Origin: Stappia sp. 28M-7
GTDB taxonomy: Bacteria; Pseudomonadota; Alphaproteobacteria; Rhizobiales; Stappiaceae
Length of the DNA stretch: 64,000 bases
Direction of reading: 5' to 3'
NCBI RefSeq assembly: GCF_014252955.1
Contig: NZ_JACMIA010000001.1
Coordinates: 2,130,258 to 2,194,257 of the forward strand
Program-made: the position numbers and the translations under genes
Notes under the pieces: generated by a model
What the model was told of the DNA's origin: nothing
The model's input: only the letters and a program-made list of their open reading frames with translations
The model's database searches: none
Shown: piece after piece, positions 1 to 64,000 of the stretch
Position numbering within the stretch: position 1 is the stretch's first letter
Layout of the letters: the number at the start of each line of letters is the position of its first letter

Positions 1-1
1 C

Positions 2-637
2 CAGGGTTACCTGGACCGCCCGCAAATGGCGCGCACCTTCGCCGCGATCCGCGCCGAGGACCTGATCTATACCCGCGCCGTGCGGCGCTATCTGCTCGGC
101 CAGGACGATCTTCCCACCGATATCGGTGTCTGGAACGGGGATACGACGCGGATGCCGGCGCGCATGCACTCGCAGTATCTGCGCGGTCTGTTCCTTGAAA
201 ACCGGCTCACCGCCGGCCGTTTCGCGGTCGAGGGGCGGGTCATCGCCCTGAAGGATATCTCGGCGCCGATGTTCGTCGTCGCCACCGAGACCGATCACAT
301 CGCCCCGTGGAAATCCGTCTACAAGACCCAGCTTTTCACCAACAACGACCTGACCTTCGTGCTGACCAAGGGCGGGCATAATGGCGGTATCCTGAGCGAG
401 CCGGGCCATCCGCGCCGGCACTATCGCCTGTCGCATCGCCCGGCCGGCGCCCATTATTCCGGCCCCGACGGCTGGCAGGAGCAGCACCGGCCGCGTCCCG
501 GCTCCTGGTGGCCGGAATGGTCTTCCTGGCTTCTTGCCCGCAGCAGCGGAGAGGGGATACCTCCGGCCATCGGCGCGCCGGACAAGGGGTTACCCCCGCT
601 CGAGCCCGCTCCCGGCAGCTATATCCATTTGGCCTGA
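2..637 (+). CDS. phaC: Poly(3-hydroxyalkanoate) synthase-like protein, C-terminal part
   Basis: The reading frame is open from the left edge, so only the last ~211 residues are seen. They look like the C-terminal lid and catalytic part of a PHA synthase, an alpha/beta-hydrolase-fold enzyme that polymerises (R)-3-hydroxyacyl-CoA into storage polyester on granules. The Asp in TETDHIAPWKS and the His in GGHNGGILSEPGH fit two members of the Cys-Asp-His triad; the Cys lies outside the window. The tail PGSWWPEWSSWL is typical of the family. The last ~40 residues are Pro/Gly-rich and variable. It could instead be a synthase-like hydrolase. Confidence 0.85.
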   Translation, partial: QGYLDRPQMARTFAAIRAEDLIYTRAVRRYLLGQDDLPTDIGVWNGDTTRMPARMHSQYLRGLFLENRLTAGRFAVEGRVIALKDISAPMFVVATETDHIAPWKSVYKTQLFTNNDLTFVLTKGGHNGGILSEPGHPRRHYRLSHRPAGAHYSGPDGWQEQHRPRPGSWWPEWSSWLLARSSGEGIPPAIGAPDKGLPPLEPAPGSYIHLA

Positions 638-744
638 GGGCCAGTTGGGGAAGGGGATAAAAAACATGAGTGAAATACTCTTGAATTAGCTCTCCCGTCG
701 GAGTAGCTCTCGCGCATCCCCCTCAGATGCGCGGACTAATCCTC

Positions 745-1761
745 ATGTCTTTCAGACTTCCCCTTGCCGCAGCCACGCTCGCTCTGGCCTCTCTTGCCCT
801 CTCGCCGGCCCAGGCCGAGCCGACCAGCTATCCGCTGACGATCACCAATTGCGGTGTGGAGGTCACGATCGAGAAGGCGCCGCAGCGGGCGGTTGCGCTC
901 GGCCAGAACAGCGCGGAAATCCTGCTGCTGCTGGGACTTGAAGACCGTCTCGTTGCCTCCGCCTTCTGGCCGACCAAGGTGTTGCCGGAGCTCGCCGAGG
1001 CGAACGAGAAGGTGAAGCTGCTCACCGTGGAACTGCCGACGCTGGAGTCGATCCTGGCACAGGAGCCGGACTTCATTGCCGCCCAGCTGCCGTTGCTGCT
1101 CGGGCCTGACAGCAAGGTGTCCAAGCGCGAGGATTTCGATACGCTCGGGATCCCGAGTTACCTGGCTCCGGGCATCTGCAACACGCGCAAGGACACCGGC
1201 GACTTCTATGGCAGCCGCCAGCAGCTTTGGAACATGGACCTCCTGTACCAGGAGATCGAAGAGCTTGCGCGGATCTTCGACGTTGCCGACCGCGGCGAGC
1301 AGCTGATCGCCGAGTTCAAGAAGCGCGAGGCGGACCTGCGTGCCCGTTTCGGGAACAACCCGGACCTGACCTTCCTGTTCTGGTTCTCCAGCCCGTCGGT
1401 GGCTGACAATGCCTATCTCGGCGGCAAGAACGGCGCCTCCGGCTTCATCGCCGATGTGCTGGGCGGTCGCAACGCCATCACCACCGAGACCGAATGGCCC
1501 ACCGTGGGCTGGGAAGGCATCATCGCCGCCAATCCGACGGTGATCGTCGCGGCCTCCCTCGACCGTGATCGCTGGGATCTCGACAAGGTGGAAAACAAGA
1601 TCGCCTTCCTGAAGAACGATCCGACGGTCAGCCAGATGGAGGCCGTGAAGAACGGCTATATCGTCACCATGAACGGGGCGGCGATGAACCCGACCATCCG
1701 CACCATCTACGGCGCGGAGGAAATCGCGGTCCAGCTCGAGGCGCTCGGGCTGCTGAAGTGA
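745..1761 (+). CDS. ABC transporter periplasmic binding protein, FecB/BtuF type
   Basis: A 338-residue periplasmic binding protein of the class III metal-chelate family (siderophores, haem, cobalamin). Residues 1-24 from the ATG at 745 form a signal peptide ending in SPAQA; an in-frame ATG at 727 would add six residues and has no better ribosome site. The PQRAVALGQNSAEILLLLGLEDRLVASAFW segment near the N-terminus is the usual start of the first lobe. It overlaps the permease by 4 bp (GTGA), so the three genes form one operon. From memory it resembles the branch named after a coenzyme F420-0 transporter in Actinobacteria; the true ligand is unknown. Confidence 0.88.
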   Translation: MSFRLPLAAATLALASLALSPAQAEPTSYPLTITNCGVEVTIEKAPQRAVALGQNSAEILLLLGLEDRLVASAFWPTKVLPELAEANEKVKLLTVELPTLESILAQEPDFIAAQLPLLLGPDSKVSKREDFDTLGIPSYLAPGICNTRKDTGDFYGSRQQLWNMDLLYQEIEELARIFDVADRGEQLIAEFKKREADLRARFGNNPDLTFLFWFSSPSVADNAYLGGKNGASGFIADVLGGRNAITTETEWPTVGWEGIIAANPTVIVAASLDRDRWDLDKVENKIAFLKNDPTVSQMEAVKNGYIVTMNGAAMNPTIRTIYGAEEIAVQLEALGLLK

Positions 1762-2792
1762 GGATATCCCCGTCCAGGGCGAGCCTGCGGTTCGCGGTAT
1801 TGCTCGTGGGGGCGCTGGCAATCCTGATGCTGGCGATCGCCACGGCGGTGGGGATAGGCGAGATGCATATCCCGCTGCGAACCGTCGTGCTCGCCGTGAC
1901 CAACCAGTTCGGCTGGACCTCAGCGGAGATCAGCCGCATCCAGGCCAGCGTCATCTGGGACCTGCGGCTCAGCCGTGCGCTCGTCGCCGCCCTTTGCGGC
2001 GCGGGCCTGGCTATGTGCGGTGCTATCCTCCAGTCGTTGCTGCGCAATGCGCTGGCCGAGCCCTATGTGCTCGGCATCTCGGCCGGCGCCTCCACGGGGG
2101 CCGTCGCGGTCATTATCCTCGGTGTCGGCGCAGGCGCGGTCACGCTCTCGATGGGCGCCTTTGCCGGGGCGCTGGCGGCCTTCGTCTTCGTGGCGGTCCT
2201 GTCTGGCGGCGGGCGGGGCGGGGCCGACCGTACCATCCTGTCCGGTGTCGCGGCCGCCCAGCTTTTCAATGCGCTCACCGCCTATGTCGTCACCACCTCG
2301 GGCAATGCGCAGCAGGCGCGCGACGTGATGTTCTGGCTGCTGGGGAGCCTCGGCGGCGTGCGCTGGCCGGAGTTCCAGTTGCTTGCCGTGGTGATCGCGC
2401 TCGGTCTTGGCATGTGCATCTGGTATGCACGCGCGCTCGATGCCTTCACATTCGGCGATGACGCCGCCGCCTCCATGGGCATACCCGTGGAGCGAGTCCG
2501 CATTATCCTCTTCACTGTCACCGCGGTGATGACGGCGACCATCGTCAGCATGGTCGGGTCCATCGGCTTCATCGGCCTGGTCGTCCCGCATGCGGTGCGC
2601 TTCCTCATCGGGCCCGGCCACATGCGCTTGCTGCCGGCCTGCTTGCTGGTCGGCGCCGTGTTCATGGTGCTGGCCGATATCGTCTCGCGCAGCATCATGG
2701 AGCAGCAGACCCTGCCCATCGGCATCGTCACGGCTCTGGTGGGCGTGCCGTGTTTTGCGCTGATCCTGTACCGCGCGAGGCCTGCGACATGA
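1758..2792 (+). CDS. FecCD-family ABC transporter permease
   Basis: A 344-residue, very hydrophobic protein with about nine or ten membrane segments, the usual size and pattern of FecCD/BtuC permeases. Characteristic segments are SRALVAALCGAGLAMCGAILQ, the NALAEPYVLGISAGAS loop and GFIGLVVPHAVRFLIGPGHM near the C-terminus. Translation starts with GTG at 1758, inside the stop of the binding protein gene, and its own stop overlaps the ATPase start (ATGA), which implies translational coupling of all three subunits. It would form the homodimeric inner membrane channel of this importer. Confidence 0.93.
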   Translation: MRISPSRASLRFAVLLVGALAILMLAIATAVGIGEMHIPLRTVVLAVTNQFGWTSAEISRIQASVIWDLRLSRALVAALCGAGLAMCGAILQSLLRNALAEPYVLGISAGASTGAVAVIILGVGAGAVTLSMGAFAGALAAFVFVAVLSGGGRGGADRTILSGVAAAQLFNALTAYVVTTSGNAQQARDVMFWLLGSLGGVRWPEFQLLAVVIALGLGMCIWYARALDAFTFGDDAAASMGIPVERVRIILFTVTAVMTATIVSMVGSIGFIGLVVPHAVRFLIGPGHMRLLPACLLVGAVFMVLADIVSRSIMEQQTLPIGIVTALVGVPCFALILYRARPAT

Positions 2793-3547
2793 GCGTGCGT
2801 GCCGAAAATCTGGTGTGGCGCGTCGGGCGCAAGACGATCGTCGACGACGTGTCGTTCGATGTCGAGCCTGGCAAGGTGCTCGGGCTGCTGGGGCCGAACG
2901 GCTCGGGAAAGTCGTCGCTGCTGCGCCTGCTCGCCGGGCTGCGGCGCCCGGCGTCCGGCCGCGTGCTGCTCGACGGGACGGATATCGCGCGCACCGGCCG
3001 CCGGGAGCTGGCGCGGCGCGTGGCGCTGGTTCAGCAGCACGCCGCGACCGATGTGAACGTGACGGTGGAGGATGTGGTGCGCCTTGGCCGCACGCCGCAT
3101 CGCGGTCCGCTTGCGGCCTGGAAGCCGGCCGATACCGAGGCCGTGGACACCGCTCTGGAACAGGTCGGCATGACCGGGTTTCGCCGCGAGGCTTGGCAGA
3201 GCCTGTCGGGCGGCGAGCGCCAGCGTGTCCACATCGCCCGCGCACTGGCCCAGCAACCGCGCGAGCTGTTCCTCGACGAGCCGACCAATCACCTCGACAT
3301 CCAGCACCAGCTCGAGTTGCTGCGTCTCGTCGCGCAGCTGGGGCTGACGACGATCGTCGCGCTGCACGATCTCAACCATGCGGCGATGTTCTGCGATCGG
3401 CTGCTGGTGCTGCACCGGGGACAGGTTGTCGCCAGCGGCGTGCCCGCCGACGTGCTTACCCCCGATCTGCTCCGCGAGGTCTTCCGCGTGGATTGCGACT
3501 TCCTGAATTCGGACGACGACGTCCTGCGCATCCTTTTCAGGAAATAG
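2789..3547 (+). CDS. ABC transporter ATP-binding protein, FecE/BtuD type
   Basis: A 252-residue ABC ATPase, the energising subunit of the importer formed with the two genes upstream. Walker A is GPNGSGKS, the Q-loop lies near LVQQHAATDVNVTVEDVV, the signature is LSGGERQR, Walker B is LFLDEPTNHLD, and the H-loop is in ALHDLNHA. The ATG at 2789 overlaps the permease stop and is preferred over an in-frame ATG at 2750 that would lie within the permease gene. The VRLGRTPHR segment recalls the F420-0-type branch of the family (from memory); substrate unproven. Confidence 0.93.
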   Translation: MSVRAENLVWRVGRKTIVDDVSFDVEPGKVLGLLGPNGSGKSSLLRLLAGLRRPASGRVLLDGTDIARTGRRELARRVALVQQHAATDVNVTVEDVVRLGRTPHRGPLAAWKPADTEAVDTALEQVGMTGFRREAWQSLSGGERQRVHIARALAQQPRELFLDEPTNHLDIQHQLELLRLVAQLGLTTIVALHDLNHAAMFCDRLLVLHRGQVVASGVPADVLTPDLLREVFRVDCDFLNSDDDVLRILFRK

Positions 3548-3567
3548 CGCCTTTACACAAAGCAGGA

Positions 3568-3582
3568 GCTTTTCGGAAAAGC
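3568..3582. terminator. Possible bidirectional hairpin between convergent genes
   Basis: GCTTTTCGGAAAAGC is a 6-bp inverted repeat with a 3-nt loop, in the 105-bp gap between the converging ABC transporter operon and the giant repeat protein gene. It lacks a long T-run, so it is only a weak terminator candidate. Confidence 0.3.
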
Positions 3583-3652
3583 GTGGCTGCATAAGCCGCG
3601 CCAGCGGTCGTGCCGCCCCGTCTCGCCGCCCGTTTCCGTCCCGCTGTCCGGT

Positions 3653-6600
3653 TCAGAACCGGACAGCAAAGCCCATCCTGCCGCCGGCCGAGGCCTGGCC
3701 ATCTCCCTCGATATTGAAGAGGAGTGCGCCGTCCAGGCTCCACATGCCGCCATTGGCGAGTTCCACACCCGCGCCGACCGATCCGAACGCCCCGGATCCG
3801 CCAAGACCCGCGAAGCCGCCCGTCAGGGCTATGCTCGGGGTCACGACCATGCCGTCTTCGAGGATAAACTGCCGGGCAAGCTCGGCGCCCAGGCTGACGC
3901 GCAGCTGTTCGACCGTGAAGCCGTCCATTCCCACGACGTTGCCGGCAGCGTTCCTGACGCTGTAGTCGTCGATCTTTTCCGACAGGTAGACTGCCCGCAG
4001 CTTGGGCGCCAGCGTCGTCGCTTCGTCGAGCTGCCACACCCCGGACAGCGATGTATCGAACATCCACCGGCTGGTGTCGAACTTGCCGTCCCAGAACCGC
4101 GTGTCGATATCGTTCGACGATCCGCCGTAGAGCAGGCTGGTATCCCAGAACACGCCGCGGCCGAGTTCGAACGAGGCATAGGGGCCAACGAACCAGCCGT
4201 TGCCCGTCAGCCGCGCATCGTCGCGGGTCGGATCGCTCATCCGGTCGAAGTGGAAGGAGACGCCGATGAGGGCGCGCTCAGACAGCAGATAGTCCGCACC
4301 GGCCGAGAACAGCGCGAAGGTGCCCCAACGGCTGTCGTTCGCATTGCGATTGTGCACGGCGAAGGTGCCATCGACCCACACGTTGAAGGCGGACGTATCG
4401 ACACCGAGGCTGCGTTCGATCGCGTCGCTCGCCGCGGACATCTGCGCCAGGCTGGTCGCGAACCCGAGGGTCACTCCCTGCGAGGAGGGCATCATCCGCA
4501 TGTTGATGACATCGCGCGCCGATTTCATCTGCCGCCGCTCGCGCAAACCCGGGATCTTGATCGTGGAGCTCAGCAGGTTCTGGCGCGTCTGGACGAAATC
4601 ATGGACCAGCCCGTGGACTTCGTTGGCAACGGCCTGCGGATCGTAGCCCAGGGAGTAGACCACCGTGCCCACATTGGACGTGCCGAGCGAACTGGTGAGG
4701 GTGAAACGCACCCGCACCTGGCCCGAATAGGTCGGGTTCGGCGTGAACTTCAGATAGAAGCCGACCGGAGCGGGGGCGCTGTCGAGCTGTGCGAACTCGC
4801 CATAGACGATCTGGGCCGTGCCGCCATTGGCCGGCTCGACCGAGACGATGGCCGCGGATTGGAATGGTCCACCCGTCGCGCCGCTCGTCAGGTTGACGTT
4901 CGGCGGCGTCGAGCCCGGCGGCACGGTCACGTCCTTGTCACTCACCGTCACGGTCTGTTCGTCGACGGTCAAGGTATAGGCTGCAGAACCCGTGACGTTG
5001 TTGGCATCGCGCGCCTGGATCGTGAAGCTGTAATTGCCCTCGGTATCGGGATCCAGCGGGCCGTTCAACTGGCCGGTCGAGATGTTGAGCACCAGGCCAT
5101 CTGGAAGACTTCCCGAGGCGACGCTGTAGATATACGGCGCCGTGCCGCCGCTGGCGGTGATCGAGGTGGTGTAGTCCTCGCCGGCAGTTGCTTGCGGCAG
5201 CGCACCTCCGGCCGGCGTGAGCGCAATGACCACCGGCGCCGCATCGACCTGAATGGAGTAGGCGGCGTTGCCGGTGTCGCTGTTGGCGTCGGTCGCGGTG
5301 ACCGTGAAGCTGGCTGTCTCCGCCGTGGTCGGCGTTCCGGTGAGAGCACCGTTCGAGGCGAGGGTCAGGCCGTCGGGCAGGGCGCCTGCGGTCACCGCAT
5401 AGGTATAGGGCCCCGTGCCGCCGGAGGCGGAGAACGTCTGGCTGTAGGCGGTTCCCACCTCGCCATTGGCAAGGCTGCCGGCGGCCGGGCTCAAGGTGAT
5501 GGTGACGGGCGCTGCATCGACCTGGATGGAGTAGGCGGCGTTGCCGGTGTCGCTGTTGGCGTCGGTCGCGGTGACGGTGAAGTTGGCGGTCTCCGCCGTG
5601 GTCGGCGTTCCGGTGAGAGCACCGTTCGAGGCGAGGGTCAGGCCGTCGGGCAGGGCGCCTGCGGTGACCGCATAGGTATAGGGCCCCGTGCCGCCGGAGG
5701 CGGAGAAGGTTTGGCTGTAGGCGGTACCCACTTCGCCATTGGCAAGGCTGCCGGCCGCCGGGTTCAAGGTGATGGTGACGGGCGCGGCATCGATCTGGAT
5801 GGAGTAGGCCGCATTGCCGGTGTCACTGTTGGCGTCGGTCGCGGTGACCGTGAAGTTGGCGGTCTCCGCCGTGGTCGGGGTACCGGTGAGGGCGCCGTTC
5901 GAGGCGAGGGTCAGGCCATCGGGCAAGGCGCCAGAGGTCACCGCATAGGTGTAGGGCCCGGTGCCGCCGGAGGCGGAGAAGGTCTGGCTGTAGACGGTTC
6001 CGACCTCGCCATTGGCAAGGCTTCCGGCCGCCGGTGTGAGCGCAATGACCACCGGTGCCGCATCGACCTGGATCGAGTAGGCCGCATTGCCGGTGTCGCT
6101 GTTGGCATCGGTCGCGGTGACCGTGAAGTTGGCGGTCTCCGCCGTGGTGGGCGTTCCGGTGAGGGCGCCGTTCGAGGCGAGGGTCAGGCCGTCGGGCAGG
6201 GCGCCAGAGGTCACCGCATAGGTATAGGGACCCGTGCCGCCGGAGGCGGAGAAGCTCTGGCTGTAGGCGGTTCCGACTTCGCCATTGGCAAGGCTTCCGG
6301 CGGCCGGGCTCAACGTGATGGTGACGGGTGCCGCATCCACCTGGATCGAGTAGGCGGCATTGCCGGTGTCGCTGTTGGCGTCGGTCGCGGTGACCGTGAA
6401 GCTGGCTGTCTCCGCCGTGGTCGGGGTGCCGGTGAGAGCACCGTTAGAGGCGAGGGTCAGGCCGTCGGGCAGGGCGCCTGCGGTGACGGCATAGGTATAG
6501 GGGCTCGTGCCGCCGGAGGCGGAGAAGGTCTGGCTGTAGGCGGTTCCGACCTCGCCATTGGCGAGGCTTCCGGCTGCCGGTGTGAGCGCAATGACCACCG

Positions 6601-9259
6601 GCGCGGCATCGACCTGGATGGAATAGGCCGCATTGCCGGTGTCGCTGTTGGCGTCGGTCGCGGTGACCGTGAAGTTGGCGGTCTCCGCCGTGGTCGGGGT
6701 GCCGGTGAGAGCACCGTTAGAGGCGAGGGTGAGCCCGTCGGGCAGGGCGCCTGCGGTTACCGCATAGGTATAGGGACCCGTGCCACCGGAGGCCGTGAAG
6801 GTCTGGCTGTAGGCGGTTCCGACTTCGCCATTGGCAAGGCTGCCGGCGGCCGGGCTCAACGTGATGGTGACAGGTGCCGCATCCACCTGGATCGAGTAAG
6901 CCGCATTGCCGGTGTCGCTGTTGGCGTCGGTCGCGGTGACGGTGAAGTTGGCGGTCTCCGCCGTGGTCGGCGTACCGGTGAGAGCACCGTTCGAGGCGAG
7001 GGTCAGGCCGTCGGGCAGGGCGCCCGCGGTGACCGCATAAGTGTAGGGACCCGTGCCGCCGGAGGCCGTGAAGGTCTGGCTGTAGGCGGTTCCGACCTCG
7101 CCATTGGCAAGGCTTCCGGCTGCCGGTGTGAGCGCAATGACCACCGGCGCGGCATCGACCTGAATGGAATAGGCGGCGTTGCCGGTGTCGCTGTTGGCGT
7201 CGGTCGCGGTGACGGTGAAGTTGGCGGTCTCCGCCGTGGTCGGCGTTCCGGTGAGAGCACCGTTAGAGGCGAGGGTCAGGCCATCGGGCAGGGCGCCCGC
7301 GGTGACCGCATAAGTGTAGGGACCCGTGCCGCCGGAGGCCGTGAAGGTCTGGCTGTAGGCGGTTCCGACCTCGCCATTGGCAAGGCTTCCGGCTGCCGGT
7401 GTGAGCGCAATGACCACCGGCGCGGCATCGACCTGAATGGAATAGGCGGCGTTGCCGGTGTCGCTGTTGGCGTCGGTCGCGGTGACGGTGAAGTTGGCGG
7501 TCTCCGCCGTGGTCGGCGTTCCGGTGAGAGCACCGTTAGAGGCGAGGGTCAGGCCGTCAGGCAGGGCGCCTGCGGTCACCGCATAGGTGTAGGGACCCGT
7601 GCCGCCGGAGGCTGAGAAGGTCTGGCTGTAGGCGGTTCCGACCTCGCCATTGGCGAGGCTTCCCGCCGCCGGCGTGAGCGCAATGACCACCGGCGCCGCA
7701 TCGACCTGGATGGAATAGGCCGCGTTGCCGGTGTCGCTGTTGGCATCGGTCGCGGTGACGGTGAAGTTGGCCGTCTCCGCCGTGGTGGGCGTTCCGGTGA
7801 GAGCACCGTTCGAGGCGAGGGTCAGCCCGTCGGGCAGGGCGCCTGCGGTCACCGCATAGGTGTAGGGCCCGGTGCCGCCGGAGGCGGAGAAGGTCTGGCT
7901 GTAGGCGGTACCCACTTCGCCATTGGCGAGGCTTCCGGCTGCCGGTGTGAGCGCAATGACCACCGGCGCCGCATCGACCTGGATGGAATAGGCCGCATTG
8001 CCGGTGTCGCTGTTGGCGTCGGTCGCGGTGACGGTGAAGTTGGCGGTCTCCGCCGTGGTCGGGGTGCCGGTGAGAGCACCATTCGAGGCGAGGGTCAGGC
8101 CATCGGGCAGGGCGCCTGCGGTCACCGCATAGGTGTAGGGCCCGGTGCCGCCGGAGGCGGAGAAGGTCTGGCTGTAGGCGGTACCCACTTCGCCATTGGC
8201 GAGGCTTCCGGCTGCCGGTGTGAGCGCAATGACCACCGGCGCCGCATCGACCTGGATGGAATAGGCCGCATTGCCGGTGTCGCTGTTGGCGTCGGTCGCG
8301 GTGACGGTGAAGTTGGCGGTCTCCGCCGTGGTCGGGGTGCCGGTGAGAGCACCATTCGAGGCGAGGGTCAGGCCATCGGGCAGGGCGCCAGCGGTCACCG
8401 CATAGGTGTAGGGCCCGGAGCCGCCGGAGGCGGAGAAGGTCTGGCTGTAGGCGGTACCCACTTCGCCATTGGCGAGGCTTCCGGCTGCCGGTGTGAGCGC
8501 AATGACCACCGGCGCCGCATCGACCTGGATGGAATAGGCCGCATTGCCGGTGTCGCTGTTGGCGTCGGTCGCGGTGACGGTGAAGTTGGCGGTCTCCGCC
8601 GTGGTCGGGGTGCCGGTGAGAGCACCATTCGAGGCGAGGGTCAGGCCATCGGGCAGGGCGCCAGCGGTCACCGCATAGGTGTAGGGACCCGTGCCGCCGG
8701 AGGCCGTGAAGGTCTGGCTGTAGGCGGTTCCCACTTCGCCATTGGCAAGGCTGCCGGCGGCCGGGCTCAAGGTGATGGTGACCGGGGCGCCCGCAGAACA
8801 GGACACGGTTAGTGTCATCGTTACAGGAACGTCCGGGGCCGATGCCGATTTGTTCACGACGACTTCAAACGCGGCAAACGTCCGGCCCGCCGAGAAGGTA
8901 TAGGTTCCGGCATCCGAAATGTTGGCGTTGGTCGTTGTCGCGTCGTGGTGATCCCAGTCGTCGAAGTTTCCGACGTAATAGTTCGCGTAGGTGGGGCTGC
9001 CCTGGGTGCCGCTGCCGACAGCGCTCCAGGTCACGGTTTCGCCAACGTCGAGGCTGTCATATTCCCGGTAGAACTGAGAGGTGCCGTCCGCCGTGGTGAG
9101 CGTTCGGCCTGTACCCCAATCGCTGCTGATCTGCGAACAGGAGGCAGAGAGTGCGTGGGCGTCGATGGTGCCGGCGCACAGAGCGAGCCAGACGGTCAGG
9201 ACAAGGAACGAGAACTGCACAAGCAGCCGGCGTGCCGTTCGAGACCCGGCACAAGTCAT
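3653..9259 (-). CDS. Giant Ig-like (He_PIG) repeat protein with autotransporter barrel
   Basis: About 1,868 residues from the ATG at 9259, chosen because it begins a good signal peptide (RRLLVQFSFLVLTVWLALCAGTIDAHA); the frame stays open to 9469. After a ~120-residue N-terminal domain with Cys residues come thirteen near-identical 91-residue repeats (about residues 157-1340) and one diverged copy. The core GLTLASNGALTGTPT is typical of putative-Ig (He_PIG) domains. A linker leads to a ~300-residue C-terminal segment of alternating aromatic and polar strands ending in MGFAVRF, as in type V autotransporter barrels. Probably an adhesin displayed on the cell surface. It converges on the ABC operon and is preceded by a 437-bp gap. 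Confidence 0.85.
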   Translation of the reverse strand: MTCAGSRTARRLLVQFSFLVLTVWLALCAGTIDAHALSASCSQISSDWGTGRTLTTADGTSQFYREYDSLDVGETVTWSAVGSGTQGSPTYANYYVGNFDDWDHHDATTTNANISDAGTYTFSAGRTFAAFEVVVNKSASAPDVPVTMTLTVSCSAGAPVTITLSPAAGSLANGEVGTAYSQTFTASGGTGPYTYAVTAGALPDGLTLASNGALTGTPTTAETANFTVTATDANSDTGNAAYSIQVDAAPVVIALTPAAGSLANGEVGTAYSQTFSASGGSGPYTYAVTAGALPDGLTLASNGALTGTPTTAETANFTVTATDANSDTGNAAYSIQVDAAPVVIALTPAAGSLANGEVGTAYSQTFSASGGTGPYTYAVTAGALPDGLTLASNGALTGTPTTAETANFTVTATDANSDTGNAAYSIQVDAAPVVIALTPAAGSLANGEVGTAYSQTFSASGGTGPYTYAVTAGALPDGLTLASNGALTGTPTTAETANFTVTATDANSDTGNAAYSIQVDAAPVVIALTPAAGSLANGEVGTAYSQTFSASGGTGPYTYAVTAGALPDGLTLASNGALTGTPTTAETANFTVTATDANSDTGNAAYSIQVDAAPVVIALTPAAGSLANGEVGTAYSQTFTASGGTGPYTYAVTAGALPDGLTLASNGALTGTPTTAETANFTVTATDANSDTGNAAYSIQVDAAPVVIALTPAAGSLANGEVGTAYSQTFTASGGTGPYTYAVTAGALPDGLTLASNGALTGTPTTAETANFTVTATDANSDTGNAAYSIQVDAAPVTITLSPAAGSLANGEVGTAYSQTFTASGGTGPYTYAVTAGALPDGLTLASNGALTGTPTTAETANFTVTATDANSDTGNAAYSIQVDAAPVVIALTPAAGSLANGEVGTAYSQTFSASGGTSPYTYAVTAGALPDGLTLASNGALTGTPTTAETASFTVTATDANSDTGNAAYSIQVDAAPVTITLSPAAGSLANGEVGTAYSQSFSASGGTGPYTYAVTSGALPDGLTLASNGALTGTPTTAETANFTVTATDANSDTGNAAYSIQVDAAPVVIALTPAAGSLANGEVGTVYSQTFSASGGTGPYTYAVTSGALPDGLTLASNGALTGTPTTAETANFTVTATDANSDTGNAAYSIQIDAAPVTITLNPAAGSLANGEVGTAYSQTFSASGGTGPYTYAVTAGALPDGLTLASNGALTGTPTTAETANFTVTATDANSDTGNAAYSIQVDAAPVTITLSPAAGSLANGEVGTAYSQTFSASGGTGPYTYAVTAGALPDGLTLASNGALTGTPTTAETASFTVTATDANSDTGNAAYSIQVDAAPVVIALTPAGGALPQATAGEDYTTSITASGGTAPYIYSVASGSLPDGLVLNISTGQLNGPLDPDTEGNYSFTIQARDANNVTGSAAYTLTVDEQTVTVSDKDVTVPPGSTPPNVNLTSGATGGPFQSAAIVSVEPANGGTAQIVYGEFAQLDSAPAPVGFYLKFTPNPTYSGQVRVRFTLTSSLGTSNVGTVVYSLGYDPQAVANEVHGLVHDFVQTRQNLLSSTIKIPGLRERRQMKSARDVINMRMMPSSQGVTLGFATSLAQMSAASDAIERSLGVDTSAFNVWVDGTFAVHNRNANDSRWGTFALFSAGADYLLSERALIGVSFHFDRMSDPTRDDARLTGNGWFVGPYASFELGRGVFWDTSLLYGGSSNDIDTRFWDGKFDTSRWMFDTSLSGVWQLDEATTLAPKLRAVYLSEKIDDYSVRNAAGNVVGMDGFTVEQLRVSLGAELARQFILEDGMVVTPSIALTGGFAGLGGSGAFGSVGAGVELANGGMWSLDGALLFNIEGDGQASAGGRMGFAVRF
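4961..5239 (-). repeat. Fourteenth, diverged Ig-like repeat unit
   Basis: The unit next to the barrel starts like the others (APVVIALTPAGG) but then departs (QATAGEDYTTSITASGGTAPYIYS, LNISTGQLNGPLDPDTEG). It has escaped the homogenisation seen in the thirteen preceding units and probably caps the array. Confidence 0.8.
5240..8788 (-). repeat. Thirteen tandem 273-bp coding repeats
   Basis: Thirteen consecutive units of exactly 273 bp (91 codons, beginning Ala-Pro-Val) lie inside the giant surface protein gene. Copies differ mostly in a few codons: VVIALTP versus TITLSP, FSASGG versus FTASGG, TAG versus TSG. Units in about 7850-8650 are almost base-for-base identical, including synonymous sites, which indicates recent duplication or gene conversion. 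Exact multiples of three mean that gain or loss of units keeps the frame. Confidence 0.95.
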
Positions 9260-9696
9260 TCGAGCGTGAGAGGTGTCGTTCGTGAGCGCTGATGCCGCCC
9301 TCGCAAAGGTTGTGGGCTGGGGGGAGCATGCGCCATCTCCTGCTGTCCCATACCTGCTGGTTCCAGTTACCGGCCGTGTGCCCCGCATGCCCTGTCCCGT
9401 CAATTTTGAGGATGTATCCTCGTGAGGGCAGCTTTCTGAAATTGCGACGATTATGCGGGCCTTGCGCAATAATCCGGACCTCCGAGGCGATCTTCGTCAC
9501 GACGGGTGAGTCAGGGGAAAGTGGCCCGCTCCTTAAATCGCTGGCCTCCTTATGGGAGGTGAGAGCGCTTGATCTCGATGCAACCAGAATCTGCAATTCA
9601 ATCATTTCTTGAAGTGCTTCGGGCGTACGGTCAATGGCGGTAAACCATCGACCGTACAATTTATAGGTGCTGTGTCGTTATGGACGCATAGGATTA
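9260..9696. other. 437-bp intergenic region, promoter of the surface protein
   Basis: No convincing gene is seen here. The interval must carry the promoter of the giant repeat protein gene (reading leftwards) and the 3' end of the tail-collar gene. It contains a 14-bp perfect palindrome-like element, GAGGAT-GT-ATCCTC, at 9408-9421, and a looser inverted repeat around 9448-9474 (GATTATGCG...CGCAATAATC). Confidence 0.5.
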
Positions 9697-10527
9697 TTAC
9701 GGACGCGGCGGATAGAGCCCGTTGATCATGATGCAGTAGGTCATTGCCAGCGATGGCGACTGATTGCTGAAGGTGATGCCGTTACCCGTGTTGCCCACCG
9801 TGACGACACCTCCGGTGATGCCCGTCGGAACGGTAAAGCTGACGGGGCCATGGCCGGGGGTGCCGGTCAACTGGACGTCGAGGCCGCTCAGCGGAATGTC
9901 TGTCGCTGTGCTGGTGGAGGGAACATAGATGTATGCGGCCTGGGTGCCCGACGACGGAGCCTTGCCCAGATAGGAATCTGCCGCGAGGGTGCCGCCTCCG
10001 GTTTCGTCCTTTGCATTGAGTGCCGCACTAACCCCGAGCGTGCCCGGGCTCCCCGGCACGTTGACCGAAACCATGCCTCCGCCAACGCCGGTGAATGTCG
10101 CCTGATGATTGTGCGGCGGCAGGTTGGAGACAGTGAGCGTGGTGGTGGGCTGGCCGGACAGGCTTGCGAACGGCTGCGGCAACAATCCGGCACCTGCGCC
10201 GTAGTTGATGATCGCCCGGCCGCGCAGGTCCGGAAGAGCGAACTGGCCGCTCTGCGGAGACCCGCCGTACTGGGTGCCGATCAGGCTGTAGAGCGCCTGG
10301 TTGCCGTTGATAGCTATCAGCCGCCCATCCGCCGGCAGCCAGTTGTTGGGACACCAGTTGAAGGAAAAGGCACAGACGGAGCCGATGTAGGATTCGTCGT
10401 TGCAGGCCATTGCCGGTGCGGTAGTGCCGAGGACGACCATGCCTCCACCAAGACCGAGTGCTCCGGCAAGGCCGAGCGCGGAGAGGCCGCGGGCGACGGT
10501 GCGAGGCAGGCGAGTTGCGTTCCTCAT
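9697..10527 (-). CDS. Secreted phage tail-collar domain protein
   Basis: A 276-residue protein with a signal peptide (about residues 1-41, ending APAMA). The segment NWLPADGRLIAINGNQALYSLIGTQYGG...FALPDLRGRAIINYG is the tail-collar motif (Pfam Collar) found in phage short-tail-fibre proteins and in the bacterial microcystin-dependent protein (MdpB) group. The central part carries the GQPTTTLTVSNLPPHNHQATF motif common in that group. No other phage genes are nearby, so this looks like a chromosomal exported protein rather than a prophage remnant. Its function is unknown. An AT-rich stretch just upstream (10590-10640) is a plausible promoter. Confidence 0.8.
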   Translation of the reverse strand: MRNATRLPRTVARGLSALGLAGALGLGGGMVVLGTTAPAMACNDESYIGSVCAFSFNWCPNNWLPADGRLIAINGNQALYSLIGTQYGGSPQSGQFALPDLRGRAIINYGAGAGLLPQPFASLSGQPTTTLTVSNLPPHNHQATFTGVGGGMVSVNVPGSPGTLGVSAALNAKDETGGGTLAADSYLGKAPSSGTQAAYIYVPSTSTATDIPLSGLDVQLTGTPGHGPVSFTVPTGITGGVVTVGNTGNGITFSNQSPSLAMTYCIMINGLYPPRP

Positions 10528-10975
10528 GCTAATCTCCTTTTGGTTGGTGGCGGTCGAATCATGCGTCGTACGCTGGATCGCCGTCTTTTACCCTACGAAA
10601 TTTCTACCCAAAGTTATAAAGATAAAAATATGCAACCGATTGAACGGGGGCGGAATGTGCCCTCTCGCAGGTGGCCGAAGAAGTGCCGAAAGAGCCGCGC
10701 GGCACGCTTCACGTGGCTGCCGAAGGCTGCAGGCCCGCGGAGGTCGCCGTCCGCGCTCTACCGACCGGCCCCCGCTACAGGTCGCGGGCCGTACACTCCG
10801 CGACGATCTCATCGCTCACCTGAAAGCTTGGCCCTCCCGGGCGACGGAGCGCGCCGATGGCGGATTCCTTGTTTGGTGCATGGGAATCCTATTTGGTACA
10901 TTGCGCCGGGCCAGGGTTGAAATTCGGCGTATTTGGTGCAGAACGAGCGCGAGCGAGACACAAGGAAGCCTTTAA
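10528..10975. other. 448-bp divergent intergenic region
   Basis: This gap separates the leftward tail-collar gene from rightward dusA and so must hold both promoters. The left part (10590-10640) is AT-rich. The right part holds three copies of TTTGGT(G/A)CA listed separately. A reverse-strand frame at 10588-10812 has no ribosome site or recognisable content and is not called. Confidence 0.55.
10871..10940 (+). promoter_or_regulatory. Three TTTGGTRCA repeats upstream of dusA
   Basis: The 10-mers GTTTGGTGCA (10871-10880), ATTTGGTACA (10891-10900) and ATTTGGTGCA (10931-10940) start 20 and 40 bp apart, close to two and four helical turns, so a protein could bind all three on one DNA face. They end 35 bp before the dusA start. 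The binding factor is unknown. Confidence 0.5.
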
Positions 10976-12010
10976 GTGGCTGGAAAGCTGTATCTACCGA
11001 CGGTCACGCGCCTGGCCGTCGCACCGATGATGGAATGGACCGACCGCAACTGCCGAGCGTTCCACCGTCACCTGAGTTCCCATGCGCTGCTCTATACCGA
11101 GATGGTTGCCGCGGCCGCCGTCATTCATGGCGATCGGGAAAAACTCCTTGGCTTCAACGCCATGGAACACGCTGTCGCCTGCCAGCTCGGCGGATCCGAT
11201 CCGCGCGAACTGGCGCAGGCCGCGCGCGTGGTCGAGGATTTCGGCTATGACGAGGTCAACCTCAATGTCGGCTGTCCGTCCGACCGGGTGCAGTCGGGCC
11301 GCTTCGGCGCCTGCCTGATGCGCGAGCCGGAGCTGGTCGCCGAAAGCGTTGCCGCCATGCGCGAGGTCGTCTCGATCCCGGTGACCGTCAAATGCCGCAT
11401 CGGCGTCGACGACCAGGACCCGGGAGAGGCGCTCGACCGGCTGGCCGATACCGTCGTGGCGGCCGGTGTCGACGCGCTGTGGGTGCATGCCCGCAAGGCC
11501 TGGCTGAAAGGCCTGTCGCCCAAGGAAAATCGCGATATTCCGCCGCTCGACTACGACCGCGTCTACCGGCTGAAGCAGCGCCTGCCGGATCTGTATATCG
11601 GCATCAATGGCGGGATCTCCAATCTCGACGAGGCGGAGGCGCACCTTCAGCGCGTCGACGGGGTGATGCTGGGCCGCGCGGCCTATCACGACCCGTGGCT
11701 CCTTGCCGATGTCGACCGGCGCCTGCATGGGGCGGAAAATCCCGTTGCCACGCGCGAGGAGGCGGTCGAGGCCTTCCGTCCGTACATCCTGGCGCGGCTC
11801 GAAGAGGGCGGCCGGGCAAACCAGATGCTGCGGCACATGCTGGGGCTCTATCACGGCGTTCCGGGCGCTCGGTCCTGGCGCCGGCGGCTCACCGTGGACG
11901 CGGTGAAACCGGGCGCCGGCATCGAGGTTCTGGACGAGGCCCTTGCCGAGATTGCCAGTGCCGGACTGGACAAAGCGGCCGCCTTGGGTCAGTTAGAAGC
12001 CACGGGGTAG
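10976..12010 (+). CDS. dusA: tRNA-dihydrouridine(20/20a) synthase DusA
   Basis: A 344-residue FMN enzyme that reduces specific uridines to dihydrouridine in the tRNA D-loop. The N-terminal RLAVAPMMEWTDRNCRAF, the NLNVGCPSDRVQSGRFGACLM segment holding the catalytic Cys, VTVKCRIGVDD and the C-terminal GLYHGVPGARSWRRRL are all DusA-type. Translation starts at GTG 10976, with AAGGAA about 8 nt upstream; the first internal Met lies inside the conserved APMMEW motif, so a shorter start is not possible. It stands alone behind a possible repeated operator. Confidence 0.95.
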   Translation: MAGKLYLPTVTRLAVAPMMEWTDRNCRAFHRHLSSHALLYTEMVAAAAVIHGDREKLLGFNAMEHAVACQLGGSDPRELAQAARVVEDFGYDEVNLNVGCPSDRVQSGRFGACLMREPELVAESVAAMREVVSIPVTVKCRIGVDDQDPGEALDRLADTVVAAGVDALWVHARKAWLKGLSPKENRDIPPLDYDRVYRLKQRLPDLYIGINGGISNLDEAEAHLQRVDGVMLGRAAYHDPWLLADVDRRLHGAENPVATREEAVEAFRPYILARLEEGGRANQMLRHMLGLYHGVPGARSWRRRLTVDAVKPGAGIEVLDEALAEIASAGLDKAAALGQLEATG

Positions 12011-12076
12011 GCGACCGGCTGAGTCCGGCCCGCCCGTCCCCGCTTCCTTCCCGCGCCGCATCCAGTGGGGGCTTTC

Positions 12077-12907
12077 ATGGATTTTTCGTCGATCAACGGC
12101 GAGGTCGTCGGCCTCGCGTTTGCCCTTGTTGCGTCGGGCGCCGTCGCCGGCCTGCTGGCCGGCGTCTTCGGCATCGGCGGCGGGGCGGTGCTGGTGCCGG
12201 TGCTCTACCAGTTCCTCACCTGGCTCGGCGTCGACGAGGCGGTGCGCATGCACATCTCCGTGGCGACCTCGCTCGGCATCATCGTGCCGACGTCAATCCG
12301 CTCCTTCATGGCGCACAAGAAGCGCGGCGCAGCCGACCTTGAGCTGCTGAAGAGCTGGCTTATTCCCGTTCCTGTGGGCGTCGTGATCGCCAGTCTCGTT
12401 GCGGCCTATGTCTCCGGCGACGGCCTGAAAGGCATCTTCGCGGGCATCGCCGTGATCGTCGGCCTGCGCATGCTATTCAACCGCGAGAGCTGGAAGATCG
12501 GCAGCGACATCCCCGGCAACCCGGTCAGGGCGATCTGCGGCGTGCTGATCGGCTTCTTCTCGGCGCTGATGGGTATCGGCGGCGGCGTCATGAACAACAC
12601 CTTCATGACCCTCTACGGCCGGCCCATCCACCAGGCGGTTGCGACCTCGTCTGGCACCGGCGTGCTGATTTCCATTCCCGGCGTCATCGGCATGATGTGG
12701 GCCGGCTGGGGTGAGCCGAACCTGCCGGCGTTCTCGCTCGGCTACGTCAACCTCCTCGGTGTGGCGCTGATCATTCCGATCACCACGCTGGCCGCACCGT
12801 TCGGCGTCAAGATCGCCCACGCCCTGCCGCGCCGCTATCTGGAAATCTTCTTCGGCCTGTTCCTGCTGTCGGTGGCCGCGCGCTTCGCCTGGAGCCTGTG
12901 GGGCTGA
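12077..12907 (+). CDS. TauE/SafE-family (TSUP) membrane transporter
   Basis: A 276-residue integral membrane protein with about eight hydrophobic segments, typical of TSUP transporters that move sulfite, sulfoacetate or other sulfur-containing anions. Both repeat halves show the family motif: GVFGIGGGAVLVPVLYQF in the first and SALMGIGGGVMNNTFMTLYGRPIHQAVATSSGTG in the second. The ATG at 12077 follows a GGGG stretch; a GTG at 12065 is an alternative. The substrate cannot be told from sequence. It converges, with a 4-bp gap, on the aspartic protease gene. Confidence 0.9.
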   Translation: MDFSSINGEVVGLAFALVASGAVAGLLAGVFGIGGGAVLVPVLYQFLTWLGVDEAVRMHISVATSLGIIVPTSIRSFMAHKKRGAADLELLKSWLIPVPVGVVIASLVAAYVSGDGLKGIFAGIAVIVGLRMLFNRESWKIGSDIPGNPVRAICGVLIGFFSALMGIGGGVMNNTFMTLYGRPIHQAVATSSGTGVLISIPGVIGMMWAGWGEPNLPAFSLGYVNLLGVALIIPITTLAAPFGVKIAHALPRRYLEIFFGLFLLSVAARFAWSLWG

Positions 12908-12911
12908 CGGA

Positions 12912-13628
12912 TCACGGCTCCAGGATCAGGCGGTCGCCCTCGACGCGCCAGCTCCGGAGCCGGTCCATCGCCGACATGCCGAGCAGGCTGGTCTCCAGCG
13001 TGCCGGGATGTGCAACGAAGGCGCGCAGGTCGCGAAGCGTGTAATCGCCGATCTGCAACCGGTCCAGCTGGACCGTCGCGACCTGGGTGCGTCCGTTCGC
13101 CGTCGACACCGGAACCGTATAGGACAACGTCGCCGGGTCGATCCCGGCGGCACGCGCATCCGCATCCGTCAGCGTGACCGCCGAAGCTCCCGTGTCGAAC
13201 AGGAAGTCGACATCGGCGCCGTTGACCTGTGCCGCGATGCGGTAGTGGCTGGAACGGTCGCGGATAATGGTGATGGTGCCGGTCTGCGGATCGGTAAGCG
13301 CCATGCCGGGAACCAGCGTTCCGACCACGCGGCGGGCAACCACCTCCAGTTCGTCGCGCCAGGCATAGCCGGTGACCAGCAGCGCGCCGAGGGCACCCCA
13401 GATGAGCAGGCTGCGCAGCAGCGCCGGCACCTGGCGCGGCGAGGCGAGCATCGAGCCGCCGATCACCACGAGCAAGGCCAGCAGCGCGACGATGCGGGGA
13501 CCGGTTTCGGAATAGCCGCCTTCGTCGCCCGGCATGTCGAAGCCGAACAGGTAAGCGACGATAGCCGTGGCGATCACCGCGATCAGAAGCGCGAGAATGA
13601 CGAGGCCTGCCGTCTTGCCGCGAAACAT
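12912..13628 (-). CDS. Membrane-anchored retropepsin-like aspartic protease (TIGR02281-like)
   Basis: A 238-residue protein with three N-terminal hydrophobic segments (to about residue 95) followed by a clan AA aspartic protease domain. The active-site motif is FLFDTGASAVTLTDADA, and the C-terminal LLGMSAMDRLRSW is the usual end of this family. A single DTG implies it works as a homodimer, probably facing the periplasm. Its ATG overlaps the stop of the DUF1289 gene (TGATG), so the two are translationally coupled. Substrates are unknown. Confidence 0.88.
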   Translation of the reverse strand: MFRGKTAGLVILALLIAVIATAIVAYLFGFDMPGDEGGYSETGPRIVALLALLVVIGGSMLASPRQVPALLRSLLIWGALGALLVTGYAWRDELEVVARRVVGTLVPGMALTDPQTGTITIIRDRSSHYRIAAQVNGADVDFLFDTGASAVTLTDADARAAGIDPATLSYTVPVSTANGRTQVATVQLDRLQIGDYTLRDLRAFVAHPGTLETSLLGMSAMDRLRSWRVEGDRLILEP

Positions 13629-13810
13629 CAGCGTGCCTCCGCTGTGGAGGCGGACCGGCCGGCGAGGGAGGCATTGATCGCGCGGCGCTCGGCCTCCGAG
13701 AAGCTCGCCCAGCCGGCGATCTCGTCCAAGGTGCGCAGGCAGCCGGCGCAAAGGCCCGTCGCCGGGTTGATCTGGCAGAGGCGGATGCAGGGGCTGTCGC
13801 TGCCTGTCAT
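13628..13810 (-). CDS. DUF1289 small Cys-rich protein
   Basis: Sixty residues with the pattern SPCIRLCQINPATGLCAGCLRTLDEIAGW, the DUF1289 signature: four Cys that probably bind a metal, followed by a helix (FSEAERRAINASL). The function is unknown; members are widespread in Proteobacteria. Its stop shares bases with the start of the downstream aspartic protease, so it is the first gene of a two-gene unit. Confidence 0.9.
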   Translation of the reverse strand: MTGSDSPCIRLCQINPATGLCAGCLRTLDEIAGWASFSEAERRAINASLAGRSASTAEAR

Positions 13811-13863
13811 GTCTCTCGTGGGTCCTGTCGTTGCGGTGTGATCCCTATCCCATGTGGGGGATT

Positions 13864-15036
13864 TCAGCGCCCGGACAAGATCGTGATCGGTGCGGCAAGG
13901 ATCTTGAGCGGGAAGGTGACTGCCGCCTTGGCCGTGTTGCCGACCACGTCCACGGTCGTCTCCGTCGGTCCGGACTGCTGTCGCAGCTCCAGGGACTGCA
14001 GCGCCTGGCCGAGTTCCGGCGCCACCTGGGCAAGCTGGGCGAACTTGCCGTGATTGGCGGCATCGTCCCCCTTTACGTCGGTAAGGTCGACGACGACGGC
14101 ACCGAGCCTTGCCAGTTCCTCCTCGTCGCCATAGGCGCCGAGCCGCTCGCCGCCGGCAAGCAGGCTGGAGGCCTGCAAGGCCCGGTCATCGCGGGATATA
14201 AGGATGACATAGGGCCGCTCCGGCTTGCCGGTGCGGCGCAGCTGCGCCTTGAACACATCGACATCCACATCCGGTGCAGCCATCGCAATCAGGCCGATCT
14301 TGTGCGCGGGCAGCGGTTTTCCGGAAATGCGGATCTGGCGGATCGTCTCCGTCAGCACCCAGTTGCCCATCGAGTGGGCCAGCACGTTGACCCGGTCGGC
14401 GCTGGAGGCGGCCAGTGCGCGCAAGGTGCGCTCGAGCGAGTCCCGCGCGATCGTGGCGCTGTTGGTGTCATAGAGATAGCCGGTGACATCGCCGCTGGAC
14501 GCCCAGGTGAACAGCACCGCCACGCTCGGCATGTTGCTGTCGTGCTTCAGCTGAGTCATCCGGTACAGCGCTTCGGGAAAGCGCGTGTTGTAGCCGTGGA
14601 CGAAGAGGAACACCTCGCGCTTGCCCTTCGGACGCTTCGCCAGCTGGCGTTCCAACTCGGCGCTGAAGCCCTTGTCGTCGAGATAGGAGGCCGAGCGCAG
14701 TGTGAAGTCCTTGGCCGGGTCGCCTGGCGGGATGGACGGCCATTCGATCGAGCCCGGTTTGTGTTCGGGCGGAACCGAGACAGTGGCAACGGCATGGTCG
14801 AGGCCGGCGCCGCGTTCGCCGCTGAACAGGCTGCCGCGTGTCGTGTCGCGCTTGCGGGTGGTGGCGATCAGGATTTCGTGGGCGGTTGCGCCGGGGGCGA
14901 TGGCCTGTGTCTCGATCAGGCTGCCCGGGCCGGGGCGTCCGGCGCAGGCGGCAAGCACGAGCGCAGCGACAAGCATGACGACCACCGCCGGAGAGGCGGA
15001 AACGATCTTGCCGTTACGGGAAGTTGAGCTTGTCAC
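13864..15036 (-). CDS. DUF900 alpha/beta-hydrolase lipoprotein
   Basis: A 390-residue protein whose N-terminus (VVVMLVAALVLAACAG) is a lipoprotein signal with Cys at about residue 31. The body is a DUF900 alpha/beta hydrolase: VFLFVHGYNTRFPEALYRM supplies the oxyanion region, NVLAHSMGNWVL has the nucleophilic Ser, and AAPDVDVDVF follows. It is probably attached to a membrane on the periplasmic side, with unknown ester substrate. Oriented like DUF1289 53 bp downstream but not overlapping it. Confidence 0.87.
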   Translation of the reverse strand: MTSSTSRNGKIVSASPAVVVMLVAALVLAACAGRPGPGSLIETQAIAPGATAHEILIATTRKRDTTRGSLFSGERGAGLDHAVATVSVPPEHKPGSIEWPSIPPGDPAKDFTLRSASYLDDKGFSAELERQLAKRPKGKREVFLFVHGYNTRFPEALYRMTQLKHDSNMPSVAVLFTWASSGDVTGYLYDTNSATIARDSLERTLRALAASSADRVNVLAHSMGNWVLTETIRQIRISGKPLPAHKIGLIAMAAPDVDVDVFKAQLRRTGKPERPYVILISRDDRALQASSLLAGGERLGAYGDEEELARLGAVVVDLTDVKGDDAANHGKFAQLAQVAPELGQALQSLELRQQSGPTETTVDVVGNTAKAAVTFPLKILAAPITILSGR

Positions 15037-15120
15037 CCTGCAGACCTCATACTCGGAACGGGCCGGCAGCGCCTGCCGAAAGCCGATAGTCTTCTTATCA
15101 GCAAATGCGCCGGGATGCAG

Positions 15121-15948
15121 TCATCGTGCAAGGCAGAAGCCGACAAGCAGGCCGACAAGGGCGACCTGCTGTGTCGCACCGAGCACATCTCCCGTGTGGC
15201 CCCCGATGCGCGCGCGCGCCAGGAGCGCGGTGCCGATAGCTGCCGCTGCGGCAAGAAACAGCGCGGCAAAGACCGCCGTAGCGGGGAGAAGGGCAAGACC
15301 GGCAAGCGCGGCGGCAAGGCCGAGGAAAAGGGCCAGTGCTGCTGCGCGCGAGGAAGGTTGTCCGCTGGCGGCCGCCAGACCGTCGGGCCGGGCAGGGGCA
15401 AGCGAGGTCCACACGCCGACCATGGCGGCGCGCGAGGCGGCCTCGGCGAGGACCAGCAGGAGCGCTGCCGAAGTGGCACCGACACGCTCGGTCAGCGCTG
15501 CGAGAAGCACGACCCGCAGGCCGACGCCAACGATGAGAGCCAGCGTGCCGAAGGCGCCGATGCGGCTGTCCTTCATGATCTCCAGCCGCCGCTCGCGCCG
15601 GCTTGCACCGAAAAACCCGTCTGCGACATCGGCGAGCCCGTCCTCGTGCAGAGCGCCGGTCAGCATCATGGCAAGGGCGACGGCAAGGAGCGATGCGGCG
15701 AGCGGCGGCAGGTCCGTAAGGCCTGAGAGCACCAGCAGCAGGGCAGGCGGCAGGGCGAGCAGGGCGCCAGCAACCGGCACCAGCCAGGCAGCGCGAGAGA
15801 AGGCGGGAAGCTGCGACGGATCGTCCAGCCGGTTGACCACCGGAACGGGCACGCGGGAGAAGAACCGCAGGCAGGCCGCAAGGTCGGCGGCGGAGCGCAG
15901 CACGCGATGCGCGATCCTGTCGCGGGGGACTTCGGCCTCAGGCTTCAT
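15121..15948 (-). CDS. cobS: Adenosylcobinamide-GDP ribazoletransferase
   Basis: A 275-residue polytopic membrane enzyme joining adenosylcobinamide-GDP to alpha-ribazole to make adenosylcobalamin (called cobV in the Pseudomonas scheme). The motif GALHEDGLADVADGFFGASRRERRLEIMKDSRIGAFG is diagnostic, and GGHTGDVLGATQQ near the C-terminus is the second conserved loop. It is divergent from cobT across a 107-bp gap, so both ends of nucleotide loop assembly are encoded side by side. The ATG at 15948 is the only sensible start. Confidence 0.95.
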   Translation of the reverse strand: MKPEAEVPRDRIAHRVLRSAADLAACLRFFSRVPVPVVNRLDDPSQLPAFSRAAWLVPVAGALLALPPALLLVLSGLTDLPPLAASLLAVALAMMLTGALHEDGLADVADGFFGASRRERRLEIMKDSRIGAFGTLALIVGVGLRVVLLAALTERVGATSAALLLVLAEAASRAAMVGVWTSLAPARPDGLAAASGQPSSRAAALALFLGLAAALAGLALLPATAVFAALFLAAAAAIGTALLARARIGGHTGDVLGATQQVALVGLLVGFCLAR

Positions 15949-16055
15949 TTTTCACTCATCCGACTTTGCGAGCCTGCGCCCGCCGGTTTATAGATCGGCG
16001 CCCGCCCGCCGCCAAGATCGTGCGGACTGCCGATACCAGCCGGAGTTTCCAGCCC

Positions 16056-17084
16056 ATGTCCCTTTCGCCGTCCGCGCTTCCCTTCGACGATATCCGCAAC
16101 CTGGTCCGCCAGATGCCTGGGCCCGACGAGGAGGCGGTGGCGGAGGTGCGCGCGCGCGACGCGCAGCTGACCAAGCCTGCCGGTTCGCTCGGCAAGCTGG
16201 AAGACCTCGCCGAGTGGCTGGCCGGCTGGAGCGGCCGTGGCCGTCCCAAGGTCAGCCGGCCGGTCGTCGCGATCTTCGCGGCGAATCATGGCGTTGCCGA
16301 CAAGGGCGTCTCGGCGTTTCCCGCCAGCGTCACCCGGCAGATGGTGGAGAATTTCGCAGCCGGCGGCGCGGCGATCAACCAGATCTGTATCGCCCATGAT
16401 CTCGGCCTGAAGATCTTCGACCTGGCGCTGGACATGCCGACGCCGGATATCACCGAGGAAGATGCCTTCGACGAGGCGAATTGTGCCGCGACCATGGCTT
16501 TCGGCATGGAGGCGGTCGCCGGCGGCACCGACCTGTTGTGCATCGGTGAGATGGGCATTGCCAATACCACTGTCGCCTCCGCTCTGCTGGCCGGCCTGTT
16601 CGGCGGCACGCCGGGCGACTGGGTGGGTCCGGGAACCGGCGTCGATGCCGAGGGCATGGCCCGCAAGCGCGCCGCCGTCGAGCAGGCCGTTGCCCGGATC
16701 GAGGGGACGAGCGATCCGCTGGAGGTGCTGCGCCGCGTCGGTGGGCGCGAGCTTGCCGCCATGGCCGGCGCCGTGCTGGCCGCGCGCCTGCAGCGCACTC
16801 CGGTGATCGTCGACGGCTTCGTTGCGACCGCCGCTGTCGCCGTGCTGCATGCGATGGATCCGCGCGCCCTCGATCATTGCCTGTTCGCCCATGTGTCCGC
16901 CGAGCCGGCGCATCGCATGGCGCTGGAAAAGCTCGGTAAGGAGCCGCTGCTCGATCTGGGCATGCGGCTCGGCGAGGGGACGGGCGCAGCGCTCGCGGCC
17001 GGAATCGTGCGTGCCGCCGCGCAGGTGCATGACGGCATGGCAACGTTCTCCGATGCCGGCGTGTCGGGGAAGGGCGAGAGCTAG
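16056..17084 (+). CDS. cobT: Nicotinate-nucleotide-dimethylbenzimidazole phosphoribosyltransferase
   Basis: A 342-residue enzyme making alpha-ribazole phosphate from dimethylbenzimidazole and nicotinate mononucleotide, the substrate branch feeding CobS. Family landmarks are LTKPAGSLGKLEDLAEWLAGW, IFAANHGVADKGVSAFP, EMGIANTTVASALLAGL and the C-terminal LDLGMRLGEGTGAALAAGIVRAA, containing the proposed catalytic Glu. The ATG at 16056 matches the usual family start; the frame is open upstream. Its TAG stop lies in a CTAG shared with the convergent AraC gene. Confidence 0.96.
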   Translation: MSLSPSALPFDDIRNLVRQMPGPDEEAVAEVRARDAQLTKPAGSLGKLEDLAEWLAGWSGRGRPKVSRPVVAIFAANHGVADKGVSAFPASVTRQMVENFAAGGAAINQICIAHDLGLKIFDLALDMPTPDITEEDAFDEANCAATMAFGMEAVAGGTDLLCIGEMGIANTTVASALLAGLFGGTPGDWVGPGTGVDAEGMARKRAAVEQAVARIEGTSDPLEVLRRVGGRELAAMAGAVLAARLQRTPVIVDGFVATAAVAVLHAMDPRALDHCLFAHVSAEPAHRMALEKLGKEPLLDLGMRLGEGTGAALAAGIVRAAAQVHDGMATFSDAGVSGKGES

Positions 17085-18139
17085 GTCTCTCTCGCCTCGG
17101 CGCCAGAAAGTCTCGCCCGGACCGCGCTCGGCGTTTCGCCGGTCACGCGCAGGAATTCGCGGTTGAAGTTGGACTTGGTGTTGAAGCCGCTGGCCAACAT
17201 CGCAGCGGTAACGCTGTGTCCTTCGGAGAGCAGCTTGCAGGCGTGGCGGATGCGGTAGCCGTTGACGTGGCGTGAGACATTTTCGCCGTGCATGCGGTTG
17301 ATCGCCGCCGAGAGCTGTTTCATCGGAACGTGCAGGCGCCGGGCAAGGCGCGCGAGCGTCAGGTCCGGGTCGAGGCATGCGCCGCCCTGGTCGAGCAGCG
17401 CGTCGAGACGCGCCATCAGCGCCCTGTCGGCCTCGCTGTTCACCTCGGCTCCGGCTTCGCCTTCCTGGGACGCGGGCTCTCCGGTGTCGGTCTTTTCGTC
17501 GTCTTCTCCCATCGCTCCAGGGCGCGCTGCAACGAGGCCTAGCAGGCCTACGGCCAGAAGCGCCAACGACGAGGTGAGGCTGACCAGCAGCGGGCGCAGC
17601 CACGCCTCGCCGGACATCAGCGCAACGGCAATGGCCGTATCGCTGACCGCCGACAGTAGGAGCGAGGCGCCGACCACCTGCCAGATGCGCCGGGGAAGAT
17701 GGCCGGCCTCGAGCCGCGCAAGCGGCAGGTCCTCTCGGCCCCGCGCCTGAAACAGGATCGCGGCGCCGTAGCCGGAATACAATGCGACGAGAGCAACGTC
17801 GGGCAGCCAGTGCAGCGAACCCTGGCCGAGCGGCACGGCAATGGCCGTGGCAAGGGGTGCCACCGCGTGAGGCAGGGCGCCGGGCAGTGCGGGTGCGCGG
17901 ATCGCCGCCTGCCGGAAGGCGAGATAGGCGAGCGGAGGCACCAGAGAGGCGGTGACCGGCAGCACCGGCTGCAGCGCGGCAAGGCCGTAGTGCTGGACCA
18001 GCGAGATGAGGGTGCCCTGCATCGCGGCCGCCCCGAGCAGCACCGGAAAGAGCGAGGGGCCGTCCCGCAGCAGGACGAAGCGGCAGGCCAGGAAAGCCAG
18101 CACGAGAGCGACCGCAAGCGGGATCGGCAAGACGAGCAT
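17081..18139 (-). CDS. AraC-family regulator with N-terminal membrane domain
   Basis: A 352-residue protein with six or seven hydrophobic segments in the first ~215 residues, an acidic linker, and a C-terminal AraC-type double HTH (LTLARLARRLHVPMKQLSAAINRMHGENVSRHVNGYRIRHACKLLSEG...MLASGFNTKSNFNREFLRVTGETPSAVR). This is a membrane-embedded one-component sensor. It starts at ATG 18139 and is divergent from a secreted hydrolase gene across 148 bp containing a directly repeated 13-mer typical of AraC sites, so that hydrolase is the likely target. Its stop overlaps that of cobT (CTAG). Confidence 0.88.
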   Translation of the reverse strand: MLVLPIPLAVALVLAFLACRFVLLRDGPSLFPVLLGAAAMQGTLISLVQHYGLAALQPVLPVTASLVPPLAYLAFRQAAIRAPALPGALPHAVAPLATAIAVPLGQGSLHWLPDVALVALYSGYGAAILFQARGREDLPLARLEAGHLPRRIWQVVGASLLLSAVSDTAIAVALMSGEAWLRPLLVSLTSSLALLAVGLLGLVAARPGAMGEDDEKTDTGEPASQEGEAGAEVNSEADRALMARLDALLDQGGACLDPDLTLARLARRLHVPMKQLSAAINRMHGENVSRHVNGYRIRHACKLLSEGHSVTAAMLASGFNTKSNFNREFLRVTGETPSAVRARLSGAEARET

Positions 18140-18192
18140 CAGGGGCCTCGGTGAATCGCATCGGGCACGGGGTCGACGCATCCCAGGTACAG

Positions 18193-18226
18193 GATCCGGT
18201 TGCAGTCGTCCTCGATCCGGTTTCAG
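18193..18226. promoter_or_regulatory. Direct repeat GATCCGGTTnCAG, likely AraC operator
   Basis: GATCCGGTTGCAG (18193-18205) and GATCCGGTTTCAG (18214-18226) are the same 13-mer with one mismatch, 21 bp apart (two helical turns) in the same orientation, between the divergent AraC regulator and hydrolase genes. This is the usual geometry of AraC-family half-sites. Confidence 0.6.
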
Positions 18227-18287
18227 GACGCAAGCGCGGGGTTTTGGGAGGCATCGAAATCCCGTCGCCACCCAAGGAGATCCCGCG

Positions 18288-19334
18288 ATGAAACGCCTTG
18301 CACTTGCCGCCCTCCTGTCCGCCCTGGCCCTGACGCCTCTCGTCGCTGCGCGTGCCGAAACGCTGGCGATCCCCGGCTATGACCGGATGGACGTCCCGGC
18401 CCGCCACCGGGCGCAGCCGATTGCCGCCTCGCTCTGGTATCCGGCGGGCCGGGCGACATATCGAAACGTCATCGGCGACAGTGTCCTGTTCGAGGGCGAA
18501 CCGGCAATGGTCGGCGCGGCGGTCGCCGAAGGGCGCCATCCGCTGATCCTGCTGTCGCATGGCTCCGGCGGCGCGATGGAGGGGGTGGTGTGGCTGTCCT
18601 CGCGCCTTGCCGCGCGCGGGGCCATCGTGCTTGCGGTGAACCACCCCGGCACCACGTCGGGAGACTCCTCGCCGCGCCGCACGATGCGGCTTGCCCCCCG
18701 CGCCGCCGATCTGGGAGCGGCTCTGGAGGCCGTGCTCGGCGATCCGCAGTTCGCGCCGCATATCGACCGCGAGCGTATTTCCGCGCTTGGCTTCTCGCTC
18801 GGCGGTACCACGGTGCTGGGACTTGCGGGCCTGCGTTTCGACCGCGAGGCCTTTGCCGACTACTGCCGGGATGCGGGAGAGACTGCGCCGGGCTGCGACT
18901 TCCTGGCAAAGGGCGGGGTGCGGCTGGATGCGCTGCCCGAGGCGTTCTCGGCCGACATGCGGGACCTGCGCGTCTCGGCCGTGGTGTCCGTCGATCCGGG
19001 CTTCACCCAGGCGGTAGTGGAAGGGAGTCTTGCCGGGGTTCGGGCTCCGGTGCTCTTCCTCAATCTGGGCGAAACGGATCTCTGGGAGGCGGTGGATGTC
19101 GGGGAAAGCGGGAGCGGTCTTGCCGCCCGCGTGCCCGGCGCGCGCCATGTGGCGGTCGCGCCGGCACACCATTTCACCTTCCTCGGCTTGTGCAAGGAAG
19201 GCGGGGCGGAGCTGCTGCGGAAGTGGCAGGACGATCCGATCTGCGATGACCCGCAGGGCACAGACCGCGCGAAGGTGCACGAGGAGATCGTCGGGATCGT
19301 GGCGCAGTTTCTGGGGCTGACGACGGACGACTAA
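18288..19334 (+). CDS. Secreted alpha/beta hydrolase, dienelactone hydrolase-like
   Basis: A 348-residue protein with a signal peptide (KRLALAALLSALALTPLVAARA). The hydrolase core has LILLSHGSGGAMEGV (oxyanion region), ISALGFSLGGTTVLGLAG (nucleophile Ser in GFSLGG), and a late His in APAHHFTFL; PAFAH/dienelactone-type periplasmic hydrolases share this order. The ATG at 18288 has AAGGAG 8 nt upstream. The divergent membrane AraC regulator suggests induction by a cell-envelope or external signal. The substrate is unknown. Confidence 0.85.
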   Translation: MKRLALAALLSALALTPLVAARAETLAIPGYDRMDVPARHRAQPIAASLWYPAGRATYRNVIGDSVLFEGEPAMVGAAVAEGRHPLILLSHGSGGAMEGVVWLSSRLAARGAIVLAVNHPGTTSGDSSPRRTMRLAPRAADLGAALEAVLGDPQFAPHIDRERISALGFSLGGTTVLGLAGLRFDREAFADYCRDAGETAPGCDFLAKGGVRLDALPEAFSADMRDLRVSAVVSVDPGFTQAVVEGSLAGVRAPVLFLNLGETDLWEAVDVGESGSGLAARVPGARHVAVAPAHHFTFLGLCKEGGAELLRKWQDDPICDDPQGTDRAKVHEEIVGIVAQFLGLTTDD

Positions 19335-19371
19335 CGAAGGCGGCTTGGAGGCGGCGGAACGTACCGTCGCC

Positions 19372-20940
19372 TCAGGAGGCCTTGCGCACGATCATTCGCC
19401 GGGCGGCGCTGCGGCGGGCATCGACGCCCGTGCCCGGGGTCTCTGCCAGGGCCGGCATGGCTTCCAGCACGCGCGAGGCCGGGAAGGTGACGATCGCCTC
19501 GGTGCCCTCGCGCAGCTTGGACCGCAGTTCGAACTTGCCGCCATGCATCTGCACCAGCGCCTGGACGATGGGCAGGCCGAGGCCGGTGCCTTCCTCGGCG
19601 CTCTTGATGGCAATGGCGCCCTGGCCGAAGGCCTGCATCACGATCGGAATTTCGTCTTCCGGAATGCCCGGACCGTTGTCGCGGATGGAGATGTATTGGC
19701 CGCCGCCAGCGGTCCAGCCGGCCTTGACATATACCTCACCGCCCGAGGGGGTGAACTTCACCGCGTTCGACATCAGGTTCAGGACCACCTGGCGAATGGC
19801 GCGTTCGTCGACCCACAGTTTCGGCAGATCGACCTCGTAGGCTTCGGTGATGGTGATGCTCTTCTTGCGCGCGCGGATCGCCATCATGTGCTTGCAGTCT
19901 TCGAGAAGCTCGGCCAGCGGCACGGCTTCCTCGCTGAGCTCGTAGCGGCCCGCCTCGATGCGCGAGAGGTCGAGAATCTCGTTGATCAGGTTCAGCAGAT
20001 GCTGGCCGGAATTGTGGATGTCGGCCGCATATCCACGATAGGTGTCGTTCTCCAACGGGCCGAGAAGCTGGTTCTTCATCACCTCGGAGAAGCCGAGGAT
20101 GGCGTTGAGTGGCGTGCGCAGCTCGTGGCTCATGGTCGCCAGGAAGCGCGACTTGGCCAGGTTGGCTTCCTCCGCGCGCCGGCGCGCCTCGTCGGAAATG
20201 GCGTTCGCCTGTTCCAGCTCGGAGATCAGGTGGTCCTTTTCCGCGCGGAAGGCCAGCATCGTCACGGTCGAGACATGCAACTGGTTGCCGAGCATCAGGA
20301 AGAAACCCTGCGCGCCGATGGCCATGGCCATCATCGCGTAGTGGATCGCGGTCTGCTGGTTCAGGAACGAGACGACGATCGCCAGGGTGATCGGCAGCGT
20401 GCCGGCGAGCAGGGCCCTCGGCAGGCTGGCCGACAGCATGGTCAGCATGGCGATGACTATCAGCATCGTCGCGAACTGGAAGATCTCCGAGCCGTCATGG
20501 CCGGGCGCCGTCGACTGCAGCAGGAAGAAGCCCGCCCAGGACAGGCCGTAAAGCAGGTCGCCGATGATCATCTGGCGGCGCCAGCGGGGCAGGTCGGCAT
20601 CGGCCGGCGTCTCGCGTTCGAAGCGGCGGCAGGCCATGAGCAGCAGCGTGTGGGCGATGATCGTGAAGATCATCCAGCCCACGACGATGTCGATGCGCAT
20701 CCACAGCAGCGAGATGCTGCCGACGATGAGCGCGAAAAGCGGAAGCGCGAGCGATGCGCTTAAGCGGTTCTTGGCAAAGGTGAGCAGCAGCTCGTATTCG
20801 AAGTTCGGCGCGATGCCGTCGCCCGTCGACAGCCGCTCGCGAACATTGCGCACGGTCTTCGCCACGTCGCGCCGCCGCCGGGCGCGCTCGCTGTTGAGGG
20901 CCGTTTTCGCCTCGCTGCTGGTTGTTTCCTGCGCGGCCAT
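19372..20940 (-). CDS. Membrane sensor histidine kinase, PdhS/PleC-like
   Basis: A 522-residue kinase. The N-terminal ~230 residues hold five or six membrane segments, then a short coiled coil (EKDHLISELEQANAISDEARRRAEEANLAKS), HisKA (FLATMSHELRTPLNAILGFSEVMKNQLLGPL) and HATPase (NLMSNAVKFTPSGG, IRDNGPGIPEDEIPIVMQAFGQG, GTGLGLPIVQALVQMHGG). The FGQGAIAIKSAEEGTGLGLPIV stretch and the phosphoacceptor region resemble alphaproteobacterial PdhS/PleC/DivJ kinases that act on DivK (from memory). No response regulator is adjacent, consistent with that type. The ATG at 20940 is chosen over an upstream extension. Confidence 0.88.
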   Translation of the reverse strand: MAAQETTSSEAKTALNSERARRRRDVAKTVRNVRERLSTGDGIAPNFEYELLLTFAKNRLSASLALPLFALIVGSISLLWMRIDIVVGWMIFTIIAHTLLLMACRRFERETPADADLPRWRRQMIIGDLLYGLSWAGFFLLQSTAPGHDGSEIFQFATMLIVIAMLTMLSASLPRALLAGTLPITLAIVVSFLNQQTAIHYAMMAMAIGAQGFFLMLGNQLHVSTVTMLAFRAEKDHLISELEQANAISDEARRRAEEANLAKSRFLATMSHELRTPLNAILGFSEVMKNQLLGPLENDTYRGYAADIHNSGQHLLNLINEILDLSRIEAGRYELSEEAVPLAELLEDCKHMMAIRARKKSITITEAYEVDLPKLWVDERAIRQVVLNLMSNAVKFTPSGGEVYVKAGWTAGGGQYISIRDNGPGIPEDEIPIVMQAFGQGAIAIKSAEEGTGLGLPIVQALVQMHGGKFELRSKLREGTEAIVTFPASRVLEAMPALAETPGTGVDARRSAARRMIVRKAS

Positions 20941-21098
20941 GTAACTCAGGCACCTGGTTGCCGGGGACTTGCCCGGTTGGATCGAAACAGGTCCAGTGTG
21001 GTGACCAACCCTTAATATCCGCCTCAAGGACGTGGTTAACCAAACGTCACGAACCTGGATGGGCGTCAGAGGCGGGACCGGGGCGGCAAGGAGAGCGA

Positions 21099-21734
21099 AT
21101 GACGGCAAGAAGCGGAAGGGGACTTGGCACGCTGGCGCAGGAGATCGGCGCCTGCAGGACCTGCATCACCGCACCCGCCGGGCGGCCGCTGCCGCATGAG
21201 CCGAGGCCCGTCTGCGTCCTGTCGGCAACGGCGCGCATCGCCATCTGCGGCCAGGCACCGGGCACGCGTGTCCATGCCAGCGGCCGCCCTTTCACCGATC
21301 CGAGCGGCGACCGGCTGCGCGAGTGGATGGGAATCGGCGAGGAGGTCTTCTACGATCCGGCCAAGCTTGCCATCGTGCCGATGGGCTTCTGTTTTCCCGG
21401 TCTCGACGACAAGGGAGGCGACCTGCCGCCGCGCCGCGAGTGCCGGCGGCTCTGGCATGACCGCATCTTTGCCGCGATGCCGCAGCTTGAGCTGAAGCTG
21501 GTCATAGGCTCCTACGCACAGGCCTATCACCTTGGCGAGCATCGCCGCGGCTCCGTGCGCGAGACGGTCGCCGCGTGGCGCGAGATCCTGGAGGAGACGC
21601 GGGCCGAGGGCGTTGCCGCGATCGCCTTGCCGCATCCCTCATGGCGCAACAACGCCTGGCTGAAACGCAATCCCTGGTTTGAGGAGGACTGCCTGCCGGT
21701 GGTCCGCGCCGAGGTGGCGCGGCTGCTTGGCTGA
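21099..21734 (+). CDS. Uracil-DNA glycosylase superfamily protein
   Basis: A 211-residue protein of the UDG superfamily. Motif 1 is AICGQAPGTRVHASGRPFTDPSGDRLREWMGI and motif 2 is IALPHPSWRNN, the usual positions of the water-activating and minor-groove loops. An N-terminal pair GACRTC could be part of a metal or Fe-S site, but the four-Cys pattern of family 4 enzymes is not clear. The ATG at 21099 follows AAGGAG. It is divergent from the histidine kinase gene (158-bp gap). Activity on uracil is not certain; the subgroup is uncharacterised as far as I know. Confidence 0.82.
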   Translation: MTARSGRGLGTLAQEIGACRTCITAPAGRPLPHEPRPVCVLSATARIAICGQAPGTRVHASGRPFTDPSGDRLREWMGIGEEVFYDPAKLAIVPMGFCFPGLDDKGGDLPPRRECRRLWHDRIFAAMPQLELKLVIGSYAQAYHLGEHRRGSVRETVAAWREILEETRAEGVAAIALPHPSWRNNAWLKRNPWFEEDCLPVVRAEVARLLG

Positions 21735-21745
21735 GGTTTGCCAAT

Positions 21746-21789
21746 AAAAAGGCCGGCGCCCGGGATCAGGACCCGAACGCCGGCTGAAG
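21746..21789 (-). terminator. Intrinsic terminator of the rhodanese gene
   Basis: Read on the reverse strand, a GC-rich stem (GCCGGCG...CGCCGGC with inner CGGG/CCCG pairing) is followed by CTTTTT. It lies just beyond the 3' end of the leftward rhodanese gene and also abuts the UDG-family gene end. Confidence 0.8.
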
Positions 21790-21841
21790 GTGCGGGGCGC
21801 AAGGCCCCGGGGAGTATCCCAGAGGGAAAACGGGCGGCCGA

Positions 21842-22816
21842 TCAGCCGAACAGGTCGCTCAGGAAGGTGCGGACCTCGTCGATCACCGTTCGGTCGGAGG
21901 TCATCGGCAGGGAGTCGTCCTGCGACCAGCCCACCATGCTGTCGTCGTAGAGCGAGACGTTTTTGTAGCCGAGCAGCTCGTGCAGCACGAACCAGTTGGT
22001 CGCAGCCCAGTGGCCGGTGTTGCAGTAGGAGACGATCTCCACCGACTTGTCGCCGAGCGTCGACGGCACCAGAGCGGCGATCTCGGCCTGCGGCTTCAGC
22101 TGGCCCTTGGCGTCGTCATAGAAGACGGCCTGGTCGAGGCTGACGGAGTCCGGGATGCGGCCGAAGCGGGTTGCCTTGGAGTGCTTGTCGAGCCCTGCGA
22201 ACTGGTCGGCCGGGCGGCCGTCGATCAGCACGGCGGACGTCTCGAGGCGCTTTGCAACATCCGAGGTCTGCACGAGGTAGTCGGCGCGCGGCTCCGCAAC
22301 GAACATGTCGCCAACAGGCGTCACGTTTCCGGTCTCGACCGGATGACCGCCCGCGACCCAGGCCTTGTGGCCGCCGTCGAGGATGGCGACCGCGTCATGG
22401 CCGAGATACTTCACGGTCCAGTAGACGCGTGCTGCGGCGGAAAACTCCGAGCTGTTGCCGCCGGCCGGCACGATCACAAGCGCCTTGTCCTCGGACAGAC
22501 CGAGCTCGGACAGGGCTGCCTCGAGCTTCTCGACGGACGGCAGGACGCCCACCACATCGCCGCGGTCGGTGCGCCAGTAGCCCGGATACTCGCTCCAGAC
22601 GGCGCCCGGAACGTGACCCTTCAGGTAGACGTCCTTGCTCGAGCCGGCGAAGGGCGAGCGGATGTCGATGACGACGATATCGTCGCGCTCCAGATTGTCG
22701 GCCAGCCATTGCGGGCTGACGAGGGGCGTCACTGCGGGCGCCGCAAAGGCCGCCGGCGCGGCAAAGGCGGTGGCGACGATCAGCAGGGTTGCTGCAAAAC
22801 GAGAGAACGCAAACAT
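21842..22816 (-). CDS. Exported two-domain rhodanese sulfurtransferase
   Basis: A 324-residue protein with a signal peptide (AATLLIVATAFAAPAAFA) and two rhodanese domains. The N-terminal domain lacks the active Cys; the C-terminal one has IVSYCNTGHWAATNW, with the persulfide-forming Cys. The ATG at 22816 has GGAGG 9 nt upstream. It ends at a strong terminator and is divergent from an Lrp/AsnC regulator, a plausible controller. Periplasmic thiosulfate or polysulfide sulfur transfer is the likely role. Confidence 0.9.
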   Translation of the reverse strand: MFAFSRFAATLLIVATAFAAPAAFAAPAVTPLVSPQWLADNLERDDIVVIDIRSPFAGSSKDVYLKGHVPGAVWSEYPGYWRTDRGDVVGVLPSVEKLEAALSELGLSEDKALVIVPAGGNSSEFSAAARVYWTVKYLGHDAVAILDGGHKAWVAGGHPVETGNVTPVGDMFVAEPRADYLVQTSDVAKRLETSAVLIDGRPADQFAGLDKHSKATRFGRIPDSVSLDQAVFYDDAKGQLKPQAEIAALVPSTLGDKSVEIVSYCNTGHWAATNWFVLHELLGYKNVSLYDDSMVGWSQDDSLPMTSDRTVIDEVRTFLSDLFG

Positions 22817-22921
22817 CTGTCTGCCTCCAGAAATGGGGACCTCCCGCAAGCCTTGCAGGGGCCTTTTCAAGGGAGGAGTTGACACCGGAGACAAAACGCG
22901 GCAAGCGAAATCGAGACGGAA

Positions 22922-23006
22922 ATTGGAAGAAAAATCCAATATTCTCCATTCTCCCGCCAGTAGAAGAAAACGAGAGTTGTCAAAGTCCGGTTCATTGGAA
23001 AATGAA
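22922..23006. promoter_or_regulatory. Inverted repeats between rhodanese and Lrp genes
   Basis: The 225-bp divergent gap is locally AT-rich and holds ATTGGA-N7-TCCAAT (22922-22940) and TTCAT-N6-ATGAA (22991-23006). Lrp/AsnC proteins bind loosely palindromic AT-rich sites, so these are candidate operators for the adjacent regulator. Confidence 0.4.
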
Positions 23007-23041
23007 TCCGAGAACCTCTCGAGCCGCCGAGCCAGGAACCC

Positions 23042-23539
23042 ATGATCGACCGCATCGACAGACGCATCCTTTCGATCCTCCAGGAGGATTGCACCATTCC
23101 GGTCGCCGAAATCGGCCGCCGCGTCGGACTTTCCACAACGCCCTGCTGGCGCCGCATTCAGAAGCTGGAGGAGGACGGGGTCATCCAGCGCCGGGTGGCG
23201 ATCCTCGACCCGAAGAAGATCAACGTGAAGGTCACCGCCTTCGTGGCGATCACCACGTCGCGGCACAACGACGACTGGCTGCGCAAGTTCGCCGACGTCA
23301 TCTCCGAGTTCCCGGAAGTCATCGAATTCTACCGGATGGCCGGGCAGGTCGATTACCTGCTGCGGGTCGCGGTGCCGGACATCGAGGCCTATGACGCGTT
23401 CTACAAGCGCCTGATCGCCAAGATCGACATCTCCGACGTCTCCACCTCCTTCGCGATGGAGCAGATCAAGTCGACAAGCCAGCTGCCGCTCGGCTATGTC
23501 CAGACGGAGAAGCCGCGCGCCGAACGGGACGACCAGTAG
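23042..23539 (+). CDS. Lrp/AsnC-family transcriptional regulator
   Basis: A 165-residue regulator: N-terminal winged HTH (RIDRRILSILQEDCTIPVAEIGRRVGLSTTPCWRRIQKLEEDGVIQRRVAIL), then the RAM/Lrp effector domain (VTAFVAITTS...FYRMAGQVDYLLRVAVPDIEAYDAFYKRLI). It is usual in length and complete. An AGGA lies just upstream of the ATG at 23042. Divergent orientation to the rhodanese gene and the short distance to the DUF302 gene (25 bp) suggest local control, possibly amino acid responsive. Confidence 0.93.
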   Translation: MIDRIDRRILSILQEDCTIPVAEIGRRVGLSTTPCWRRIQKLEEDGVIQRRVAILDPKKINVKVTAFVAITTSRHNDDWLRKFADVISEFPEVIEFYRMAGQVDYLLRVAVPDIEAYDAFYKRLIAKIDISDVSTSFAMEQIKSTSQLPLGYVQTEKPRAERDDQ

Positions 23540-23564
23540 GCCGCGCCAGCAAGGGAGGCGAGAC

Positions 23565-24068
23565 ATGGCACAGCATTCGCAAAGACAGGGGCCGGCATGG
23601 CGACGGCTTGCCGCCGCATGCCTGGCGGCATGTGCCGTGTCCGCGACCCCGGCCCTGGCTGCCGACGGGCCGCAGATCAGCCAGGTGGAGCGGTCTTACG
23701 AGGACGTGCGGTTCGATCTGGAGAACGCGATCATCAATCGTGGTCTGGTGATCGACCACATCTCCAATGTCGGCGACATGTTGGCCCGTACGGCCGCGGA
23801 TGTAGGCTCTGAAACGCAGGTTTTCGTGAACGCGGAAGCGTTGCTGTTCTGCTCCGCCCGGCTGTCGCGCGCGGCGATGGAGGCGGCACCGGAAAACGTC
23901 GCCTTCTGTCCCTATTCGGTATTCCTCTACGAAACGCCCGACGCACCCGGCAAGGTTTCCGTCGGCTATCGCCCGCTCCCCGAACAGGGAAGCGAGGCAT
24001 CGCGGGCCGCCATCGCCGAGGTCAATGCGCTGCTGGCCGGCATCGTCGAGGAAGCCGGCGGCGAGTGA
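23565..24068 (+). CDS. Secreted DUF302 protein
   Basis: A 167-residue protein with a signal peptide (about residues 1-31, ending PALAA) and a DUF302-type fold: SYEDVRFDLENAIINRGLVIDHISNVGDML...ALLFCSARLSRAAMEAAPENVAFCPYSVFLYE. The ATG at 23565 has GGGAGG upstream. It follows the Lrp gene by 25 bp and may be cotranscribed with it. DUF302 proteins are small periplasmic proteins of unknown role, often near sulfur or redox genes; the rhodanese next door fits. Confidence 0.82.
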   Translation: MAQHSQRQGPAWRRLAAACLAACAVSATPALAADGPQISQVERSYEDVRFDLENAIINRGLVIDHISNVGDMLARTAADVGSETQVFVNAEALLFCSARLSRAAMEAAPENVAFCPYSVFLYETPDAPGKVSVGYRPLPEQGSEASRAAIAEVNALLAGIVEEAGGE

Positions 24069-24092
24069 GCCGGCCGGAGCGGTTGCCCCGTG

Positions 24093-24512
24093 TCATCCGC
24101 TCTCGCCGACCTTCGGCCAGTAGGTACCCAGGCACCAGACATTGTCTTCCGGGTCCCGGCAGATGAACTCGCGGCTGCCGTAGTCGCGGGTGACGAGCGG
24201 TTCGACGATGACGGCGCCCGCCGCCTCGGCGCGGGCGAAGGCCGCATCGATGTCCTCGACCGCGATGTAGAGCGTCTTGCCGGACGGACCGTCCGGCTGG
24301 CCGACGATCTGCGCGAAATCGTCGTCGCGCGCCTGTCCCAGCATCAAAATCGAGCTGCCGAGCACGAGCTCGGCATGGGCGATCGTGCCGTCAGGCGCCT
24401 CATGGCAGGCGTGGACCGTGAAGCCGAAGGCCTGTTGCAGCCACTCCACCATCTGGCGGGCGTTGCCGAAGCGAAGGGCCGGGAAGATGCAAGGGGCAGG
24501 GGATGTGGTCAT
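24093..24512 (-). CDS. VOC/glyoxalase-like protein
   Basis: A 139-residue single VOC-fold protein (PALRFGNARQMVEWLQQAFGFTVHACHEAPDGTIAHAELVLGSSILMLG...DIDAAFARAEAAGAVIVEPL...YGSREFICRDPEDNVWCLGTYWP). The two beta-alpha-beta-beta-beta modules and a terminal acidic residue in DPEDN fit the glyoxalase/bleomycin-resistance superfamily. The start at 24512 is the usual position. It follows the AraC regulator gene in the same direction with a 72-bp gap, and may be its target. Confidence 0.87.
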   Translation of the reverse strand: MTTSPAPCIFPALRFGNARQMVEWLQQAFGFTVHACHEAPDGTIAHAELVLGSSILMLGQARDDDFAQIVGQPDGPSGKTLYIAVEDIDAAFARAEAAGAVIVEPLVTRDYGSREFICRDPEDNVWCLGTYWPKVGESG

Positions 24513-24584
24513 GGGTCGTCTTTGTCCTCGTTGCGGAACGAGGGCAGAGATAGCCGCCGTATCCGGCAGACGATTGAACAAATG

Positions 24585-25529
24585 TCACCTGCCCGGCGGG
24601 TCGGGCCATGTCGCGGAGCCGAGTTTGTCGAGGCTCAACCACCACGCGCGCGGCGTGAGCCCCGCGAAGTCCTCGAACTCCCGGATCATGTGCGCCTGGT
24701 CCGCATAGCCGCCGGCAAAGGCGATGTCCGCCCAGTCGGGCCGCACGGCCTTTCTGGCCAGGGCCTGTGCCCGGTTGAAGCGGGCGATGCGGGCAACTGT
24801 CTTCGGCGAAAGGCCGAACGCGCGCGAAAAGCGGTCGGCAAGGTGCTTGCGGCTCCAGCCGATCCGCGTCGCCAGATCGTCGATGCGGCGCACGGCTCCG
24901 GAAGCGATGAGGCCGAAGGCGGCATCCACCAGGGGAAGGGTCGGCTCTGCGGCCGCCGCCCCGAAGCGGGCGGCGAGGAAGCTTTCCGCGCAGTCGAGCC
25001 GGGCATTCCAGTCGTCGGTATCCTCCAGGCGCCGACGAAGCTCCGAGATCTGCGGATGGGCAAGATCGGCGAGCGGCACCATCCGGCCGGCGAATTCGGA
25101 GGCCGGGATGCCGAGGAGGCGCTGTGCGCCGACCGGCGTCAGGTTGACCTGCAGGCAGGCGGAGCGGCCGCTCGAGGCGATGAAGATGCGTGCGGTATCG
25201 AGACCGGCGATGAAGCTCGGCTGCTCGTCTCCGGCTACGGGCGCATGTCCGAGACGGATGCGGAAAGGCGTGCCGAAATTGATGATCAAGGGGGCGGAGA
25301 GCGAGGCGGTCTCGATCTGGCGGATCGCAAATCCGTCCGTTTCCTCATAGGTGGCGACTTCGGTGTAGAAGGGGCGCAGGGCAAGTGGCGCCGGCCGATG
25401 CAGGAAGACGACCCCGCAGTCGGCGGGCAAGGTCATGCCAGGAGTATGCAGGACGGGAAGGTCGCTGCCTGAGATCCCGCGGGCGCCTGGGGCGGTGGGA
25501 TCGCGCCGGGCATTGGTGCGCTTGCTCAT
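24585..25529 (-). CDS. AraC-family transcriptional regulator
   Basis: A 314-residue regulator with an N-terminal sensor region of the type found in AraC proteins with DUF6597-like domains (FGTPFRIRLG...FIAGLDTARIFIASSGRSACLQVNLTPVGAQRLLGIPASEFAGRMVPLADL) and a C-terminal HTH (RIDDLATRIGWSRKHLADRFSRAFGLSPKTVARIARFNRAQAL...AFAGGYADQAHMIREFEDFAGLTP). ATG 25529 is chosen; the open frame runs further up. It is upstream of and codirectional with the VOC gene, suggesting control of that gene. Confidence 0.88.
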   Translation of the reverse strand: MSKRTNARRDPTAPGARGISGSDLPVLHTPGMTLPADCGVVFLHRPAPLALRPFYTEVATYEETDGFAIRQIETASLSAPLIINFGTPFRIRLGHAPVAGDEQPSFIAGLDTARIFIASSGRSACLQVNLTPVGAQRLLGIPASEFAGRMVPLADLAHPQISELRRRLEDTDDWNARLDCAESFLAARFGAAAAEPTLPLVDAAFGLIASGAVRRIDDLATRIGWSRKHLADRFSRAFGLSPKTVARIARFNRAQALARKAVRPDWADIAFAGGYADQAHMIREFEDFAGLTPRAWWLSLDKLGSATWPDPPGR

Positions 25530-25658
25530 TTTCCAAGATGCTCCAGCTTCCTGTTCGCCGTACCGGCTCTGGAACGCTGGGGAAGGGTGGCGCAGTCCGT
25601 AGGCGGGCGCAACCCCGGCCAAACCCGGCGGCAGGGCGCCGCCGGGTCGTTGGCACAG

Positions 25659-26537
25659 TTACTTGCCGGCGTTCTGCAGGCGGGCGATCAGGCTGGACGT
25701 GTCCCAGCGGTTGCCGCCCATGGCCTGCACCTCGGCGTAGAACTGGTCGACCAGCGCGGTGACCGGCAGGCGGGCGCCGGTCTCGTTGGCGGTCTTCAGG
25801 CAGATGCCGAGATCCTTGCGCATCCAGTCGACGGCAAAGCCGAAGTCGAACTTGTCGTCGCGCATCGTCTGCCAGCGGTTTTCCATCTGCCAGGACTGGG
25901 CCGCGCCCTTCGAGATCACCTCGATCACCTTGGCGACGTCGAGGTCGGCCTTCTTGGCGAAGTGGATGGCCTCGGACAGTCCCTGCACCAAGCCGGCGAT
26001 GCAGATCTGGTTGACCATCTTGGTGAGCTGGCCGGCGCCGGCCGGGCCCATGTGGCCGACCATCTTGGCGAAGCACTCGATGGCGGTGCGGGCGGCCTCG
26101 AATGTATCGGCGTCGCCGCCGACCATGACGGTCAGTGCACCGTTTTCCGCGCCCGCCTGCCCGCCGGACACCGGCGCATCGAGGAAGCCGCAGCCCTTGG
26201 CTTTCGCGGCCTCGTAGAGCTCGCGCGCGACTTCCGCCGAGGCGGTGGTGTTGTCGATGAAGATTGCGCCCTTCTTCATGCCGTGGAAGGCGCCGTCGGG
26301 CCCGGTGGTGACCGACCGCAGGTCGTCGTCGTTGCCGACGCAGGCGAAGACGAAGTCGCAACCCTCGGCCGCTGCAGCCGGCGTCGCTGCATGGGACCCG
26401 CCGTGCTCGGCCGCCCATTTCTCCGCCTTGGCCGCGGTACGGTTGTAGACGGTGACGTCGTGGCCGCCGCGCGACTTGAGGTAACCGGCCATCGGATACC
26501 CCATCACGCCGAGACCGATGAATGCAACTTTCGCCAT
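25659..26537 (-). CDS. 3-hydroxyisobutyrate dehydrogenase-like NAD(P) oxidoreductase
   Basis: A 292-residue beta-hydroxyacid dehydrogenase: N-terminal Rossmann motif VAFIGLGVMGYPMAGYL, substrate loop FLDAPVSGGQAGAENGALTVMVGG, catalytic Lys in GAGQLTKMVNQI, and the C-terminal helical domain (DFGFAVDWMRKDLGICLKTANETGARLPVT). Candidate reactions are 3-hydroxyisobutyrate oxidation in valine breakdown or tartronate semialdehyde reduction; neighbours do not decide between them. The gene stands alone. Confidence 0.9.
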   Translation of the reverse strand: MAKVAFIGLGVMGYPMAGYLKSRGGHDVTVYNRTAAKAEKWAAEHGGSHAATPAAAAEGCDFVFACVGNDDDLRSVTTGPDGAFHGMKKGAIFIDNTTASAEVARELYEAAKAKGCGFLDAPVSGGQAGAENGALTVMVGGDADTFEAARTAIECFAKMVGHMGPAGAGQLTKMVNQICIAGLVQGLSEAIHFAKKADLDVAKVIEVISKGAAQSWQMENRWQTMRDDKFDFGFAVDWMRKDLGICLKTANETGARLPVTALVDQFYAEVQAMGGNRWDTSSLIARLQNAGK

Positions 26538-26727
26538 TGCGCCCCTCCTCCTGAGTTCGTTGGCTGAGCCATCCCGGCCGGGACGGCAATTGTATGATGT
26601 CGCATCCTCTTTAGCGCATCATGGTGCCAGTGTCAGGGGCGGAGTGTCAGGATCCGAGCGTCACGGAGAGGCGTGGTTGCACTCAGGCGGACAGGGCGAC
26701 CGGGGTGGGCCGCCCTTGCATTGCATG

Positions 26728-26871
26728 TCACGTTTTCTCCGGGGCGGGCTTCAACCGTGCGGGGCGCCGCCGAACGGGACGCCAGATGCGGCGGGGCGCC
26801 TCCAGCGGAGGCAGGACCTGATCCTCGGCGCGCAGCGCGATCAGATAGGTTCTTGCAAGTTGGTCCAGCAT
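26728..26871 (-). CDS. Small basic protein, 47 residues, divergent from LysR gene
   Basis: An ATG at 26871, preceded by GGAGAG at a 6-nt spacing, opens a 47-codon frame ending in TGA at 26728. The product starts MLDQLARTYLIALRAEDQVLPP and then becomes Arg/Pro-rich (PRRIWRPVRRRPARLKP). I do not recognise a family. The good ribosome site and position directly divergent from a LysR regulator, 100 bp away, support it as a real gene, possibly the regulator's target. Its small size means chance occurrence is not excluded. Confidence 0.5.
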   Translation of the reverse strand: MLDQLARTYLIALRAEDQVLPPLEAPRRIWRPVRRRPARLKPAPEKT

Positions 26872-26952
26872 GTCTGCTCTCCATCAAGGGACTTCCATTG
26901 TCGAAAGCATTGCTGTTTTCCGACATTCATGCGACTCAGGAAAAACTTTGGA

Positions 26953-26971
26953 ATGTAAGTGAGGCTTACAT
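26953..26971. promoter_or_regulatory. Palindrome ATGTAAG-N5-CTTACAT at the lysR start
   Basis: ATGTAAGTGAGGCTTACAT is a perfect 7-5-7 inverted repeat containing the LysR-type T-N11-A motif. It abuts the lysR start codon and covers its likely ribosome site (GTGAGG), so bound regulator would block its own transcription and the RNA hairpin could mask the ribosome site. Confidence 0.6.
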
Positions 26972-27862
26972 ATGGATTGGAGCCGGATGCCTTCGCTCGC
27001 CAGTCTGCGTGCCTTTGCTGCCGTCGCGGAGGCCGGGACGCTCGCAGGAGCAGGACGAACGCTGAATGTCAGTCACGCGGCCATCAGTCAGCAGGTGCGT
27101 GCCCTGGAAGCGTTTCTCGGCGCGGAGCTGGTGGTGCGCGAAGGGCGGGGGCTGGTCCTGACGCAGGAGGGACGCGCGCTCGCCGGGCATCTCGAGGCGG
27201 CCTTCTCCCTGATGTACCGGGCGGTAGCGGAACTGACCGATGCGGATCGCACCCGCCCGCTGCAGGTGACCATGACACCCACCTTCGCAGTGAGCTGGCT
27301 GATGCCCCGCATCTCGGACTTCCGCCACCGGCACCCGGATATCGAGCTGATGCTGAACCCGACAGCGGACGTGGTAGAGCTCGAGCCCGGCGGCGTCGAT
27401 CTTGCCATCCGCTTCGGCAAGGGGCAGTGGCGTGGGCTCAACTCCGAGCCCCTGTTGCTGACGAGCTTCGTTGTCGTGGCGGCGCGCTCGCTGGTCGGCG
27501 AAGCGGATTTTTCCGATCTCGCCAAGCTGCGCGACTATCCCTGGCTGCAGGAGTTCGGGGCCAACGAAAGCGCCAACTGGTGGGACCGGAAGGGCATTGC
27601 CCCCAGCCGCAGCAACAACCTGCACATGCCTGGCTACATGATGCTGGAAAGCCTGCGGCGCGGCGACGGGGTGACCGCCGCCGCGCGCGCCTTCATCGAG
27701 CCGGAGATCCGCTCGGGCCAGTTGCGTGTCCTGTTCGAGGACGAGGAGCGCGGCAACGGCTATCACATCGTCACGCGGCCGGGCGTACAGCGCCCGCCGC
27801 TCAAGACCTTCATCGCCTGGCTACGAAGCCACCGCGATGGACAGGACGCCGTGACCGGCTAG
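26972..27862 (+). CDS. LysR-family transcriptional regulator, GcvA-like
   Basis: A 296-residue LTTR. The N-terminal HTH is SLASLRAFAAVAEAGTLAGAGRTLNVSHAAISQQVRALEAFLGAELVVREGRGLVLTQEG; the periplasmic-binding-like effector domain follows (LQVTMTPTFAVSWLMPRISDFRHRHPDIELMLNPTADVVELEPGGVDLAIRFGKG), as in the GcvA subgroup. It has a candidate operator at its start. Its TAG stop lies within a CTAG shared with the convergent PLP-lyase gene. Targets could be the divergent small gene or the amino acid transport cluster. Confidence 0.92.
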   Translation: MDWSRMPSLASLRAFAAVAEAGTLAGAGRTLNVSHAAISQQVRALEAFLGAELVVREGRGLVLTQEGRALAGHLEAAFSLMYRAVAELTDADRTRPLQVTMTPTFAVSWLMPRISDFRHRHPDIELMLNPTADVVELEPGGVDLAIRFGKGQWRGLNSEPLLLTSFVVVAARSLVGEADFSDLAKLRDYPWLQEFGANESANWWDRKGIAPSRSNNLHMPGYMMLESLRRGDGVTAAARAFIEPEIRSGQLRVLFEDEERGNGYHIVTRPGVQRPPLKTFIAWLRSHRDGQDAVTG

Positions 27863-29022
27863 CTGCCGAGCGGGGCAAGGGCGGCGGAAAGATCCGCGAT
27901 CAGGTCGTCTGCGCTCTCGATGCCGATGGACAGGCGCAGCAGGTTGACCGGCACGCCCGTGGCGTCACCCTCGATCGTGTGACGATGCTCGACGAGGCTC
28001 TCGACGCCGCCAAGCGAGGTCGCCCGCTTGATCAAGTCTAGCCGCCCGGCGACCGCCAGGGCCTCTGCAGCTCCGCCCTTGACCAACACCGACATCAGGT
28101 AGCCGCCGCCCGCCATCTGCCGGCTGGCAACAGTGTGCGAGGCGTGGTTGGCAAGGCCCGGATAAAGCACGCTTTCCACCGAAGGGTGGGCTTCAAGCAT
28201 TTCGGCCACGGCCTGCGCATTGGCGCACATGCGCTCCATGCGCAGGGACAGGGTGCGCAGGCCCCGCAGCAGCAGATAGGCTTCGAAGGGGCCGAGTACT
28301 GCGCCGGCGTCATGCCGCTCCTCACGGATGAAGCGCCAGGTGTCGGTCTGTGCATCGCGGCAGGTGACGATGCCCGCGAGCACATCGGAATGGCCGTTCA
28401 GCGCCTTGGTGGCCGAATGCAGCACCAGATCGGCGCCAAGCTCCAGCGGCTTCATCAGCAGGGGCGTGGCGGCGGTCGCGTCGACCGCGACGACGGCGTT
28501 CAGCGTATGGGCGGCCTCGGCGATCGGCGCGATATCGGCGACGGTAAGCCAGGGGTTGGACGGCACTTCGAGGAAGACCAGATCGGGGCCGGTCTCCACC
28601 AGCGTCTCGCAAAAGCGCGTCGTGTCGCCCGCATCGACTTCGATCAGGGCGATTCCCATATGGGCGCAATGCTTGCGCAGCCATGAGGTGGTGCCCCAGT
28701 AGATTCCGGACTGCGCGACGATGGTGCCGCCCGGCCGCACGCTGCGCAGCACTGCCGAGATCGCGGCCATGCCGGAGCCGAAGGCGCGGCTCTCCGCACC
28801 GTTTTCGAGGGTTGCCACCAGGCTCTCGATCTGGCGCACGAGATCGCTGTCGTCGCGCGAATAGATGTGGCCGGCGCTGGTCAGCCGGTAGTCGGTGTCG
28901 CGGGCGAAGGTGGTCGCGGTGTGGATCGGCGGAACCACCGCACCGGTCAGCGGGTCGATACCGCCGCCCCCGTGAGCCAGGAGCGAGGCAGGGGAGAGGC
29001 GGCGGTCGGTCGTGTCGGCCAT
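27859..29022 (-). CDS. Cys/Met-metabolism PLP enzyme, cystathionine beta-lyase-like
   Basis: A 387-residue fold-type I PLP enzyme of the trans-sulfuration family. Landmarks are PPIHTATTFA, YSRDDSDLVRQIESLVATLENGAESRAFGSGMAAISAVL, VFLEVPSNPWLTVADI, the cofactor Lys in VLHSATKALNGHSDVLAGIV, and the C-terminal LIKRATSLGGVESLVEHRHTIEGDATGVPVNLLRLSIGIE. This is a cystathionine beta-lyase or related C-S lyase. It lies 99 bp downstream of an amino acid ABC transporter with which it is probably cotranscribed, which hints that a sulfur amino acid is the imported substrate. Confidence 0.9.
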   Translation of the reverse strand: MADTTDRRLSPASLLAHGGGGIDPLTGAVVPPIHTATTFARDTDYRLTSAGHIYSRDDSDLVRQIESLVATLENGAESRAFGSGMAAISAVLRSVRPGGTIVAQSGIYWGTTSWLRKHCAHMGIALIEVDAGDTTRFCETLVETGPDLVFLEVPSNPWLTVADIAPIAEAAHTLNAVVAVDATAATPLLMKPLELGADLVLHSATKALNGHSDVLAGIVTCRDAQTDTWRFIREERHDAGAVLGPFEAYLLLRGLRTLSLRMERMCANAQAVAEMLEAHPSVESVLYPGLANHASHTVASRQMAGGGYLMSVLVKGGAAEALAVAGRLDLIKRATSLGGVESLVEHRHTIEGDATGVPVNLLRLSIGIESADDLIADLSAALAPLGS

Positions 29023-29121
29023 GGGAAACTCCGGTGGAACTGATCTTTCGCCAAGCGGTAGCCGCGAAATGCCCGCCCCGCAATGGGGCAGGCATTACGA
29101 TGTTGCGCGGCAAGAAACCGG

Positions 29122-29958
29122 TCAGCTGCGGCGCAGGTGGCGGGTCAGGCGCAGTTCGAACTTGTCCCAGATCCGGCGCAGCGCTTCGACGACGATGAGG
29201 TAGAGGACGGCCGCCCAGATATAGGCCTGGAAGTCGAAGGTCCGGGAATAGGCGCGACGCGTCTCGCCCATCAGGTCGTAGATGGTCACCAGCGAGACGA
29301 TGGCCGAGCCCTTGATCATCAGCACCAGCTCGTTGCCATAGGGACGCAGGGCCACGATCAGCGCCTGAGGCAGAATCACTTTCAGGAACGTCACGCCCTT
29401 CGGAATGCCAAGTGCGGCGGCTGCCTCCCACTGCCCCTTGTCGACGTTCTGGACCGCACCGCGCAGGATCTCGGCCTGATAGGCGGCGGTGTTCAGCGTG
29501 AAGGCGAAGACCGCGCAGTACCAGGCGTCGCGGAAGAACCACCACAGTCCGATATCGCTGAAGAACGGGCGGAAGCTGCCCGCGGCGTAGTAGATCAGGA
29601 AAGTCTGGGCGAGCAGCGGTGTGCCGCGGAAGAAGTAGACATAGGCATAGGCAAGGCCGGACAGCAGCGGGTTGCGCGAGTTGCGCGCCAGCGCCACGGG
29701 CAGCGACAGCGCGGCGCCGGCGACCATCGACAGGCCGACGAGCTGCAGTGTGATGATGATACCGTCGAGATACTTCTCCCAGTAGTCGCGGAAGAAGTCC
29801 GACATGACATTGCTGGCGAGATAGTAGAGCAGGTTGGCACCGGCGAGGATCCACAAGGCCATGAGCACATGGCCGGCGATGCGGGACATGGTCCAGCCGC
29901 GTGCCACGGCCGGCGGAGCCGGCTGCGGGGCGATGGTACGGTCGCTGACCCAGCTCAT
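29122..29958 (-). CDS. Polar amino acid ABC transporter permease (HisM-like)
   Basis: A 278-residue permease with a short N-terminal extension and about five membrane segments. The EAA loop region is EAAAALGIPKGVTFLKVILPQALIVALRPYGNELVLMIKGSAIVS, typical of the His/Glu/Arg/opine permease family. Its ATG overlaps the stop of the partner permease by 4 bp, so the two are coupled and probably form a heterodimer. No ATP-binding gene accompanies them. Confidence 0.92.
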   Translation of the reverse strand: MSWVSDRTIAPQPAPPAVARGWTMSRIAGHVLMALWILAGANLLYYLASNVMSDFFRDYWEKYLDGIIITLQLVGLSMVAGAALSLPVALARNSRNPLLSGLAYAYVYFFRGTPLLAQTFLIYYAAGSFRPFFSDIGLWWFFRDAWYCAVFAFTLNTAAYQAEILRGAVQNVDKGQWEAAAALGIPKGVTFLKVILPQALIVALRPYGNELVLMIKGSAIVSLVTIYDLMGETRRAYSRTFDFQAYIWAAVLYLIVVEALRRIWDKFELRLTRHLRRS

Positions 29959-30668
29959 CGCGGCACCTCGCCGCGCTTGGTCCAGGCCTCGATCCGCGTC
30001 AGGCCTGCGGAGGAGATGATCGCCAGAACAAGGTAGATCAGGCAGGCGCCGCCGAAGAACAGAAACGGCTCCTTGGTGACGCGGGCGGCGATGCCGGCCC
30101 AGCGGAGCAGATCATCCAGGCCGATGGCGGAGACGAGCGCGGTCTCCTTCAGCAGGATCAGCCAGAGATTGCCGAGCGCGGGCAGGGCGAGGCGGATCAG
30201 CTGGGGCAGGATGACGAGGCGCATCGTCAGGGAGCGGCTGAGGCCGAGGGCATAGCCGCCTTCGTATTGTCCCTGCTTGATCCCGCGGAACGCCGACAGG
30301 AAAGCCTCCGAGGCGTAGGACGAGAACACCAGCGACAGCGCCACCATGCCGGCGATGAAGGAGTTCACGTCCACGGTCGCGCCGGTGACGAAAACGCGGG
30401 CGATCTCGTTGAGCAGCATCTGCCCGCCGTAATAGACGAGGAACAGCGTCAACAGCTCGGGCAGGCCGCGAAAGATGGTGGTGTAGACATTCGCCGCCGC
30501 ACGCAGCGACGGCTCGCCGGAGTTCTTCGCCACCGCGATCAGGAATCCGAGCACGAGGCCGAAGGGCAGCGAGGCCAGCGCCAGAGACACGGTAACGAGA
30601 ACGCCGCGCGCGATCTCGTCGCCCCAGCCGTCCGGGCCGAACGATATCAGGGTCAGGGCTTCATTCAT
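29955..30668 (-). CDS. Polar amino acid ABC transporter permease (HisQ-like)
   Basis: A 237-residue permease, with five hydrophobic segments and the EAA loop YEGGYALGLSRSLTMRLVILPQLIRLALPALGNLWLILLKETALVS. The segment NVYTTIFRGLPELLTLFLVYYGGQ is typical of the octopine/histidine group. It lies 64 bp after the binding-protein gene and overlaps the second permease gene, in the order binding protein, HisQ-like, HisM-like. Confidence 0.92.
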   Translation of the reverse strand: MNEALTLISFGPDGWGDEIARGVLVTVSLALASLPFGLVLGFLIAVAKNSGEPSLRAAANVYTTIFRGLPELLTLFLVYYGGQMLLNEIARVFVTGATVDVNSFIAGMVALSLVFSSYASEAFLSAFRGIKQGQYEGGYALGLSRSLTMRLVILPQLIRLALPALGNLWLILLKETALVSAIGLDDLLRWAGIAARVTKEPFLFFGGACLIYLVLAIISSAGLTRIEAWTKRGEVPR

Positions 30669-30732
30669 GCGACGGAACCGCTGGTCTTAGCGGGACGGCA
30701 GGTGACTGCCGCCCCGCGAGGTTCAACGGTCG

Positions 30733-31512
30733 TCAGCCGCCATAAACGTCGAAATCGAAGTACTTCGACTGGATCTGCTCGTAGGTGCCATTGGCGCGGA
30801 TCGCCTCGATGGCCTTGTTGAACAGTTCCTTGAGCTCGGGCTCGTTCTTGCGGATGGCGATGCCGGCGCCTTCGCCGTTGATCACCGGGTCCGGCGTCAG
30901 GGTGCCGAGCAGCTTGCAGCAGGCACCGTCCTCGGTGGCGAGCCACTCGGACAGGACCACCACGTCATCGATCACCGCGTCGATACGGCCGGAGGCCACA
31001 TCCAGCTTGTACTCGTCCGGCGTCGGATAGAGCTTCAGCTCCGCATCGCCGAGCTTGGCCTCGGCGTAGTTGGAGTGGGTGGTCGAGGACTGCGCGCCGA
31101 GCAGCTTGCCTGCCAGCGCTTCCTTGGTGGCGGCCGGGATGGTGCTGTCCTTCGGCACGGCGATTGCCGGCGGGGTGTTGTAGTACTTGTTGGTGAAGTC
31201 GACCTTCTGCAGGCGCTCCTCGGTGATCGACATGGAGGCGATCACGGCATCGAACTTGCCGGCCTGCAGCGCCGGAATCATGCCGTCCCAGTCCTGGACG
31301 ACGAACTCGCACTCCACCTTCATCTCGGTGCAGAGCGCCTTGGCGATGTCGATGTCGAAGCCGACGAGCTGTCCGTCGGAAGTCAGGTTGTTGAAGGGAG
31401 GGTAGGCGCCTTCGGTGCCGATCAGCACCTTGGTCCAGTCCTTGGCCTCGGCTGCGCCTACGGTAGAAATGGCCAGCACGGCCGCGGCCGCGATCTTCAT
31501 CAAACGCATCAT
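30733..31512 (-). CDS. Amino acid ABC transporter periplasmic binding protein
   Basis: A 259-residue family 3 binding protein with a signal peptide (MKIAAAAVLAISTVGAAEA). Family features are VLIGTEGAYPPFNNLTSDGQLVGFDIDIAKALCTEMKVECEFVVQDWDGMIPALQAGKFDAVIASMSITEERLQKVDFTNKYY. The Asp/Arg pattern is that of His/Arg/Lys or opine binders, but the ligand is not fixed. The double ATG at 31512 has AGGGGA at a 4-nt spacing and is preferred to an upstream start. It is first in the transporter operon. Confidence 0.92.
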   Translation of the reverse strand: MMRLMKIAAAAVLAISTVGAAEAKDWTKVLIGTEGAYPPFNNLTSDGQLVGFDIDIAKALCTEMKVECEFVVQDWDGMIPALQAGKFDAVIASMSITEERLQKVDFTNKYYNTPPAIAVPKDSTIPAATKEALAGKLLGAQSSTTHSNYAEAKLGDAELKLYPTPDEYKLDVASGRIDAVIDDVVVLSEWLATEDGACCKLLGTLTPDPVINGEGAGIAIRKNEPELKELFNKAIEAIRANGTYEQIQSKYFDFDVYGG

Positions 31513-31643
31513 GTATCCCCTGCGGTACTGTTTTCCGCCCGCATCCATTTTTCCGGCGCGGGATCAGATTTCATACTCCCACCAAATTTATCCGGAATTC
31601 AACCGCTTTACGTTGGACTGTCCCCATTGCTCATGATGAGCGG

Positions 31644-31666
31644 GGAACATTGTTCCGCAATTGTTT
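31644..31666. promoter_or_regulatory. GGAACA-T-TGTTCC inverted repeat upstream of the ABC operon
   Basis: A 6-1-6 perfect inverted repeat at 31644-31656 lies in the 192-bp gap between the moeA 3' end and the amino acid transporter. An overlapping GTTC-N7-GTTT (31652-31666) is one base off the alphaproteobacterial LexA box. Either reading is tentative. Confidence 0.3.
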
Positions 31667-31704
31667 CAGGTGTCGCAGGGGAAGGGGGAGAGTTTGCGCC
31701 TGGC

Positions 31705-32994
31705 CTAGCGTGCGGCAAGGCCGTAGTCGCCGAAGCTGATGAAGTCGACCAGCTGCCCCTCGACGACCGAGGTCGCTTCCTCGGGAATCTCGATCAGGCC
31801 GTCGGCCTCGCGCAGCGAGGTGATGAGGCCGGATCCGTCGCGGGCGAACTTGCGCACGACGGTTCGCCCGGCTGAGTCGCTCTCGAGAATGCCGCGATAG
31901 AACTCCCGGCGGTCGGGCTTTTTCTTGGGGACGGAGAAGGCGGCCGGGATCTGGTAGCGCACCGGCTCGAAGAAGGCACCGCCGCCGAGTGCGGACAGGA
32001 CCGGCAGCACGTAGAGCAGACCGCAGACCATGGCGGCAACCGGATTGCCCGGCAGGCCCAGCGTGACGCAGTCGCCAATGCGGCCGAAATTCATCGGCCG
32101 GCCCGGTTTGATCGCCAGTTGCCACATGTGCCGGCTGCCGAGTTCGTCGATGGCGGCGACGAAATGATCTTCCTCACCGCGTGAGGCGCCTCCGGTCGTG
32201 ACGATGACGTCATGGGTCAGGGCGGCAGCCGACAGGGCGGCCTGCACTGCCTCGGCCCGGTCCGGCAAGATGCCGAGGTCGGTGATCTCGACCCCGCTTG
32301 CGGCAACGAGGCCGGAGAGTAGGAAGTGATTGCTGTCGTAGACGCCGCCGGCAGGCAGCGGCTGGCCGGGACGGCGCAACTCGTCGCCGCTGGAGACCAG
32401 CGCCACGCGCAGCCTGCGAAACACATCGACACGGCCCGCCCCGGTGGAGGCGATTGCGGCAATGTCCTGGGGCCTCAGGCGGGCGCCGGCCTGCACCAGA
32501 ACCTCACCGGCCTTCAGGTCCTCGCCGGCCTTGCGCCGGTTGGCGCCTGGCTTCAGGCCGGGCGGAACATGGACGAAGGTCTGGCCGCCGCGCTCGGTGA
32601 TCTCGCAGTCCTCCTGCATGACAACCGTGTCGGCCCCGTCCGGCATGAGGGCGCCGGTGAAGATCCGCGCCGCGCTGCCGGGGGCAAGAGGGGACTTGAG
32701 CGGGTGACCGGCGGCGATGCGTGCCGATATCGGCAGCAGGCCGTCGCCGGCCGACAGATAGTGGTCATGGAGGAAGGCGTAGCCATCGACGGCGGAATTG
32801 TCGGCGAGTGGCACATTCTGCGCTGCCACGACGGAGCGGGCGAGAATGCGGGCGTGGGCTTCGCCGAGTGCGACGCTTTCCTGTCCCACCACCGGAACGA
32901 TCCGCTCCCGCAGAATCGCCAGCGCCTCCGCATGGCGCAGCCGATCGCGGTCGTGCAGGAAACAGTCGTCAAGCAGTCGTCTGGTCGGAGCCAT
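31705..32994 (-). CDS. moeA: Molybdopterin molybdotransferase MoeA
   Basis: A 429-residue MoeA, which inserts molybdate into adenylated molybdopterin. Motifs include PLADNSAVDGYAFLHDHY, ARIFTGALMPDGADTVVMQEDCEI, VALVSSGDEL, IVTTGGASRGEEDHF, and LGLPGNPVAAMVCGLLYVLPVL. The ATG at 32994 lies 26 bp inside the upstream mobB gene. It is the last gene of a fully overlapping fdhD-mobA-mobB-moeA operon, so cofactor finishing is coupled to the formate dehydrogenase activator FdhD. Confidence 0.95.
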   Translation of the reverse strand: MAPTRRLLDDCFLHDRDRLRHAEALAILRERIVPVVGQESVALGEAHARILARSVVAAQNVPLADNSAVDGYAFLHDHYLSAGDGLLPISARIAAGHPLKSPLAPGSAARIFTGALMPDGADTVVMQEDCEITERGGQTFVHVPPGLKPGANRRKAGEDLKAGEVLVQAGARLRPQDIAAIASTGAGRVDVFRRLRVALVSSGDELRRPGQPLPAGGVYDSNHFLLSGLVAASGVEITDLGILPDRAEAVQAALSAAALTHDVIVTTGGASRGEEDHFVAAIDELGSRHMWQLAIKPGRPMNFGRIGDCVTLGLPGNPVAAMVCGLLYVLPVLSALGGGAFFEPVRYQIPAAFSVPKKKPDRREFYRGILESDSAGRTVVRKFARDGSGLITSLREADGLIEIPEEATSVVEGQLVDFISFGDYGLAAR

Positions 32995-33523
32995 GTCGGT
33001 TCCCGGAAAGTCCGCAGGTGGACAGGATGAAGTCGGCAATGCCGTCGATATCGTCGAGATGGTAGACCGGCAGAGTCGCATCCGCCACGGCGCCGTCCGA
33101 GGCTATGGCGACCACATGCGGATCATTCGGCGAAAGCGCCTCGCCGCGCGCGGCAGCAGTCCGGCGCAGCTCGAGCTTGGGCAGGGCCTCGCGCTTGTAG
33201 CCCTCCACCAGCACCAGGTCGCAGGGCGACAGGCGGGCGAGAATCTCGGCAAGTGAAGGTTCGGCCTTCTCGCGCAACTCGTGCATCAAGGCCCACCGCC
33301 GGCCCGATACCAGCGCGGTCTCGACGGCGCCGGCCGTCCGGTGGCGGTGACTGTCCGTGCCCTCCTGGTCGATGTCGAAGGCGTGATGCGCGTGTTTGAC
33401 GGTCGCAACGCGAAACCCGCGCGCCGTGATCGCCGCAACGAGGCGCTCGGTCATCGTGGTCTTGCCGCTGTTCTTCCACCCGGCGATGCCGAACACCGGT
33501 GCGGGATGCCTGCTGTCGCTCAT
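32969..33523 (-). CDS. mobB: Molybdopterin-guanine dinucleotide adapter protein MobB
   Basis: A 184-residue P-loop GTPase. Walker A is GIAGWKNSGKTTMTERLV; the conserved VATVKHAHHAFDIDQEGTDSHRHRTAGA follows, and CDLVLVEGYKREALPKLE is the Walker-B-like region. It assists MobA in making the guanine dinucleotide form of Mo cofactor. It overlaps mobA by 4 bp and moeA by 26 bp. Confidence 0.94.
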   Translation of the reverse strand: MSDSRHPAPVFGIAGWKNSGKTTMTERLVAAITARGFRVATVKHAHHAFDIDQEGTDSHRHRTAGAVETALVSGRRWALMHELREKAEPSLAEILARLSPCDLVLVEGYKREALPKLELRRTAAARGEALSPNDPHVVAIASDGAVADATLPVYHLDDIDGIADFILSTCGLSGNRHGSDQTTA

Positions 33524-34146
33524 GCCTCGGCTTTCAGCAGCTCTTCGGCTGCGGCAAGGTCTTCCGGCGTGTTGACGTTGAAGAACGGATCGGGCGCGCC
33601 GGGCGGCGGAGTGAAATCGGCACTGGCATTGGGGTGCATGTCGACGAAGGCGAGCACCTTGCGGGTCGTACCCTCGCGCAGAAAAGTCTCGAGCGAGTCC
33701 GCCGCCGAGACCGGCCAGTAGCCGAAAACCGGATGCATGTGCCCATCGGCTCGGGCCAGGACGATCCGGTGGGGATCCTCGCCGCGTGCGGCCATCAGGC
33801 GAACAGCAAGGTCAGCCGGGTAGAACGGCGTGTCGCCGGCGACCGAGACGATCCCTTCCGCTTGCGGCGCATGAACCTGCGCCCAGCGGAGGCCGGCCAG
33901 TACGCCGGCCAGCGGCCCGGCAAAGCCGTCGACCGGATCGGGAGCGACCGGCAGGCCGAAGCCGGCGAAGCGCCCGGCCTCGCCGTTGGCGTTGAGCACG
34001 AGAGGGCCGACCTGCGGCCGAAGCCGTGCGATGACGCGGGCGAGCATGGTTTCGCCGCCCAAGGACAACAGCGGCTTGTCGCCGCCGCCCATGCGGCGGG
34101 CAAGGCCGCCGGCCAGAATGCATCCTGCGAGAGCGGGCGTGGTCAT
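33520..34146 (-). CDS. mobA: Molybdenum cofactor guanylyltransferase MobA
   Basis: A 208-residue nucleotidyltransferase adding GMP to Mo-molybdopterin to give MGD, the form used by formate dehydrogenase. GCILAGGLARRMGGGDKPLLSLGGETML is the GTP-binding signature, and VSVAGDTPFYPADL carries the metal-binding Asp. The ATG at 34146 overlaps fdhD by 4 bp; longer open frame upstream is within fdhD. Confidence 0.95.
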   Translation of the reverse strand: MTTPALAGCILAGGLARRMGGGDKPLLSLGGETMLARVIARLRPQVGPLVLNANGEAGRFAGFGLPVAPDPVDGFAGPLAGVLAGLRWAQVHAPQAEGIVSVAGDTPFYPADLAVRLMAARGEDPHRIVLARADGHMHPVFGYWPVSAADSLETFLREGTTRKVLAFVDMHPNASADFTPPPGAPDPFFNVNTPEDLAAAEELLKAEA

Positions 34147-35063
34147 GCGGCGTCGTCCTCGCTGCGCGATCCCTTGCGGGCATGGCGCGGGTCCTCGCGG
34201 TCGCCCGCCTCGGGAACGGCGTCGTATTCCACCCGTTCGGCACCGGACAGCACGACGAAGCGCTGGCCGCGCGCCCGGCCGACCAGCGTCAGCCCGACGC
34301 GCCGGGCAAGCTCCACGCCCCAGGCGGTGAAGCCGGAGCGCGAGACCAGAATGGGGATGCCCATCATTGCGGTCTTGATCACCATCTCGGAGGTCAGCCG
34401 GCCGGTGGTGTAGAAGATCTTGTCCTGCGGCGGAATGTGGTTGAGCCACATCCAGCCGGCGATCTTGTCGACGGCGTTGTGCCGTCCGACGTCTTCCATA
34501 TAAGCGACGGCGCGGTCTTCCTGGCACAGCACGCAGCCGTGGATCGCGCCGGCCTCCAGGTAGAGCGAGGGCTGGGTGTTGATCTTCCGGGTGAGGGCGT
34601 GGAGCCAGGAGGTGCGCAGGCGGGCCTGCGTATCGAGCGAGATCTCGTCGAAGCGTTCCATCACGTCGCCGAAGACGGTGCCTTGCGCACAGCCCGAGGT
34701 GCGCACCTTCTTCTTCATCTTCTCCTCGTAGTCGGTCTCGCGCTCGGTGCGCACGACCACAACCTCGAGATCGTCGTCATAGTCGATGCCGGTGATGCGG
34801 TCGTCCGGCCGCAACATGTTCTGGTTCAGCAGGTAGCCGACCGCCAGCAGGTCCGGCCGGTCGCCGATCGTCATCATGGTGACGATCTCCTGCGAGTTGA
34901 GATAGAGCGTCAGCGCCCGTTCCGTGACGACGCGGATTTCCACCTCGCGGCCGGTCTGGTCGATGCCGGTGACGGGTGTTGAAAGGCGCTCATCCTGTGG
35001 GTCGGGCCGAACGAGAAAATCCGGCAACCGTTCCGGGTCGGCGTCGTTGCGAAGATTCTGCAA
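34143..35063 (-). CDS. fdhD: Formate dehydrogenase sulfurtransferase FdhD
   Basis: A 306-residue protein that transfers sulfur to the Mo-bisMGD of formate dehydrogenase. Landmarks are LTLYLNSQEIVTMMTIGDRPDLLAVGYLLNQNML, EDVGRHNAVDKIAGWMW, FYTTGRLTSEMVIKTAMMGIPILVSRSGFTAWGVELAR. Translation begins at TTG 35063, with GGGAGGA at a 6-nt spacing. In the mobile loop it has SGCAQGT around C125 instead of the CxxC known from E. coli, so only one of two Cys is present. First gene of the Mo-cofactor operon. Confidence 0.93.
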   Translation of the reverse strand: MQNLRNDADPERLPDFLVRPDPQDERLSTPVTGIDQTGREVEIRVVTERALTLYLNSQEIVTMMTIGDRPDLLAVGYLLNQNMLRPDDRITGIDYDDDLEVVVVRTERETDYEEKMKKKVRTSGCAQGTVFGDVMERFDEISLDTQARLRTSWLHALTRKINTQPSLYLEAGAIHGCVLCQEDRAVAYMEDVGRHNAVDKIAGWMWLNHIPPQDKIFYTTGRLTSEMVIKTAMMGIPILVSRSGFTAWGVELARRVGLTLVGRARGQRFVVLSGAERVEYDAVPEAGDREDPRHARKGSRSEDDAA

Positions 35064-35191
35064 GCTGTCCTCCCTGCCGTGCCGGCCGTCATGCGCCCGT
35101 TTTACGGGGTGCTCGGCGCACGGTGTCTGTTATGGCACAAACTAGGGAAGGAGAGGCGAGGCTGGCAAGGGTAGGGGTGTGCGTGTCGGCC

Positions 35192-35650
35192 TCAAGCCGA
35201 TATGGCACGCGGTTGTGCATTGAGGCGGGCATGGCGGGCGGCGCTGAAGATCACAGCAGACGCGAGATCGTCGTAGCTGGCAAGTTCCGGCGCCTGGCAG
35301 ATCGGGATGTAGAGGTTCGACAAGACGGCATCCTGCGAATCGAGCGCATCGGCGAAGAACATCGGCATGCCGGGAAGCAGGCGCGCGGTGTCCTCGCGTC
35401 GGTCGATGATCTGGCAGCCGACGTGCCGGGTGTCGTCGATGATGCGTGCAAAGGCGCGCTCGACTGCGCCGTGCTCTCCCTCCAACACCTGAAAGAAGGT
35501 GTTTCCGGCAAGCAACAGCGCACTTGTGAGCCCGTCTCGGGTGTTGTTGCGGCGAGCGACCGCGAGCAGCCGGTCGACTTCCTCGTCGAGCGACAAGGTC
35601 ATGTCGCTGAAGTTGATCCTGCTCCGGTAACTCACCCGGGTGATGGTCAT
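35192..35650 (-). CDS. BLUF-domain blue-light sensor protein
   Basis: A 152-residue single-domain BLUF protein. The flavin-pocket residues are all present: Tyr8 (RVSYRSRI), Asn36 (RRNNTRDGLTSALLL) and Gln54 (FFQVLEGE), with Asn-Gln spacing equal to AppA. Such proteins bind FAD and report blue light through a hydrogen-bond switch. ATG 35650 is chosen because GAGG sits 7 nt upstream and it matches the paralogue's start; an ATG at 35674 lacks a ribosome site. With no output domain, it must act through a partner. It sits between fdhD and a second BLUF-like gene. Confidence 0.88.
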   Translation of the reverse strand: MTITRVSYRSRINFSDMTLSLDEEVDRLLAVARRNNTRDGLTSALLLAGNTFFQVLEGEHGAVERAFARIIDDTRHVGCQIIDRREDTARLLPGMPMFFADALDSQDAVLSNLYIPICQAPELASYDDLASAVIFSAARHARLNAQPRAISA

Positions 35651-35781
35651 GGACTGCCTCAATGCGTCTGTCATGGCGTGCAGTCTAGTGACAACCCCTT
35701 CGCGTTCCGTAAGTGGAAAACCGAAGTCTTGCCTGTGGTCATTAACTCACTGGCAAGCAAGCAGGATCGCGGTCGTCGGGG

Positions 35782-36237
35782 TCAGACGAGGAGTGCTGCC
35801 CGGGTAAAGCGGCAATCCTCGAGCCGCCGGGCCAGGCAAGCGACCGCATCGCGCACCCGGGACAGGTCCGCCGGGGCGGTGCCGGTCAACACTTCGGCAA
35901 CCTTCGCAGGCATTTCCATGCGGTCGTCCCGGCCGTTGGCAAGGCAGAGCCAGCAATGCGGAAAGAGGCGGGTGTCGAGCGGGCCTTCACAGATAATCTC
36001 GACGCGGGACAGCCGAAGATCGCCTTCCGCGCAGGTGCGGCTGTCGGCAAGTCCCGACGCTTCGCCTTCCAGCCAAAGGAGGACGTGGTCGCCCTGTCGC
36101 AGAAGAACGCCGGTTACGCCGTTCAGGCGGTTGAGGCGGCGCGTCCGGTCGAGCAACAGGTCGACGTCTGCGCAAGACAGACCGTCAAGGGAGCTACCGT
36201 CGATGCGGGCCCTGTAGCAGATCGCACTCAGTACCAT
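35782..36237 (-). CDS. Degenerate BLUF-like protein
   Basis: A 151-residue paralogue of the BLUF gene downstream. It keeps Tyr8 (SAICYRARI), Asn36 (RRLNRLNGVTGVLL) and the LEG turn, but the Gln that drives BLUF photochemistry is Leu54 (HVLLWLEGE). It also has a longer insert (SSLDGLSCADVDLL). It may bind flavin without a light response, or serve as a partner of the intact BLUF protein. The ATG at 36237 has AAGGA upstream; the open frame further up is not used. Divergent from mrp. Confidence 0.75.
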   Translation of the reverse strand: MVLSAICYRARIDGSSLDGLSCADVDLLLDRTRRLNRLNGVTGVLLRQGDHVLLWLEGEASGLADSRTCAEGDLRLSRVEIICEGPLDTRLFPHCWLCLANGRDDRMEMPAKVAEVLTGTAPADLSRVRDAVACLARRLEDCRFTRAALLV

Positions 36238-36506
36238 TTTTCCGATCCTTGCTTGCGGACTCCCCAGCCGCCCTTGAAGTTTGCGCGCAAGGTCTCGATC
36301 AATGGTTAAAAAGGGGCTGATGATGTCGTGAAAATCACGTCTGTCGCGGTTTTCTCCCCTTGTCGCTGGCCGGAGGCGGCAAGGTGGGGCCCGCGTGAGG
36401 GGCCCTGCGACGGGAAAGCAATTGACGTTTCCCGGTACGGCCTTACGTTCCGCGCATGTGATCGGGCACGGGAATTGTGATGTTCTGGAAGAAAAAGAGG
36501 GATGCA

Positions 36507-37688
36507 ATGCCGACGCGTGAAGAGGTCCTGGCCGAGCTTTCCAAGGTCAAGGGGCCGGATCTCGAAGGGGATATCGTATCGCTCGGCCTTGTCTCGGATA
36601 TTTTCATTTCCGATGGCAGGGTGATCTTTTCGATCACCGTCCCTGCGGAACGGGCGCAGGAGCTGGAGCCGATGCGGCAGGCGGCCGAGAAGGTCGTCGG
36701 CAAGCTTGCCGGTGTCGAGAAGGTGCTGGCTGCCCTGACCTCCGAGCGCCAGGGCGGGGCAGGGGCGAAGGCACCGCCGCCGGTACGGCCCGCGCCCGCG
36801 GCCGCCGACATGGGCAGCGTCCCGCCGCCGATGCAGCGCCGCGCCGCGCCGGCCGCGCCAGAGCAGACGGCAAAGCCCGGCGTGCCCGGTGTCAAGGCGA
36901 TCATCGCGGTCGCCTCCGGCAAGGGCGGTGTCGGCAAGTCGACGACCACCTGCAACCTGGCCCTCGCGCTGCAGGCTAACGGGCTCAAGGTCGGTGTGCT
37001 CGACGCGGATATCTACGGCCCGTCGATCCCGCGCCTGTTCCGCGTTTCCGGGCGGCCGGAGCCGGTGTCCGGCCGTATCCTCAAGCCGCTGGAAGGCTAT
37101 GGCATCAAGGTGATGTCGATGGGCTTCCTCGTGGAGGAGGAAACCCCGATGATCTGGCGCGGGCCGATGGTGATTTCGGCGATCACCCAGATGCTGCGCG
37201 AGGTCGCGTGGGGCGAACTGGACGTGCTGGTGGTCGACATGCCTCCCGGCACGGGCGACGCGCAACTGACCATGGCTCAGAACGTGCCGCTTGCCGGTGC
37301 GGTGATCGTCTCGACGCCGCAGGACCTGGCTCTGATCGATGCGCGCAAGGGGCTCAACATGTTCCGCCGTGTGGATGTGCCGCTGCTCGGCATCGTGGAG
37401 AACATGAGCTATTTCCTTTGCCCGGACTGCGGCGGGCGTCACGACATCTTCGGTCATGGCGGTGCACGCGCGGAAGCCGAGAAGCTCGGTGTCCCGTTCC
37501 TGGGCGAGGTGCCGCTCGACATGGCGATCCGGATCAATTCCGATGCAGGAACGCCCGTGACCGTGACCGATCCGGACGGGGCCCATGCGGCGATCTATCG
37601 TGATATCGCGACCAAGGTCTGGGCCGAGATCGAGCGAAACCGCGAGGACGGCCAGCGTGCCGCGCCGCGTATCGTCATCGAGAGCTAG
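36507..37688 (+). CDS. mrp: Mrp/NBP35-type Fe-S cluster carrier ATPase
   Basis: A 393-residue protein: N-terminal MIP18/DUF59-like domain (residues ~1-85), Pro/Ala linker, and a P-loop domain (IIAVASGKGGVGKSTTTCNLALAL; VLDADIYGPSIPRLF; DVLVVDMPPGTGDAQL). The CPDC motif in SYFLCPDCGGRHDIF would bind the bridging Fe-S cluster. ATG 36507 follows GAGGGA; an ATG at 36480 is an alternative. It ends at a strong terminator. Fe-S delivery fits the many Fe-S proteins encoded downstream. Confidence 0.93.
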   Translation: MPTREEVLAELSKVKGPDLEGDIVSLGLVSDIFISDGRVIFSITVPAERAQELEPMRQAAEKVVGKLAGVEKVLAALTSERQGGAGAKAPPPVRPAPAAADMGSVPPPMQRRAAPAAPEQTAKPGVPGVKAIIAVASGKGGVGKSTTTCNLALALQANGLKVGVLDADIYGPSIPRLFRVSGRPEPVSGRILKPLEGYGIKVMSMGFLVEEETPMIWRGPMVISAITQMLREVAWGELDVLVVDMPPGTGDAQLTMAQNVPLAGAVIVSTPQDLALIDARKGLNMFRRVDVPLLGIVENMSYFLCPDCGGRHDIFGHGGARAEAEKLGVPFLGEVPLDMAIRINSDAGTPVTVTDPDGAHAAIYRDIATKVWAEIERNREDGQRAAPRIVIES

Positions 37689-37753
37689 GGGCTGTCCCCT
37701 GCATCTGGGCCGGAAATGGCGTTCGGCCGGCTAGACAATCCTGATTGGTGAAC

Positions 37754-37788
37754 AAGGGCTTCGCGGCCGATGTCGCGAAGCCCTTTTT
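37754..37788 (+). terminator. Intrinsic terminator of mrp
   Basis: AAGGGCTTCGCG, an 8-nt loop, CGCGAAGCCCTT and a T-run: a 12-bp near-perfect stem directly followed by T residues, 66 bp after the mrp stop. Confidence 0.9.
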
Positions 37789-37847
37789 GCTGAAGGCGAA
37801 TCGGCGCGCGTTCAAGCGGCCCCGTTTCTTGAAAAGAACCTACGCGG

Positions 37848-37879
37848 GCCGCCAATTGATTGTTTGGCGGCGGGTTTTT
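37848..37879 (+). terminator. Second hairpin with T-run
   Basis: GCCGCCAA, an 8-nt loop, TTGGCGGC, then GGGTTTTT. It resembles an intrinsic terminator 60 bp beyond the mrp terminator. It could insulate the next operon or end a short RNA begun after the first terminator. Confidence 0.5.
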
Positions 37880-37974
37880 AAAACATGACTATTCGAGTTA
37901 GCTTTTATCTCAAGGCAAAACATTCCCGCCGATCAGTCCTTTTTGTCGCACGATCGGGTGCGCGTTACCGGTTT

Positions 37975-37991
37975 ATTGTGCGGCGCACAAT
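37975..37991. promoter_or_regulatory. 17-bp palindrome ATTGTGCG-G-CGCACAAT
   Basis: Perfect 8-1-8 inverted repeat, 170 bp upstream of the torD-like start in the AT-rich promoter zone. Good operator candidate for the formate dehydrogenase operon. It is not an FNR/FixK (TTGAT-N4-ATCAA) box. Confidence 0.55.
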
Positions 37992-38033
37992 GGCCTGCGG
38001 CGCGGAGATCATGCGTTCTGTGTTGTTTCGTGT

Positions 38034-38049
38034 ATTTTTGTACAAAAAT
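38034..38049. promoter_or_regulatory. 16-bp AT palindrome ATTTTTGTACAAAAAT
   Basis: A perfect palindrome centred on GTAC, 112 bp upstream of the torD-like start. It could be an operator or, as RNA, part of a leader structure. Confidence 0.5.
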
Positions 38050-38085
38050 TGGATTGTAAGTACATGAAATGCATAAACATCTCCC

Positions 38086-38114
38086 ACGCAACGCAAAACC
38101 GAAAGCGTTTGCGT
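38086..38114 (+). promoter_or_regulatory. Imperfect inverted repeat in the leader of the fdh operon
   Basis: ACGCAACGC (38086-38094) and GCGTTTGCGT (38105-38114) pair with one bulged base around a 10-nt loop, ending 46 bp before the torD-like ATG. As RNA this would be a leader hairpin; as DNA a binding site. Confidence 0.45.
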
Positions 38115-38160
38115 GCACCCGTCCAAAATGACAATCTGCAAGGTGAGGGAGATTAATTGC

Positions 38161-38832
38161 ATGATCAACAAGCCGGATTTCGGTGCCGCAGCTGCGGAAG
38201 CCGGAACGTCGGACGCACATGCTGCCGAGAGAATGATGGTCGTCCCCGAAGATCGGGAGCGGGCCATCCTTTATGGCATTCTGGCGAGCGGTCTGGAGCG
38301 GGCTGCGGATCGTGGCTGGCTGGCCGCGATCGCCGCGCTGCCGCGTCTCGAGGGCGAAATCGGCGGTCCGTTGGCAGAGCTCTCCCGTATCGCCGCAACC
38401 GCGGACCCCGAAGTGCTGCGACGCGAATATCACGACCTCTTCATCGGGGTTGGGCGCGGCGAGCTGGTCCCATACGCTTCCTATTATCTGACCGGATTTT
38501 TGAACGAGAAGCCGCTGGCGCTGTTACGGCAGGACATGCGCCGGCTCGGCATCGAACGCGATCCGGACATTCACGAGCCGGAGGATCACATCGCGGCGAT
38601 TTGCGCGATGATGGCCGGACTGATCGACGGCAGCTTCGGTGATGGCGACGAGGAGGAGGCTTCCGCCTTCTTCCGTGCTCACCTTGCCGTTTGGGCGCCC
38701 TATTTCTTCAAGGATCTGGCCGCGTCCGAAACCGGCGAACTGTATCCTGCGCTCGGGCGCCTGGGGCAGGCTTTCACGGCGGTCGAGATCGAGGCTGACA
38801 GGCTTTTCGCGGAGCGCCGCAAGGCGGGTTGA
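38161..38832 (+). CDS. TorD-family molybdoenzyme maturation chaperone
   Basis: A 223-residue, all-helical protein of the TorD/DmsD family that binds the Tat signal of a molybdoenzyme and holds it for cofactor insertion. LYGILASGLE, LRREYHDLFIGVGRGELVPYASYYLTGFLNEKPLALLRQDM and the diagnostic HEPEDHIAAICAMM are present. GAGGGAG lies about 8 nt before ATG 38161; an in-frame GTG at 38113 lacks that support. As first gene of the operon, its client is the Tat-dependent formate dehydrogenase alpha subunit. Confidence 0.92.
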   Translation: MINKPDFGAAAAEAGTSDAHAAERMMVVPEDRERAILYGILASGLERAADRGWLAAIAALPRLEGEIGGPLAELSRIAATADPEVLRREYHDLFIGVGRGELVPYASYYLTGFLNEKPLALLRQDMRRLGIERDPDIHEPEDHIAAICAMMAGLIDGSFGDGDEEEASAFFRAHLAVWAPYFFKDLAASETGELYPALGRLGQAFTAVEIEADRLFAERRKAG

Positions 38833-38916
38833 GTATCTGGCCCGGCGCAGGCCGGGCAAGGCGGGTGGCGGGCGAAACTGCTGCCCAGGGCAATGTAAGT
38901 GGAACGAGAGGGTGTC

Positions 38917-39108
38917 ATGAGACGCAAGGACACAGCGATTGAGGCGGATCGTCGGAGTTTCCTGAAGCTTGCAGGGCTCGGTGCCGTGGCCGGCACGGCG
39001 ACGCTCGTGACTGGCGAGGCCGAAGCGGTCGAGGCCGACAAGGCGGCTGGGAGCGGCTACCGCGAGACCGAGCATGTGAAGACCTTCTACGACACGGCCC
39101 GGTTCTGA
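38917..39108 (+). CDS. Formate dehydrogenase region Tat mini-protein (TIGR02811-like)
   Basis: A 63-residue protein that is mostly a twin-arginine signal: EADRRSFLKLAGLGAVAGTATLVTGEAEA, followed by a short tail ending ETEHVKTFYDTARF. Small Tat-signal proteins of this type are regularly encoded beside formate dehydrogenases (TIGR02811, from memory). ATG 38917 with GAGAGG upstream is preferred over GTG 38899. The role is unknown: a decoy for the chaperone, or a small exported subunit. Confidence 0.85.
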   Translation: MRRKDTAIEADRRSFLKLAGLGAVAGTATLVTGEAEAVEADKAAGSGYRETEHVKTFYDTARF

Positions 39109-39229
39109 TCCGCAAGGACGCCGGACTGTCTGAAGTCGCAATCAGCGCCCCGTGCCGAAGGCAAAAGAATGGGGCATGCGCAGAACCAGTCGCCACGAAG
39201 CGGCCCTGCGCTATCGAGGGAGAAACGTG

Positions 39230-42211
39230 ATGCTGAGGAAGAAGACGAGCGGGACTGCGCGTCGTTCCAGCCTGGCTTCCGCGATCGAGGCGATCGGCGC
39301 CAGCGCGATGGACCGCCGTACGTTCCTGCGCAGGTCGGGCCTTGCCGCGGGCGGGCTCGCCGCAGCCGGGGCACTTACCGGTGGCATGGTGCGCAAGGCC
39401 GAAGCGGCCGGGCCGACCAATGCCAAGGTCGAGATCAAGAAGACTGTCTGCACGCACTGTTCGGTTGGCTGCACCGTGCTGGCGGAAGTGCAGGATGGCG
39501 TGTGGACCGGCCAGGAGCCGGGCTTCGACAGCCCCTTTAACCTCGGTTCGCACTGCGCCAAGGGCGCCTCGGTGCGCGAGCATGCCCATGGCGAGCGCCG
39601 CCTGAAGTACCCGACCAAGCTGGTCGGCGGAAAGTGGGAGCGCATTTCCTGGGATCAGGCGATCAACGAGATCGGCGATCAGATGCTGAAGATCCGCGAC
39701 GAGAGCGGTCCGGACAGCGTCTACTGGCTCGGCTCGGCCAAGCACAGCAACGAGCAGGCCTATCTGGTCCGCAAGTTCGCGGCCTTCTGGGGCACGAACA
39801 ACGTCGACCACCAGGCGCGTATCTGTCACTCCACCACGGTCGCAGGTGTCGCGAACACCTGGGGTTACGGTGCGATGACGAACTCGTACAACGACATCCA
39901 CAATTCCAAGGCGATCTTCATCATCGGCGGCAATCCCGCCGAGGCGCATCCGGTCTCGCTGCTTCACGTGCTGAAGGCGAAGGAAGAGAACGCTGCGCCG
40001 CTGATCGTCTGCGATCCGCGCTTCACCCGCACCGCAGCGCATGCGTCCGAGTATGTCCGCTTCCGTCCGGGCTCCGACGTGGCTCTGGTCTGGGGTATCC
40101 TCTGGCACATCTTCGAGAACGGCTGGGAGGACAAGGAGTTCCTGCGCCAGCGCGTCTGGGGCATGGACCAGATCAAGGTGGAAGTGGCCAAGTGGACGCC
40201 CGAGGAGACCGAGCGCGTCACCGGCGTCCCGGGTTCGCAGCTGAAGCGCGTCGCCCGTACGCTCGCCAACAACCGTCCGGGCACCGTCATCTGGTGCATG
40301 GGCGGCACGCAGCACACCAATGGCAACAACAACACCCGCGCCTACTGCGCCCTTCAGCTGGCTCTCGGCAACATGGGCAAGGCCGGCGGCGGCACCAACA
40401 TCTTCCGCGGCCATGACAACGTGCAGGGTGCGACGGACCTTGGCGTGCTTGCCGATACGCTGCCGGGCTACTACGGCCTGGCGGAAGGCTCCTGGCGCCA
40501 CTGGGCGCGCGTGTGGGGCGTTTCCTACGACAGCCTTGCCGAGCGCTTCGCCACGATGAAGGGCGCCGACGGCAAGGACAAGGCCATGATGTTCGAGAGC
40601 GGCATCACGGTGTCGCGCTGGATCGACGGCGTTCTGGAAGACAAGGCGAACCTGCTTCAGCCCGACAACACACGCGCCATGGTGTTCTGGGGCCATGCCC
40701 CGAACTCGCAGACCCGTCTGCCCGACATGAAGCGGGCGATGGAGAAGCTCGATCTGCTGGTCATCATCGATCCGTTCCCGACCATGTCGGCGGTGATGCA
40801 TGACCGCAAGGACGGCGTCTACCTGCTGCCGGCGACGACCCAGTTCGAGACCTATGGCTCGGTGACCGCGTCGAACCGCTCGCTGCAGTGGCGCGAGAAG
40901 GTCATCGATCCGCTGTTCGAGTCCAAGACCGACCACTCCATCGCGTATCTCTTCGCGAAGAAGTTCGGTTTTGCCGAGGACATGTTCAAGAACATCGAGG
41001 TGAACGGCGAGGAGCCGCTCATCGAGGACGTGACCCGCGAGTTCAACCGCGGCATGTGGACCATCGGCTATACCGGCCAGTCGCCGGAGCGCCTGAAGCT
41101 GCACATGCAGAACCAGCACACGTTCGACCGTACGACCCTGCGCGCCAATGGCGGGCCGGCGGACGGCGACTTCTACGGCATGCCTTGGCCGTGCTGGGGC
41201 TCGGCGGAGATGAAGCATCCCGGTTCGGCGGTGCTTTACGATACGTCGCTGCCGGTTGCCGAAGGCGGCATGGGCTTCCGCGCCCGCTTCGGCGTCGAGA
41301 AGGATGGCGACAACCTGCTGGCCGAAGGCTCCTGGCCTGTCGGTTCGGAGATCGAGGACGGCTATCCCGAGTTCACCATGGCCATGCTGATCAAGCTGGG
41401 CTGGGACAAGGATCTGACGCCCTACGAGCGCCGGATGATCGAATGGGTCGCCGGCATGGTGGATGCCATGCCTTCGTCGGAAGAGGTCGGCGAGACCTCG
41501 CAGACCGGGGATATCCCCTCCGACTACAATGACAAGGTCGGCGGCGTGAACTGGAAGACCGACCTGTCCGGCGGCATCCAGCGCGTTGCGATCAAGCATG
41601 GCTGCGCGCCCTACGGCAACGCCAAGGCCCGCGCAGTGGTGTGGACCTTCCCGGATCCGGTGCCGCTGCACCGCGAGCCGCTCTACACCAGCCGTCGTGA
41701 CCTGCTCGACAAGTATGCGACCTATGAGGACAAGACCTTCTGGCGCGTCCCCACCCGCTACAAGTCGATCCAGGAGAACGACTATTCCAAGGACTTCCCG
41801 ATCATCCTGACCTCGGGGCGCCTGGTGGAATACGAAGGCGGCGGCGACGAGACCCGCTCCAACCCGTGGCTGGCCGAGCTGCAGCAGGACATGTTCGTCG
41901 AGGTCAACCCGCGCGATGCCAACAATCTCGGCATTCGCGACCGGGAAATGGTTTGGGTGCACGGTCCGGAGGGCGGCAAGGTCAAGGTGATGGCCATGGT
42001 GACCGAGCGTGTCGGTGTGGGCGTGGCCTTCATGCCCTTCCACTTCGGCGGTCACTTCCAGGGCGAGGACCAGAGGCACAAGTATCCGACCGGTTCGGAT
42101 CCTTATGTGCTCGGCGAGGCGACCAACACCGCCCAGACCTACGGCTATGACAGCGTCACCCAGATGCAAGAAACCAAGGCCACGCTCTGCCGCATCGAGC
42201 GCGTGGCGTAA
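39230..42211 (+). CDS. fdhA: Formate dehydrogenase, Mo-bisMGD catalytic alpha subunit
   Basis: A 993-residue DMSO-reductase-family enzyme oxidising formate to CO2. A Tat signal (MDRRTFLRRSGLAAGGLAAAGAL) at residues ~27-50 sends it to the periplasm. Cys74, 77, 81 and 109 (CTHCSVGC...SHC) bind the proximal 4Fe-4S cluster. The Mo ligand is Cys199 in DHQARICHSTT, so it is a cysteine rather than selenocysteine enzyme, followed by the essential His200. The C-terminal part is a molydopterin-dinucleotide-binding domain (IILTSGRLVEYEGGG...EVNPRDANNLGI). ATG 39230 follows GAGGGAG. It is cotranscribed with its chaperone, beta and gamma subunits. Confidence 0.96.
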   Translation: MLRKKTSGTARRSSLASAIEAIGASAMDRRTFLRRSGLAAGGLAAAGALTGGMVRKAEAAGPTNAKVEIKKTVCTHCSVGCTVLAEVQDGVWTGQEPGFDSPFNLGSHCAKGASVREHAHGERRLKYPTKLVGGKWERISWDQAINEIGDQMLKIRDESGPDSVYWLGSAKHSNEQAYLVRKFAAFWGTNNVDHQARICHSTTVAGVANTWGYGAMTNSYNDIHNSKAIFIIGGNPAEAHPVSLLHVLKAKEENAAPLIVCDPRFTRTAAHASEYVRFRPGSDVALVWGILWHIFENGWEDKEFLRQRVWGMDQIKVEVAKWTPEETERVTGVPGSQLKRVARTLANNRPGTVIWCMGGTQHTNGNNNTRAYCALQLALGNMGKAGGGTNIFRGHDNVQGATDLGVLADTLPGYYGLAEGSWRHWARVWGVSYDSLAERFATMKGADGKDKAMMFESGITVSRWIDGVLEDKANLLQPDNTRAMVFWGHAPNSQTRLPDMKRAMEKLDLLVIIDPFPTMSAVMHDRKDGVYLLPATTQFETYGSVTASNRSLQWREKVIDPLFESKTDHSIAYLFAKKFGFAEDMFKNIEVNGEEPLIEDVTREFNRGMWTIGYTGQSPERLKLHMQNQHTFDRTTLRANGGPADGDFYGMPWPCWGSAEMKHPGSAVLYDTSLPVAEGGMGFRARFGVEKDGDNLLAEGSWPVGSEIEDGYPEFTMAMLIKLGWDKDLTPYERRMIEWVAGMVDAMPSSEEVGETSQTGDIPSDYNDKVGGVNWKTDLSGGIQRVAIKHGCAPYGNAKARAVVWTFPDPVPLHREPLYTSRRDLLDKYATYEDKTFWRVPTRYKSIQENDYSKDFPIILTSGRLVEYEGGGDETRSNPWLAELQQDMFVEVNPRDANNLGIRDREMVWVHGPEGGKVKVMAMVTERVGVGVAFMPFHFGGHFQGEDQRHKYPTGSDPYVLGEATNTAQTYGYDSVTQMQETKATLCRIERVA

Positions 42212-42223
42212 GGGGGAAAAACC

Positions 42224-42823
42224 ATGGCACGGATGAAATTCCTCTGTGACGCCGAGCGCTGCATCGAGTGCAATGCCTGCGTAACTGCCTGCAAGAACGA
42301 GCACGAGGTGCCGTGGGGCATCAATCGTCGCCGCGTGGTGACCATTCAGGACGGCAAGCCGGGCGAGCGCTCGATTTCCGTCGCCTGCATGCACTGCTCC
42401 GACGCGCCCTGCATGGCGGTGTGCCCGGTCGACTGCTTCTACCAGACCGACGAGGGTGTGGTCCTTCACTCCAAGGACCTGTGCATCGGCTGCGGATACT
42501 GCTTCTACGCCTGCCCCTTCGGCGCGCCGCAGTATCCTCAGGCCGGCAACTTCGGTTCGCGCGGCAAGATGGACAAGTGCACCTTCTGCGCCGGCGGTCC
42601 CGAGGCGGACAACTCCTCGGCCGAGTACGCCAAGTACGGCCGCAACCGTCTGGCCGAGGGCAAGCTCCCGCTCTGCGCGGAGATGTGCTCGACCAAGGCT
42701 CTGCTGGCCGGCGACGGCGACGTGGTCTCGTCGATCTATCGCGAGCGCGTCGTGGCCCGCGGCTTCGGCTCCGGAGCCTGGGGCTGGGGCACTGCCTACG
42801 AGCAGAAGGCAGGCAGCTTCTGA
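42224..42823 (+). CDS. fdhB: Formate dehydrogenase iron-sulfur beta subunit
   Basis: A 199-residue four-cluster ferredoxin-like subunit that passes electrons from the alpha subunit to the membrane cytochrome. Cys groups are CIECNACVTACKNEH, CMHCSDAPCMAVCP, CIGCGYCFYACPFG and CTFC...LCAEMCSTKAL, the usual arrangement for this family. There is no C-terminal membrane helix, unlike FdnH of E. coli. It follows fdhA by 12 bp. Confidence 0.95.
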   Translation: MARMKFLCDAERCIECNACVTACKNEHEVPWGINRRRVVTIQDGKPGERSISVACMHCSDAPCMAVCPVDCFYQTDEGVVLHSKDLCIGCGYCFYACPFGAPQYPQAGNFGSRGKMDKCTFCAGGPEADNSSAEYAKYGRNRLAEGKLPLCAEMCSTKALLAGDGDVVSSIYRERVVARGFGSGAWGWGTAYEQKAGSF

Positions 42824-42852
42824 TCGGTACCTTTTTAAGGCCGTTAAGAATG

Positions 42853-42879
42853 ACAGGGGCGGCCTGCGGCCGCCTCTGT
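42853..42879 (+). other. Strong intercistronic hairpin after fdhB
   Basis: ACAGGGGCGGCC, TGC, GGCCGCCTCTGT: a 12-bp stem with one G.U-type mismatch and a 3-nt loop, 30 bp after the fdhB stop and without a T-run. It fits an mRNA-stabilising or partial-attenuation hairpin separating fdhAB from the genes below. Confidence 0.6.
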
Positions 42880-42930
42880 TGCGTCGGTGGGGCATGGAAC
42901 CCGCCGAAACTCGACTGAGGAGAGAGTGAC

Positions 42931-43128
42931 GTGAAATCGGGATCAGCCACGTGGGGCATGTTGGTCGTCGCGGGAGCGCTGCTGGCGCTCGTTCCGGGGT
43001 GCCGGGACGATGAGCAGAATCGCCCGCTGCATCTCGAAAAGGGCGTCTATCAGGGTGCGGACGATGCTCCGCTCACCGCGGAAGAGCGCCGCACGCTGCA
43101 AGAACGCGGCAACCGGCAGCGCTTCTGA
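42931..43128 (+). CDS. Small lipoprotein in the formate dehydrogenase operon
   Basis: Sixty-five residues starting with GTG at 42931 (AGGAGAGAG upstream). A lipoprotein signal (MLVVAGALLALVPGC) puts the lipidated Cys at about residue 24; the mature part is only ~42 polar residues (RDDEQNRPLHLEKGVYQGADDAPLTAEERRTLQERGNRQRF). I do not recognise a named family. Its place between the beta and gamma subunit genes suggests a periplasmic-side stabiliser or extra subunit of the enzyme. Confidence 0.8.
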   Translation: MKSGSATWGMLVVAGALLALVPGCRDDEQNRPLHLEKGVYQGADDAPLTAEERRTLQERGNRQRF

Positions 43129-43183
43129 GGCGCGTCGACAGCCTGAAGATCAAACCTGCGGACGGAACAGGGGAGGGACTAGG

Positions 43184-44341
43184 ATGTACCACACGGGAAC
43201 CATGCGCCCCGCATACATCTCGAACGGCATTGTCTGGCGGCTTCGCACCGCGCTCATGGTGGTGGTCGCCGCTCTGTTCTTGGCGCTCTCGGTCCAGGAT
43301 TCTGCCTTGGCGCAGCCGGTCGACAACGATCCGGCAACCGTATCACCCGTGCAGGGACAGGTGCCGGGCAACACGCTGGGGACGGATTCCGACACCGAGA
43401 TGTGGCGTGCAGTCCGTCAGGGCGTTGCCGGACAGGTTTCCATCCCGGACAAGAACGCGGCAACACTCGTTCAGTCGGAAGGCGAACTTTGGCGCTCCAT
43501 CCGCAACGGGCCGCTTGCGCTTTATGCAAGCTGGGCGATGCTGGCCATGGTCGTGGTTCTGAGCCTGTTCTTTGCGATCCGTGGACGGATTCGCATCGAG
43601 CATGGACGGTCCGAACAGACCATCACCCGCTTTGCCGCCTTCGAGCGCTTCGGCCACTGGCTTCTGGCTTCGTCCTTCATCATCCTGGCGCTGACCGGCC
43701 TGAACGTGATGTACGGCCGGTATGTGCTGTTGCCGGTCATCGGTCCCGAGGCCTTCGGAGCGCTGACGATCTTCGGCAAGTATCTGCACAATTATCTCGC
43801 CTTTGCCTTCATGGCGGGTCTCGTTATCATCTTCGTGATGTGGGTCAGCCATAACCTGCCGCACAAGACCGACATCAAGTGGGTCCTGCAGGGCGGCGGC
43901 ATCTTTTCGCGCAAGCTCCATCCGCCCGCGAAGAAGTTCAATGCCGGTCAGAAGGTGATCTTCTGGCTGACGATCCTTGGCGGCCTGTCGATTTCCATGT
44001 CCGGCTGGACCCTGCTTTTCCCGTACACCACGCACTTCTTCTCCGGCACGTTCGAGCTGGTGAATACCGTGTTCGGAACCGCGCTGCCGGCCTCCCTGTC
44101 GCCGCTGCAGGAACAGCAACTCGCCTCGCTGTGGCACTCGATCATGAGTGTGTTCCTGATCTGCGTGATCATCGCGCACATCTATATCGGCACCATCGGC
44201 ATGGAGGGCGCCTTCGACGCCATGGGCTCCGGCGAGGTCGATCTCAATTGGGCGAAGGAGCACCATTCGCTCTGGGTCGACGAAGTGATGGCCCGCGAGG
44301 CGGAGCACAAGGGACCGAGCAAGGTCCAGCCCGCAGAGTAG
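43184..44341 (+). CDS. fdhC: Formate dehydrogenase cytochrome b gamma subunit
   Basis: A 385-residue membrane subunit: signal-like first helix, ~90-residue periplasmic domain, another helix, then a four-helix di-haem b core (FERFGHWLLASSFIILALTGLNVMYGRYVLLP; YLHNYLAFAFMAGLVIIFVMWVSHNLPHKTD; FWLTILGGLSISMSGWTLLFPYTT; WHSIMSVFLICVIIAHIYIGTIGMEGAFDAM). His residues in helices would bind haem and pass electrons to quinone. ATG 43184 follows GGGAGG; the frame extends upstream without function. Confidence 0.94.
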   Translation: MYHTGTMRPAYISNGIVWRLRTALMVVVAALFLALSVQDSALAQPVDNDPATVSPVQGQVPGNTLGTDSDTEMWRAVRQGVAGQVSIPDKNAATLVQSEGELWRSIRNGPLALYASWAMLAMVVVLSLFFAIRGRIRIEHGRSEQTITRFAAFERFGHWLLASSFIILALTGLNVMYGRYVLLPVIGPEAFGALTIFGKYLHNYLAFAFMAGLVIIFVMWVSHNLPHKTDIKWVLQGGGIFSRKLHPPAKKFNAGQKVIFWLTILGGLSISMSGWTLLFPYTTHFFSGTFELVNTVFGTALPASLSPLQEQQLASLWHSIMSVFLICVIIAHIYIGTIGMEGAFDAMGSGEVDLNWAKEHHSLWVDEVMAREAEHKGPSKVQPAE

Positions 44342-44354
44342 CCGGGAGCGCGTC

Positions 44355-45743
44355 GTGTCGGCAGTGGTCAGGACCTTCGTCGTTTCGCTGGTTCTGGCAC
44401 TGGCAGGCGGCCATGCGGTCGCCGCCGGTGACGGCCCGGTGCCGGCCTGGCCGGAGCGGCTGCAAGGGCACGGTGGCCCGGTGCGCTCTGTCGTGCTCGA
44501 TGGAGACGATGGGCGCGCGCTGACAACGTCCTTTGACTACTCGGTCATCCTGTGGGCGTTCGAGGCAGGCGAGGGACGCGTCGTCCATCGGATGATCGGT
44601 CACGAGGCGGCGGCCAACGATGCCGCCTTTGCCGGCGGTAAGCGCGCCGTCTCTGTCGGAGACGATGGCGCGGTCATCCTTTGGAACCTTGCCGATGGCG
44701 CGATGCTCGACCGCATCGACACCGGCGAGGACAAGACGCTGGCGGTGTCCGTCAGCGCCGACAGGCGCTTCGCGGTCACGGCCTCCTGGGACCGTACCGC
44801 CAGGATCTACGCGCTTGAGGGTGACCGGCTGTCCGAGCGCGCGGTACTGGAGGGTCATCGCGGCAACGTCAATGCCGCCGAGTTCTCCAGCGATGGAAGC
44901 CGTGTGTTCACCGCGTCCTATGACGGCGCCATCCGGGTGTTCGACCGGGAGACCGGCGAACTGTTGCGAGAGGTCTATTCCCACGGCTGGGGCGTCAACG
45001 TGATGGCTCTTCTGCCCGGCGAGACGCATCTGGCCTTCGGCGCGACAGATGGCGCCGTGGCCGTTGTCGACATCGCGCAAGGGAGCGTGTTCAAGCAGCT
45101 TGCCAGCCACGAGCGACCGGTCCTGTCTCTGGCGCTGTCGCACGACGGCAGCCGGCTTGCCAGCGGCGGTGGCGACGGGCGCATTCGCCTCTACGATACC
45201 GGCGAGTGGGGGCTGCTGGAGGAATTCGAAAATCCTTACGGCCCGGTCTGGGGTCTGGCTCTCCCGGCGGACGGGACAGTGGCGCTGTATGCGGGTCTCG
45301 ACGACCATGTGAACATCTGGCAGGTGGCGCCGCGCAAGCCGTTCGAACCGGTAGACAGCCAGTTTCCGCGCCGCTTCCAGGTCTCGGCGGAGGATGATCT
45401 CGGACGCCGGCAGTTCGCGCGCAAATGCTCCGTCTGCCATACGCTGACGCCGGATGGCGGCAACCGGGCCGGGCCGACGCTTTACGGCGTGTTCGGGCGA
45501 CGGGTCGGGACCTTGCCGGGGTATCCCTACTCGCCGGCGCTGAAGCGCCTCGATTTCGTATGGAACGAACAGACGATTTCGGACCTTTTCGACCATGGCC
45601 CCGACGTGGTGACGCCGGGCTCCAAGATGCCGATCCAGCGTCTGCGGAGCGATGAGGAGCGTGATGCGCTGGTGGCCTATCTGAAACATGCGACCGCGCC
45701 CGCCGAAGGCGACGCGGCGAGGCAAGGAGAACAGAAGCAATGA
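44355..45743 (+). CDS. Exported WD40 beta-propeller fused to cytochrome c
   Basis: A 462-residue protein: signal peptide (TFVVSLVLALAGGHAVAAG), about seven WD40-type repeats to residue ~330 (e.g. VILWNLADGAMLDRI, ARIYALEG, IRVFDRETGELL, IRLYDTGEWGLL, VNIWQVAP), then a class I cytochrome c domain with C358-x-x-C361-H362 and a distal Met in PGSKMPIQ. GTG 44355 follows GGGAG. It starts 13 bp after fdhC and overlaps the next gene by 4 bp. The context suggests a periplasmic electron acceptor, donor or assembly scaffold for formate dehydrogenase. Confidence 0.9.
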   Translation: MSAVVRTFVVSLVLALAGGHAVAAGDGPVPAWPERLQGHGGPVRSVVLDGDDGRALTTSFDYSVILWAFEAGEGRVVHRMIGHEAAANDAAFAGGKRAVSVGDDGAVILWNLADGAMLDRIDTGEDKTLAVSVSADRRFAVTASWDRTARIYALEGDRLSERAVLEGHRGNVNAAEFSSDGSRVFTASYDGAIRVFDRETGELLREVYSHGWGVNVMALLPGETHLAFGATDGAVAVVDIAQGSVFKQLASHERPVLSLALSHDGSRLASGGGDGRIRLYDTGEWGLLEEFENPYGPVWGLALPADGTVALYAGLDDHVNIWQVAPRKPFEPVDSQFPRRFQVSAEDDLGRRQFARKCSVCHTLTPDGGNRAGPTLYGVFGRRVGTLPGYPYSPALKRLDFVWNEQTISDLFDHGPDVVTPGSKMPIQRLRSDEERDALVAYLKHATAPAEGDAARQGEQKQ

Positions 45744-45904
45744 AGGCGTTCCTGAGCGCGATGGTGGCGCTCGCGGTGATCGGGACCGGGGCCTGGGCCT
45801 ACCTGACCCGCGAGCTCGATTATTCGTCGGCCTCGGTCTATTCGTCCCACAATCCGGGCGCAGTCCGCCTGTCGCCCGATTCCGGCAAGCGACCGGGCGA
45901 ATGA
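45740..45904 (+). CDS. Fifty-four-residue membrane peptide
   Basis: A short gene whose ATG overlaps the stop of the WD40-cytochrome c gene (ATGA) and whose TGA overlaps the start of the next gene (ATGA). The product is one N-terminal membrane helix (MKAFLSAMVALAVIGTGAWAYL) and a polar ~32-residue tail (TRELDYSSASVYSSHNPGAVRL). Coupling on both sides and AAGGAG upstream make it a convincing gene. No known family; likely a small anchor or subunit of a membrane complex. Confidence 0.78.
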   Translation: MKAFLSAMVALAVIGTGAWAYLTRELDYSSASVYSSHNPGAVRLSPDSGKRPGE

Positions 45905-46818
45905 TCCGCCTGGCGGCGGCGCTGGCGTTCCTCTTCGCCGGTGTGCTGGCGGCCCTGGCGCAGACGTCCGGCCCGGCCACCGCAACACGGTCCGTCGTCG
46001 CCCTGTTGCCGGACTGGCCGGCGAGCCAGCCTCGGACGGAGGAGCCTGAAGGCTCGGCCGTGGCAGTCGGTGAGGGCGGCCTTTTGTTGACGGCCGATCA
46101 TGTGATCGGCACGGCAAAAAGCGTCCGCATTCGTCTTGGCGACGGCAGCGTGCATCCGGCCGAGATCGTCCACAGGGATACGGAAACGGATCTCGCACTG
46201 CTTCGCGCCGACGTCGACCTGCCGGTGCTCGAGGCGGCATCCGATCCGCAGCCTGCCAGTCCCGCTTGTGCAATCGGCAATGCCTTCGGTCTTGGCGTCT
46301 CCGTGACCTGCGGTGTCGTCTCTGCAACCGGCCGTGGAGGCATCGGCTTCAATGCCGTTGAGGACTTCGTGCAAACTGATGCCGCCGTCAATCCGGGCGC
46401 GTCCGGTGGGGCTCTGGTAGACAGCCAGGGGCGTCTCGTGGGCATTCTCTCCGCGATTTACACAAAGTCCGGCGACGGCGATATCGGCGTCAACTTCGCC
46501 GTGTCGGAGCCGCTGGCACGCCGAGTGGTCGAGGCGGCCCGGTCCGGGGGCTCGCCGCGCCGTACGCTCGGGGCGAGCCTGCGCCCGACCCGAGCGGGAC
46601 CGCTTGCAGCCGGCCTGCAGGTGCTTTCGGTCCGTGAGGACAGTCCGGCCGCACGCGCGGGGCTTCAGGCCGACGACGTGATCCTGGCGGTCGACGGCTG
46701 GCCGGTCGCAAGCGTCGCGCTCCTGCGCGGTCGATTGGAACGGGCTGACGCAACCGGAGCCCTGACGTTGCGCCGGGGTGAATCAGTTTCTGAGGTGCAG
46801 CTCGATCTTTCAGATTGA
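45901..46818 (+). CDS. HtrA-like trypsin-family serine protease with PDZ domain
   Basis: A 305-residue exported protease: signal peptide (RLAAALAFLFAGVLAALAQ), S1C protease domain with His (LLTADHVIG), Asp (TETDLALLRAD) and Ser (NPGASGGALVDSQG, GASGG in place of the common GNSGG), and a single C-terminal PDZ (VREDSPAARAGLQADDVILAVDGWPV). It is smaller than DegP. The ATG overlaps the 54-residue gene. Quality control or processing of the periplasmic formate dehydrogenase module is a reasonable guess. Confidence 0.88.
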   Translation: MIRLAAALAFLFAGVLAALAQTSGPATATRSVVALLPDWPASQPRTEEPEGSAVAVGEGGLLLTADHVIGTAKSVRIRLGDGSVHPAEIVHRDTETDLALLRADVDLPVLEAASDPQPASPACAIGNAFGLGVSVTCGVVSATGRGGIGFNAVEDFVQTDAAVNPGASGGALVDSQGRLVGILSAIYTKSGDGDIGVNFAVSEPLARRVVEAARSGGSPRRTLGASLRPTRAGPLAAGLQVLSVREDSPAARAGLQADDVILAVDGWPVASVALLRGRLERADATGALTLRRGESVSEVQLDLSD

Positions 46819-46828
46819 ACAACCTCTT

Positions 46829-46882
46829 GGAGCCCCTCCCGGATTCAGTTTCTCAAGAATATCTCGTGCAACCAGGGGCTCC
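46829..46882 (+). promoter_or_regulatory. Long-loop inverted repeat in the leader of the DUF6494-like gene
   Basis: GGAGCCCCT (46829-46837) and AGGGGCTCC (46874-46882) are perfect 9-bp arms around a 36-nt loop, in the 92-bp gap before the small gene at 46911. The RNA hairpin could act as an attenuator or stabiliser. Confidence 0.45.
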
Positions 46883-46910
46883 TCCAGCCCCGTATCGAAA
46901 GGCTAGGTCC

Positions 46911-47102
46911 ATGAACGACGAAACCTTCAATATGTCCCTCAGGAAGTTTCTGAAGCAGGTCGGCGTGACCTCGCAACAGGCTCTGGAGACTCATGTTCGC
47001 ACCAATGGGCTGACGGATGGCACCCTCACGGCGAAGGTCGTGCTGACGCTGGACGGGCAGGAGTTCGAGCACGTCGTCACCGGCAAGATCGACCTGGGAT
47101 GA
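46911..47102 (+). CDS. Small DUF6494-like protein
   Basis: Sixty-three residues: an N-terminal helix (MNDETFNMSLRKFLKQVGVTSQQALE) and a C-terminal beta hairpin (TLTAKVVLTLDGQEFEHVVTGKIDLG). I believe this is the family Pfam names DUF6494 (from memory). Its fold suggests a small adaptor. It opens the four-gene uncharacterised block downstream of the protease; the region between holds a long-loop hairpin. Confidence 0.8.
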   Translation: MNDETFNMSLRKFLKQVGVTSQQALETHVRTNGLTDGTLTAKVVLTLDGQEFEHVVTGKIDLG

Positions 47103-47175
47103 GATCGATATCGTCGCGCTCGGCGCTGACGGATTCAGTTTTTGAAGGAACGCTGTCATCTTGCTGGAAAACAAC

Positions 47176-47976
47176 ATGAACGAGCTCCCGGAGCCGGTGT
47201 TTCCGCCTCTGCTCAAGGGGCACAGGCTGGACGGTGGCGCTCATCCGTTCGAGGCAGCGGTGGCAGGCGCTGCGAGCCGGCACTACTCCGCCGGCGACCT
47301 GCTGTGGTCTTCCGATCCCGCTCATGTCCGCATCGCGCTGGTGCTGGAGCCCGATGTGGAGCCGGCGCGCGGCATCGAGATGCTGTTCCTCGCCATGGTC
47401 GCGACGACGGACGCCATGGGAGCGTTGATCCCGCCGGAGGTTGCCTTGACCTACGAATGGCCGGCGGTGCTGCGCGCGAACGGAGCGCGCGTCGGTCGAG
47501 CTCGGTTCGCTCAGGCGCAAGAAACCGGCGAGGACGGGGCACCGCTCTGGCTGGTGGTGGGGATCGAGTTGCGTCTTGCGCCCGTCGATGGGGCGATGGA
47601 GCCTGGCGAGATGCCGCATCTCACAAGCCTCGTCGACGAGGGCGCGGCCGACCTTGGGCACAGGCTGGCGGTCGAATCCTTGTCGCGGCACATGCTGACA
47701 TGGATCCATTCCTGGGACATTGACGGCTTCGCTCCGGTTCTCGACAACTGGCTGTTCCGTGCCGATGGCTATAAGCAGGAGATCGTGGTACCCGGGCCGA
47801 AAGGCGAGCGGCGTGGCACGTTCCTGGGGATCGACGAGGCCGGCAGCCTGTTGCTCAAGCCCGCCGACGGCGGCTCCGCCGTGGCGTTGGCGCTCGATGA
47901 GCACCTGGCGCATCTCGATCATCGCGACAGCGAGGATGCCGCATTGGCGCTGCACAACAAGGGAATGGACCAATGA
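47176..47976 (+). CDS. Biotin/lipoate ligase-like protein with DUF4444, catalytic motifs absent
   Basis: A 266-residue protein matching the biotin/lipoate protein ligase fold followed by a DUF4444-type C-terminal domain (WLFRADGYKQEIVVPGPKGERRGTFLGIDEAGSLLLKPADGG). In true ligases a GRGRxGR loop and KWPND are required; here the first is DLLWSSDPAHV and the second is YEWPAVL, so ATP-dependent ligation is doubtful. ATG 47176 is chosen; a TTG at 47161 is possible. The gene overlaps the next by 4 bp. Its place in a formate dehydrogenase cluster suggests a repurposed role. Confidence 0.78.
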   Translation: MNELPEPVFPPLLKGHRLDGGAHPFEAAVAGAASRHYSAGDLLWSSDPAHVRIALVLEPDVEPARGIEMLFLAMVATTDAMGALIPPEVALTYEWPAVLRANGARVGRARFAQAQETGEDGAPLWLVVGIELRLAPVDGAMEPGEMPHLTSLVDEGAADLGHRLAVESLSRHMLTWIHSWDIDGFAPVLDNWLFRADGYKQEIVVPGPKGERRGTFLGIDEAGSLLLKPADGGSAVALALDEHLAHLDHRDSEDAALALHNKGMDQ

Positions 47977-48461
47977 CCCGGCTGCTCAAGGCGATCCGGC
48001 TCGATGTATCGGATACGAAGGTGTTTCCGCTTGCGGCGGAGGCGGGAGACTGGGTCATCCCGGGAACCTTTGCCTTTCGTGCCTATACCGATGAGGGGCT
48101 GACCGGGAAGCTGCGGCAGGCATTCGTCTCCGGTTTCCTGTCGCTGGAGAACTTCGGTTGGTCGACGCTTGCGACCCCTGCCGAGATCTCCGAAGAGGAG
48201 CGGGAGCGGCTGCTGGATCGGCTCTGCGAGCATTTCGTCGAGGAGCACGGCGCCCCATCCATAGAGGCGGCGCGTCCCGTCGCCGAGGCGGAGCTGAACG
48301 ATACGGCCGAGATCGCGTCCGAGCTCGACCTCAACGCGCTGCTGGCGGTCAGCCGGGAGATCGATGAGGACGACGGAACGATCCGAGAGAGCTTCCATCT
48401 TGTGACGCCCCCGGACGATGCGCCCCATGCCCGCATCTGGGACGTGACCGAGGACGACTGA
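47973..48461 (+). CDS. DUF6505-like protein
   Basis: A 162-residue soluble protein (LKAIRLDVSDTKVFPLAAEAGDWVIPGTFAFRAYTDEGLTGKLRQAFVSGFLSLENFGWSTLATPAEISEEERERLLDRLCEHFVEEHGAPSIEAARPVAEAEL). I match it from memory to DUF6505, a family of no known function. The GFLSLENFGWSTLA segment looks like a compact hydrophobic core. Its start overlaps the ligase-like gene, and its stop shares one base with the next start, so the three are produced together. Confidence 0.78.
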   Translation: MTRLLKAIRLDVSDTKVFPLAAEAGDWVIPGTFAFRAYTDEGLTGKLRQAFVSGFLSLENFGWSTLATPAEISEEERERLLDRLCEHFVEEHGAPSIEAARPVAEAELNDTAEIASELDLNALLAVSREIDEDDGTIRESFHLVTPPDDAPHARIWDVTEDD

Positions 48462-49474
48462 TGCCGCAATTCTGGAAATCGTCAGGGGCGCACCTGTTGA
48501 GCCGCGATGCCAGCGGCTACCTCCAGGTGACGCCGGACTTCCTGCGAGCCTATTTCACCAGGCCCGAGATCCATCCCGTGGAGGAGTCCTGCGAGGCTGA
48601 GCATCGCCTTTTCGAACGGCTGATGACCGATCCTTTCGCCGCGGTTGGCGATGACGATCTTGCGGCCATCGTCGATCCGGATGCGGCCGACAACTATCGC
48701 GTCGTCCTGCGCTTCCGGGACCATCTGGTCGCCCATGGCAGCATCGAGAGTGGCTATGCCGCCCTGTTCAAGGGCAATGGCATCGACATCCCGCCGATGT
48801 TCATCGACCAGCTCGTCCACCTGATCGCCCACAACGTGCTGCGCAAGGTGGCGGACCCGATGCGGGTGCGCGCCGGCGAGCTCCTGTTCCGGGAACAGGC
48901 CGTGACGACCGCGGATGGGCAGCTGATGCTGGCCGACGCCGAGACGGTGGAGACCTATTCGCGCACCGGCGGTCTGGGCGGCCTCGGCGCGCTGCTCGCC
49001 GAGGCGGGCACGCCCGTGCCGTCGGTCTCGCTCGATGTTCTGACCGAAGAGAATGCCTCGATCTACTGGGACCGGTCGGACCGCTTCGACACGGCCATCG
49101 ACTTCCGCTTTACCGAGCCTGCGCTGGACGCCTTCGCCCGGGTTCTGGAAAGCTGGATCGGCCATTTCCACGGGGTATCCGTGCGCATTCAGCCGCAACA
49201 GTCGGTCCGCGACGAGCGCTGGTCCTGGCATGTCGGGCTCGATGCGGAAGCAACACGCATCCTCAATGCCCTCTATCAGGGGCAGCAGGTCGGGGAGACG
49301 GATCTTGGCCGGATCGTCGCCCTGTTCCGCATGGACTTCGACAATCGGGGGGACGCCATCGAGAGCATGCGCGGCAAGCCGGTCTGGATGGGACTTGCGA
49401 TGGGCGCCGACAATATCGTGCGCATGAAGCCTCAGAACCTGTTGACAAACCTGCCCGTTCGGCCTCGAAACTGA
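48461..49474 (+). CDS. DUF6352-like protein
   Basis: A 337-residue protein beginning MPQFWKSSGAHLLSRDASGYLQVTPDFLRAYFTRPEIHPVEESCEAEHRLFERLM, which I recall as the DUF6352 family. No membrane segment, signal or cofactor motif is apparent. Conserved-looking parts include FRDHLVAHGSIESGYAALF and the C-terminal hydrolase-free stretch RWSWHVGLDAEATRILNALYQGQQV. It is the last gene of the coupled block; the next gene (DMT transporter) is 44 bp away and may be cotranscribed. Confidence 0.78.
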   Translation: MPQFWKSSGAHLLSRDASGYLQVTPDFLRAYFTRPEIHPVEESCEAEHRLFERLMTDPFAAVGDDDLAAIVDPDAADNYRVVLRFRDHLVAHGSIESGYAALFKGNGIDIPPMFIDQLVHLIAHNVLRKVADPMRVRAGELLFREQAVTTADGQLMLADAETVETYSRTGGLGGLGALLAEAGTPVPSVSLDVLTEENASIYWDRSDRFDTAIDFRFTEPALDAFARVLESWIGHFHGVSVRIQPQQSVRDERWSWHVGLDAEATRILNALYQGQQVGETDLGRIVALFRMDFDNRGDAIESMRGKPVWMGLAMGADNIVRMKPQNLLTNLPVRPRN

Positions 49475-49518
49475 ACGTCCCGCCCGCGGCCCGTGTCCGC
49501 AAGCAATCGGACATCGCC

Positions 49519-50421
49519 ATGTTCACTTCGGAAAACGGCCGCGCCATCCTGTTCATGATGCTGGCCATGGCCGGGTTCATCGTGAACGACAGTTTCGTGA
49601 AGCTGGTTTCCGAGCGTCTGCCGCTTGGCGAGATCATGTTCGTGCGCGGCATCATGGCGCTCGTCCTGGTGCTGGGCCTTGGCATAGCCAACGGAGAGGT
49701 GAGGCGCTTTTACCTCCTGGCGAACAGGCTTGTCGGTCAGCGCGTCTTTGCCGAGGTGACGGCAACCGTTCTCTATCTAACAGCGCTGTTCAACATGGAG
49801 ATCGCCAACGCGACGGCGATCCTGCAGGCGCTGCCGCTGTTGGTCACGGCGGGAGCCGCCGTATTCCTGGGCGCTCCGGTGGGATGGCGCCGCTGGACGG
49901 CCGTCGCGGTCGGCTTTGGCGGCGTCTTGCTGATCGTGCGCCCGGGCATGGAGGGGTTCAACGCGTGGGCGCTGATGGCGCTTGCCGGCGTTCTGTTCAT
50001 GGCGCTGCGCGACCTTACGACCAATGTGCTGCCGAAGAACGTTCCGACGCTCGGCGTCACCTTCGCGACGCTTGTCGGGGTCACCGTGACCGGGCTTGCG
50101 CTTTCGCTCCGCGAGACCTGGACGATGCCGTCGCTCCTCGACCTGACATTCCTTGCCGCGGCGGCCTGTTTCATCCTCATCGGTTTCGTCTGCATCATCA
50201 ACGCGATGCGTATCGGGGATATCTCCCTGGTCGCTCCGTTCCGCTATTCGATCATCGTCTGGGCAATCATCATCGGCTACTTCGTCTGGGGCGATGTGCC
50301 CGACCTGCCGACGCTCGTGGGTATCGCCATCGTCGTGGCAACGGGGCTCTACAGCCTGATGCGCGAGCGCAAGAAGTTGCAAGAGGCCGGACCTGCCGCA
50401 ACGGCCGACTTGCCGCGATGA
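49519..50421 (+). CDS. DMT-superfamily (EamA) transporter
   Basis: A 300-residue protein with ten hydrophobic segments in two EamA halves (AMAGFIVNDSFVKLVSERLPLGEIMFVRGIMALVLV; ALRDLTTNVLPKNVPTLGVTFATLVGVTVTG; LVAPFRYSIIVWAIIIGYFVWGDVPDLPTLVGIAIVVATGLY). It belongs to the drug/metabolite exporters, with unknown substrate. The ATG at 49519 is 44 bp after the DUF6352-like gene. Confidence 0.9.
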   Translation: MFTSENGRAILFMMLAMAGFIVNDSFVKLVSERLPLGEIMFVRGIMALVLVLGLGIANGEVRRFYLLANRLVGQRVFAEVTATVLYLTALFNMEIANATAILQALPLLVTAGAAVFLGAPVGWRRWTAVAVGFGGVLLIVRPGMEGFNAWALMALAGVLFMALRDLTTNVLPKNVPTLGVTFATLVGVTVTGLALSLRETWTMPSLLDLTFLAAAACFILIGFVCIINAMRIGDISLVAPFRYSIIVWAIIIGYFVWGDVPDLPTLVGIAIVVATGLYSLMRERKKLQEAGPAATADLPR

Positions 50422-50478
50422 GCGGCAGGATTTTCCAAGGCTTGCCAACGTGCCATCGCACGCCCTAAAGCAGATCGT

Positions 50479-51702
50479 ATGACAAATCCTCTCCCTTCGG
50501 CAGTGCCGGAGCGGCGCCCCACCATTGCGCTCCTCGTTGCCGTCTCCGCCGTCAATCCTCTTGCTCTCAATATCTACCTGCCGTCGATGCCGACGCTGGT
50601 GGATATCTTCGACACGACAGCAGGCATGGTGCAGCTGACGCTGTCGCTCTACCTCGCCGCCGTGGCGATCGCGCAGATCGGCATCGGCCCGTTGTCCGAC
50701 CGGCACGGGCGGCGCCCCGTGCTGATGTGGGGCCTTGGCATCTTCATCGTCGGCAGCATCATCTGTGCGCTGGCGGACACCATCGAGACGATGCTCGTCG
50801 GCCGCATGTTGCAGGCATCTGGCGGCTGCGCCGGCATCGTGCTGGGGCGCGCCATCGTGCGCGACCTGTTCGACCGCAGCCAGGCGGCCAGCATGATCGG
50901 CTACGTCACCATGGGCCTGGCCGTCGCCCCGATGGTCGGGCCGGCCATCGGTGGTGCGCTGGATGAGAATTTCGGGTGGGGCACCAGTTCCTATCTGATG
51001 GTCGTTCTTGGCATCATCGTCTTCATCTGGGCCTGGTTCGAGCTGCATGAGACCAATCACAACCGCGCGGCCGCAGGCGGCGGATTGCGTGGGTTGGCGC
51101 GCAGCTACGGCGTGCTCGCCCGCTCGCCGCTCTTCGTCAGCTACGCGCTGACTTCGGCCTTCACGTCCGCGGTTTTCTTCTCTTTCCTCGGAGGCGCGCC
51201 CTTCATCGCGGCAAAACTCATGAACATGACGCCCTCGACCTATGGGCTCTATTTCATGATGGTCGCCGGAGGCTACATCGTCGGAAACTGGACGTCGGGG
51301 CGCTTTTCGGCGCGGGTCGGCATCGGGCGGATGATCAACGGCGGCAACATCGTCCTCAGTCTTGCGGTGATCATCATGGCGACCGCGTTCTGGATGGGGG
51401 AACCGCGTCCGCTCTCTCTGTTCGGCCCGATGTTCCTCGTCGGCATCGGCAATGGCATGTCCTTGCCCAATGCGATTGCCGGTGCCGTCAGCGTCCGGCC
51501 GGACCTTGCCGGCGCCGCCTCGGGCTTTACCGGCAGCATGCAGATCGGCGCTGGTGCGATCACCTCCGCGCTGGTCGGCTGGCTGCTGACGGGTGTTCTT
51601 TGGCCGGGAACCATCTGGCCGCTGGTTCTTGTCATGACTGTCTGCTGCTGCGTTGCCGTCGCCTCCGGCGTGGTTGCAAGGCTGCTGGAAGCGGTGGAAT
51701 AG
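50479..51702 (+). CDS. Bcr/CflA-type MFS multidrug efflux transporter
   Basis: A 407-residue, 12-segment MFS protein. The motif GPLSDRHGRRPVLMWGLGIFIVGS is the A-motif between helices 2 and 3, QASGGCAGIVLGRAIVRDLFDRSQAASMIGYVTMGLAVAPMVGPAIGGAL is characteristic of the Bcr/CflA drug exporters. It follows the DMT gene by 57 bp in the same direction. The substrate is unknown. Confidence 0.92.
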   Translation: MTNPLPSAVPERRPTIALLVAVSAVNPLALNIYLPSMPTLVDIFDTTAGMVQLTLSLYLAAVAIAQIGIGPLSDRHGRRPVLMWGLGIFIVGSIICALADTIETMLVGRMLQASGGCAGIVLGRAIVRDLFDRSQAASMIGYVTMGLAVAPMVGPAIGGALDENFGWGTSSYLMVVLGIIVFIWAWFELHETNHNRAAAGGGLRGLARSYGVLARSPLFVSYALTSAFTSAVFFSFLGGAPFIAAKLMNMTPSTYGLYFMMVAGGYIVGNWTSGRFSARVGIGRMINGGNIVLSLAVIIMATAFWMGEPRPLSLFGPMFLVGIGNGMSLPNAIAGAVSVRPDLAGAASGFTGSMQIGAGAITSALVGWLLTGVLWPGTIWPLVLVMTVCCCVAVASGVVARLLEAVE

Positions 51703-51813
51703 GCAAGCCGCGCGGCAGGCGGTATCTTCGTCTCCCATATGCTGCTTGCCGGCGCCGCGCCTTGCACCATTTACCGGCAGTCCGTGAAGCCAAAAGCCAC
51801 ACGAGGTTCTGCA

Positions 51814-53232
51814 ATGACGAGAAGCTCCGGGCCGTCGCGCCGTTTCCTGCTCCAGTCCGCGCTTGCCGCAAGCGCCCTGCCGTTCCTGCCGCGCCTCTCG
51901 CTGGCGAGCGCATCCGGGTCGATGGAGCTGGTGGCAAAGCCGGGCAAGGCCTCGCTTTGGGAAGAAGGCGGCCCGCTGGCGGACATCTGGGGCTATGACG
52001 GCGGCGTACCGGGACCGGTGCTGCGCATGCGCCAGGGTGAAACCCTGAGCGTGCGCTTCCGCAACGAACTCGAGCAGCCCTCAACCATCCATTGGCATGG
52101 CATCCGGATCGACAATGCCTATGACGGTGTTGCCGGCCTGACGCAGGAGCCCGTCGAGCCCGGCGAGACCTTCGAGTATCTGATCAAGGCGCCGGACGCG
52201 GGCACCTTCTGGTATCACCCGCACAACCGCAGCTGGGAACAGTTGGCGCGCGGCCTTTACGGCGTTCTGATCGTGGAGGAGCAGGAGCCGGTGCCTGTCG
52301 ATCAGGACATTGTCCTGGCCTTCGACGACTGGCGGCTCGACGAGGCGCGGCAGATCGATGTCGCAAGCCTGGGGATGCTGCACGACTGGGCCCATGCGGG
52401 GCGTCTCGGCAATGTGCTGACCGTCAACGGCCAGCCCTATCTGAAACAGACTGTCAGGCCCGGCGAGCGGTTGCGTCTGCGTGTCCTCAACACCGCCAAT
52501 GCGCGCGTGCTCCAGCTCCGTTTTTCCGGGCTTGCGCCGGTCGTCCTGGCGCTGGATGGCCAGCCGGTTGAGCCTTATCCCTTGGCAGAGGAGACGCTGG
52601 AGATCGCGCCGGCGCAGCGCTGCGACCTTATGGTCGACGTGCCGGGCGAGGCGGGCGTGTTCAAGATCGACGAAGTCTCGCGCGATCCCTTCGCGGCCTG
52701 CGAGCTGCGCGCCGAAGGTGAGCCGATCGCTCGCACGGCACCGCTGCCCGAGACCTTGCGGCTACCGAAGAACCCGCTGGCGAGCGCGCTCGATCTCGAA
52801 GGTGCGCTTTCGGTCGACCTCCTGATGGAGGGTGGGGCGATGGGGCGCATGGGCGCCGCGATGCTGCATGGCGAGAGGAAGGGCATGCGCGACCTCATGG
52901 AGGCCGGCAAGCTCTGGAGCTTCAACGGCGTCGCCGGCAGCCATCATGACCCGGCATTGTTCTCGACCGCGCTCGGCCGAACGGTGCGCATGCCCATCGT
53001 CAACGACACGCGCTGGCCGCATGCGATCCACCTGCATGGACACCACTTCCGGGTTCTCAGCCGAAACAGTGCCCCGGTTGCACGGGAAGAGTGGCGCGAT
53101 ACGGTGCTGACCGCGCCGGGCGAGCGCGTCGAGATCGCTTTCGTTGCCGACAATCCCGGCAAGTGGATGCTTCACTGTCACATGCTCGAACATCAGGAAG
53201 CCGGCATGATGAGCTGGTTCGAGATAAGCTGA
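51814..53232 (+). CDS. Tat-exported multicopper oxidase
   Basis: A 472-residue three-cupredoxin laccase-like protein. The Tat signal is SRRFLLQSALAASALPFL. Copper ligands are HWHGIRID and FWYHPHNR (type 2/3), HAIHLHGHHFRVL, and HCHMLEHQEAGMM (type 1 and 3), all present. Such enzymes oxidise Cu(I) or phenolics, or help cell division (FtsP-like). A Met-rich insert typical of CueO is not obvious, although MEGGAMGRMGAAMLHGERKGMRDLMEAG carries several Met. ATG 51814 follows CGAGG. Confidence 0.92.
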   Translation: MTRSSGPSRRFLLQSALAASALPFLPRLSLASASGSMELVAKPGKASLWEEGGPLADIWGYDGGVPGPVLRMRQGETLSVRFRNELEQPSTIHWHGIRIDNAYDGVAGLTQEPVEPGETFEYLIKAPDAGTFWYHPHNRSWEQLARGLYGVLIVEEQEPVPVDQDIVLAFDDWRLDEARQIDVASLGMLHDWAHAGRLGNVLTVNGQPYLKQTVRPGERLRLRVLNTANARVLQLRFSGLAPVVLALDGQPVEPYPLAEETLEIAPAQRCDLMVDVPGEAGVFKIDEVSRDPFAACELRAEGEPIARTAPLPETLRLPKNPLASALDLEGALSVDLLMEGGAMGRMGAAMLHGERKGMRDLMEAGKLWSFNGVAGSHHDPALFSTALGRTVRMPIVNDTRWPHAIHLHGHHFRVLSRNSAPVAREEWRDTVLTAPGERVEIAFVADNPGKWMLHCHMLEHQEAGMMSWFEIS

Positions 53233-53290
53233 CCTTCGCTGCAAGGCGGACAGGTCCAGACCACATCAACAGGAGAGGAACGTTTCCCGC

Positions 53291-53593
53291 ATGGCCAACA
53301 GACAGGAACGGCGCGCAGGACGCGCGTCAGGGACGCTCGATACGACCGGTTTCCTGCAGGTCGCGGGCAAGTTCATCGACGTGGCGAACCGCGAGAACCG
53401 CAAGATCCCGGCCACGGACCTGCAGATGGCCTTCCTCTGGGCGGCGGCTCGCTACAACGCTCATGTGGCAAAAGCAGTGGTCGGCGTCGAGGATCACGAG
53501 GACTTCGTGACCAAAATGGTCGAGAGCTACCGGGAAATGCTGCGTCAGAACCTTGCCGATCCGGAGTTGGATCCGCCGGCGGGAAGTGCCTGA
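53291..53593 (+). CDS. DUF5076-like small protein
   Basis: A 100-residue protein: MANRQERRAGRASGTLDTTGFLQVAGKFIDVANRENRKIPATDLQMAFLWAAARYNAHVAKAVVGVEDHEDFVTKMVESYREMLRQNLADPEL. Predicted mostly helical, no signal. I recall this as DUF5076. AGGAGAGG lies upstream. The function is unknown. It converges on the 4Fe-4S protein gene across a hairpin. Confidence 0.78.
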   Translation: MANRQERRAGRASGTLDTTGFLQVAGKFIDVANRENRKIPATDLQMAFLWAAARYNAHVAKAVVGVEDHEDFVTKMVESYREMLRQNLADPELDPPAGSA

Positions 53594-53605
53594 CGCCGCT
53601 GGGGC

Positions 53606-53640
53606 GAAAACCGGTCGCCGCCGGGCGGCAGCGACCGGTC
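53606..53640 (-). terminator. Hairpin terminator between convergent genes
   Basis: ACCGGTCGC (53610-53618) and GCGACCGGT (53631-53639) form a 9-bp perfect stem with inner GCC/GGC pairs. On the reverse strand it is followed by TTTT, so it best serves the leftward 4Fe-4S protein gene, but could stop both directions. Confidence 0.65.
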
Positions 53641-53644
53641 GATT

Positions 53645-55684
53645 TCAGTTGTCCTTGAGGAAATCGTCCGCGGTGAGCGAGCCCTTTTCCATCGCCAGAT
53701 AATCGTCGGTCGTGACGATCCGCGGCCTTGCGCCGCCCCGCAGCGGCGTGTCGTCCATTTCCCACTGGGCCGAGATCCGGCAGTCGTCGCACATCTCGAT
53801 CAGGGCGATCTGGTCGGCACGCTGGAACATCCAGTGCTTGCCGGACAGCTTTTCGCGGATGCGGGCGATGGACGAGCGCGTGCCGAAGGCCTTGCCGCAG
53901 GAAACGCAGGTCGCCGGCTCTTCTTCGTGCAAGACCTCGGGCCGCATGGCGCTCGGAGCGGCGTTGTAGCGCGCGTCCAGCGTGATGACCTGTTCCGGGC
54001 AGGTATTGGCACACAGACCGCACTGCACGCAGGCCGCTTCCGTGATGCTGACCTGGGGTTTGTCCGGATTGTCGGAAAGCGCAGCCGTCGGGCAGGCGGA
54101 AACGCAGGCAAGGCAGAGCGTGCAACCGTCGGAAGCAATCTGGATGCGGCCATAAGGCGCGTGCGCGGGCAGCGCAATCAACTCCTGCGGCGCCGGGGCA
54201 CCTTCCAGCAGACGGGCAATCGCGCTGCGCGCGACGTCGCGCTTGCCACCGACCGGATCGAAGCTTGCCGACCGGACGGCGAGGGCGTTCGCCTCGACGG
54301 GGAAATAGCCGGACACCGCGTCGGGGTCGTCTTCGACAGCGATGGAGAAGGTGCCGGATGGCTTGTATCCCATGCCGGCCAGCAGGCTCTCGCAGAGCTC
54401 GATTTCCATGCGCAGGGCATCCAGCTCGTGCGCCTTGGAGGGCGGGCAGAGGAAGACGATGCGCTGTGCACCGGCAAGCACGGCGGCAAGCATCGCGTCA
54501 TGGCCGAAGCTCGTGACGGCATGGGCGCCATGCGGCAGCACGTTGCCCGGTAGGCCCTCGCCGAGGCGGGCGAGCGCATTGATGATGTCGCCGCCATGCT
54601 GGCTTTCGTGGATGAGGAGAACGGCATTCTTGCCGCCGGCCTCGCGATAGGCGCCGAGCAAGGCCTGGAGGCGGCGGATCTGGCTGCTACGGTCCGGGTA
54701 GCGGTAGCTGACCGCACCGGTGGGGCAGTGCGCCGCGCAGGAGCCGCAGCCGCCGCAAATGCCCGGATCGATGGCGATCTCGCGCCCGGTGCTGGAAATC
54801 GCTCCTGCCGGACACGCGTCCAGACAGTTGGTGCAGCCGGTCTTGCCCGAGCGGCCATGGGCGCAGATCGAAGCGTCGTAGGTGACGTAGAGCGGCTTTT
54901 CGAACGTGCCGACCATGTCGGCCATGTCGAACATCGCCCGCGCCACCGCGGCCGGATTGCCCGGATCGACGCGGATGTATCCATCGCGCTTGGACGCGGC
55001 GCTGACCAGTGGGGTCTCACCGGACAGATCAAGGATCAGGCTGCAATTGGCGCGTGCGCCGTCACGGGGCAGGGCGAAGGAGGGAGCCCCGCGCGAGGAT
55101 GGCAGCATCTGGGCATAGCCGTCGACCGTGACCTCAAAATCGCCCAACGACCCGCCAACAGTGCGGATGCGTCCCATATGTACCGGGATTTCCAGCGTGC
55201 CGGGCAGGATGAGATCCAAGGCATCGCTGAGCAGCAGAGAGACCGACAGTCGCCCCTCCAGGGCCCGGGCCGCATCGAGCGCCTGCTGGCCCGCGCCATA
55301 AACGAGGCAGACCCCGTCCGACTCGATCGAATGCAGGGCGGCAGGGACCGAGGGTGCCAGCGCTTCGGCGAGCAGGGCTGAGATCTTGGGATGGGGATCG
55401 GTCGAGGTGGCGCACCAGCCGGCGCGCTCGCGGATGTTGACGAAGGACAGTTCCTGCTCGGCGCCACGTTCCTCCGCGACTTCCTGGAACAGCGGGGCTT
55501 CCTGCGTGCACGCGACAAGGAGGGGCTCGCCGGTCGCCAGCGCCTTTTCGAACGAGGCCATCTGCGCGCGGCACAGCTGGGTGTGCACGGTGTGGTCCTT
55601 GTCCAGTCCTGCAATCCGGCCTGCGTCGAGACGCATGGTCTTTTCGCAGTTGCACAGCATGATCCGGGGTTTGCTCGACGCCAT
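53645..55684 (-). CDS. Large 4Fe-4S protein of the formate dehydrogenase cluster
   Basis: A 679-residue cytoplasmic protein. An N-terminal Cys-containing region (IMLCNCEKTM...VHTQLC) leads to a glycine-rich domain, then two adjacent ferredoxin motifs (CTNCLDACPAGAIS; CGGCGSCAAHCPTG), a methyl-viologen-reductase-delta-like segment (LLIHESQHGGDIINALARLGEGLPGNV), and two more (CTLCLACVSACPTA; CVQCGLCANTCPE), ending in CVSCGKAF and CDDC. ATG 55684 has GGAGGA upstream. It is divergent from DUF3305/DUF3306; the trio is commonly found with formate dehydrogenase genes. Likely electron transfer or maturation; exact role unknown. Confidence 0.88.
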   Translation of the reverse strand: MASSKPRIMLCNCEKTMRLDAGRIAGLDKDHTVHTQLCRAQMASFEKALATGEPLLVACTQEAPLFQEVAEERGAEQELSFVNIRERAGWCATSTDPHPKISALLAEALAPSVPAALHSIESDGVCLVYGAGQQALDAARALEGRLSVSLLLSDALDLILPGTLEIPVHMGRIRTVGGSLGDFEVTVDGYAQMLPSSRGAPSFALPRDGARANCSLILDLSGETPLVSAASKRDGYIRVDPGNPAAVARAMFDMADMVGTFEKPLYVTYDASICAHGRSGKTGCTNCLDACPAGAISSTGREIAIDPGICGGCGSCAAHCPTGAVSYRYPDRSSQIRRLQALLGAYREAGGKNAVLLIHESQHGGDIINALARLGEGLPGNVLPHGAHAVTSFGHDAMLAAVLAGAQRIVFLCPPSKAHELDALRMEIELCESLLAGMGYKPSGTFSIAVEDDPDAVSGYFPVEANALAVRSASFDPVGGKRDVARSAIARLLEGAPAPQELIALPAHAPYGRIQIASDGCTLCLACVSACPTAALSDNPDKPQVSITEAACVQCGLCANTCPEQVITLDARYNAAPSAMRPEVLHEEEPATCVSCGKAFGTRSSIARIREKLSGKHWMFQRADQIALIEMCDDCRISAQWEMDDTPLRGGARPRIVTTDDYLAMEKGSLTADDFLKDN

Positions 55685-55932
55685 GTCGTTCCTCCGTGGC
55701 GCGTGCCCGTCCTGCTCTGGAGCACTGGCGAGCCGCTCTTGTTCGATTTGCCCGACACTAGCGCAATTCGTGAGGATTTTCCTTACCTGCCTGAACTTGT
55801 GCGCATCCTTGTCGGAAGTCGAGGGGCGGTGAGGGCGGGAGCCGATACGGCCGCATTGCCTTTCCCTCTCGGGTGCCCCAGAATTACGCAGATACAACAA
55901 TATCGGACCGCACCTTGCGGGGAGGAATTTAC
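55685..55932. promoter_or_regulatory. Divergent promoter region with hairpin at ribosome site
   Basis: A 248-bp gap between the 4Fe-4S protein and DUF3305 genes. CCGCA-CCT-TGCGG (55908-55920) abuts the strong GGGGAGG ribosome site of the DUF3305 gene. Nothing else stands out. Confidence 0.4.
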
Positions 55933-56469
55933 GTGCAAAGGGAAGTGATTGCGCCGTTCGGCATCGTGCTGGAGCGTCGTCCGTCCTCTTCGAAATGGGC
56001 GGATTGGTCGTGGAAGATCACGGAAGTGATCCCCGACGCTCCGGCGACCGACGGATGGACGGTCATCCACGAAGACGATGGCGTCACGCGCTATCTGTCC
56101 TCACCGCACATGCTCGTGCTTCATCACAAGATGGTGGAGGCCTACGACGCGAATATCGAGACCGGCTCTCCGTCGATCTGGGCAATGCTGGATGACGAGA
56201 TCACACCCGCCATGCCGCCCTACAGGCCGCGCGGTGTCACCGCCGACCCTTACGAGGCGCAGGGTGTTCTCGACAGCGCCGCCGGACTGGTGGAGCGGGT
56301 GGCGATGCCCCGGGAGACGGTTGCCTGGATGGCGCAGTACCTCGCCTCGTTGCCGGAGGCGCCGGCCTTCCGCAAGCGCCGCCGAGACCGCATCGAGACC
56401 GAGAAGCAGATTTTCGGCAAGGAGCCGATCTTTTCGCCGCTCGGCCGCAGAGAGGAGCGGGAGTCGTGA
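55933..56469 (+). CDS. DUF3305 protein
   Basis: A 178-residue protein from GTG 55933, which has GGGGAGG 6 nt upstream; an earlier GTG at 55873 has none. The core APFGIVLERRPSSSKWADWSWKITEVIPDAPATDGWTVIHEDDGVTRYLSSPHMLVLHHKMVEAYDANIETGSPSIWAML is typical of DUF3305, an uncharacterised family found next to formate dehydrogenase. Its stop overlaps the DUF3306 start. Cytoplasmic, probably an accessory factor. Confidence 0.88.
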   Translation: MQREVIAPFGIVLERRPSSSKWADWSWKITEVIPDAPATDGWTVIHEDDGVTRYLSSPHMLVLHHKMVEAYDANIETGSPSIWAMLDDEITPAMPPYRPRGVTADPYEAQGVLDSAAGLVERVAMPRETVAWMAQYLASLPEAPAFRKRRRDRIETEKQIFGKEPIFSPLGRREERES

Positions 56470-57227
56470 GCACCGAGACCGACCGCGGCTTTCTCTCGCG
56501 CTGGTCGCAGCGCAAGCAGGCGGCGCGTCAGCAGGTCAACGAGAGTGCCGAAGAGGAGCGCGCGGAGCCCCTGGAGCCCGTCTCCGAGCTTGCCGGCGGC
56601 GAGCCGGAGGGAGGCGTTGGGCGTCAGCAGCCGACCCGGGAGGAAATCGCCGACGCCAACCGGGTGGCAGCGGAGGCTATCGATCTCGAGACACTCGGCT
56701 TCGACTCCGATTTCTCGCTGTTCCTCAAGGACGGCGTGTCCACCCAGCTGAAGAACGCGGCGCTGCGCAAGCTCTGGCGCTCCAACCCGGTTCTGGCCTG
56801 CGTCGACGGCCTCAACGACTACGACGAGGATTATCGTACGGTCGAGACCTTCGCCGATGGGATCCGCTCGTCCTGGCAGGTCGGCAAAGGCTACAGCTGG
56901 ATGTCCGAGGTGGAGGAGAAGCTGGAGGCGGTCGCGGATGCGGTCGACACGGTTACGACTTCGGAGGACGCGGCCGAACCCGCTTCCGACGTGGCTGAGC
57001 CGGACGCTCCCGAAGGCGCCGACGCGCAGGTCGCCGACAGTGCGCCGCCGGAGGACGAGGAACCGCATGTCCTGACGGCGCAGGTGCCAGAGGCCGACGA
57101 AGGACAGGTGGGGGCGCTTTCGCTCGCCGTTCCGCAGGCCCGCGACGACTATGACACGGTGCCTTCTCGAACGCAGGCCGTTCAAGAGCCGGCCCGCCCG
57201 GCGCGCCGGCGGGTTCGCTTCACCTGA
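56466..57227 (+). CDS. DUF3306 protein
   Basis: A 253-residue acidic protein starting at GTG 56466 within the stop of DUF3305. The conserved block is FLSRWSQRKQAAR...LDLETLGFDSDFSLFLKDGVSTQLKNAALRKLWRSNPVLACVDGLNDYDEDYRTV-like (seen here as DLETLGFDSDFSLFL...KLWRSNPVLACVDGL). The C-terminal ~90 residues are low-complexity Ala/Glu/Asp-rich, ending in a basic PARRRVRFT. DUF3306 partners DUF3305; the function is unknown. Confidence 0.87.
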   Translation: MSTETDRGFLSRWSQRKQAARQQVNESAEEERAEPLEPVSELAGGEPEGGVGRQQPTREEIADANRVAAEAIDLETLGFDSDFSLFLKDGVSTQLKNAALRKLWRSNPVLACVDGLNDYDEDYRTVETFADGIRSSWQVGKGYSWMSEVEEKLEAVADAVDTVTTSEDAAEPASDVAEPDAPEGADAQVADSAPPEDEEPHVLTAQVPEADEGQVGALSLAVPQARDDYDTVPSRTQAVQEPARPARRRVRFT

Positions 57228-57263
57228 AAGGACGAACCGAGGTAGTCCTGCTGAGGCGGGGTG

Positions 57264-57605
57264 CTACTGGGGCGGAAACTGGCTCTCGCAATAGCTGACC
57301 GCTCGGGAGCGGAACGTCTCGTAGCGGGCCGCGTCGACCAGTCCTTCCTTGCGCATCTGGTCGACAGCGCCGACACGCTCGGCGAGGCACGCGTCGAGCT
57401 GCGGGTTGCCGGACGAGGCCATGCCGGCAGCGACGGTGCCCGAACTTTCGAACGGCGTCATGGCAACCCCGGCAAATCCGACCTTTCCGATCCAGACCAT
57501 GGCCCCCGCCAGTCCCGCGGCGATCGCGAGCGCCGCAAGACGTGCGGCGATCCCGTCGATGGCTCGCGGTCGCGGGGAGCGGGGGGCGACGGGAGCCTCC
57601 GTCAT
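57264..57605 (-). CDS. Small membrane protein downstream of moaA
   Basis: A 113-residue protein with one N-terminal membrane helix (IAARLAALAIAAGLAGAMVWIG) and a periplasmic tail with two Cys (LDACLAERVGAVDQMRKEGLVDAARYETFRSRAVSYCESQFPPQ) that could form a disulfide. No family recognised. It starts immediately after moaA (one base between stop and start) and is presumably cotranscribed with it. Confidence 0.75.
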   Translation of the reverse strand: MTEAPVAPRSPRPRAIDGIAARLAALAIAAGLAGAMVWIGKVGFAGVAMTPFESSGTVAAGMASSGNPQLDACLAERVGAVDQMRKEGLVDAARYETFRSRAVSYCESQFPPQ

Positions 57606-57606
57606 G

Positions 57607-58608
57607 TCAGCCGCCCGTCACGCTCATGTGGCGGGAAACGGCGGGCTGGCGCGTGCGCCGGTCGATGATGAAGTCGTGGCCCTTCGGCTTGCGCCCGATC
57701 GCCTCGTCGATGGCGGAATAGAGCAGTTCGTCGCTCTCCGAGGCCCGCAGCGCCGCGCGAAGGTCGGCGCTGTCGTCCTGGCCGAGGCACATGTAGAGCA
57801 TGCCGGTGCAGGTCACGCGGACGCGATTGCAGCTTTCGCAGAAATTGTGGGTCATCGGCGTGATGAAGCCAAGCCGTCCGCCCGTTTCGGCGATGCGCAC
57901 GTACCGGGCCGGGCCGCCGGTCTTGTAGGGAATGTCCTCGAGGGTCAGGCGCTCGGCAAGGTTGGCGCGTACCAGAGAAAGGGGCAGGTACTGGTCTGTC
58001 CGGTCTTCCTCGATCTCGCCGAGCGGCATGGTCTCGATCAGCGTCAGATCGTAGCCGTTGCCGTGGCACCATTCGATCATCGGCACGATCTCGTGCTCGT
58101 TGACGCCCTTCAGGGCGACCATGTTGATTTTGACCGAGAGGCCGGCTTCGGTGGCCGCGCGGATCCCGTCCATCACCTTGGCAAGGTCGCCCCAGCGGGT
58201 GATCGCACGGAACCGCGCCGGGTCCAGCGTGTCGATGGACACGTTGATGCGGCGCACGCCGCAGTCGTAGAGTTCCGAAGCGTAGCGGGCGAGCTGCGAT
58301 CCGTTGGTGGTGATCGTCAGCTCCTCCAGATCGCCGCTGTCGATATGGCGCGAGAGCGAGCGGATCAGGCTCATGATGTTCTTGCGCACCAGCGGCTCGC
58401 CGCCGGTCAGGCGCAACTTTCGCACACCCTTGACGATGAAGGCGGAGCACAGCCGGTCGAGTTCCTCAAGGCTTAGAACCTCCCGCTTCGGCAGGAAGGT
58501 CATGTCCTCGGCCATGCAATAGACGCAACGGAAGTCGCAACGGTCGGTGACGGAAACGCGGAGATAGCTGACGGTTCGCCCGAACGGGTCGATCATCTGC
58601 TGGGACAT
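57607..58608 (-). CDS. moaA: GTP 3',8-cyclase MoaA
   Basis: A 333-residue radical SAM enzyme starting Mo cofactor synthesis by converting GTP to 3',8-cyclo-GTP. The SAM cluster Cys are C24, C28 and C31 ([15 protein letters not shown]); the second cluster uses [18 protein letters not shown], and the chain ends in the functional Gly-Gly (SVTGG). ATG 58608 has AAGGA upstream. No moaC/B/D/E genes are in the window. The position near fdh genes fits demand for Mo cofactor. Confidence 0.96.
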
Positions 58609-58835
58609 CGTGTGTTCCTTGCCCGGCCGCCGGTGCGGCCTCTTGATACCTGGACGCCGGATGCGCGGTGCCTCCGGACTCCTCCCCATTTTGAGTATGA
58701 AGGTAGCGGAAAGAAGACTTGCGTCAATTGTGCGCAGGAAGGAGAGGCCGACAGCCTCGGTCGTGCTTGCAGTTTGCCGCAGCCGCTCTATCGTCGCGAC
58801 CAACGCAAGCAACGCAACCGGGAAGGATGTGAAAC

Positions 58836-59207
58836 GTGACCGACAGCAAGCCCTGGCCGACGGAACTCCGCCTGAGCAAGGACCGCAAGCGGCTCACCGT
58901 CACCTTCGACACTGGCGAGGCGCACGAATACTCCGCCGAGTATCTGCGGGTCTGCTCCCCCTCTGCCGAGGTGCAGGGACATTCTCCGGCGCAGCGCAAG
59001 ACGGTGCCCGGCAAGATGAATGTGGGGATCCTGCAGCTCGATCCGGTCGGCAACTATGCGGTGCGCATCCATTTCGACGACCTTCACAATACCGGGATCT
59101 TCTCCTGGGACTATTTCCTCAAGCTGGCGAACGAGCGCGAGGAACTGTGGGGCGGCTATCTGCGCGAGCTGGAGGAAAAGGGCCTTTCCCGCGAGCCGCG
59201 CCGCTGA
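58836..59207 (+). CDS. DUF971 / gamma-butyrobetaine-hydroxylase-like N-terminal domain protein
   Basis: A 123-residue stand-alone DUF971 protein ([45 protein letters not shown]...[50 protein letters not shown]). In many bacteria this domain appears alone and is linked to Fe-S cluster assembly. GTG 58836 follows AAGGA. Divergent from moaA across 227 bp. Confidence 0.9.
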
Positions 59208-59280
59208 AACTGGCGTCGACAGCCGCTTGGAATCGTCTGCATAGTTGCAGCAGTTGGAATCACTTCGGAGAGTGCGAATC

Positions 59281-59994
59281 GTGAGCGGTGATGGAGCAAC
59301 AGTCCGGTCGGCCGGACGGCAGGTCGCAAGCAATGCAAGCGGGATGAGCCGCCGGGCGCTTCTGGCCGGTCTGCCGCTTTTGCTTGCCGCATGCCAGACC
59401 AAGAGCGGCGCGATCCGCAATGCCGGCCTCGAGGTGACGACGGAAGGCACGCCCAATTATGCGCTGGCCTATGCGGCGCGGCGCGACGGCGGCTTCAATA
59501 TTCCGGCCATTCCGTGGAAAGAGTTCGATCCGCGCTATCTCCGCCAGTCGGTTCGCTACATGAGCCGCCACGAGCCGGGAACCGTGGTCGTCGACCCGCA
59601 TGCCAAGTTTCTCTATCTGATCCAGCCGGGCGGCAAGGCGATCCGTTACGGCATCGGTGTCGGCCGTGCCGGCTTTGCCTGGTCTGGCGATGCGACGATC
59701 CGCTTCAAGCGCGAATGGCCCAAGTGGTTCCCGCCGGCGGAGATGATCGACCGCGATCCATCCCTCGAGAAGTATCGCGATGGCCAGGACGGCGGCCCGC
59801 GCAATCCCATCGGCGCGCGCGGCCTCTACCTGTGGCAGGGCAATGTCGACACGCTGTACCGGATCCACGGTACCAACCAGCCGCGTTCCATCGGCACCAA
59901 CGCCTCGTCGGGCTGCATCCGCATGTGGCACCAGGACATCATCGATCTCTACGACCGGGTCGAGGTGGGCGCCAAGGTGGTCGTGCTCGGCTGA
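59281..59994 (+). CDS. L,D-transpeptidase lipoprotein
   Basis: A 237-residue YkuD-domain enzyme acting on peptidoglycan or attaching proteins to it. The signal has an Arg pair and lipobox (SRRALLAGLPLLLAACQ), so it is probably lipid-anchored. The catalytic motif is YRIHGTNQPRSIGTNASSGCIRMWHQD, with His and Cys in place. GTG 59281 has GGAGAG upstream; ATG 59344 is an alternative. It lies 73 bp after the DUF971 gene. Confidence 0.92.
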   Translation: MSGDGATVRSAGRQVASNASGMSRRALLAGLPLLLAACQTKSGAIRNAGLEVTTEGTPNYALAYAARRDGGFNIPAIPWKEFDPRYLRQSVRYMSRHEPGTVVVDPHAKFLYLIQPGGKAIRYGIGVGRAGFAWSGDATIRFKREWPKWFPPAEMIDRDPSLEKYRDGQDGGPRNPIGARGLYLWQGNVDTLYRIHGTNQPRSIGTNASSGCIRMWHQDIIDLYDRVEVGAKVVVLG

Positions 59995-59996
59995 GA

Positions 59997-60458
59997 TCAG
60001 CGCGATGTGACTGCCAGCTTTTCGGCATAGGCAAGGATCGCCTCAAGGTCGTCCTGGGTCAGGATGACCTCGGCCAGCGTGGCCGGACTGTCCTGGGGGC
60101 GGGGCGGCTCGTTCTCGAAGCGCAGATGCGCAGGGTGAGGACGGCGCGCGAGGAAGGTGGCAAACCGGTCGTGCCAGTCGTCCAGCGCACTGACCATGAT
60201 CATGAAGGACGGGGTGGAGGAGATGCCGGTCATCCGGTTCTCCGGCGTCACCACATGGCACCGCGCGCAATGGAGTTGCGATAGGGCCTTGCCGCGCTGC
60301 GCAAGCGCATCGTCTGGCGTTTGCGCGGCAGCTGACCCGGGCGCCAGCAGCGCAGGGCAAAGGGTGGCTGCGAAAAGCCCCCCAAGGACAGCGGTCGGTA
60401 ATCCCGTCAGCTGATGAGAAGATGCGGCGTGCCGCCGCTGCGTCCTGCGTCCCGTCAT
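59997..60458 (-). CDS. Exported small cytochrome c
   Basis: A 153-residue protein with a signal peptide (to about residue 45, PGSAAAQ) and a haem c site in LSQLHCARCHVVTPENRM. Distal Met candidates lie in TPSFMIMVSAL. The mature size (~105 residues) is that of a class I cytochrome. It sits between two L,D-transpeptidase genes and is convergent with the first (2 bp between stops). The redox partner is unknown. Confidence 0.85.
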   Translation of the reverse strand: MTGRRTQRRHAASSHQLTGLPTAVLGGLFAATLCPALLAPGSAAAQTPDDALAQRGKALSQLHCARCHVVTPENRMTGISSTPSFMIMVSALDDWHDRFATFLARRPHPAHLRFENEPPRPQDSPATLAEVILTQDDLEAILAYAEKLAVTSR

Positions 60459-60523
60459 GTGCCCGCTCTCCCTGCGCGTGCTTGTCAGGATGAAGGATTG
60501 CGTTGGAATGCGGGCGGATCAAC

Positions 60524-60557
60524 GAAAAAGGGCCGGCGCAATCGCCGGCCCTTTTTC
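60524..60557. terminator. Bidirectional intrinsic terminator
   Basis: AAAAAGGGCCGGCG, CAAT, CGCCGGCCCTTTTT: a nine-pair GC stem flanked by A and T runs on both sides. It ends the leftward L,D-transpeptidase gene and would work on either strand. Confidence 0.9.
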
Positions 60558-60579
60558 ATTTTCGAAGCTGGTTCGCAGC

Positions 60580-61170
60580 TCAGCGCTTGACCACCACCCG
60601 CGCGCCGACATCGACGCGGTCGTAGAGATGCACGACATCGTCATTGGCCATGCGGATGCAGCCCGACGAAACCGCGGTTCCGATGGTCCAGGGCTCGTTG
60701 GAACCGTGGATGCGGTACAGCGTGTTGCCGAGATACATGGCGCGCGCGCCCAGCGGGTTGTTCGGACCGCCCGGCATATGCGCCGGCAGCACGCGCCCCT
60801 TGGCGCGCTCGCGGGCGCGCATCTGCGGCGGCGGCGTCCAGCCCGGCCACTCGGCCTTGCGGCTGATGCGCTGGGTGCCGGCCCACTGGAAGCCCTCGCG
60901 GCCGACGCCGATGCCGTACTTCATCGCACGGCCATTTTCCTGGACGTGGTAGAGGCGGCGCTCGCCGGTATCGATGATGATCGTGCCCGGAGCATGGGGA
61001 CCATTGTAGCGCACGGTTTCACGAGGGATCGGCGACTTGCCGCTCGGGGCGCCGTGAGCGCTGAAGTCCACCCACTTGCGGGTGGCGGGATCAAAGAAGC
61101 TGTTCGCAGCCGCAGGCGTCGCGATGGTCGCGGCGACGAGCGTGGCGGCAAGCAGGTTGAAAAGGCGCAT
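60580..61170 (-). CDS. Periplasmic L,D-transpeptidase
   Basis: A 196-residue YkuD enzyme with a cleavable signal peptide (RLFNLLAATLVAATIATPAAA). Catalytic motif YRIHGSNEPWTIGTAVSSGCIRMANDD, with the His and Cys of the family. It is about 45% alike by eye to the lipoprotein paralogue at 59281, sharing the GxGREGFxWxG and IGTxxSSGCIRM blocks, but is soluble. ATG 61170 is preferred to 61185. A strong terminator follows. Confidence 0.93.
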   Translation of the reverse strand: MRLFNLLAATLVAATIATPAAANSFFDPATRKWVDFSAHGAPSGKSPIPRETVRYNGPHAPGTIIIDTGERRLYHVQENGRAMKYGIGVGREGFQWAGTQRISRKAEWPGWTPPPQMRARERAKGRVLPAHMPGGPNNPLGARAMYLGNTLYRIHGSNEPWTIGTAVSSGCIRMANDDVVHLYDRVDVGARVVVKR

Positions 61171-61500
61171 ATCCAGTTTCCCCATCCGGTGGTCGTCCGA
61201 ACCAGCCTGAACCCATGCAACAACGCGATGAAACTCGGATGACAACCCGTCCCCGGAGGGATGGGATTGCGGAGGAGGCTCCGGTGCGTTGCCTGCGTGG
61301 CGCTGTGTAACGATCTGGCTCCGTAACGATACTTCCCAGTGTCCCTTGCAATGCGGTTAATGCAAAGGTCTCGACGGACAGGAAACTGCCATAATCGGAA
61401 AATGGTTGGCGTGACGGCGGTCACATGATCGTGAGTTTGCCGACCGAAAGGTGGTCGCAATGCCGTCGTCACGCCCGCAGGTAGGTAGGTGCCTCGGCCG
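61171..61500. other. 330-bp intergenic region
   Basis: Both flanking genes read leftward, so this holds the fumarase 3' region and the promoter of the L,D-transpeptidase. GTGAC-GGCG-GTCAC at 61411-61424 is a perfect inverted repeat. No gene is seen. Confidence 0.5.
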
Positions 61501-63135
<1,635 letters not shown>

Positions 63136-63277
63136 CGGTCTGCCTTGGCTGGAAGCTGAGGTGGATAGGTTTGGATGCCTTTTACGCCATCACCTTGCCG
63201 CCCGCCAAGTCGACTTGCGCGGGAGGGAGCACGGGAGGTGCGCGCAGGCTCCCGCGCCCTCCCGGCGGCACCCGTCG

Positions 63278-63850
63278 TTACCGCGTGGCGGTGATGCCGA
63301 TCTTGACGGAGACCTCGTCGCCGACCGTGGAGGCCGGGATGTCCGAGCCGATGCCGAAGACCAGGCGCATCAACGGAACCTCGGCCTGGGCACGGGCGGT
63401 GTCGCCGTCGATCTCCAACGTGAAGGGCAGGGTAAGCGGGACTGCCTTGCCCTTGATCGACAGCTCGCCGGCGGCCTCATAGCGCCCATCGCCAAGGGCC
63501 GTGATCTGCGAGGATTCGAAGACCGCCTGCGGATGGCTGGACGGGTCGAACCACGAGGCGCTCGACAGCGTCTGGTCGATCTGCGGCTGACCGGTGCCGG
63601 CAGTGCCGGTTTCGATGACGGCGCGGATGCGGGCATCGGCGAGGTTGTCCGGGTCGAGGGAAATCTCCGCCGACCAGTTTTCAAAACGACCCTCGACCGG
63701 GCTTCCGTTCTGCGTGGCGACGAAGGAAAGGCTGCTTTGGGTCATATCGACGGACCAGTCGCTGGCAGCCGCCGGACCGGCGACAAGAAGGCTCGCCAGG
63801 GCGAGGCCGAGAGCACGGCCGCGGAAATTTCGATATGCGAACATCGTCAT
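63278..63850 (-). CDS. YceI-family periplasmic protein
   Basis: A 190-residue protein with a signal peptide (ALGLALASLLVAGPAAA) and a YceI lipocalin-like barrel (WSVDMTQSSLSFVATQNGSPVEGRFENWSAEISLDPDNLADARIRAVIETGTAG...YEAAGELSIKGKAVPLTLPFTLEIDG...VSVKIGITATR). YceI proteins bind polyisoprenoid-like molecules. ATG 63850 or 63844 are equally possible; AAGG is upstream. The probable cytochrome b561 gene just upstream is a common partner. Confidence 0.92.
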   Translation of the reverse strand: MTMFAYRNFRGRALGLALASLLVAGPAAASDWSVDMTQSSLSFVATQNGSPVEGRFENWSAEISLDPDNLADARIRAVIETGTAGTGQPQIDQTLSSASWFDPSSHPQAVFESSQITALGDGRYEAAGELSIKGKAVPLTLPFTLEIDGDTARAQAEVPLMRLVFGIGSDIPASTVGDEVSVKIGITATR

Positions 63851-63938
63851 GAACCTTGTGTCTGGGGCTGCCGTATCGCCGCGACGGGAGGGGACGCGGT
63901 GCGATACGCAGCTTGAGGGCTGGCAGGGGCGGTGGAGG

Positions 63939-64000
63939 TCAGTCCCTGCGCCCTGTGGAGGCAGTACGGACCATGCGGCGCAGCACATCGTCCCTGTTGA
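63939..64000 (-). CDS. C-terminal end of probable cytochrome b561
   Basis: The last 19 codons of a leftward gene cut by the window edge read NRDDVLRRMVRTASTGRRD and stop. The RDDVLRRM pattern is how bacterial b561 cytochromes often end, and such genes often precede yceI. With so little sequence this is tentative. Confidence 0.5.
   Translation of the reverse strand, partial: NRDDVLRRMVRTASTGRRD

Follow-up and report, generated by a model that had tools for sequence, protein, structure and literature searches.

Two short BLUF genes stand in tandem on the minus strand between fdhD and mrp in the Stappia sp. 28M-7 genome, within the 64,000-nucleotide stretch of DNA analysed here (the window). 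One product, BLUF1 (B1), has Tyr, Asn and Gln at the photochemical positions, and the other, BLUF2 (B2), carries Leu where the Gln would stand. We give an even chance to the interpretation that B1 serves as a photoreceptor, whereas B2 is a BLUF regulator, insensitive to light or locked, that works via a partner protein. B2 belongs to a lineage in which the Tyr and the Gln have been lost repeatedly, and which occupies a constant place beside molybdenum cofactor genes across the Stappiaceae.

The BLUF pair and its photochemical residues

B1 (35192..35650, minus strand) encodes 152 amino acids with Tyr8, Asn36 and Gln54 (codon CAG at 35489-35491), and B2 (35782..36237, minus strand) encodes 151 amino acids with Tyr8, Asn36 and Leu54 (codon CTT at 36076-36078). 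Both match the Pfam BLUF domain PF04940 above its cut-off of 25 bits (B1, 67.8 bits, E 9.3e-19; B2, 38.3 bits, E 1.4e-9), and a genome-wide search found no BLUF domains other than these two. The initial annotation had described a tandem pair with Tyr8 and Asn36 in both proteins and Gln54 versus Leu54, placed between fdhD and mrp. Its coordinates and residues proved correct in every checkable detail. The start of B1 is assigned to the ATG at 35650, which aligns with the starts of 12 Stappia orthologues that give Tyr at residue 8 (residue 6 in one of them); a start at 35674, as originally listed, was dropped because the orthologues favour 35650. B2 starts at the ATG at 36237. With 151-152 amino acids, PF04940 as the only domain and a helical C-terminus (modelled helices at residues 108-119 and 126-145 in B1, 111-118 and 125-142 in B2), both proteins have the architecture of short BLUF proteins.

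The identity of position 54 was established with a profile of the B2 group, for which the BLUF domain of AppA is the best match among solved structures. In the profile alignment, position 54 shares its column with AppA Gln63 (FFQWLEG), and Arg75, aligned with AppA Arg84, is almost invariant across the group. Tyr8, the counterpart of AppA Tyr21 and a mark of photoactive BLUF domains, is present in both B1 and B2. The Gln is found in B1 and all 13 Stappia B1 proteins, and is replaced by Leu in B2. A sequencing error at codon 54 of B2 was considered and ruled out, as Leu is common to four species: the three nearest species (81-84% identical) have Leu as well, and the next one has Val.

That the Gln is required for BLUF photochemistry, as asserted in the initial annotation, is borne out by AppA Gln63Leu (Q63L), which is photoinactive (PMC4780082). 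Moreover, Slr1694 Q50A and AppA Q63E are reported to be locked in pseudo-lit states; for BlsA, both Y7 and Q51 matter in vivo, with Q51A shifting dark motility to a lit-like level (PMC6695109). A protein that loses the Gln may therefore fall silent or signal constitutively. A published pattern for BLUF mining, used in at least one genome survey, demands an initial Tyr and a terminal Gln (PMC4844311); used as a plain expression, it misses 14 of the 108 family proteins collected here, B2 included. Because of Leu54, and because it escapes a pattern that ends in Gln, B2 is classed from its sequence as a BLUF-fold protein only, not as a BLUF photoreceptor.

Genomic context and conservation of the locus

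Downstream of B1, and on the same strand, lie fdhD (34143..35063, minus strand; formate dehydrogenase accessory sulfurtransferase, TTG start, TIGR00129 at 150.3 bits), mobA (33520..34149, minus strand; molybdenum cofactor guanylyltransferase, TIGR02665 at 194.6 bits) and mobB (32969..33523, minus strand; TIGR00176 at 166.6 bits), all three above cut-off, as well as moeA (31705..33081, minus strand; molybdopterin molybdotransferase), for which the best NCBIfam model, PRK10680.1, scores 393 bits, below its cut-off of 440. On the B2 side, mrp/apbC (36477..37688, plus strand; Fe-S cluster carrier ATPase, PRK11670.1 at 347.6 bits versus a cut-off of 348) is divergent from B2. The same side holds a torD-like chaperone gene with fdhA, fdhB (FDH3 beta) and fdhC, an FDH3-type respiratory formate dehydrogenase cluster (38113..44341, plus strand) in which the FDH3_beta (345 bits) and formate-DH-gamm (146 bits) matches are above cut-off, and those to TorD and Fdh-alpha are below theirs.

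The gap between B1 and fdhD (35064..35191, minus strand) contains a conserved promoter-like block, CTTGCC-N18-CTAGTTT, and a Shine-Dalgarno motif, GGAGG, ahead of the TTG start of fdhD. The gap from the B2 stop to the B1 start (35651..35781, minus strand) spans 131 bp (131-174 bp in the genus) and holds a conserved CTTGCC-N-GTTAATG block. An alignment of the 13 Stappia gaps shows this block to be near-palindromic in several species, reading CTTGCCGGCAAG and then GTTAATG; the copy in the window, CTTGCCAGTGAG, is imperfect. We regard the near-palindrome CTTGCCGGCAAG between B2 and B1 as a candidate operator. The separate promoter-like blocks suggest separate promoters for the BLUF genes and fdhD, so that fdhD and the BLUF genes need not share a transcript. 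A consensus scan of the region reported no sigma-70 site, and a single terminator-like site inside B2, which is no more than shuffled sequences give.

BLUF proteins are present in 84 of 87 Stappiaceae genomes. The tandem pair occupies the place seen in the window in 13 of 14 Stappia genomes; the exception (G077), an assembly 85% complete, has a single BLUF gene at another place. The nearest named relatives found for the genome of the window are Stappia indica SBBC 49 and Stappia sp. WLB 29. The surroundings of the pair are thus conserved among relatives, which favours the initial annotation, since unrelated neighbourhoods would have counted against it. In the other genera of the family a BLUF gene, usually one, occupies the same place at the upstream end of the moeA-mobA-(fdhD) run. 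Every BLUF gene with mobA or fdhD on the examined stretch shares the strand of that gene (92 of 92), and mrp, if present, is always on the opposite one; the distance in this set is between 87 bp and 5.5 kb, except for a BLUF gene of G002 that lies 13 kb away. Among the places listed for an order-level sample of 397 genomes, no BLUF gene beside mobA was found by eye outside the Stappiaceae.

The initial annotation had linked the pair to a formate dehydrogenase locus. This description holds for the window, where fdhD and the FDH3 genes flank the pair, but it is too narrow for the family: no fdhD was detectable in 16 genomes of the presumably Pseudovibrio-like genus g6 and five of genus g4, and all 21 retain a BLUF gene at mobA or mrp. 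The link of the locus is therefore with the molybdenum cofactor and mrp genes, not with formate dehydrogenase.

Two minor variants of the locus were observed. In genus g4 (L070 in G008 and L071 in G009), an independent tandem pair of canonical BLUF genes lies near mrp, with no mobA on the stretch, and forms a clade separate from the Stappia pair in the tree described below. In genus g7 of the Roseibium group (L119 in G057 and L121 in G043), the BLUF gene at the fdhD place comes from another subfamily with Tyr at residue 9; these proteins branch separately from the remaining locus BLUFs and may represent a replacement.

Proximity to moeA and mobA need not mean that B2 shares their function, as gene order is conserved region-wide. 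The chance that the BLUF genes are unrelated to molybdenum cofactor or formate metabolism, being passengers of a conserved region that act elsewhere, for example in motility or biofilm formation, is put somewhat below even. This alternative concerns the output only and is compatible with the other explanations. It is consistent with the family-wide conservation of much of the region's gene order, amino-acid transport genes included, and with the known roles of short BLUF proteins in motility, biofilm and iron (PMC4844311; PMC5955987). Moreover, the open literature searched, with incomplete coverage, contained no paper linking BLUF proteins with molybdenum cofactor biosynthesis, and, concerning BLUF proteins in Stappia, incidental mentions but no study. 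Conversely, the neighbours of the BLUF gene vary, with a permease, an SDR and a GNAT gene (names from translations) present in some genomes and absent from others, whereas its place and strand stay constant, which argues against a mere passenger.

Phylogeny and repeated loss of Tyr and Gln

For the phylogeny, the columns of Tyr, Asn and Gln were masked; the resulting tree is based on few columns and has moderate supports. B1 forms a Stappia-only clade of 13, and B2 falls into a clade of 73 that also holds the single-copy locus BLUFs of Roseibium/Labrenzia, of the Pseudovibrio-like genus g6 and of others. Judged from this tree, B2 is the orthologue of the single locus BLUF of the Stappiaceae. 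Tyr8 and/or Gln54 are missing in 15 of the 73 B2-type proteins (Gln in 10, Tyr in 10) versus none of the 13 B1 proteins, and all 13 Stappia B1 copies retain Tyr, Asn and Gln. By parsimony, the B2-type clade has seen at least four changes of the Gln and seven to eight of the Tyr, one of the eight being a doubtful row that falls into the clade only after rerooting. Gln54 is replaced by Leu (in the window and the three nearest species), Val, Cys, Lys, Phe, Met or His, and Tyr8 by Phe or Leu; Asn36 is retained in 14 of the 15 deficient proteins. In six genomes (G004, G005, G006, G020, G027 and G031) the sole BLUF protein lacks Tyr and/or Gln, so that no detected BLUF protein there has the full photochemical set.

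A broader explanation of this pattern is that the BLUF lineage was recruited family-wide to the molybdenum cofactor locus for a light-independent task, such as flavin or redox sensing or the holding of a cofactor-related partner. Tyr and Gln would thus have been free to be lost repeatedly, with fold and place kept. We consider this possible, albeit on the improbable side.

Selection, fold and alternative roles of B2

Pairwise dN/dS for B2 in the Gln-less Stappia clade ranges from 0.13 to 0.30 with a median of 0.21 (0.10-0.30 under other trimming), about twice what B1 gives in these genomes (0.07-0.18, median 0.105). Gln-keeping B2 pairs give 0.11-0.22, close to Gln-less B2. Hence, B2 is under purifying selection and constrained somewhat less than B1. 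Few genes of the locus change faster: B2 is 84% identical to the nearest species, versus 97% for fdhD and 97% for mrp; given this fast change and the doubled dN/dS, partial decay of B2 is possible. The further-reaching proposal that B2 is a decaying paralogue, and that light sensing in Stappia passed to the second copy, appears unlikely. Besides the rapid divergence, it could account for the scatter of Tyr and Gln losses over the tree, and it fits with the occurrence of the most altered copies in two Pseudovibrio-like genomes that rank among the smallest. Still, dN/dS lies far below 1 and is similar in Gln-keeping B2 pairs, the BLUF copies are intact open reading frames, mostly of 148-156 amino acids and free of internal stops, and Tyr or Gln is also lost in genomes without a second BLUF gene.

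The initial annotation had proposed a flavin-redox sensor or a heterodimer in which a light-active copy pairs with a light-blind one. In such a B1-B2 hetero-oligomer, B1 alone would answer light and B2 would tune or anchor it. Short BLUF proteins such as PixD form oligomers, the pair is strictly in tandem in 13 Stappia genomes, and the C-terminal helical parts are conserved in both proteins, which makes the arrangement conceivable in the clade of the window. As a general explanation it does not hold, because the only BLUF protein of six genomes, in single-copy genera, is itself deficient in Tyr and/or Gln; moreover, both copies are photochemically complete in 6 of the 13 Stappia pairs. The two gaps of about 130 bp with conserved blocks of their own do not require stoichiometric expression either. 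It fails to explain the overall pattern, and we rate it as quite unlikely. Least probable is a B2 that is still photoactive through another hydrogen-bond partner near the flavin: although the clade to which the window belongs retains Tyr8 and Asn36, the strand of position 54 has no other Gln (Gln48 of B2 sits at the preceding turn) and the equivalent AppA substitution is photoinactive.

The AlphaFold model of B2 (pLDDT 81) aligns with the solved structures of TePixD, BlrB and Slr1694 over 133-134 of 151 residues, C-terminal helices included, with Z scores of 16.6-17.1. The sequence of B2 is thus compatible with the ferredoxin-like fold of short BLUF proteins, a prediction of fold and not of flavin binding. 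PixD (Slr1694, Tll0078/TePixD) and BlrB resemble B2 in their length of about 150 amino acids, in the predicted fold with two C-terminal helices, and in Tyr8 and the Asn. They differ from it in that B2 has Leu at the light-switching Gln and shares 15-23% sequence identity with them; B1 keeps all three of the photochemical residues. BlsA of Acinetobacter baumannii is likewise a stand-alone BLUF protein with a matching fold (Z 15.4-15.8) and acts via partner proteins, but it retains Tyr7 and Gln51, and its targets are Fur and motility rather than molybdenum cofactor genes (PMC6695109, PMC5955987). AppA Q63L carries Leu at this position, as B2 does; however, the AppA mutants are laboratory variants of a long protein with further domains, whereas B2 is natural and stands alone.

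Proposed role of B2

Returning to the preferred interpretation of B2 as a light-insensitive or locked regulator beside a photoreceptor, B1 would be a working short BLUF photoreceptor, as suggested by its residues. B2 keeps flavin-pocket residues such as Asn36 and Arg75 and, by prediction, the fold, but lacks the light-switching Gln, and could be either fixed in one signalling state or responsive to flavin occupancy or redox; a flavin-redox role is thus possible. By analogy with PixD, BlsA and AppA, its beta-sheet and C-terminal helices may be the surfaces that bind a partner protein. The ancestor of B2 would have become fixed at the upstream end of the molybdenum cofactor gene run in the Stappiaceae, and the position at these genes suggests that its output is probably the supply of molybdoenzyme or molybdenum cofactor, or a neighbouring process. 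We infer the flavin binding and photochemical state of B2 as well as its partner protein and output, and partner and output form the weakest step because the gene order of the entire region is conserved.

BLUF domains count as blue-light sensors, and a survey pattern that demands Tyr and Gln excludes B2-like proteins by design. A lineage that repeatedly dropped Tyr and Gln, yet stayed under selection at a housekeeping locus of constant position, would provide evidence from nature that the BLUF fold has a dark function. The B2-type lineage also supplies naturally occurring replacements of the Gln (by Leu, Val, Cys, Lys, Phe, Met and His) with which BLUF signalling can be tested.

Further BLUF-like proteins with altered residues were observed in other families of the same order. 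In genus g102 of family f11 (L185-L192 and L195, at about 1220-2060), Phe/Leu-Ser-Glu replaces Tyr-Asn-Gln, and in the two loci read, L187 and L190, the gene directly adjoins a same-strand purL-like gene. L178 holds a related form, Phe-Ser-Gln, which adjoins a purQ-like sequence (names from translations). In family f28 (L183, L193, L194, L196 and L197), the BLUF-like proteins carry Phe-Asp-Gln in place of Tyr-Asn-Gln.
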